From the IMG/VR virus record IMGVR_UViG_3300025131_000277, positions 1 through 29,745 of that record: 29,745 bases of DNA. The stretch is one strand, 5' to 3'. Below, in pieces: positions 1 to 29,745 of the stretch (positions are counted from its first letter, which is position 1; every line of letters begins with the position of its first letter). The DNA is from a virus. Made by a program: the position numbers and the translations under genes. The notes beneath the pieces are model-generated. The model had not been told where the DNA came from. It was given only the letters and a program-made list of their open reading frames with translations, and made no database searches.

Positions 1-2
1 TT

Positions 3-41
3 CATTTGAACAGGAAATTCTTGAGCATATTAGATTGGTGA
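3..41 (+). CDS. 3' end of an upstream gene (partial)
   Basis: Only the last twelve codons are visible (ending ...SILDW) before a TGA at 39-41. The stop overlaps a GTG at 38-40 as GTGA, the same four-base stop/start overlap seen as ATGA between the next two genes and again at 26430-26433. That recurrence is the only reason to treat this as a real gene end. The fragment is too short to identify. The alternative is that the hub-like gene simply extends leftwards out of the window, since its frame is also open to base 2. Confidence 0.25.
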   Translation, partial: HLNRKFLSILDW

Positions 42-2863
42 ATATACTTTCTCCAGAGCCTCCCGATCCAGATTTTAATATTAAAAATATGCAACGTAGG
101 GTAAAACCCCCTCACTTCTCTAGAGGGGCGCAACTTAGAAAATGGGGGATACAAACGGTTGATAAAAGCGATCTATGGAAGTCTGTAGGACAACCCCTTG
201 ACCCAATACCTAGGGACAGCGGCCCCCGCAGGTTCGGGCAGGACACATACCCAGGAGATCCTGCGCCTCTGCCAGCCATAAAGGGCCGTGACTGGGTAGC
301 TCTTCAAGATTATTACGCCGAGAGATTAAAAGCTATCTTAGATAAACAAACATTAGGAGGATCTAACCGACTTTTTTATATAGCTTTTGGCATTGGAACT
401 GATTTTAGCGAATGGGCAGGACCGATGACTTGCACTCTAGCCGGTATTAGATTAGATGCTAATTCAGAAGAAGTTAGAAAATTTACATTAAAATTTATAC
501 CATCGGTGGATCATGCCTCGGCTTTTAAATCAGGTCTTGGTGGTGTTAGACCTTCTTTAGAAAGACTATTTAAAAAAGGGGGAGAAGGCGCATTAAAATA
601 TATAGGAGAATCTTTTAAGATATCTGATTATCCTTCGGAAGCATACTATCAAGACCCACTGATGTCATCGGATCCTCAGGGCAAGAAATTTAATTTTCTA
701 AGAAAAGTATGGTCAAAACGTCCTGAGGTAAGGATCAAGAGTGGACGAACATTGGCCGGGTACGAGATGCCAGATGAGACAGTAGCAATAGAAGATTCAT
801 TCTTACCTCATATTGAATCTTCAAAAGGTATTGATTTTGATTTTCATGCAATAATAGAAGATTGTTTCAATGATTATTTACAAAAGGTTACTACTACGGA
901 AGGCAATGTAATAACTTTAATCCCTAACGTTAATATTTCTCATAAAAAGTTTATTACTAAAAAAAGGGATGAAGAACTTTCAAAATTTAATAAGGAAATT
1001 CAAGAACTTCAAAACAACGTACTTTTGGCACAAGGAAAACGTGGAATGGGATCCGCCCTGACCCCTTCACAGCGAGAAGCTCTTAAGCACCCAAAAGGTG
1101 GCAAGAGCAAAGCTAGAGAAAGAATAGATACTGCGGCTGACAGATCCGCTAAATTTATTGAAAATCCCTACTGGAGCAAAAAAGGATATGTTAGGAGTGT
1201 CTTGCGGGAGTTTAGTATAGACCTTGTAGACTCCCATAGCGGCATGTTCGGTCCCCAACTGCCGGGAGAGTCCCGGCCAGCGTTTACTCGTTATACACCT
1301 AATAGCTCCGTGCTAAATTTAGAATCTTTGGGTACCTTGCCTGTTGAATCAGTAGCAACTTTTAGTGTTAAATATGATGATATTTATCCATCATGGTCCT
1401 ACATTGAAAACAATAGACATGATTTTCCATTATATGCATTGCCTGTGCAACTACTGATGAAAGGTTTAAATAAAGCTGATGATCGCAAAAAATTTAAAAT
1501 TGTTACCTTAATGGAGACTAATACAAAAATACTAAATTTTTGGTACAAGCAGGGGCTTATCAAGTTACCCAAGCCTACTCTTATATTTGGGGATTTACAA
1601 ATAATTAAGGATTTTTTGTATGGCAAGCTTAATATACTTAGCAAATCTTTTGAGCAACTTAAACTAAAGGGAGACATAAAAGAAGCGAAATATTTGCATC
1701 CCGATGATCAAAAAATATTGTTGCATCCATCTTATATGAAAGGGATATCCACTATTCTAAGGCGAAAACCAAATTTATTTTTTACTACGCTAGAAGACAT
1801 GGATAATTTTATGTTTACAGATAAAGAACTAAAAAAGAATCTTGATACCTTAGGAAATCTAGCACAAATTCCAATTTTTAAAGCCTATACAAAAAATGGA
1901 AATGTTTTATCAACAAAATTAAAAGTAGATGAAAGCTATCTGGCTTTTGCAAAACTGTCGCCCCAAGCAGAGTCTTTGAGCACGACTAATAATAGACTTT
2001 ATGGTACATTAGGAAATCAAGCAGCATTTTTAGAATTTTTACCAGAAGTAATTGTGGCTATTGAAGAATGGATTCAAAATCCACCTTTAGAAGATTCAGC
2101 GGCATCTGAAAGCTTCGCGTCTAAGGAAAGTGGACGAAGAGGCATTATGGCAACCCGTAAGACACTGAATCCTGGTAAAAGTAAGGCAGATCTCGTTCAC
2201 CCTGGTGAAAGTCGCCAATTCGAAAATGTAAATTTAACAGTTGGTTGGGACAACCATGTGAGAAATCTTAAAATAAAATTAAATGACATTCTGGATAGCT
2301 TTGATAATAAAAATGATCTCATCGCTACAATATTAGCAATATATGAAATTAATACGAAAGAATCCAATAGACCAACACTTAAGGTGGATGATGATGCAGA
2401 TGCAATGTCTCAGTTAATAAATTTATTTGATTCTTTATACAGTTATGCTTATCAATTAAGTATAAAGACTTATCCTAATTTTTCTTTATCTATGGATAGT
2501 GATGTTTTAGCTACCCCATGTGTACTTTTGTCCCAAACTCCACATATAAAATCATCAACAACTCCTGCGTCCTCCCCAGCACATTTTGACAAACTTTTAA
2601 CGGGGGTATATTCTATAATAGGATTTAAACACGTTTTATCTAGAGGCGCGGTACTCTCAGAATTTCGAATAAATAAAAGTATATCTGGAAATTTAAATAA
2701 AAATGATATTGTACCTCCAACTCCTGAATCTGAAAGTTCTGAGCCTTGGTATAGAGGGAAGCGTCATGGGGAAATTCCTCTGGGATATGGCGAGCACCAG
2801 AAGGCAGGAAAGCGTTGGCTAGGAGCGAACGATAAGTGGGAGGGGGGTTTACCACCAAAATGA
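38..2863 (+). CDS. Large baseplate hub-like protein (gp27 / late control D type)
   Basis: About 941 residues. The C-terminal part (about residues 855-885) reads GVYSIIGFKHVLSRG followed by AVLSEFRINKS. This resembles the Gly-x-Tyr-x-Ile...His...Gly...Phe-x-x-x-(R/K) strand pattern near the end of hub proteins of the gpD/gp27 superfamily, which form the ring that carries the tail needle. The needle gene follows immediately with an ATGA overlap, as expected for a hub-needle pair. The first 800 residues are not recognised. They include a charged, probably helical stretch near 305-370 and low-complexity linkers. The protein is far longer than T4 gp27 (about 390 residues), so extra domains or a fused wedge function are likely. 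The start is uncertain: GTG 38 is chosen for the GTGA overlap, TTG 35 is possible, and the frame is open to base 2, so the gene may be 5' truncated. Family assignment is inference from motif and position. Confidence 0.6.
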   Translation: MNILSPEPPDPDFNIKNMQRRVKPPHFSRGAQLRKWGIQTVDKSDLWKSVGQPLDPIPRDSGPRRFGQDTYPGDPAPLPAIKGRDWVALQDYYAERLKAILDKQTLGGSNRLFYIAFGIGTDFSEWAGPMTCTLAGIRLDANSEEVRKFTLKFIPSVDHASAFKSGLGGVRPSLERLFKKGGEGALKYIGESFKISDYPSEAYYQDPLMSSDPQGKKFNFLRKVWSKRPEVRIKSGRTLAGYEMPDETVAIEDSFLPHIESSKGIDFDFHAIIEDCFNDYLQKVTTTEGNVITLIPNVNISHKKFITKKRDEELSKFNKEIQELQNNVLLAQGKRGMGSALTPSQREALKHPKGGKSKARERIDTAADRSAKFIENPYWSKKGYVRSVLREFSIDLVDSHSGMFGPQLPGESRPAFTRYTPNSSVLNLESLGTLPVESVATFSVKYDDIYPSWSYIENNRHDFPLYALPVQLLMKGLNKADDRKKFKIVTLMETNTKILNFWYKQGLIKLPKPTLIFGDLQIIKDFLYGKLNILSKSFEQLKLKGDIKEAKYLHPDDQKILLHPSYMKGISTILRRKPNLFFTTLEDMDNFMFTDKELKKNLDTLGNLAQIPIFKAYTKNGNVLSTKLKVDESYLAFAKLSPQAESLSTTNNRLYGTLGNQAAFLEFLPEVIVAIEEWIQNPPLEDSAASESFASKESGRRGIMATRKTLNPGKSKADLVHPGESRQFENVNLTVGWDNHVRNLKIKLNDILDSFDNKNDLIATILAIYEINTKESNRPTLKVDDDADAMSQLINLFDSLYSYAYQLSIKTYPNFSLSMDSDVLATPCVLLSQTPHIKSSTTPASSPAHFDKLLTGVYSIIGFKHVLSRGAVLSEFRINKSISGNLNKNDIVPPTPESESSEPWYRGKRHGEIPLGYGEHQKAGKRWLGANDKWEGGLPPK

Positions 2864-3966
2864 AAGTTTATAGAGCATGGGTAGCAGATACACTTGATGT
2901 GAATAGATCTGGGATTATTAGTGTTTATTGTCCCGATGTAGATGAGAGTAGGACTTTTGATGTTCGATATACTTCTCCCTATGTGGTAGCTGGTGAAGGG
3001 GGGATGGTTGCAATACCAGGAATAGATACGGAAATATTTATTTTCAAACCTGATGGGAAGGTTGCAGAGGATGATTGGTTTTACATGAGTTCAGTATCTA
3101 GGAAGTATGACTCCGATACCCCAGCCCTCCCAGAAGTATCATTGGGAGAAAGTGTGTATACTAGTCAAAAATTAAGACCAGAAGCAATTGTGATAAAGGA
3201 TCCCAGAGGAAACCAATTAACTTTATCTCAAAAAACTAGTGATGAGCAATCCATGACAAAAGCAGAATTAAAAACTGCTTTCGGCAAGAGCATTACTATG
3301 GTTGATAATGTCCATAATGATAAGATTGTTATAAGTAATGAACATGGAGACAGATTTCTTCTTACTTCTGAGGGACATGGTTCAAGGCCTTCTAGGTCTG
3401 CTCAGATAAAGACCTATGGCCGTCAACAATATGTGTCTACAAATGCTGGAGTACACACTATAGCCAAGGGAGGAGAGATAAACATATTAAATGAAACTGG
3501 GGCTGATAGCAAAGCATGGCCTGATTGGAATGAAGACAAATCCGTCGAAGAGAATGAGAGTATGGGGGCTGAGAAAGATTACAATGATGAGCAATATGGA
3601 AATATAAATGTAAAGAGCAAGTTTAGAGATATAAACTTAATTGCTAATGAAGGTAGGATATTTCTTGATGCTCATTGTAGTGCCATCGCTTCTTCAGTAA
3701 ATCTTCCCAAAGAAACTCCAGGTTTTATACAGATCGATAGTGGAAAATCTATTACTATATGGGCGGATACTACTATTAATATTAAGTCTGGAAAAGACCT
3801 AAATATAATGTCTGGAGGTGCGATTCGTATGCAAGCAAAAAAACAAATAACTATGCATTCTGATGAAAATGTATTAATTGATGGTGCTGAGATTCATCTC
3901 GCTCCACCAGGAGGTATAAATCCAAAATTAAATCTTGAAAAAGAAACTAACCATTACGGAGATTAA
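2860..3966 (+). CDS. Baseplate spike/needle protein (gp5 / gpV / VgrG type, no lysozyme domain)
   Basis: 368 residues. Residues 1-80 match an OB-fold spike N-terminus: a strand-rich start, then GEGGMVAIPGIDTEIFIF, the typical 'G..v.iP..GdeV.v.F' element. After a loop region and an acidic linker (about 215-245), residues 255-350 show repeating short strands with alternating hydrophobics (SITIWADTTINIKSGKDLNI, then GAIRMQAKKQITM), the pattern of the triple-stranded beta-helix in gp5 and VgrG. A trimer of this protein would form the needle that pierces the outer membrane. T4 gp5 carries a lysozyme domain between OB fold and helix. None is seen here. ATG 2860 is preferred over the in-frame GTG at 2836 because it gives an ATGA overlap with the hub-like gene and starts directly at the OB fold (MKVYRAWV). 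Confidence 0.88.
   Translation: MKVYRAWVADTLDVNRSGIISVYCPDVDESRTFDVRYTSPYVVAGEGGMVAIPGIDTEIFIFKPDGKVAEDDWFYMSSVSRKYDSDTPALPEVSLGESVYTSQKLRPEAIVIKDPRGNQLTLSQKTSDEQSMTKAELKTAFGKSITMVDNVHNDKIVISNEHGDRFLLTSEGHGSRPSRSAQIKTYGRQQYVSTNAGVHTIAKGGEINILNETGADSKAWPDWNEDKSVEENESMGAEKDYNDEQYGNINVKSKFRDINLIANEGRIFLDAHCSAIASSVNLPKETPGFIQIDSGKSITIWADTTINIKSGKDLNIMSGGAIRMQAKKQITMHSDENVLIDGAEIHLAPPGGINPKLNLEKETNHYGD
3958..3961 (+). promoter_or_regulatory. Shine-Dalgarno GGAG for a non-canonical start
   Basis: GGAG lies inside the last codons of the spike gene. It is 4 bases before ATT 3966 and 7 bases before ATC 3969, a normal distance from initiation. No ATG, GTG or TTG follows in the downstream gene's frame until 4050. 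The site therefore supports initiation at ATT or ATC rather than at 4050. Confidence 0.5.
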
Positions 3967-6734
3967 TTATCGCAACTTTTGATGTAGAAACATTTGCTAG
4001 GATAACAGGTGGGGGAGACCTCGCTAGAGCTATTCCTACGTCTTTTGGTATGCCCGGTTGTATGATAGAACTTACAAGGAGGGGGTTATCGAAAATATTA
4101 CCATCTTCAACTCTGGTTGATATGTTGAAAGTGACTAAAAAAGCTAAAAATGATGCTAATAGCCATCTTCATGAGGCAACTGATTGGTTATTAGGTTGGT
4201 CAGGATTAGTGGAATTCGATGAGAAAGATGGGTCTTTCACTTTCATATCTGAAGCATCCTGGTGGAATGATGACAATGATACGGCGCAACAAATAGCTGA
4301 CATTGGAGCTTGGCTCGCTTATGGAGCAAAGTATACTACTACGATGTACAAGAATATAGATGCAGCTGTCAAGGAAGTTGAGGATGCAAAAGAATGTCTT
4401 AGCAATTACAAAAAAACGCTCGATATGCAGAAGGGGGAATCATCGGACACAGTAATTTATGATCCTAAACTTTCTCCCGCCCAGAAAGAGGCACATTTTG
4501 ACGCAAGAGTCGCAGCCCACAAAAAAAGATACGAAAAAATATTAAAACAAAAAAAACTTATAGAGCAAGCAGAGACAGCCATTATGGAGGTCCTGCGTAA
4601 GAGGGCGGCTGGGCTGCTTGAGGAACCTGTTTTTCAAAATGACGAAGAAATCCTTGCTAATACTAGTTTTGAATCCCAAATGCAAAAACATATTGATGCA
4701 GAGGAGGAAAAGGAAGAAATTATCAGATTAGTTTTTGGACCTCCCAAATCGAAGGAAGGACAATTCCTTCTCTCTGTAGATGGTTTATATTATGATTCCC
4801 AGACTAGCGAGGGGATACAGCCAGTTCTTTCAGAGCTTGAGGACAGGCAAAAAAACATAAAAGAAGAAGACAGGTGGAAGCTTGAGCACGACCCCAACTT
4901 AGGTGGCAGGGGAGTTCAGATCTCCTCTAAAGAGGTAGAAAATTATGTAAACACTCTTTTTGATCCAGATGTAACTGATGAGAGTTCAAACATACAGGGT
5001 CATTATGATAAAGACCATTTTCTATTAACTTTAATTTCACAAAAAGAATCACATATATTAGATCTATCCGCTAACGTAAATCAGCTAGAACTATCAGGAG
5101 CGTCTACAGCTATAGTAACGAATACAAGGCAATCTATTCTTTCAGAAATTGCCCTACATGATGCAAAAATCAGAAAAAGAAAAAAGCAAATAGAGATTGC
5201 TATTAAGGCTCCTCGTCTCTACGGAAGTACTACCATCTATGATAAGGGGCAAGTACCTATAAATGATTTCTCTTATTTACAGGATGTAAATTTGGCTATT
5301 GATATAGACAAGCAAAGAAGACTTGTTTTAGATCAATCAGATGTAACAGGGGTAGTTCTTCCGTTGAAACCCAAATTTGTAGTTAATCCAGGAAATCAGA
5401 ATCATACATCAATAGATCATTTGTTAATTCCTGAGATAGGTACAGGTGGTTTTCTCACTACTGCTTCTGGAGTTGACGCATCAGGAGGAACTACCCTAAG
5501 TATAACGAACCCCATAGTAACAGATGGTCTTATCGCTGTTTATAATTTCTTAAATTCTAGAGTTGAAATCGCTCCCTCCTCAACAGAGTTCCGTGTTCTT
5601 AATTGTGCATCACCAGATGATCGTAACAATGCTCAACTTGTAGCACCTGACGCAAGTTGCGTCTTCCCTTCAGGACTAGGATTGCCATATCTAAAGGGAG
5701 TTGCTAGTCTTAAGACAGTAACTTCATACACAGATAGCGCAGATATATCTGCTCTTGGAAATTATGTAAGATTACCAGATACGGAGGAGTTCCAGGACTG
5801 GACATACTCAACTAAGGGATTTACTTTTGAAACCTGGACTCATATTCCAACGCTCAGTAGTGTAACAGATTGGACTAATGATGTATCAGCCCAGTATAGA
5901 TTGTTATTGTCCTGTGAAAATACAGGATTAGTATCATCTGTTGATGCTCAAAATGATGTTAACAGGTTAACCCCTGATTTTGGAGATTCAGTTGCTAGGG
6001 GAATGATGATTGGATTTACCACAGATAAAAGAATATCATTAGGGGAAGATCCTACTAATTTTAGAGTTGACGCGAAAAGTGCTATCAATCTCCCAGCATC
6101 AGCTATGTCATTCTTTATTGCGCCAACTCAGGCGAAGAATGCCTCGTCTATAGGTTTAATAAATAACTCAACAACGGGGGAGTGTGCTAGCGCAGCAGGA
6201 TGGTATGGGCTTTCTTTAAATACCAGTACTGTTGGTGAGAATGATACTTATTTCAATCATGTATGTAGCGCATTTATGTTGATTACGGTTTCAGTAGATG
6301 TTCCTAATGATAAAGTTAGTGTATTCTTAAATGGTAATTTAATGACTACTGCTAATATAAATACAGTTTTTGGGGTCCCAGAGAAAACTCCACCGAATCT
6401 TCCTTCCTTCTTGAAAGCAAATAGTTTTAAGTATACCTCGTCCTCAGTGAACGAAGATGCTCCTGAGCAATTAAAAACTGGGCCTTCTACAAATGACTTC
6501 TTTACTCCATGGATTATTGGAGGAGGGTGGACTGACGGAATGGTCCGAAATCCCAATACTGGGGTATCAGTTGGGAACTTTATGGGAGAAAATTATGGAG
6601 GATTCCGTAGTGGATTAGATGGATTTATAGGAAGTACTAAATTTTACAACAAACCACTAGAACAAGTTGAAGTAAGAAAGAATTATGATGGGCAAAAATC
6701 TTTTTTCAATAATATTCAAATTACAGTACAATAG
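3966..6734 (+). CDS. Baseplate-associated protein with C-terminal LamG/concanavalin-like domain
   Basis: About 922 residues if started at ATT 3966. The first ATG, 4050, would give 894. The 28 codons between are open and protein-like (ATFDVETFARITGGG, then a stretch ending PTSFGMPGCM), the stop/start junction TAATT mirrors the TAATG junctions elsewhere, and GGAG sits just upstream, whereas 4050 has no good ribosome site. Residues 120-220 and 370-415 are Lys/Glu-rich and probably coiled coil. From about 519 the protein resembles a LamG/concanavalin-like jelly roll: GLIAVYNF, FTFETWTHIP, VSVFLNGN, GGFRSGLDGFIGSTKFYNKP and a terminal V-R-x-N-Y tail. Such domains bind glycans, so a host-surface or accessory binding role is inferred. 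The N-terminal part is not recognised. Its place between needle and gp25-like genes points to the baseplate. Confidence 0.72.
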   Translation: MIATFDVETFARITGGGDLARAIPTSFGMPGCMIELTRRGLSKILPSSTLVDMLKVTKKAKNDANSHLHEATDWLLGWSGLVEFDEKDGSFTFISEASWWNDDNDTAQQIADIGAWLAYGAKYTTTMYKNIDAAVKEVEDAKECLSNYKKTLDMQKGESSDTVIYDPKLSPAQKEAHFDARVAAHKKRYEKILKQKKLIEQAETAIMEVLRKRAAGLLEEPVFQNDEEILANTSFESQMQKHIDAEEEKEEIIRLVFGPPKSKEGQFLLSVDGLYYDSQTSEGIQPVLSELEDRQKNIKEEDRWKLEHDPNLGGRGVQISSKEVENYVNTLFDPDVTDESSNIQGHYDKDHFLLTLISQKESHILDLSANVNQLELSGASTAIVTNTRQSILSEIALHDAKIRKRKKQIEIAIKAPRLYGSTTIYDKGQVPINDFSYLQDVNLAIDIDKQRRLVLDQSDVTGVVLPLKPKFVVNPGNQNHTSIDHLLIPEIGTGGFLTTASGVDASGGTTLSITNPIVTDGLIAVYNFLNSRVEIAPSSTEFRVLNCASPDDRNNAQLVAPDASCVFPSGLGLPYLKGVASLKTVTSYTDSADISALGNYVRLPDTEEFQDWTYSTKGFTFETWTHIPTLSSVTDWTNDVSAQYRLLLSCENTGLVSSVDAQNDVNRLTPDFGDSVARGMMIGFTTDKRISLGEDPTNFRVDAKSAINLPASAMSFFIAPTQAKNASSIGLINNSTTGECASAAGWYGLSLNTSTVGENDTYFNHVCSAFMLITVSVDVPNDKVSVFLNGNLMTTANINTVFGVPEKTPPNLPSFLKANSFKYTSSSVNEDAPEQLKTGPSTNDFFTPWIIGGGWTDGMVRNPNTGVSVGNFMGENYGGFRSGLDGFIGSTKFYNKPLEQVEVRKNYDGQKSFFNNIQITVQ

Positions 6735-6742
6735 GATATACA

Positions 6743-7201
6743 ATGGTTAAACCTACTACAACTACTACTTATGGTGTCTTAGATACCTCCCACAAGAAAG
6801 CATCTGCATCTCATGTGGGTAAATCTTTTGGTCTTGCTTTTCCCACAGGAAAAAAAGTAGAGAAAGGGTTCTTTCAGAAAGAATCTGGATTGACGTTAGT
6901 AAAAGGTAATTTAAAACAACTATTGCAGACTGAAAGAGGAGAAAGAGCGATGTCTAACTTCGGTGTGTCACTCAAAAAATATCTTTTCGAGCCTATGGAC
7001 CAAATCACTTTTAGGAGAATATCATCCGAGGTTACTTATCAGGTAGGAAAGTATTTACCCGAAGTCGAGATTTTGAAATTAAATGTCCGTCCCCTAGATA
7101 AGTATGGGAGTGAGGGATACCAAGGCATAAGAATAGTTCTTATAGGCAGAATGAAAGACGCACTTGGCTCAAATTTTGATGTAAAGGTGGATATAGCATA
7201 A
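6743..7201 (+). CDS. 25: Baseplate wedge / sheath initiator, gp25 / gpW family
   Basis: 152 residues. The signature is at about residues 63-86: ERGERAMSNFGVSLKKYLFEP, the gp25/gpW hallmark in which a Gly-Glu-Arg segment precedes the (F/P)-x-F-G...L...LFEP helix. The C-terminal half follows the family pattern of a strand-rich alpha/beta fold (VEILKLNVRP, IRIVLIGRMKDA). In T4 and in contractile injection systems this protein joins the wedge to the first sheath ring and primes sheath polymerisation. AGGA at 6734-6737 lies 5 bases before the ATG. The gene is followed directly (TAA then ATG) by the gp6/J gene, the W-J order of P2-like baseplates. The N-terminal 45 residues are an extension relative to the shortest homologues. 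The old 'lysozyme' label for this family is not supported. Confidence 0.9.
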   Translation: MVKPTTTTTYGVLDTSHKKASASHVGKSFGLAFPTGKKVEKGFFQKESGLTLVKGNLKQLLQTERGERAMSNFGVSLKKYLFEPMDQITFRRISSEVTYQVGKYLPEVEILKLNVRPLDKYGSEGYQGIRIVLIGRMKDALGSNFDVKVDIA

Positions 7202-8803
7202 ATGGTTACTTTTTCTGGGACTGTAGAATCTGATTTTATGAAGTCAGTGGCAACTGAAGATGCTAGAAAGCCATCTTTAATAAATTTCGCAGCTACTGAT
7301 TTTACAACCCTCACAAATTCTCTTGTAGATTACATAAAAGCTGTATACCCATTAGACTATCATAATTTCGCAGAATCTGATTTGGGAGTTATGTTAATAG
7401 AACTTGTGGCTTATATGGGCTCCGTAATGTCTTTAAAAGCCGATATGCTTGCAAATGAAAATTTTCTCCGTACTTCTAGGAAAAGAAAAAGTATTAAAAA
7501 ACTATTAGAACTTATCGGAGTAAGAATGAAAGGCCCAATTTCTTCTGCTGCGAATGCTAAAATTACTTTGGGTTTGGCTCCCTGGAAGGATACTGGTGGC
7601 GAGGAGTTATCCATTCTTCCTGCCAATAGAACTTTCACAACAACCTCACCAGAAGATGGTGGAATACTGACATATACTTTATACAAAGTTTTGCCTACAG
7701 GTATAGTAGATATGCCCAACTCTACAGGAAATATTACTCTATACGGCAATGAAGCAAGCGGTTCTACATCAGGAACTTTTGAAAATATAACTTTATTGGA
7801 GGGGGTGCTTACAGTTGAAGAAGGTATTTTTACTACTACCCAATCAGTTAAAACCATATCTTTAACTAACGCACCAGTTGTTGAAGGGAGTGTAGAAGTT
7901 TATGTTAATGGAGATTCTACTACTAGTGGAGCTTATAAACCAGTTGATAATGTATTCTTTGCTTCTGGGCCTTCAGATAAGGTATTCCAAATAGTATACG
8001 ATGAATCCTACGGGGCTGCTGTAGTGTTTGGAGATAATACTTTAGGTGTTTCTCCTGCTACAGGGGATACCTATACGGTTCTATACAGAGTTGGTGGGGG
8101 GAGTAGAGGTAATATAGCTAATGAGGTAATTAATGCTATAGTTACTACAACATCTGGGAGCACTGATGTTGTAGGGGTCTTAGAGAATACCTCCCAAGGT
8201 ACGGGAGGGACTGACGCAGAAACTTTGGCTCATGCCAAGAAATATGCCCCCTTGAACTTTAGAAGGCAGGATAGATTGGTAACTCTCCAAGATATCAAAG
8301 CTTTTTCAAATAGCTACGTTGGAAAGTATGGGTCAACCGGAAAGACCACAGCCGCAACTAGAAAAGCATTCTCTTCAGCAAATATTATTGATGTTTACGT
8401 ATTAGAAAAAGCGTCGGATTTTCAATTAAGACGAGCTACGCCTATGTTCAAATATGAACTCTTACAGAATATGAATGATAAAAAGATGATTACTGATGAA
8501 ATAGTAGTTGTCGATGGGCTAATCAGAACATTAGATCTTGTGGTATCACTTAGAATAGATAAAGAACTTTTAACAAACCAGGAGGGGGTAAAAGTTAGAG
8601 CTAGAGATATTGTTTTGGATTACTTTAAAGTTGATAGTAATGATTTCGGAAAACCTTTTATTCCAGAAGAATTGAATAGGAGAATATTTGATATAGATGA
8701 AATTAGATACTCTACAATAGATAATGTCCCCTCTGTTATAAAAGTTGAGTATAACGAAATAATACAACTTAACAATCTTTCAATTAATATTATTCCGGTC
8801 TAA
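7202..8803 (+). CDS. 6: Baseplate wedge protein, gp6 / baseplate J family
   Basis: 533 residues. The N-terminal helical region (about 60-112) has the gp6 pattern ESDLGVMLIELVAYMG, then LKADMLANENFLRTSRKR and an LLELIGV element. The J domain lies at about 293-385: YRVGGGSRGNI, then GGTDAETLAHAKKYAP and FRRQDRLVTLQDI, typical of phage baseplate J proteins. Paired copies of this protein build the hexagonal inner ring of the baseplate and hold the wedges together through contraction. ATG 7202 follows the gp25 stop with no gap, and its TAATG overlap with the next gene implies coupled translation. Length is close to P2-like and far-T4 homologues (T4 gp6 is about 660 residues). Confidence 0.9.
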   Translation: MVTFSGTVESDFMKSVATEDARKPSLINFAATDFTTLTNSLVDYIKAVYPLDYHNFAESDLGVMLIELVAYMGSVMSLKADMLANENFLRTSRKRKSIKKLLELIGVRMKGPISSAANAKITLGLAPWKDTGGEELSILPANRTFTTTSPEDGGILTYTLYKVLPTGIVDMPNSTGNITLYGNEASGSTSGTFENITLLEGVLTVEEGIFTTTQSVKTISLTNAPVVEGSVEVYVNGDSTTSGAYKPVDNVFFASGPSDKVFQIVYDESYGAAVVFGDNTLGVSPATGDTYTVLYRVGGGSRGNIANEVINAIVTTTSGSTDVVGVLENTSQGTGGTDAETLAHAKKYAPLNFRRQDRLVTLQDIKAFSNSYVGKYGSTGKTTAATRKAFSSANIIDVYVLEKASDFQLRRATPMFKYELLQNMNDKKMITDEIVVVDGLIRTLDLVVSLRIDKELLTNQEGVKVRARDIVLDYFKVDSNDFGKPFIPEELNRRIFDIDEIRYSTIDNVPSVIKVEYNEIIQLNNLSINIIPV

Positions 8804-11800
8804 TGACATCACAGGATTTTAATCCCCAGAAAAAGAAATACACAAAATCCAATTACGTAGAAGTACTTGAGATTTTAACTCCAGAAGTGTATATGACTGA
8901 GGATCTGGCTCTAAGCGGTCCTGGGATTAATCCTGTCTCACAACTTATCAACTCGCATATCAGAGCATGCAATAATATATCTAGCATAATTTATGTATCT
9001 TCCCTTCCAAAAGTTCCTCACCTCTCTGCTATGCATAATATTTCTGGATTCGCTCCTTATTTTGTAAAGCAGAATAGGCTTTCCAGGTTAACCCCAACGC
9101 AATTTGAAGATAAGATACTTTTTCCTCTAGGTAGATCTCTTAAAGACTTTGAAACTAGTGCTGCATTCAAGAGTTACTTAGAAGATAGTCTTTTTTCTTC
9201 TATCTCTTTGAATACTCCTACAACTACCTTTACGGGTCAAGATGATTCTAATTCTTCTTCCACCCATAAGTATTTGATAGATAATTTAAATTGGATATAC
9301 TTCTTAAATACTAGTGGGCGAGATATTGGTGTTGATGGGGCAGCAGGGTTTAATTTAAATCCGTCTACTATAGCTATACATCTCTTAGTTAGCAAAACTT
9401 ATAGAGGACTAACTTTAGAAACTAGTGACTTCGTAAAAGCTTTCCAAGAGTTTGTGTGGGAAAATTATGAGACCTGTGCGGCATTTAGCGGGATTGATAT
9501 TCTTCCTGGTGAGTATTCAACATCCACCAATATATCCAGTGTTTCTAGCTCCTACACCAGTGGAACTCAACAGCTGGATAAAATTAAAACTCTCATTGAT
9601 GTAGTTTATTCCCCGCACCATACAGACAGACATGATGAGAAAGTGGTGGGGGCTATTGATAATTATCTAAGCTTATCAACCACCCTAACTGATGAAACTC
9701 CTAGAGGCCCATTTTATAATTTACTAAGAGCATTTAGTTACTCTTTCGCAGACATTAATAATGATATAGGCACTATAGAAACTCTTAATGATATAGAGCA
9801 GTGTCCTGATGAATATCTTGAACTTTTGGCTGATTTGATAGGGTGGAAATTATTTGGTAGCGATCCCTCTAGGTGGAGATTACAACTGATAAATGCAGTT
9901 GAAGTTTACAAAAGGGCAGGAACAAAAAATTCAATTCAGTTTGCACTTGATTCCCTTTTTGCCAAGGACGCATTTTCGTTATCTTCGAATATTTATGAAA
10001 TGTGGGAATCCTATATTCCCAATTTAATGCTTTATGCTATTGCTACGGAATCTTCCTCGTTCTCTAATTTCGAAAATTATGAAGTTACGAAAAAAGCCAT
10101 GGGGAATGCATGGCCCTGGGTAATGAAGGATAAAGACAACAGCATGGAGCAGAATATGCGACTGGCTGTTGATCATATCATGCTTACTTTAGTTAGTGGC
10201 TATCCTGATCATTTTTCTATTGGACAAGAGCCATTTCCATTAGGTACTAAAGATTTTACTTTTAATTATAGAGGAAGAAACTTCCCTATTCCTCCGTGGG
10301 AAGAGATGTCCTATTATATGAATTCTGAAGTAACAGAATCCATTGTAAAGAAAATTGTAGATCAGCTTGCATGCTATGGGGTGAGGGCAGCATTCGCTCT
10401 GGAGGTAGGAGATTATATTAGAGATAATTCCCTAAGAGCGGGTTTAACTTCTTCTTCAACAGCAACCGATAATATTAGGGAGGGAAATAAGTGGTTAATG
10501 TTTACTTCCGAAGCGAGTGTTCCACCAAATTGGAATACCGTTCTCAAGGATATCTCTACTAACAGGGAAGAATTCTTATCTTTATGGAGTGGAAAATCTT
10601 CTCACTTTAAAGTTATACTCTCGGCCAATGATTTTGATTTTAATAAAAAGAACTTAGATATAGATTCAAAAGATGCTTTATTCGGTGCAATCAGGATTTT
10701 AAAAGAATTCTCCCCAGCCCATTCTATTCCAGATGTAAAACTCATTGTTTCGGAAGATAATGAATTTAATACTAGTCGATTAGACGACAAATCTTATATA
10801 GGATTAGGAAATCAAGAGACCTATAATCTCTCCTCAGACACAACAGTACCAGGAATAGGGATGATAGCGGGGGGACTTGCTAGATATACTACCTGCGGAC
10901 TCAGTATGAATGGGTGGCGAAGGCCTGGGACTTGGGCAAATTTGAGCCCTTTTAGTAGGGAAGACGTTAACAGTATAAGCGATGGTTTAATAAATGCAAG
11001 TGCTACCTACGTTGCTGATGTCCCAAGAAATGCTCTACGAAGAAGAGATTTTAAATACTCTCTTCCAACAGAAGGACTTTACGATAGAGGGGGATTTAAC
11101 AGCCCTCAATTTTGGAATTCCAATCCTTCTTCACACACTTTAGAAACTTCATATACATCATCTCTTGGAGAACTACCTTTAGGATTAATCCCCTCTTCTG
11201 GGAAATTTCATGGAATTCACGATTATAAGAATATCCCAGATGTGTATAGTATGTGTCAAACTAGGGATAATGTGCTATCGTCTTTCTCTGGAGCCCCAGT
11301 GAGCGCGACCTATCCATGCAGGGGGGCAAGTAGCTGGGCTGATTTACGCGACTCTTCTGGAACGTACTACGTAGATAGAGGGCAGTTGGATCCTTTCTTG
11401 GCTGTAATACACAGCATGGAAGAAAGAAAGAAAATTCTTTTAGCACAAGCGATAATTGAAGATAATATATCAGGATACAATTCTGAATTTGACTGGAGAA
11501 ACGTATCAGGTAGTTATGCGAATTCCGCCACTGTATCAGGAAATTGGTTTCCTTCGGGCTCTAAAGATCTTGAAAGGTATGGTTTTGGAAGGGGGATTCA
11601 TAAGTTATATAATGACTACACCAGAACTTTTAATAGACATAGACTAAGGCCTGATATATGGGATTTAGAAGGGCCTACTATATTTGCTCATACCTTTGGA
11701 TCTATACTTAGAAATTCAAGTTTTGATAAATACGGAGCAGCATATAGCAATTTCCCTGTGGTTGTGGCTTCATCTATTGCTACAGTAAGTGCCCATGCAT

Positions 11801-12999
11801 TGGCTAGCCCTAGTGGGGTGTTTAATCCTAATGAATTCACTGCATACGGAACTTATATCGCTTCCACTACTGCTGAAGCAGTTGTGTCAGGTGTGCATAG
11901 TCCTAGCACAGTAGAACTTCGAAATGCAAATATTGTAAGTGGGATGGAATTTATTCATACCTCCGCTCCAGGAAGTATACTTACTGAAAATAGTTTTACT
12001 GTTTTTAATATAGATCCTAGTTATAAAAAAGAGGAAGAAGAAAACTTTGCGATAAATAATCCTCTAATAAAAATTAAATGCGTAGGTAATGGATTGTCTA
12101 GGATAAAATTTGATATGAAAACCTATGTAAATCCTCTTGGAGAATTATATCCTAGAACTGATAATTTGCTTGTCCCAGATCATGAATTTGAGATTAAAAT
12201 TAACTCATTATCTTGTGACGAAGAGGGAAGTCGATTAGGAGAAGCCATGTTCGGTGCTTGGATTCACACAGCCCCAGAAAACGATTATATGTGGTCATGG
12301 ATGCCTTTTGATTCTATAACTAGGAGTGGAGAGAGATGGGTGCGACATCATGTTTCAGAGATCACTAAATCATTTGTACTAGACACTCTAGCTCATAATC
12401 TCACCTATGAGCACAAGGAAAGAGATATTAGAGATCCTAGTGATCCTGACAAGGGACAATGCATAGATTTTAATTCTCCAGAGAATCCTAATGAAAATAT
12501 TCCACTAATTCTCAGCTTTAAGAAGAAAGAATTTGAAAAACACTCAATAAAATTTAACACCCTTAATTCACTAATACGGATTCCAGGAGATTATCATAAA
12601 AAGTCTGGTCTGCTTCATCGACAAGATCAGAACTATGTGTTTGAGTTCTTTATGCGTCCTGATAATATAATGCCCCCTAGATTTATTTTAATGGATAATA
12701 TAAATTTAGTGGACACAACATACAGAAAATGGGCAAGCCTGCAAGTATCTGGGGATCTTCGTACCGCTCTAAATAAATATGAAGTAACTGAAATATTTAA
12801 ACACTTTAATAATATAGCGGGTGCTAATTTTAGAACTAATTTTGCGACCAGGGTGGCGGCAAATTCCGCGTCTTCTATGGGAGGCGGATTTACCACCAGC
12901 GGCGGTAGCAGAGCTAACTATAGGGTGCATCCCTCTTTGTTTGGAGATGCTAAAGAATTAACTACAGGAAATTATGAAAATTTAGAATTTGTGAATTAA
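8803..12999 (+). CDS. Giant baseplate wedge protein with gp7 / tail protein I-like core
   Basis: 1398 residues, starting in a TAATG overlap. Residues 303-410 match the tail protein I pattern of contractile systems: NLLRAFSYSFADI, a Cys-Pro-(D/E)-E-Y-L element (CPDEYLELLADLIGW), WRLQLINAVEVYKRAGTKNS, then an aromatic-rich ending. Placement after gp6/J is where gp7 (T4) and gpI (P2) are found. This protein bridges J and the tail fibres. P2 gpI is under 200 residues and T4 gp7 about 1030, so this is an unusually large version. The remainder is not recognised. It contains Ser/Thr-rich segments, a long stretch at about 680-1000 rich in Gly, Ser and aromatics, and a C-terminal strand-rich region ending in a Gly/Ser patch (near 1362-1372). 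It may serve as fibre-docking platform, which is inference. Confidence 0.72.
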   Translation: MTSQDFNPQKKKYTKSNYVEVLEILTPEVYMTEDLALSGPGINPVSQLINSHIRACNNISSIIYVSSLPKVPHLSAMHNISGFAPYFVKQNRLSRLTPTQFEDKILFPLGRSLKDFETSAAFKSYLEDSLFSSISLNTPTTTFTGQDDSNSSSTHKYLIDNLNWIYFLNTSGRDIGVDGAAGFNLNPSTIAIHLLVSKTYRGLTLETSDFVKAFQEFVWENYETCAAFSGIDILPGEYSTSTNISSVSSSYTSGTQQLDKIKTLIDVVYSPHHTDRHDEKVVGAIDNYLSLSTTLTDETPRGPFYNLLRAFSYSFADINNDIGTIETLNDIEQCPDEYLELLADLIGWKLFGSDPSRWRLQLINAVEVYKRAGTKNSIQFALDSLFAKDAFSLSSNIYEMWESYIPNLMLYAIATESSSFSNFENYEVTKKAMGNAWPWVMKDKDNSMEQNMRLAVDHIMLTLVSGYPDHFSIGQEPFPLGTKDFTFNYRGRNFPIPPWEEMSYYMNSEVTESIVKKIVDQLACYGVRAAFALEVGDYIRDNSLRAGLTSSSTATDNIREGNKWLMFTSEASVPPNWNTVLKDISTNREEFLSLWSGKSSHFKVILSANDFDFNKKNLDIDSKDALFGAIRILKEFSPAHSIPDVKLIVSEDNEFNTSRLDDKSYIGLGNQETYNLSSDTTVPGIGMIAGGLARYTTCGLSMNGWRRPGTWANLSPFSREDVNSISDGLINASATYVADVPRNALRRRDFKYSLPTEGLYDRGGFNSPQFWNSNPSSHTLETSYTSSLGELPLGLIPSSGKFHGIHDYKNIPDVYSMCQTRDNVLSSFSGAPVSATYPCRGASSWADLRDSSGTYYVDRGQLDPFLAVIHSMEERKKILLAQAIIEDNISGYNSEFDWRNVSGSYANSATVSGNWFPSGSKDLERYGFGRGIHKLYNDYTRTFNRHRLRPDIWDLEGPTIFAHTFGSILRNSSFDKYGAAYSNFPVVVASSIATVSAHALASPSGVFNPNEFTAYGTYIASTTAEAVVSGVHSPSTVELRNANIVSGMEFIHTSAPGSILTENSFTVFNIDPSYKKEEEENFAINNPLIKIKCVGNGLSRIKFDMKTYVNPLGELYPRTDNLLVPDHEFEIKINSLSCDEEGSRLGEAMFGAWIHTAPENDYMWSWMPFDSITRSGERWVRHHVSEITKSFVLDTLAHNLTYEHKERDIRDPSDPDKGQCIDFNSPENPNENIPLILSFKKKEFEKHSIKFNTLNSLIRIPGDYHKKSGLLHRQDQNYVFEFFMRPDNIMPPRFILMDNINLVDTTYRKWASLQVSGDLRTALNKYEVTEIFKHFNNIAGANFRTNFATRVAANSASSMGGGFTTSGGSRANYRVHPSLFGDAKELTTGNYENLEFVN

Positions 13000-13000
13000 T

Positions 13001-14173
13001 ATGAGAGGTATAGTAGAGGTAACACGAATAATTGGAGGAGAACAAGAGGTAATAGAAAACTCTTCCAATATGATTGTAGACAAGGCAGGAGAACTTATTG
13101 TAGATGCTCTTACTATTACTCCAAGTTTGTCTGGAATCGCCTCTGCGAGCGCAATATTAGATACCTCGAATTATACTATTAGGGCAATTTCTTTTGGAAA
13201 AGATGCGTCTGGATATTTAAATCATGCCCATGAGCCAGGGCCTAGAGCTATAGAAGCAACATCCTCTGCTGATAGAGTTCTCAGAGTAGTTTCTTATGAG
13301 GCCAGCACTGCCTTGTATGGAGTCAGTAGTTATCACTCAGCCCCTTCGGCAACATCAGCTATTATAAAGTTTAATGAGATTTCTAGTTTAGGAGTATCAG
13401 CAGGAACTCGTTATTATCTCTTGCCAGAGGCTCCTAGTCCTATGCAAACTAGGTTAGAAACAAAGTCAACTGCTATAGCACCTGATAAAGGACTCTCAGG
13501 ATATGACTTAGGGCATAACTTAAATATGTTAAATCTTTCTTCAGTCGTTGTTGGGAGAGTGCTAGGTGAAACTGTTAGTGGGACATCTTCGTTCGCTGGG
13601 TGTTACGCTCCGTCGAGTGGGGTTGACTGGGCTATTTTGTCTAGTGCAGAGGCTACCGCAACTCCTGTGGTGACTGGGAATTTCAAAGGTCTTTTCAATA
13701 CGTGTGGGACTATGGACTTATTCGGACATATCGGAGTAGCAAAAGATGCCTCTAGCGCACACCTGGGGCGTACTCACCTGGGTCCTTTTTTACAACAAAC
13801 TTCTGGTCTAATATTTTCAGCTGCGGATAACTTTTCTTCTACGGGGAGAGTAGATTATGCAACGTGTCTCTCTGGTGGAGATGCGGGATGTGCAGGTTTG
13901 TATGGGGGTATATATAATATAGGATTATGGGCCTTTGATATGAAGGCTATGTTGAAGAAGGGCAAAACTCCTCCGTATACGTTTAGTTCTACGGCAGGAG
14001 CAGATTCTTTTGATGATATACTTTCATATAAATTATTTGCTAGAAAGACTTTTACAAGGGATATTACATATATAAGAGACTACGGATCTTCTTCTGGGTA
14101 TTTTAATTACTATGGATCTAGAATTGAAAGTCTTATCCCTAACCTTTTGATCAAATGGGGTATATATTTTTAA
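13001..14173 (+). CDS. Virion adhesin/baseplate-periphery protein, paralogue A
   Basis: 390 residues, ATG one base after the wedge gene stop. It shares both ends with the next gene's product. The N-terminus has a short strand, 'GGEQEVIENSSNMIVDKAGE', then 'IRAISFGKDAS'. The C-terminus has 'IGLWAFD', 'LFARKTFTRDITYI' and a final 'LLIKWGIYF'. The middle (about 75-300) is an insertion absent from the partner, rich in Ser, Ala and Gly. The layout, with conserved ends around a variable core and a terminal aromatic strand, suits a protein that docks on the baseplate and displays a variable domain. No enzymatic motif is seen. Function is inferred only from context between wedge and fibre genes. Confidence 0.6.
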   Translation: MRGIVEVTRIIGGEQEVIENSSNMIVDKAGELIVDALTITPSLSGIASASAILDTSNYTIRAISFGKDASGYLNHAHEPGPRAIEATSSADRVLRVVSYEASTALYGVSSYHSAPSATSAIIKFNEISSLGVSAGTRYYLLPEAPSPMQTRLETKSTAIAPDKGLSGYDLGHNLNMLNLSSVVVGRVLGETVSGTSSFAGCYAPSSGVDWAILSSAEATATPVVTGNFKGLFNTCGTMDLFGHIGVAKDASSAHLGRTHLGPFLQQTSGLIFSAADNFSSTGRVDYATCLSGGDAGCAGLYGGIYNIGLWAFDMKAMLKKGKTPPYTFSSTAGADSFDDILSYKLFARKTFTRDITYIRDYGSSSGYFNYYGSRIESLIPNLLIKWGIYF

Positions 14174-14794
14174 ATGAACTTTATAGAAGATTTAAGAGTG
14201 ACTGGACATCTTCAAGTTGCTAAATTGTATAGCAATGGCAGCGAGGAGATAATATATGACAATCACAACGTGATAGTCTCAGGGATGAGTGTGGGGTTAA
14301 GTTATCTCTTTACTCTGTCTGGTTCTAAGAATATTACAGATTTCCAATTAGATAGATTTCAATTGGGAGTTTCCGCTCCTCCGACTGGTGGCGTTGTAAG
14401 TTCTATATATCAATTGAGTGGTCCACTTTCTAGTTTCCAAGAGTATGGGGGAAATAGTGCAGGGTTGAGATTGGTGTCTGGCACACAAATTAAAAATGGG
14501 AGCGTTGCAGATGAACATGCTTTTGCATACATTCCATTTAGTAATGTTACTAGAATAGATGATTCCACTGTTAGATACACTATGATAATAGATAAGGATT
14601 CTTGTAATAATATTACAAGACCAGCGGGTGCAGCAGGGACAGTTGATCGCGCCCTAAATGAGATAGGTTTATTTATGAAAAATCCACGAGGTGCAAGTAA
14701 AACACAATCAATACTTGTAGCCTATAGACAATTTACTGATATTATTAAAACATCAGATTTTGCACTAGTTTTCCGTTGGACAATTGCTTTCTAA
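14174..14794 (+). CDS. Virion adhesin/baseplate-periphery protein, paralogue B (short form)
   Basis: 206 residues, starting directly after the TAA of its paralogue. It aligns with that protein at both ends: 'NGSEEIIYDNHNVIVSGM' against 'GGEQEVIENSSNMIVDKAGE', 'FQLGVSAPP' against 'ISFGKDAS', 'IGLFMKNP' against 'IGLWAFD', 'YRQFTDII' against 'RKTFTRDI', and a terminal 'RWTIAF' against 'KWGIYF'. This is a compact, probably strand-rich fold that may represent the ancestral core. Its stop overlaps the next start as TAATG. The role is unknown. Position among fibre and baseplate genes suggests a connector or adhesin. Confidence 0.6.
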   Translation: MNFIEDLRVTGHLQVAKLYSNGSEEIIYDNHNVIVSGMSVGLSYLFTLSGSKNITDFQLDRFQLGVSAPPTGGVVSSIYQLSGPLSSFQEYGGNSAGLRLVSGTQIKNGSVADEHAFAYIPFSNVTRIDDSTVRYTMIIDKDSCNNITRPAGAAGTVDRALNEIGLFMKNPRGASKTQSILVAYRQFTDIIKTSDFALVFRWTIAF

Positions 14795-17700
14795 TGTTTG
14801 ATCCTGGTGATATTTATACTTTTTCTGGCGCAGTAGCACTGCGAGATTCTTGGACGGATAAGGTGACTAAGTTTGACACTAGTTCATTTTATCATTGGGA
14901 GCAAGATAATGAGCCTCTATACGATCTTGATGAAAGAACTTATCAGAACTGGGAACAGTTGGGGTTTCCAACCTCCGCAGTGCCAGGGTTAGCACTAACC
15001 GTTTCTGGAGGTGCTGTCGGGACGGTGCAGGACGAAATTACTCCTACCAAACCAAATGTATTTGTCTCTGTAAGCGCAGCGATTGAAGCTCTACCTAAGG
15101 TCATTAGATTTCCTGTAATAATAGAAGTAGCTAATTACGGGGATCTTGGAGAATTAAATCTTGATAACATAACAATAGGTCATGGTGGATCATTAGAAAT
15201 TATAAATAGAAATTTTGCTAAGGTCTATACGACTTCCGCTTTTATTATTACTTCCGAAGCTAAAGGATATGGAAATATCTTAAGCGGGATATCAAGCCTT
15301 GATCTTAGTAACACCCTTACTGCCGCATCTGCGCTAGACATCAGTTGTCCCGTATTGAGTGGCGCTGCCGATACTAGGGTTGCAGGAAATTTCAGATCAA
15401 TATTCCAAGCCCCTGGATATAAGATGGAAGGTGAGCAGACTAATAGGTTAGCTGTTAGTTTGGCAGACCCCAATATCCGATCCTCCCAGCCTGTTCAGGT
15501 TGGAGGTGCGAATTGCTTTAAATTCGCTCCGTATGAGTTAAGCCCCTTCGGTGAAGATTTGGTTACAGGAGGAGATTGCAGTTCTCTCAATGAAGTTACA
15601 AATGAAAATCTTTTTAGAAGAAATGTTCCTACTAATGCTACCTCCGCAATGGGTCTTGTATATGGAAATTATTTATCTTCTATTAGGGTTCAAAATTGCG
15701 ATGGTCCAATCTATTTAAGAAACTTTTTTGTCCAGGGAAGAACAGCAGAAGCTCTCAAACATGAAGTTGGAGTTAGAATTGCAAATACTAATAATTTGCT
15801 AATAGAGAACACAGGGGCTGTTGGGTTTTCTGATGCTGGATTTGATATTGTGGATTCTGATGTTATCATTACAAGAGGAATCGCTGCGTATAGAAACTAC
15901 GGTCTTGCAGGAGGAGAAAGAGTTATAGGAGATTGGAATTCCCTATCTGCTGTAGATAACATAAACTCCCCCAGTGGAGTGGGGCTGCGAGCTACAAATA
16001 GTTTACTAAATTTCAGTTCAACATTAGATAGAGAGCCTGCTGGTGCTAGTGCGGTAGATTTCTTAATTAATTTCTCTAGGAATAATATAGGTGTTGAATT
16101 AAATAACTCTATCCTTAAGGGAGGAATAAAGAGATTTACTAATACAGTAGAATACCAAGCTACGCAGTTTATGACTGAACTAAATGTTGAAGCAGGTATA
16201 AAGGCTACTAATTCCCATATTAATTTGGATGGTAGACTTCAAGCATATAATAATGGAAATGGTTTAATATTAGATAATTCTAAAGTTGAACTTGATGAAT
16301 TTACAATAGAGAATAATCAAAGAAAAGGTATTATTGCTAGAAACTCTGAAATATTTTATAACAAAAATAAAACTAAATATGGTTCTACCAATATAAATCA
16401 ATTTGAATTCTCTGGTAATGGGCAACATTTAGTTTTGGATAAGGGATCTTCATTTGTTCCTGTTAATACTTCTTCTATGCCTGACAATATAGGAATTACG
16501 TACTTCCGTAAGTCCCATGGAATTAACACTCCAATTCAGTTAGGAGATGAAGGCGCGGAGCCTTTCACAAGTAAAACATGGCTTCCTGCAATTAGCATTG
16601 ATGGAGGATCAAAGGGAGTATTTGTTCACTCTCGAATTGATAGAGAAGGAGTTCACGTAATTACTGGGACTGGGGCTGGAGAAGCTGTATACGGGGCTGC
16701 TATTGCAGCAAACAATAATTCCAGAGCAGTGCTCCAGGGATCAAAAACTCAAGCTACTGTGGTAGAGGGTCCTAGAGTGGTGGGCACTCAGTCAACTTCA
16801 TATGATTATCAAGAGCATAAAGCAGGAGTATACGCTGGGAATAATTCTGAGGTAGAATTTAATGGGCCTACAGTAATTGTGCAGTATGCTATTGATACAC
16901 TGGCGGAAGATAATTCTGTTATTAACTTTAATCCTCATAAGAATCAATTTGGTGGATTAGATGTTAGTGGTTTTAATTTATGGGATTCTGCAAATCACAC
17001 CTCCGTTGAGTTGCACAGCACAAGAGCTTGCCTTGTTGCAAATAGAGGATCTATCATCAATATTAAAGATCTTGGAGACTTTGGAGGAAACTGGGATGTG
17101 ATGGCTAATGGTCATGCTGCGATGGGTGAGTTCCCAGATTACATTACTAGTAGCGTTGCTGAAGGACAAGATACATCGGGCTTTACTTTTGGTGGGTCTA
17201 TGCAGTTTTATCCTAATCCTAATGATGAAAATCCTTATGGTCGAGACACAGGGAGTGCTAGTGGTGTGGGTATGGGTATAGCATCTCTTGGGGTTGACTC
17301 TGTAGGAGGTGCGCCTGGAGCTACTGTTAAGAATGCATTCGCCAAGGGCAGTGCTGGCGGTGATGATCGAGATAGCGATCATAAAGGTAACGACTATAAC
17401 TGGAATCTTGCAAATTTCTTTGATGATGATTTTAGTATTAATCAAGCAACTACAGCTGATTTCTGGGCTAGCTCCATAACTGCGGGAGGAACCTGCGTCC
17501 GTGCTACGGGGGAAAGCAAAGTTAATGTACAGAATGTTCATTTCCCATGCGGTTGGTGGAATACCTCTGGTACGCATTATGATTCCTCTTCGGGCAGTCT
17601 CTGTGATTTAATGTTTATTTGGAATATTGCAGATAAATCTTATTTGAATGCTTCTTATTGTTCTGTAAGTGGGGTATATCCACAAGATGCTGGATACTTT

Positions 17701-18420
17701 GGGCCTAGTGCGGTTTGGAATTTGGGAGATGGAAAAGCTTCTTTTGCTGCCCCATCATCAACTTCTGATACTAGTGCTTTGAGTGTACTAGATTTTTATG
17801 GGCTGAGATCTTCACAAAATGATTGGCGTATTAGAACATCACCTGAAGCAGGCCTCCCAGGATCCCTGCCGGAAGTCATTGAGTCTCATCCCTACGGTTT
17901 TTCAACCCACGAAAATCAAGGACCGTTTAGGTTGTATGTTTCTGTAGATCCTGCGGCTAATTATTTGTCTAGTATAGCAGAGCCTGGATATCCGCAAGGA
18001 AGAAGTGGGTATCAAGCACAGATATTTGCACAAGGATATAATCTATCTGGAATGATGATGGCTAGTGGAACAGTGAGCAGTTTGTATGGTAAGGTATTAC
18101 AAACAAGCAGTAAGTATCATTCTCGTACTGATTTAGGATTCCCTGCTAATGGGATTCCTGCGCTTGGAACTTCTGGGTTCTATTATAATAAAGATTTTGT
18201 AGATCCAGGAACTTACACTAGAATAATGCTTGATGAATCTGCTGCAAATACATTTGCAAACGCTAAAAATGGTGCTATGGGAACTTCAGATAGATCTCAG
18301 ATATGCACTATTATCCCCACACATACAACCGCAGGAGGGGAATCCTCTTCAGATGAGAATAAGACCGACGGAAGAGGATATAAATCGTCTAACATTTTTG
18401 ATTTAGGTAGGAGAAATTAA
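14794..18420 (+). CDS. Large beta-helix virion protein (tailspike/fibre-like)
   Basis: 1208 residues from ATG 14794 (TAATG overlap). An upstream in-frame TTG at 14776 would intrude into the preceding gene and is rejected. Residues 26-50 carry a motif shared with the next protein: F...Y-x-W-E-x-D-N-x-P-L...W. From about 320 to 550 there are repeating short strand-turn units with Asn and Gly at turns ('GVRIANTNNLLIENTG', 'GFDIVDSDVIITRG', 'GIKATNSHINLDG', 'GLILDNSKVELDEF', 'GIIARNSEIFYN'). This is the rung pattern of a right-handed parallel beta-helix as in tailspikes and pectate lyases. The C-terminal half is Gly/Ser-rich and unrecognised. I infer a baseplate-anchored fibre or spike that contacts surface polysaccharide. 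No catalytic acid pair could be assigned, so enzymatic activity is not claimed. Confidence 0.72.
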   Translation: MFDPGDIYTFSGAVALRDSWTDKVTKFDTSSFYHWEQDNEPLYDLDERTYQNWEQLGFPTSAVPGLALTVSGGAVGTVQDEITPTKPNVFVSVSAAIEALPKVIRFPVIIEVANYGDLGELNLDNITIGHGGSLEIINRNFAKVYTTSAFIITSEAKGYGNILSGISSLDLSNTLTAASALDISCPVLSGAADTRVAGNFRSIFQAPGYKMEGEQTNRLAVSLADPNIRSSQPVQVGGANCFKFAPYELSPFGEDLVTGGDCSSLNEVTNENLFRRNVPTNATSAMGLVYGNYLSSIRVQNCDGPIYLRNFFVQGRTAEALKHEVGVRIANTNNLLIENTGAVGFSDAGFDIVDSDVIITRGIAAYRNYGLAGGERVIGDWNSLSAVDNINSPSGVGLRATNSLLNFSSTLDREPAGASAVDFLINFSRNNIGVELNNSILKGGIKRFTNTVEYQATQFMTELNVEAGIKATNSHINLDGRLQAYNNGNGLILDNSKVELDEFTIENNQRKGIIARNSEIFYNKNKTKYGSTNINQFEFSGNGQHLVLDKGSSFVPVNTSSMPDNIGITYFRKSHGINTPIQLGDEGAEPFTSKTWLPAISIDGGSKGVFVHSRIDREGVHVITGTGAGEAVYGAAIAANNNSRAVLQGSKTQATVVEGPRVVGTQSTSYDYQEHKAGVYAGNNSEVEFNGPTVIVQYAIDTLAEDNSVINFNPHKNQFGGLDVSGFNLWDSANHTSVELHSTRACLVANRGSIINIKDLGDFGGNWDVMANGHAAMGEFPDYITSSVAEGQDTSGFTFGGSMQFYPNPNDENPYGRDTGSASGVGMGIASLGVDSVGGAPGATVKNAFAKGSAGGDDRDSDHKGNDYNWNLANFFDDDFSINQATTADFWASSITAGGTCVRATGESKVNVQNVHFPCGWWNTSGTHYDSSSGSLCDLMFIWNIADKSYLNASYCSVSGVYPQDAGYFGPSAVWNLGDGKASFAAPSSTSDTSALSVLDFYGLRSSQNDWRIRTSPEAGLPGSLPEVIESHPYGFSTHENQGPFRLYVSVDPAANYLSSIAEPGYPQGRSGYQAQIFAQGYNLSGMMMASGTVSSLYGKVLQTSSKYHSRTDLGFPANGIPALGTSGFYYNKDFVDPGTYTRIMLDESAANTFANAKNGAMGTSDRSQICTIIPTHTTAGGESSSDENKTDGRGYKSSNIFDLGRRN

Positions 18421-20963
18421 TGTCAGATCCAATTTGGGTAGATAGTCAATATAAATTTACTGACCCAGTAAGATATTTTAAAGCGAACGATCCTTATTAT
18501 TGGGAAGTTGATAATATCCCTCTGAAGCAGATACAAGAAAATGCTTTGTGGTTAAAAGACCAGGTAGCGCCAAAACAAGACCGGCGTGGGCAGCTAACAT
18601 CAGTTGATAGAAAAGATTTTAATGAGCTTAAGCCTTTTGTTACTGGAGGTAATCATAAGGTTAAGGTAAAGCCTGGAAGATTCACCGCGAGAATTAACGA
18701 TGTAGGGGCAGGAGGAAATAAAGAAGATTCCAATTGGGCTCATGCAGCAGCAGCAAATAGAGACGATTCTTCCAACGAATTAGCTTCAGTAATGTATACT
18801 GAAGAATTCCCATTAAAGTTTTGGTTAGATCAATATGAATGGGGAAATGCGACTGAGGCATTGCATGGTAGCGCGGGAAAAGACCCCTATGGTATAGCCA
18901 AATTTAAACAGTACTTGGTTGGTAATGTTCTTAACATGAATGGTCTGGTAGAAAGAGCTTTTACTTTTACTACCATGACCGAAGATTGGCTTCATCGTGA
19001 TACAAAAACCACTGAAGCTAGTTACAAAGGATTTGATTATTTTGGACATCCGTCAGTTGAACCTTTTCCTATAGCTGATGCTCTTCTGTGGGCAGTTAAT
19101 GATTCGGCATTTGGTTATGAACTTAGGGAAGCGAGGACACTTGATGGAAATGGTGGATTTCATGATTTACCTCGTTTAGAAAATCATTGGATTAAGTTTT
19201 GGAGAGGGGTGTTCCGCACAGCGGTAGTGGATGTTCCTAATGAAATTGAAATTGCAATTCCACCATTTGATCCTAACGATCACTTCTACTTCGCTAGTGG
19301 AGTAGATAAAACACATAATAACGCTAATCCAGAGAAAGATAAAACAATAGTAGATGCAGTAACCCAAAGAATTGATCTTCTTTTTGTTTATTCTAAATCT
19401 ATAGATTCGTCAGAAGCTGATATCGCTAAGTATAAAAATAAAACTAAAACTACAATCACTACACCAATGTTAGGAATTGTTAAGGGTGCTGGGATTGGAA
19501 TAGATTTTAGAAGTCTTGGAGTCAAGGGAAATGATCGCTCAGCGCAGCAAATGAATTATCCTGCAATTGATTCAGATGGGAATAGTTTGATTCTTGCAAA
19601 TCCATCTGACGAGCTTGATGCAAATAATGGATTTAAAAATACAAAAGTTAGTATTCACGGGTCATTCCCATCTCCAGACGATCTTATGAATATTTCTCCC
19701 TTAATTCATAAAGATCTTAATGAAACACATTATGCTACTATAGGACAAACTGTCCTTCCATTAGCTTATATTGTAGTTAAGAAAGGGGATGAAACTTTAG
19801 AAGATAAAGATATAATCGATATACGTCCGTTCTTCCGTACTACAGAGCTTGCTTATAATGAAAGAGCAGGTATTGCTGCTGCGTTCCCGCAGCTATCTTT
19901 TGCTAATCCTGCCGTGGGACAAGCTCAGGTCCAGTATGAGATTCTTAAGGTTAAGGATGATCATGATGCTGTAATGAAAGATCATGTGACTGGTATGCAT
20001 AAAGCTGAAGCGAATTCCCCTCGTATTGTAGCAACAGGTAGAGTTTGGGGAGGTCTGAAATGGGGTCCAGAAGCTTCCATAGAAAATTACTGGTATCATA
20101 AAAGAGGAAAAAGTAAAGACTATGCGGGAGCCCGCGAGGCGGCACATAAAGAGATAGGTGTGCCTAATGGAACTATACCCCAAAATCCTTCTTGGGATAA
20201 GTCTCGATGGGGGTCGGGTAATAATGTTAGAGGCCTCGGGAAGTACCCTAACGATTATATACAGACTATTTTGCGTTACGGAAGGCCAGCGAGATATACA
20301 ATGTGGGGTACAGCCTATGCCAATCCCACGGCTGCACAGGGGCCTCATCGCACTGGGCAATTTGGAACTGATTTTTTAGTGGGGGGTAGATACGTTAATT
20401 GCCATTTTGTTAAAAAAGTAATACAAATAGGAAATGTGCCTGATTGGGTAAAAGATTTTCAGGTTAATTGTAAATTTGAACATTGCCAACCACTTACCAA
20501 TAGAGTTTCGTCCATGCAGAACGATCAGGCGGCTGGGTCAGCTGGGATATCAGTTAGTAAAGATATGACTGGGGGACGAGATGGGGGGTGGCACTTTACA
20601 ATATACGCTCACTGGACAGGGGCAGATATCTTCCCGAATGCTTACAAGGCTGGTAGCGAAGGCGGTTCCGGTCATTTTACGGCCCGATACCAAAATCGTA
20701 ATTCCGCATCGAGAACTCCTTATTACTATAGAGCGCATTCAGAGCACTTTGCTGGATTTGTAGTTCAAACTAATAATATATTCTGGGAAAGCGGGGGACA
20801 TAATGGCCGCCATGGCGAGGAAGGGTTCCCTGGAGAGGGAGCTTGCGGGGTTGCACTTTACCCTACTGTGACATATGAGGTTATTGGGCTTCCTGATAAA
20901 ACTGAGTGGGCAGGACACAGGCAAAACCTTAAACACGGGACTAACTGGATTGATTTAGTGTAA
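18420..20963 (+). CDS. Structural protein sharing the N-terminal docking motif of its neighbour
   Basis: 847 residues, TAATG start. Residues 15-45 contain DPVRYFKANDPYYWEVDN followed by IPL and a Trp-containing helix. This aligns with residues 22-50 of the preceding beta-helix protein (both Y-x-W-E-x-D-N-x-P-L), suggesting the two attach to the same or equivalent virion sites. A central segment (about 445-505) reads LPLAYIVVKKGDE, DIIDIRPFF and RTTELAYNERAGIAAA, a strand-rich block I associate with virion proteins of T4-like marine phages, though this is memory rather than a search. The last 150 residues are rich in Gly, His and aromatics. No catalytic motif is evident. Most likely a baseplate- or fibre-associated virion protein. 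Confidence 0.6.
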   Translation: MSDPIWVDSQYKFTDPVRYFKANDPYYWEVDNIPLKQIQENALWLKDQVAPKQDRRGQLTSVDRKDFNELKPFVTGGNHKVKVKPGRFTARINDVGAGGNKEDSNWAHAAAANRDDSSNELASVMYTEEFPLKFWLDQYEWGNATEALHGSAGKDPYGIAKFKQYLVGNVLNMNGLVERAFTFTTMTEDWLHRDTKTTEASYKGFDYFGHPSVEPFPIADALLWAVNDSAFGYELREARTLDGNGGFHDLPRLENHWIKFWRGVFRTAVVDVPNEIEIAIPPFDPNDHFYFASGVDKTHNNANPEKDKTIVDAVTQRIDLLFVYSKSIDSSEADIAKYKNKTKTTITTPMLGIVKGAGIGIDFRSLGVKGNDRSAQQMNYPAIDSDGNSLILANPSDELDANNGFKNTKVSIHGSFPSPDDLMNISPLIHKDLNETHYATIGQTVLPLAYIVVKKGDETLEDKDIIDIRPFFRTTELAYNERAGIAAAFPQLSFANPAVGQAQVQYEILKVKDDHDAVMKDHVTGMHKAEANSPRIVATGRVWGGLKWGPEASIENYWYHKRGKSKDYAGAREAAHKEIGVPNGTIPQNPSWDKSRWGSGNNVRGLGKYPNDYIQTILRYGRPARYTMWGTAYANPTAAQGPHRTGQFGTDFLVGGRYVNCHFVKKVIQIGNVPDWVKDFQVNCKFEHCQPLTNRVSSMQNDQAAGSAGISVSKDMTGGRDGGWHFTIYAHWTGADIFPNAYKAGSEGGSGHFTARYQNRNSASRTPYYYRAHSEHFAGFVVQTNNIFWESGGHNGRHGEEGFPGEGACGVALYPTVTYEVIGLPDKTEWAGHRQNLKHGTNWIDLV

Positions 20964-23902
20964 TGGCATCCCCCAGATTCAACTGCGGGGAATTTAAGCC
21001 TGGAGAGCGAAGAATTAGATGGCCTCCACGAACCTCTAATCTCGGAGGTGGTGGTGGAGGTGGCAGTCGTTGCGGAAAAAGGGGAGGAGGTCCATGTATC
21101 GGAGGGCCACCCATTATAATACCACCATACACGGTAGAGTGGACTTGTGTTTGTGATAGTTTATGCGATTCTCAAACATATACAGCATGCGAAAACGCAT
21201 CTAGCAGAGAGTGTGTGAGAATTTGGGAGACTCAAGGCAGGAAGCACGGCAGAGTTTACAAGAGTGAAGCAGCTTGCAAGGCATCTGGATTTGGGGAGGC
21301 TCCTTGCTACATTTGTGGCTGGAAGTGCGTAACAGGAACAAAGGATTGCCCAAATTCGCCACCTGTTATTAGTAGAAAATGCGAAGAATGTTCTCCTAAA
21401 AAGTTTCAATTTGATTGCGCCTTTAAACATTTATCTGATTGTGTACAATCTCCATGTGAGGATGATGAGTGTGGGAGGGGAGGTCCTTCAGATCCTGGTT
21501 GGAGATGCGAGTACTCATCTGGAGGGGGAGTTCCTGAGTGCAAGAAATGTACAGGGTCTGAATCAGATTGTGCGTACGCTTCACTAGAATTGTGTAAAGA
21601 AGGTTGCAAGCCCCATAAATTTGCTTGTCTTACGCAATTTGAGTCAAAATGTATTGCCAGTAAAAAGGAAGCAGCAAAGAACCAAGGTTGCTATGAGTGT
21701 GATAGCAAGGGGGGACTCAGCAACGCAACCCAGAAACAATTTGTTTTGGATGTACAAAGTGCATACGCTTTTCATGGGTGTGATGAGAAGAATCCGGCAA
21801 CTTGCGACAACGGTACAACTGTAGCACTTGGATGGCCTGCTCAAATTACAGAGTCTTTAAAGGACGTTAATTGTCAGTATGACGATAGTGATTGTGATGG
21901 AAGATGCATAAATTATGATAATCCGTGTACGGGAAGCGCAAGAGGGGGTCCTGGATTTTCTTCCGCAATTAAAGGTAATTTTAGAAGCGTAAGAACAATT
22001 AATTTAGAGGTTGAAGCTGAGAAATCTAATGTTTCTACAAGTGGACTCTATCATGAAGATTTTAATATCTTCTCTCATGAGCCGAGGAATGAACTTAATC
22101 TCGTCGCAAATGATAAATATTTAGATATTTTCAATTCTGAGATTACTGAAGAAATTTATTATGTAATGGATGTCGTAGAACTAGCAGCTAGTGGATGGAA
22201 AGAATTCCCTTTTTATCAAGTTACCCAAGAAAGTTTGGAAGCTAGTATTCGTGTTGACGTACTAAGCCTTTTTGATTCATTCACTTCTATAGAGGGAGGA
22301 CAGATTGATAGAATCAATTTTCTTGGCATGATTTATAGATTATTAATGTCAGGCAGGCTAAATGAATTCGAGTTAGATTATTATAATGATTTAGCAAATA
22401 CGCAAAATAGAAATGAAAGTATAATTTATGAATACAATGAATCAAAAGATTTAGCACAAAGAGCAGCATTAGGTATTATAGTTGATGAAGCTTTATCTAT
22501 AGATCCTGCCCAACATGAGTATACGGATAATTTATTATTTAAAAGATTAAGATTTTTAAATGAAGATATAAATGCTGTTATACCAATAGATTTAGCGGCG
22601 ACTCCTACTAGTTCAATAGAGCTACAGAATGATGGCATAGGGATAATAGTCGATAATTCTGGGATAGCTGAAGTGGACAGTTCAGACAGGGTGGCAGTAC
22701 CTTTGGGGGAAGGGGGAGGATATTATTTTGAAATTACTAAAGACGATGGGACTAAAATTCCTCTGGAGACTAGTTCAGCAGTAAGTTCTACCTATTTTAT
22801 AGGGCGTAATACTAGAGAGGAAGTATTAGACTTATTTGAGGCAGAAAACGGATTTTTACTTTCAGTATCAGCTAAGGATGGGCAATCTGAGTTTGATACT
22901 AATTTTACCTCTTCTGTTACACATGTTAAACCGAGAGTTTTTAAACTCTCTTTATCATCTGTCGAAGATGAAGAAAGTGAGGACCCTTTAATTGCTAGAA
23001 CTTATGGGAGATATGAACTTCTCGCAGATGCAGATGTTGCAGCGTGGGTAAGGGATCATGGGGCATCAATAACTCAAGTTAATGTGGATTTTAGAGATCC
23101 ATTTTTTAATTATGCTATAGAATCAGAAAAAGTAGATATAAGATTAAATGATGTTTCTTTCAAATCCTTTGTATCTGATCCCACCAATTATACTTATGAC
23201 AGATTAGCCCGTAGTATACCATTTGGAATTATTTTAGTACCTGGACAAGGATCTAGGCATCTTCCTTTTGGAACTTTCTCGGAATTGAAAGATTTTGAGA
23301 CAGATGTAGTGCGAAGGTTGTCTGTATCTCCAAGTATATATGCCGAAGATACTGATGCCCAAACAATTCCGTTAGACATGAGCGCGGTGGGTGATCATCT
23401 AGGGGTTTACTATGTGGGTTTATTAGAAAAAGAAGATCCAAATACTGAAGCTGTTATGTTTACTTTTGATGATAGTAGTGAACTCTATAAAGATACCTAC
23501 TATATTGATGGTGTTTATAGCTCATCCCCTTCTGGTTCAATACCTAGGCCAGCAATGGGGCAGGTAGTTAGGTTAATAGAGGATACCCTCAAGGCTAGAT
23601 ATAATCTGAATGGCCTTACATGGTGGGATATATTTAGAAGACTAACAGCAGATCAAGTATCAAAATTATTTTTAGAAGGCACTGATGAATTTTATACTTC
23701 TTTGACGAAAGGAGATTGGAGAGGGGTTGCAATTAGAAATGTACTGAGTAAAGATCCCTCTGATGAGACTGGAATTTTGAGTGTTAAAGATGATAGTATC
23801 ACAGATACCATTGTATTAGAACAGAATCATAGAAGAAATCCTACCTCATTTCCTAACAACTATTCTTATATCACAGGACCCACAGGTGGAGGGGGATACT
23901 AA
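20963..23902 (+). CDS. Virion protein with a cysteine-rich N-terminal third
   Basis: 979 residues, TAATG start. There are 35 cysteines between residues 8 and 322 and none that I can find in the remaining ~657. The N-terminus begins with a Pro/Arg segment and seven consecutive Gly (about 29-35). Cys units then recur loosely: 'GWKC' and 'GWRC' starts, 'CEECS' and 'CKKCT' pairs, and 'CAYASLELCKEGC', a C-x-Y-x-S-x-x-x-C-x-x-x-C pattern of small disulfide-rich modules. The rest is unrelated: acidic, helical (about 370-530), then strand-rich segments, ending in TGPTGGGGY. A disulfide-stabilised adhesin displayed outside the virion is one reading and metal binding another. Neither is shown. The gene sits between fibre-like genes and the PAAR-like gene. 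Confidence 0.62.
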   Translation: MASPRFNCGEFKPGERRIRWPPRTSNLGGGGGGGSRCGKRGGGPCIGGPPIIIPPYTVEWTCVCDSLCDSQTYTACENASSRECVRIWETQGRKHGRVYKSEAACKASGFGEAPCYICGWKCVTGTKDCPNSPPVISRKCEECSPKKFQFDCAFKHLSDCVQSPCEDDECGRGGPSDPGWRCEYSSGGGVPECKKCTGSESDCAYASLELCKEGCKPHKFACLTQFESKCIASKKEAAKNQGCYECDSKGGLSNATQKQFVLDVQSAYAFHGCDEKNPATCDNGTTVALGWPAQITESLKDVNCQYDDSDCDGRCINYDNPCTGSARGGPGFSSAIKGNFRSVRTINLEVEAEKSNVSTSGLYHEDFNIFSHEPRNELNLVANDKYLDIFNSEITEEIYYVMDVVELAASGWKEFPFYQVTQESLEASIRVDVLSLFDSFTSIEGGQIDRINFLGMIYRLLMSGRLNEFELDYYNDLANTQNRNESIIYEYNESKDLAQRAALGIIVDEALSIDPAQHEYTDNLLFKRLRFLNEDINAVIPIDLAATPTSSIELQNDGIGIIVDNSGIAEVDSSDRVAVPLGEGGGYYFEITKDDGTKIPLETSSAVSSTYFIGRNTREEVLDLFEAENGFLLSVSAKDGQSEFDTNFTSSVTHVKPRVFKLSLSSVEDEESEDPLIARTYGRYELLADADVAAWVRDHGASITQVNVDFRDPFFNYAIESEKVDIRLNDVSFKSFVSDPTNYTYDRLARSIPFGIILVPGQGSRHLPFGTFSELKDFETDVVRRLSVSPSIYAEDTDAQTIPLDMSAVGDHLGVYYVGLLEKEDPNTEAVMFTFDDSSELYKDTYYIDGVYSSSPSGSIPRPAMGQVVRLIEDTLKARYNLNGLTWWDIFRRLTADQVSKLFLEGTDEFYTSLTKGDWRGVAIRNVLSKDPSDETGILSVKDDSITDTIVLEQNHRRNPTSFPNNYSYITGPTGGGGY

Positions 23903-23908
23903 TTTATT

Positions 23909-24886
23909 ATGCCTAGAATTATACGTAAAAAAGATAAATCACAAGGTCATACAGGGCACTGCTATTGGAAGCCCATACTTCCTAGCGTACTTATGAATAC
24001 CAGGGTTTTCGCGCAAGGTCCTGCGGAAGATAATTTTCTTGTAGTAGTTAAAAATGATACGTATGTGAGTCACGAGTGTAGTCACAACAAGCATAAGCAT
24101 AAGCACCCAAATCCTAAAGCTACGGGAGCTAGTTCTAAGGTAAAAATAGGAGGCATAGGTGTACACAGAGATGGAGATGGGATATCTTGTGGAGACGCAG
24201 CAGACAATGGGGCTACTAGAGTTTTCGTTGATGGTGGAGGAACTCCAGGTGCAACAGAAATTTTAGGAGATCCTGGAGAGACAGTAGGTTACGTGGTAGG
24301 CACCGCTATCGTTACTGTTGCATCTAATATTAAGTTTGCATATGAGTATACTACTGCGACGAAGAGTCGAGGCGATCCGCCGATTCCCACCAAGGTTGCA
24401 GTATTTTCTAAGGGTATTAAAGCAGAGTATGGTTTTACTGCAATTACTCCAATATATCAAGAAACTAAGAGTGGTGGTAAATCTAAAATGTATTGGCCCA
24501 ATTACCCATCTAATCATCCAGACGTAATAGCTAAAAAAGTAGAAGCAGGAGCCAATCTCCCTGAAGACGCTCCCGATTCTTATAGAAAACCTATTCCGAT
24601 AACAGTGCCTAAAATTTTCGCCAAGAAACCCAACCCATTACCTGACCCTGGTTTCCTTCCAGTGCCTAGATTGGGTGCAGGACTGAAATGGAAAGAGGAT
24701 ACAGCTGGTAATATAGTAGGAGTTGAGGGTACTTTAATTGCCTTGCCTGCGGCGAGCGATTGGCCTGTTCCGCCTGCCCATATTAATTCAGTTTTTCTTG
24801 TAACAGCAGTGCCCGGTGTGCCAGGAGGTTCTGGTCTTGAAGGAGAAGGTAAGATCACTATTACATATTCTGGGAGAAAGGTATAA
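23909..24886 (+). CDS. PAAR-like spike-tip protein with C-terminal extension
   Basis: 325 residues, six bases after the previous stop. Residues 82-109 fit the PAAR pattern: G-I-G-V-H-R-D-G-D-G-I-S-C-G...G-A-T-R-V-F-V-D-G, with the usual 'gD.isCg' turn followed by 'G...VfvdG'. Upstream (55-66) is a His/Cys cluster, HECSHNKHKHKH. PAAR proteins such as T4 gp5.4 cap the needle as a sharp cone and hold a metal ion through three His and one Cys. Candidate ligands here are His55, His59, His86, Cys57 and Cys94. The remaining ~210 residues are an unrecognised Pro-rich extension, perhaps folding around the tip as in other extended PAAR proteins. The gene lies 20 kb from the spike gene instead of next to it, and its final codons overlap the putative late promoter of the head operon. 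Confidence 0.7.
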   Translation: MPRIIRKKDKSQGHTGHCYWKPILPSVLMNTRVFAQGPAEDNFLVVVKNDTYVSHECSHNKHKHKHPNPKATGASSKVKIGGIGVHRDGDGISCGDAADNGATRVFVDGGGTPGATEILGDPGETVGYVVGTAIVTVASNIKFAYEYTTATKSRGDPPIPTKVAVFSKGIKAEYGFTAITPIYQETKSGGKSKMYWPNYPSNHPDVIAKKVEAGANLPEDAPDSYRKPIPITVPKIFAKKPNPLPDPGFLPVPRLGAGLKWKEDTAGNIVGVEGTLIALPAASDWPVPPAHINSVFLVTAVPGVPGGSGLEGEGKITITYSGRKV

Positions 24887-24889
24887 ATA
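24882..24889 (+). promoter_or_regulatory. Putative T4-type late promoter (TATAAATA)
   Basis: The sequence TATAAATA is an exact match to the T4 late -10 element, recognised by the sigma-like gp55 with the sliding clamp and gp33. It overlaps the last codons of the PAAR-like gene and is placed to start transcription near 24895-24898, giving a leader of about 70 bases before the first head gene. Only one other exact copy was found on this strand, inside a coding region. Two or three copies are expected by chance in DNA this AT-rich, so the evidence rests mainly on its position at the boundary between tail and head operons. Confidence 0.55.
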
Positions 24890-24926
24890 TATTCAACACA
24901 TTTTAAAAATTATTTTTGGGATGACG

Positions 24927-24946
24927 TATCTTACCTAAATAAGATA
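24927..24946 (+). other. Stem-loop in the head-operon leader
   Basis: TATCTTA and TAAGATA form a perfect 7-bp inverted repeat around a six-base CCTAAA loop. It lies between the putative late promoter and the ATG at 24970, in the longest intergenic gap of the window. It would form a 5' hairpin in the late transcript and could protect the mRNA or affect translation. It is AT-rich and has no U-tract, so it is not an obvious terminator. Confidence 0.4.
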
Positions 24947-24950
24947 GAAA

Positions 24951-24962
24951 CCTTTATAAAGG
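24951..24962 (+). promoter_or_regulatory. Palindrome CCTTTATAAAGG overlapping the ribosome binding site
   Basis: A perfect 12-base palindrome whose right arm AAGG is part of the Shine-Dalgarno (AAAGGA, 24958-24963) seven bases before ATG 24970. As RNA it can pair only four bp around a TATA loop, which is weak, but the left arm is exactly complementary to the Shine-Dalgarno. It might modestly reduce translation from read-through transcripts, or it may be coincidental. Confidence 0.35.
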
Positions 24963-24969
24963 ATAAATT

Positions 24970-25305
24970 ATGAATCACGTAAATATTCACGAAGATATTG
25001 TTAGCGAGCTAGTGACAGGCTGTTCTTGGGGAAAGCTGGGTTACAAGCCTGAGGTAGAGAAGATCGACGAGGCCAAGCAATCCAAGAACAATGAGCCAAC
25101 CGAAGAGGTTATTGAGGAAGCTCATGTTTGTCCGCTTTGCGAGTCCGAGTTGGCAGAGGATATCTCTGACGATAAGCTTTCTGAGCACATTCAAATGGTT
25201 CTTGGAATGACCCAACATATATTTGAGAGCTTAGAAGGGGAAGAGGGCCTAGATCCTATCGATGAACAAGATGATGAAGATGAAGCTATAGCTTCGGAAG
25301 GATGA
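24970..25305 (+). CDS. Small acidic protein with CxxC/His motif, first gene of head operon
   Basis: 111 residues, very acidic, especially in the last 25 (runs of Asp and Glu). Residues 52-83 contain HVCPLCESE followed by His73 and His83, a C-x2-C-x15-H-x9-H spacing that could bind zinc, although it is looser than a classical C2H2 finger. It is preceded by a good Shine-Dalgarno and the leader described at 24887-24969. In T4 a small acidic core protein (gp67) is encoded upstream of the protease and scaffold, so a prohead-core role is possible from size, charge and position. No sequence similarity to gp67 is visible. I do not recognise the family. Confidence 0.55.
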   Translation: MNHVNIHEDIVSELVTGCSWGKLGYKPEVEKIDEAKQSKNNEPTEEVIEEAHVCPLCESELAEDISDDKLSEHIQMVLGMTQHIFESLEGEEGLDPIDEQDDEDEAIASEG

Positions 25306-25312
25306 GACCCTC

Positions 25313-26032
25313 ATGTCTAGACTTCCGAATATTTCTGTAGCCGACTTCGCGGAAAATCTGTTGGAGGGGACTATGAGTGATATTGCCACGGGCAACGCTC
25401 CTATTCCTGATATCAATAATTCTTCCCCTAGCCCTCAACATATGGCTCCTGACGTATCTAAGTTAGAAGTTCCAGCGTCTATGATAGAATCTATCACTGG
25501 AAGGCCTGTAGCTAAGGCTGAAGTTCCGATTAATTCTGATCTCGTTTCTGATCAGAGGGATGATATCAAGGATTTACTGGTGGAAGCGAAGACCGTTGTG
25601 TCAAAGCTTAAGAGTCTACTGGGTGAAGACACCTCTCCAGGGGCCACCCAGGCTGGACATCTCGGAACAGGCCCTCTAGCAAAGGCCAGGGCTGCTATGC
25701 ATGCCAAGAGATACCCCGATGACAGGACATACGATGATATCATGAGAGGTAGAGGTTATAGCACAGATATTCTCCCAGCTGAGACTCCTGGCACTGAAAC
25801 CCCTAAAGTTACCATTCCGTATAAAACGAAGGGGAAGACTCTTGAAAACAGATTAGAGACTGCTATTAAAAGATTTTTATCTGAAAGAACAAAATCGAGT
25901 AGTGTCATGAGAATGGCAGGACTTGTGCGAGATGTGCCTAGACACTATCCAGCAGGTGCAGGGGGAGAGCCAGATCCAGATCCAGGTGTGGATAAATCCG
26001 ATCAAAGAGCTAGAAAGCCAAAGAGAAAATAA
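25313..26032 (+). CDS. Head protein carrying a copy of the capsid N-arm motif
   Basis: 239 residues. AAGGA lies about ten bases upstream of ATG 25313. The N-terminal 80 residues look flexible (Pro, Ser, Asn). Residues 83-103 are probably helical (DDIKDLLVEAKTVVSKLKSLL), followed by LGE, a possible prohead-protease site, and then PGATQAGHLGT at 109-119, which matches residues 54-64 of the major capsid protein at 10 of 11 positions. After this comes a basic helix (AKARAAMHAKRYPDD), a second helix (ENRLETAIKRFLSERT, near 180-195) and a basic tail ending RARKPKRK. Position before protease, scaffold and capsid genes points to a head-assembly or internal protein. The family is not recognised. Confidence 0.6.
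   Translation: MSRLPNISVADFAENLLEGTMSDIATGNAPIPDINNSSPSPQHMAPDVSKLEVPASMIESITGRPVAKAEVPINSDLVSDQRDDIKDLLVEAKTVVSKLKSLLGEDTSPGATQAGHLGTGPLAKARAAMHAKRYPDDRTYDDIMRGRGYSTDILPAETPGTETPKVTIPYKTKGKTLENRLETAIKRFLSERTKSSSVMRMAGLVRDVPRHYPAGAGGEPDPDPGVDKSDQRARKPKRK
25637..25669 (+). other. PGATQAGHLGT segment, copy 1 (239-residue head protein)
   Basis: Encodes residues 109-119 of the 239-residue protein. It differs from the capsid copy only by Ala for Val at the sixth position. Nine of the ten identical residues use a different codon from the capsid gene, only His being encoded identically (CAT). A possible LxE cleavage motif (LGE, 103-105) lies three residues upstream. Confidence 0.75.
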
Positions 26033-26037
26033 CCAGT

Positions 26038-26433
26038 ATGGCAGATATCGTAGAATTTATAAATGAATCAAAAGCTGAGAAAGGCAAAGGTTCAAAAGCA
26101 GGAAGGGCCAAGATGCGCTCAGGCAAAGAGCATGTAGAGTCTTCGAAGTCTAGAGTTAAAGTTTATAAGTCTATTATGGATGCTTTAAGAAAAAGCTACA
26201 TTGGTCAACCCTGGTCAACAAAAAATTCTAAACGCCAATATGTTACGACCGTAGATTCTCATGGGGGCACAAGTAAAGAACAAAAGGTGGGAAATAGAAT
26301 TGCTAAAGGTTTTACTGGTGGGAGTTTTAAAGACGTAAAGGATTTTGCGGTTAGAACTTTAACAAGACACGGCAAAAGAAGAGAGAAAAAGTTTGAAGGA
26401 TCCAAATACTGGAAGAGCAGGAAAAAGAAATGA
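26038..26433 (+). CDS. Small, highly basic head protein (candidate internal/core protein)
   Basis: 131 residues with abundant Lys and Arg and a C-terminal tail ending KSRKKK. The N-terminus reads MADIVEFINES: I-N-E at residues 8-10 fits the (L/I)-x-E site after which T4-type prohead protease cuts, so a short N-terminal peptide may be removed during maturation. Size, charge and position just before the protease gene resemble T4 core or internal proteins (gp68, IPs) by analogy only. Packaging with DNA is a reasonable inference. Its stop overlaps the protease start as ATGA (26430-26433). No known domain is recognised. Confidence 0.6.
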   Translation: MADIVEFINESKAEKGKGSKAGRAKMRSGKEHVESSKSRVKVYKSIMDALRKSYIGQPWSTKNSKRQYVTTVDSHGGTSKEQKVGNRIAKGFTGGSFKDVKDFAVRTLTRHGKRREKKFEGSKYWKSRKKK

Positions 26434-27719
26434 TGCACATAATTCAAGACGTTTTTATTCTTAATAATCTCCGTGTCCTGAATGAAGGTCGCGGTGGAAC
26501 TAAAATGATTATTGAGGGCTGCTTTCAAAGGGCAGACGAGATTAATAACAATAAAAGGACATACCCACAAAAGATTCTTGCTGAATCAGTAAAAAATCTC
26601 CAGGGTTCTATCAATGAAAGAATGCTCGTTGGAGAAATTGATCATCCTGAGTATGAGACCGTAAAACTCTCCAAGGCTTCTCACTTAATCACTGGTTTGA
26701 GGATGGAAGGAAAGGAAGTAGTTGGAAGAGCCGAAATTTTGTCTACCCCAGCAGGGTCTGTTGTCAAAAGTCTTATTAACGATGGTGTTAAAATTGGTAT
26801 TTCTAGTAGGGGTGTTGGGACTTTGTCTGAAAACTCTGATGGGACGAAGACCGTAAATGAAGATTATAAATGTCTAACTTATGATATCGTTGCAGATCCT
26901 TCGACTAGAGGAGCGTTCCCAGGTTTGTCTGAGTCCACGAAGGTTCAAGGTATTGTTGAATCCACAATGAAGAAGACTCTAGGTGAGAAGATCTTTGTTC
27001 AAATGCTTAAGTCTAAGTTGAATGAGGGAAAAAGGGCTACGGCTGCTAAAGATGAGGATGTAAAGGAAAGTTTTTATGAGAGAGTAGCCTTTTTAAATGA
27101 GGTAGGTAGAGCTTTAACTCATGACGAGGCAGGAGTATATTCTGGAGGAGCGCGGCGTACAGGGGGACCAAGTGCTGCACAGCGCCGTCACGGTGAAAAG
27201 TCGAGCGGGGCGGCTAAAAAGCGCAAAGAAGCACAAGCAGCAGCTGCTGACGTAATAAATAAAAGAAATGCAGAAAAACCCCCAAGACAAGACACTTCCA
27301 TTGATATGGAATTTATTGTTAGAGGATTACAGAATCTGAGTGAAGACGATAATCTTGATGAAGGTTTAAAAGATATTGCCAAAGCAGTTGGTAGTAAAAT
27401 TGTAGGTGGTGTTAAAACAGCAGGTAATGTTGCTAAAAAGGCTGTTCTTCCCCTTGCGGTAGTGGGTGGTACAGGTCTTGGTACTTATTTAAACACCAGA
27501 GGCAAAACGGATCTTATGCAGAAAATGAGATCGCAACCTGTGGCAACATCCACTGGGGTACAAGGTCCTCACGCAAAAAAGAATGGATCTAATGCTGCGG
27601 GAGCTTCAACAAGTACACGGCCAGAGGTGGGTCCTCCCACGAGAGGGCAGTTAAAACGAGAGGTAACTGACCAAGCCACAGATATTAAAAGGGGTTTAGA
27701 AAATCCCAGGCGAAAGTAG
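26430..27719 (+). CDS. 21: Prohead core protease, gp21 family, with long C-terminal tail
   Basis: 429 residues starting in an ATGA overlap (a second ATG follows at 26433). The protease domain spans about 1-175: 'IIEGCFQRADEINNNKRTYP', 'GEIDHPE' with catalytic His72, and 'GVKIGISSRGVGTL' with the catalytic Ser at 125 or 126, then 'YDIVADPS' with Asp152/156 as candidate third residues. These are the landmarks of the gp21 serine-protease family, which digests the scaffold and trims head proteins. T4 gp21 is about 212 residues, so some 220 are extra. The tail contains LNE at 197-199 and 222-224, LSE 303-305 and LDE 309-311, which may be self-cleavage sites, and an Ala/Gly/Val-rich hydrophobic segment (about 338-354). 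It may act as scaffold or anchor before removal. That is inference. Confidence 0.88.
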   Translation: MMHIIQDVFILNNLRVLNEGRGGTKMIIEGCFQRADEINNNKRTYPQKILAESVKNLQGSINERMLVGEIDHPEYETVKLSKASHLITGLRMEGKEVVGRAEILSTPAGSVVKSLINDGVKIGISSRGVGTLSENSDGTKTVNEDYKCLTYDIVADPSTRGAFPGLSESTKVQGIVESTMKKTLGEKIFVQMLKSKLNEGKRATAAKDEDVKESFYERVAFLNEVGRALTHDEAGVYSGGARRTGGPSAAQRRHGEKSSGAAKKRKEAQAAAADVINKRNAEKPPRQDTSIDMEFIVRGLQNLSEDDNLDEGLKDIAKAVGSKIVGGVKTAGNVAKKAVLPLAVVGGTGLGTYLNTRGKTDLMQKMRSQPVATSTGVQGPHAKKNGSNAAGASTSTRPEVGPPTRGQLKREVTDQATDIKRGLENPRRK

Positions 27720-27787
27720 AATACATAAAGTAGAAAAAAGTAAATCTTTTTAAAAATTGTAATAAATAATAATGATAGGATAATTCT
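27720..27787 (+). other. AT-rich spacer between protease and scaffold genes
   Basis: Sixty-eight very AT-rich bases. AATAAATA at 27761-27768 differs from the late-promoter box by one base and could be a weak late promoter for scaffold and capsid genes, as T4 has promoters serving gene 23. AAAAAG and CTTTTT (27735-27751) can form a 6-bp hairpin, but it lacks G:C pairs, so it is not a credible terminator. A Shine-Dalgarno AGGA (27777-27780) precedes ATG 27788. Confidence 0.3.
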
Positions 27788-28435
27788 ATGGAACAAATGA
27801 ATGATATAGCGCAACTGCTACCAGAGGGTCTTTCGGACGATGCGGTCAATGAGATCGCCAAGTTGGTAGATCAAACAATCTCGGAGCAAGTTGAGCAAGC
27901 AGTTAAGAATCTAGAATCTCAGGTAGTTGCTTTTGTCAGAACCAATGTTGAGGAACTGAAAGAGCAAGCTATTCGTGAGTTGGAACTTGAAAATGATACC
28001 TTCAGGAACGCGCAGCTGTTTGAGTCTATGAAGTCTCTTATGGCAGTGGAATTGAAGGATGAAGATGAGGCTATTGCTCTCACTTCTATAGTTTGTGAAA
28101 ATAAGAATCTGGAGGAAGAATCACATTTTCTTACCTCTGAGATTGATAAGTATATGAAAGAGACCACGCGGCTTGAATCAATTATTGAAGCTCAATCTGG
28201 CAAGATAGATAAGCTTGCTAATAGGGAGCAAAAAGTACTTGAACAGGCCAATGCGTTGAAGGAAGCTACACAACGCTTGGAAGAAAGTGGCCCGAAGCCC
28301 TTTAAGTCTTCTGAACAAGCTCAATTAGTTTCCGAAAACCGTGATGAGAGAAATCAAGTCGCAAATCAAAGAACTGTGCTAAATGAGTTCTTAAGCGAGG
28401 CGGCTATGAATTTGATGCCGACTTCAAAAAAGTAA
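27788..28435 (+). CDS. 22: Prohead scaffolding core protein, gp22-like
   Basis: 215 residues, almost entirely Glu, Gln, Lys and Leu-rich helix with heptad-like hydrophobics from about 15 to 170, as expected for a scaffold that forms the prohead core. Position directly between the gp21-like protease and gp23-like capsid genes matches T4 gene 22. The C-terminus carries LNE at 198-200 and LSE at 202-204 followed by AA, two candidate protease sites of the (L/I)-x-E type. T4 gp22 is about 270 residues and is degraded to peptides during maturation. Assignment rests on gene order and composition rather than strong residue motifs. The capsid start codon follows nine bases after the stop, with AAGGA in the gap. 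Confidence 0.78.
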   Translation: MEQMNDIAQLLPEGLSDDAVNEIAKLVDQTISEQVEQAVKNLESQVVAFVRTNVEELKEQAIRELELENDTFRNAQLFESMKSLMAVELKDEDEAIALTSIVCENKNLEEESHFLTSEIDKYMKETTRLESIIEAQSGKIDKLANREQKVLEQANALKEATQRLEESGPKPFKSSEQAQLVSENRDERNQVANQRTVLNEFLSEAAMNLMPTSKK

Positions 28436-28444
28436 GGAAATGTT

Positions 28445-29745
28445 ATGAGAGATAATATAGGTGGTTCAGTTGAACTAGTTCAAAAGTGGAGCCCAGTTCT
28501 TGATGGTATTGAAGATGATTATACCAGACGAGTTACGGCTACACTCATGGAAAACCAGGCGAAGGCCATTTTAGCTGAGAGGCTAAATGAAGAGGCCCTC
28601 ACTCCTGGAGCTACTCAAGTCGGTCATTTGGGTACGTTTCAGAAGTTTGCCTTTCCGCTCGTCCGTAGGGTATACCCCGAACTGATTGCTAACAAGATTG
28701 TTGGTGTTCAGCCGATGAGTGGTCCGGTTTCACAAATCTTCTACCTTGGTCATTCCCGTGGTGGTAAGAATATGTCAGATCTCTGGGAGCAGCAAACTGT
28801 CTATAGTAAGTATAATCTTACTTATCGTGGTCTTGCTGCTAGTGCCATTGGTTCTCAGGCGACCACACTAGGTGGTGCTGCGGCACAGCATACAAATGTT
28901 GTTGGTACGTGGGCTGATAACACTACGCAAGCTAGTGGTCTTACTGGTGCGGAAGCCGTTGCAGGTTTTGACCTTTCCAACGTCTTGGAAGTTTCTACAG
29001 GATTCGCTGGTGCGGCAAGCTCTACCTATGGTGGTAAGATTGCTTCGTTCCCTGACGCGAGAACAACTCTTGGTTGGGCTGTGAGTTCTGGTGAGAATCT
29101 TAGGACTTCTGGTATTCCAGAGTTGACCTTCCATATCCAACAGCAGCCAGTGGTTGCGAGAACACGTAAGATGCGTGCTCTCTGGACTATTGAGGCTTCT
29201 CAGGATCTGAAGGCTTATCACAATCTCGACCTTGAAAGGGAATTGACTGAGCTTCTGAGTAAGGAGATTCAGTTGGAGATCGACCGCGAGCTTATCGAAG
29301 ATCTGCGTATGGTCGCTTATGGAGTTCATAATTCTGCTGGTTACGCTGGTTGGGATATTGATTCCCTAGACAACGCTAATGCAAATAATTTCCAAGATAT
29401 TGGTGGCAACAGCCCCAATGCCTTTGGAACAGGGTTTGCTCCTTCTGCTTGGACTTATGCTCAGGGCGATGGGAACGGTCCTGATGGTTCGGTTAATGAT
29501 AATCTGAGGAATGAAACAAATGCTTTCGGAGCAAATGTTTTTGTTCATGATTTTACTGACGGTAATCCTAGTTTTGATCCTCGTCATATCGGTGATACAT
29601 GGGCTAACTTGCTAGGTGTTATTAACCTTGCAAGCCAGGACATTTATCGTACGACACACAGAGGCCCAGGTACGGTTCTAGTAACCTCACCGCTGATTGC
29701 TACAATGCTTGAGACTACTTCCAAGATGGAAGGTGGTATGGCTCC
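28445..29745 (+). CDS. 23: Major capsid protein, gp23 family (3' end outside window)
   Basis: 433 residues are visible and the frame is open at the window end. Start ATG 28445 follows AAGGA. Residues 65-101 contain the gp23 core pattern 'FAFPLVRRVYPELIAN' and 'IVGVQPMSGPVSQIFYL'. Residues 224-295 contain 'VVARTRKMRALWTIEASQDL', 'NLDLERELTELLSKEI' and 'IDREL', matching the family's HK97-fold segments. It forms the hexamers of the head. In T4 the first 65 residues are removed by gp21. Here an equivalent cut is plausible at LNE (47-49) or after Glu50, leaving a new N-terminus just before PGATQVGHLGT (54-64). Arg codons include many CGT, unlike the AGA/AGG preference of the tail genes, which fits high expression. 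Confidence 0.95.
   Translation, partial: MRDNIGGSVELVQKWSPVLDGIEDDYTRRVTATLMENQAKAILAERLNEEALTPGATQVGHLGTFQKFAFPLVRRVYPELIANKIVGVQPMSGPVSQIFYLGHSRGGKNMSDLWEQQTVYSKYNLTYRGLAASAIGSQATTLGGAAAQHTNVVGTWADNTTQASGLTGAEAVAGFDLSNVLEVSTGFAGAASSTYGGKIASFPDARTTLGWAVSSGENLRTSGIPELTFHIQQQPVVARTRKMRALWTIEASQDLKAYHNLDLERELTELLSKEIQLEIDRELIEDLRMVAYGVHNSAGYAGWDIDSLDNANANNFQDIGGNSPNAFGTGFAPSAWTYAQGDGNGPDGSVNDNLRNETNAFGANVFVHDFTDGNPSFDPRHIGDTWANLLGVINLASQDIYRTTHRGPGTVLVTSPLIATMLETTSKMEGGMA
28604..28636 (+). other. PGATQVGHLGT segment, copy 2 (major capsid N-arm)
   Basis: Encodes residues 54-64 of the major capsid protein, immediately after the presumed maturation cleavage region (LNE-E-A) and before the conserved FPLVRR block. 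It is the counterpart of the segment at 25637-25669 in the 239-residue head protein. Confidence 0.75.

Follow-up and report, generated by a model that had tools for sequence, protein, structure and literature searches.

A putative prohead-core protein of uncultured T4-like phages carries a segment that evolves in concert with the capsid N-arm

In phage T4, the arm region of the capsid is disordered inside the prohead, moves outward on expansion and then contacts neighbouring subunits (PMC9958956), and residues 66-91 of gp23* constitute the N-fist (PMC7136217). Short signals shared between head proteins have been described in two related settings. The CTS of T4 is a shared signal lying in the part that cleavage takes away (PMC9026906), and the scaffolding protein SP of phage 80alpha and the CpmB protein of SaPI1 carry one short motif in common, competing for one capsid site (PMC5644958). 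How the core is joined to the shell in T4-type proheads, and what role the disordered capsid arms play before expansion, is poorly known. Here we describe a small unnamed protein, encoded beside the capsid-maturation protease in uncultured T4-like aquatic phages, that copies the capsid arm. A text search of open papers for a phage core protein mimicking this arm returned none, which is weak evidence of novelty.

Head gene cluster and the ORF239 family

The window, as we term the whole stretch of 29,745 nucleotides analysed (IMG/VR record IMGVR_UViG_3300025131_000277), comprises part of the record of an uncultured virus; judging by its open reading frames, it appears to carry T4-type baseplate and tail genes, and its clade resembles the Far-T4 phages of the literature (PMC4360716). 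These are followed by a PAAR protein and then by ORF111, ORF239, ORF131, gp21, a gp22-like coiled-coil protein and gp23 (Table 1). The capsid ORF matches PF07068 (Gp23; E=3.9e-50, 171.8 bits against a cutoff of 24.4 bits) and PHROG 138 (E=1e-56). Its full length was taken from locus L003, and identity to the capsid proteins of the best-placed sequenced phages does not exceed about 34%. By position counted from the alignment, its GHLG aligns with G86-T89 of T4 gp23, and the capsid motif with the stretch where the gp23* N-fist ends and the N-arm begins.

Table 1. Coordinates of head-cluster features in the window.
Feature	Coordinates	Strand	Evidence
Acidic 111-aa ORF (ORF111), net charge -26, gp67-like by charge and position alone	24970..25305	+	ORF, charge
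ORF239, putative arm-mimic protein, 239 aa	25313..26032	+	ORF; 77 distinct syntenic homologues
Predicted helix, ORF239 residues 77-105, ending at LGE	25541..25627	+	AlphaFold2, pLDDT ~80-90 for residues 81-100
Candidate gp21 cleavage site LGE, ORF239 residues 103-105	25619..25627	+	sequence
ORF239 C-terminal part, residues 106-239 (motif and basic tail), net charge +9	25628..26029	+	charge count
Arm-mimic motif PGATQAGHLGT, ORF239 residues 109-119, predicted disordered	25637..25669	+	pLDDT ~51-54
Basic 131-aa ORF (ORF131), net charge +23, conserved neighbour of ORF239	26038..26433	+	ORF, charge
gp21-like prohead protease (peptidase S77), long C-terminal extension	26430..27719	+	PF03420 E=1.3e-24, PHROG 207 E=7e-49
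gp22-like scaffold by position and coiled-coil character, lacking the motif	27788..28435	+	ORF
gp23-like major capsid protein, 433 of 561 aa, ORF cut by window end	28445..29743	+	PF07068, PHROG 138
Candidate gp21 site LNE/E, capsid residues 47-50, end of predicted helix 25-51	28583..28594	+	sequence; poor model
Capsid N-arm motif PGATQVGHLGT, residues 54-64	28604..28636	+	sequence, alignment

Additional features were observed within this region and in related loci. ORF111 contains a CPLC pair with weak similarity to Pfam models of zinc hooks and zinc fingers, scoring under the cutoffs of these models. The C-terminal extension of the gp21-like protease spans about 220 residues and is rich in K, A and G; in locus L005 the gp21-like frame stops after 210 aa and is followed by a separate basic ORF. 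Further upstream, a 979-aa ORF (20963-23902) has an N-terminal third that is first Gly-rich and then Cys-rich.

The preliminary description had reported an 11-residue segment common to ORF239 and the capsid protein, preceded in each by a candidate protease site. Its coordinates, reading frames and residue numbers proved correct, as did the placement of both sites: P109-T119 of ORF239 and P54-T64 of the capsid protein are identical at 10 of 11 positions, and each segment occurs a single time in its protein. The chance expectation for a match of at least 10 of 11 is 8e-7 for these two proteins, given the composition of both, rising to 3e-4 when every pair among the 18 window proteins is considered. 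The pair represents the best 11-mer match in the window, where the runner-up (8 of 11) lies between acidic stretches, and 60 shuffles of all window proteins never produced a match above 9 of 11.

Direct searches with the 239-aa protein returned no homologue, and no match was found in PHROGs, Pfam, PDB sequences or 50,697 phage records; homologues were reached only via synteny with gp21 and gp23, and in the same databases these produced no match beyond isolated weak single-member hits. Two counts of capsid relatives in the collection came to 521 and 480. About 150 IMG/VR loci were collected through capsid and protease alignments, and iterating a profile from which capsid proteins were left out defined 103 syntenic members, 77 of them distinct and with a mean identity within the family of 23%. 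All originate from uncultured T4-like phages and are encoded just upstream of gp21-gp22-gp23, with one basic ORF separating ORF239 from gp21 in the window. The profile identified exactly one family member in each of 14 long contigs, and its only other matches, in four of them, were to frames of 540-567 aa located where the capsid protein is encoded, aligned at the motif (E 1.5e-5 to 4e-3). The motif is present in no third protein. The family HMM detects capsid proteins through the motif segment, and profile-profile comparison of the family with the capsid proteins aligned 18 columns, comprising the motif only (hhalign, E=5e-5). This restricted alignment, together with a helical and disordered structural model, led us to reject ORF239 as an HK97-fold capsid paralogue. 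ORF239 is here the founder of a new protein family in the head gene cluster.

Within this family, T112, G115 and G118 of the motif are three of the six most conserved columns. The proposed sharing of a motif extends to the family as a whole, but the 11-residue identity is particular to this genome, and the family-wide element is the shorter T-T-x-G-X-[LI]-G. This pattern is fitted by 58 of the 77 family members, here called core proteins after their proposed location; about a quarter are degenerate, with whole clades decayed.

Homologues of ORF239 present a common layout, encompassing an acidic helical N-terminal part, an [LI]xE site, the T-T-x-G-X-[LI]-G segment and a basic tail. The same-genome capsid protein presents a helix, [LI]xE and the same segment in the same order. 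The part up to the motif is acidic (median net charge -7 in homologues, and -7 for the N-terminal part of ORF239), and the tail behind it is net positive in all 71 homologues analysed (median +8). In 70 of 71 core homologues an [LI]xE lies no more than 25 aa ahead of the motif, compared with 65% of background windows, and such a site precedes the motif in 71 of 71 capsid proteins, at spacings of 1 to 15 and 0 to 18 residues, respectively. AlphaFold2 confidently predicted the ORF239 helix that ends at LGE, followed by a disordered motif; the capsid model was poor (mean pLDDT 49), with a helix ending at LNEE and the motif following as coil. Since the predicted helices of both proteins end at [LI]xE, both may be described as helix, [LI]xE and arm motif, and these sites constitute candidate gp21 cleavage sites in both proteins.

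Several homologues depart from this layout or show further peculiarities. A C-terminal extra module (NPWAxCHSSTG..KFERCVxxVK) is present in L081:5572-6105, L097:7077-7586, L025:333-920 and L079:514-996 and absent from others, a distribution that looks like that of a small C-terminal domain added or lost. In L208:396-1457 the homologue sits inside an open frame of 354 residues, and long additional stretches flank the motif on both sides. In L278 the core segment reads TTVGGIGTSQKFNLL and the capsid arm TTVGKLGTFQKFAF, the match reaching into an otherwise capsid-only QKF stretch. Finally, L212 (QCKN01000003.1, 130.6 kb) is a contig of this clade within the single-cell genome of Prochlorococcus sp. 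AG-409-P03, which hints at a host or at co-sorting; in this contig, arm and core form an R/R match, as in L162.

Concerted evolution of the core and capsid segments

The core and capsid segments evolve in concert, though incompletely. In a 10-position alignment, same-genome segments share 5.40 identities, versus 4.38 for foreign pairs, an excess never reached in 10,000 permutations. Common descent was allowed for by simulating core states along the capsid tree (5,000 simulations). At position X of T-T-x-G-X-[LI]-G, 32 of 71 genomes match, against 7.4 +- 4.3 in the simulations, the best of which attained 29 (p=0.0002), and flanking positions 0, 4 and 5 yielded p=0.011, 0.005 and 0.019, all p-values being per single column with seven columns tested. 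Enlarging the set with the loci of a further scan, which does not amount to an independent replicate, gave 36 matches in 76 genomes versus 8.7 +- 4.8 simulated (p=0.0003). Among these is a new co-switch in L239, with GNLG in the capsid protein and GNIG in the core protein, where the nearest relatives have Q, A or S at the capsid X.

Disjoint genome pairs differing at X in both proteins provide similar evidence. The own combination was better in 27 pairs and the swapped combination in one, although the corresponding sign test (2e-7) overstates significance because deeper pairs share branches; at distances below 1.1 the ratio is still about 14 to 1. The concert is broken in capsid proteins with K (10-11 genomes) or A at X, which the core protein never matches, and the prediction that every capsid GHLG arm pairs with a core GHLG fails in the new lineage L208, where the core reads GSIG. 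Overall, own pairs are closer than foreign ones and X tracks the capsid arm. The comparison of homologues that the preliminary description had proposed revealed covariation, and the outcome it had named as refuting, a motif that is not conserved or that varies independently of the capsid arm, was not observed.

Candidate partners of the two segments

The coordinated change of the two copies suggests that both grip the same partner during head building, and for a second protein that tracks the arm segment at each residue, the simplest reading is that it binds the partner of the arm. We consider the shell site at which the arm itself docks a more probable partner than the protease. Under this proposal, which we regard as evenly balanced between right and wrong, ORF239 would be a prohead-core protein whose copy of the capsid N-arm docks at the arm's site and is released by gp21. 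The acidic helical N-terminal part of ORF239 is probably located in the scaffold core, and the arm copy would dock where the capsid protein's arm docks, most likely at the inner surface of the shell, tying the core to the shell or keeping the docking site occupied. Cleavage by gp21 at [LI]xE would hit both proteins at an equivalent point, freeing the arms, and the resulting ORF239 fragment would consist of the arm motif and a basic tail of DNA-binding type.

The specificity of the resemblance was assessed by scanning all ORFs of eight long contigs with a capsid-arm matrix. The core protein was the top non-capsid ORF in five of them (G001, G003, G004, G011 and G013) and has a weaker motif in the other three; gp22 and gp21 were absent from the top six hits in these contigs. 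In a covariation scan against gp21, gp22 and gp23, with the arm itself removed, the core X ranked third among the partners of the arm X and was the best partner outside gp23, with scores near noise throughout, and the scan did not discriminate between shell and protease.

The location of both copies at [LI]xE sites makes the protease the main rival. The gp21 protease could recognise T-T-x-G-X-[LI]-G downstream of [LI]xE as a docking signal shared by two key substrates, as would befit copies placed just behind this site in nearly all core proteins and in every capsid protein. T4 gp24, which loses its first 10 residues by cleavage (PMC9958956), likewise has S-T-T-T-N-S-N-S-I-G directly after its LRE site. 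The other expected substrates in the eight long contigs, gp22 and the gp21 tail, nevertheless lack the motif, and its distance from [LI]xE is loose in both proteins, which disfavours a general protease signal and makes this explanation unlikely, if a serious one. It is improbable that both segments instead bind another prohead component that reads the arm, such as the portal, the gp22 scaffold or a folding chaperone. Any common partner would yield concerted change, the N-fists of portal-facing gp23 subunits are disordered in T4 (PMC7136217) and certain columns of gp22 follow the arm no less closely than the core motif does, but these signals from gp22 do not rise above noise.

Gene conversion or recent duplication could also keep the segments alike, and own pairs are indeed more similar than foreign pairs. 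The preliminary description had pointed to selection on the peptide from the codons of the window, where nine of the ten identical residues are encoded differently and only His shares its codon (CAT in both), and this argument was borne out across the family: of 388 identical residues, 138 share a codon, against 143.1 +- 9.4 predicted from own-genome codon usage. Since identical residues share codons no more often than expected from codon usage, a recent event is ruled out, and the mechanism as a whole is very improbable; the variant left by the codon data is a very old conversion followed by synonymous saturation. Coincidence between disordered segments rich in T, G, A and S is scarcely credible, for while both are of simple composition and several cores are degenerate, the pair chance of 8e-7, the simulation result at X and the hits in unbiased scans all speak against it.

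A naturally coevolving arm copy in a second protein names a specific, testable contact of 7-10 residues in a large aquatic phage group, and it would assign a function to an unannotated gene family that nearly all examined members of the group possess. More tentatively, ORF239 might exemplify a new kind of assembly factor, in which a core protein occupies the shell's docking site for the N-arm by means of its coevolving arm copy, a single cut by the protease releases both arms and sets the time of shell maturation, and a shell-anchored basic peptide stays inside the head.

Comparison with known systems

The capsid copy corresponds to the homologous arm region of the T4 gp23/gp24 N-arm and N-fist, which in T4 is known only within shell proteins. 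A stretch near the N-terminus of T4 gp24 (L163:8324-9607), LLRE-STTTNSNSIG, resembles the capsid arm motif of this clade. In gene position, between gp20/tail genes and gp21-gp22-gp23, ORF239 is reminiscent of T4 gp67/gp68, and it shares with gp68 an acidic and then basic composition. The QTTG of gp68, however, stays fixed while the capsid arm changes, and homology between ORF239 and gp68 was rejected after hhalign of the family against a gp68 alignment returned a probability of 0.2% (E=0.27).

The CTS-bearing internal proteins of T4 are likewise core proteins with a short shared signal beside a gp21 site. Their signal precedes the cleavage site, is removed and is common to the IPs, whereas the ORF239 motif follows the site, approximately 110-120 aa into the protein, and is common to the capsid protein; it is hence not a CTS. 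By analogy, the nearest precedent for the proposed mechanism appears to be the 80alpha scaffold and SaPI1 CpmB, in which two proteins present one short motif (RIIK) to one capsid-protein site. In that pair scaffold copies scaffold, whereas ORF239, a non-shell protein, would copy the shell protein's own arm.
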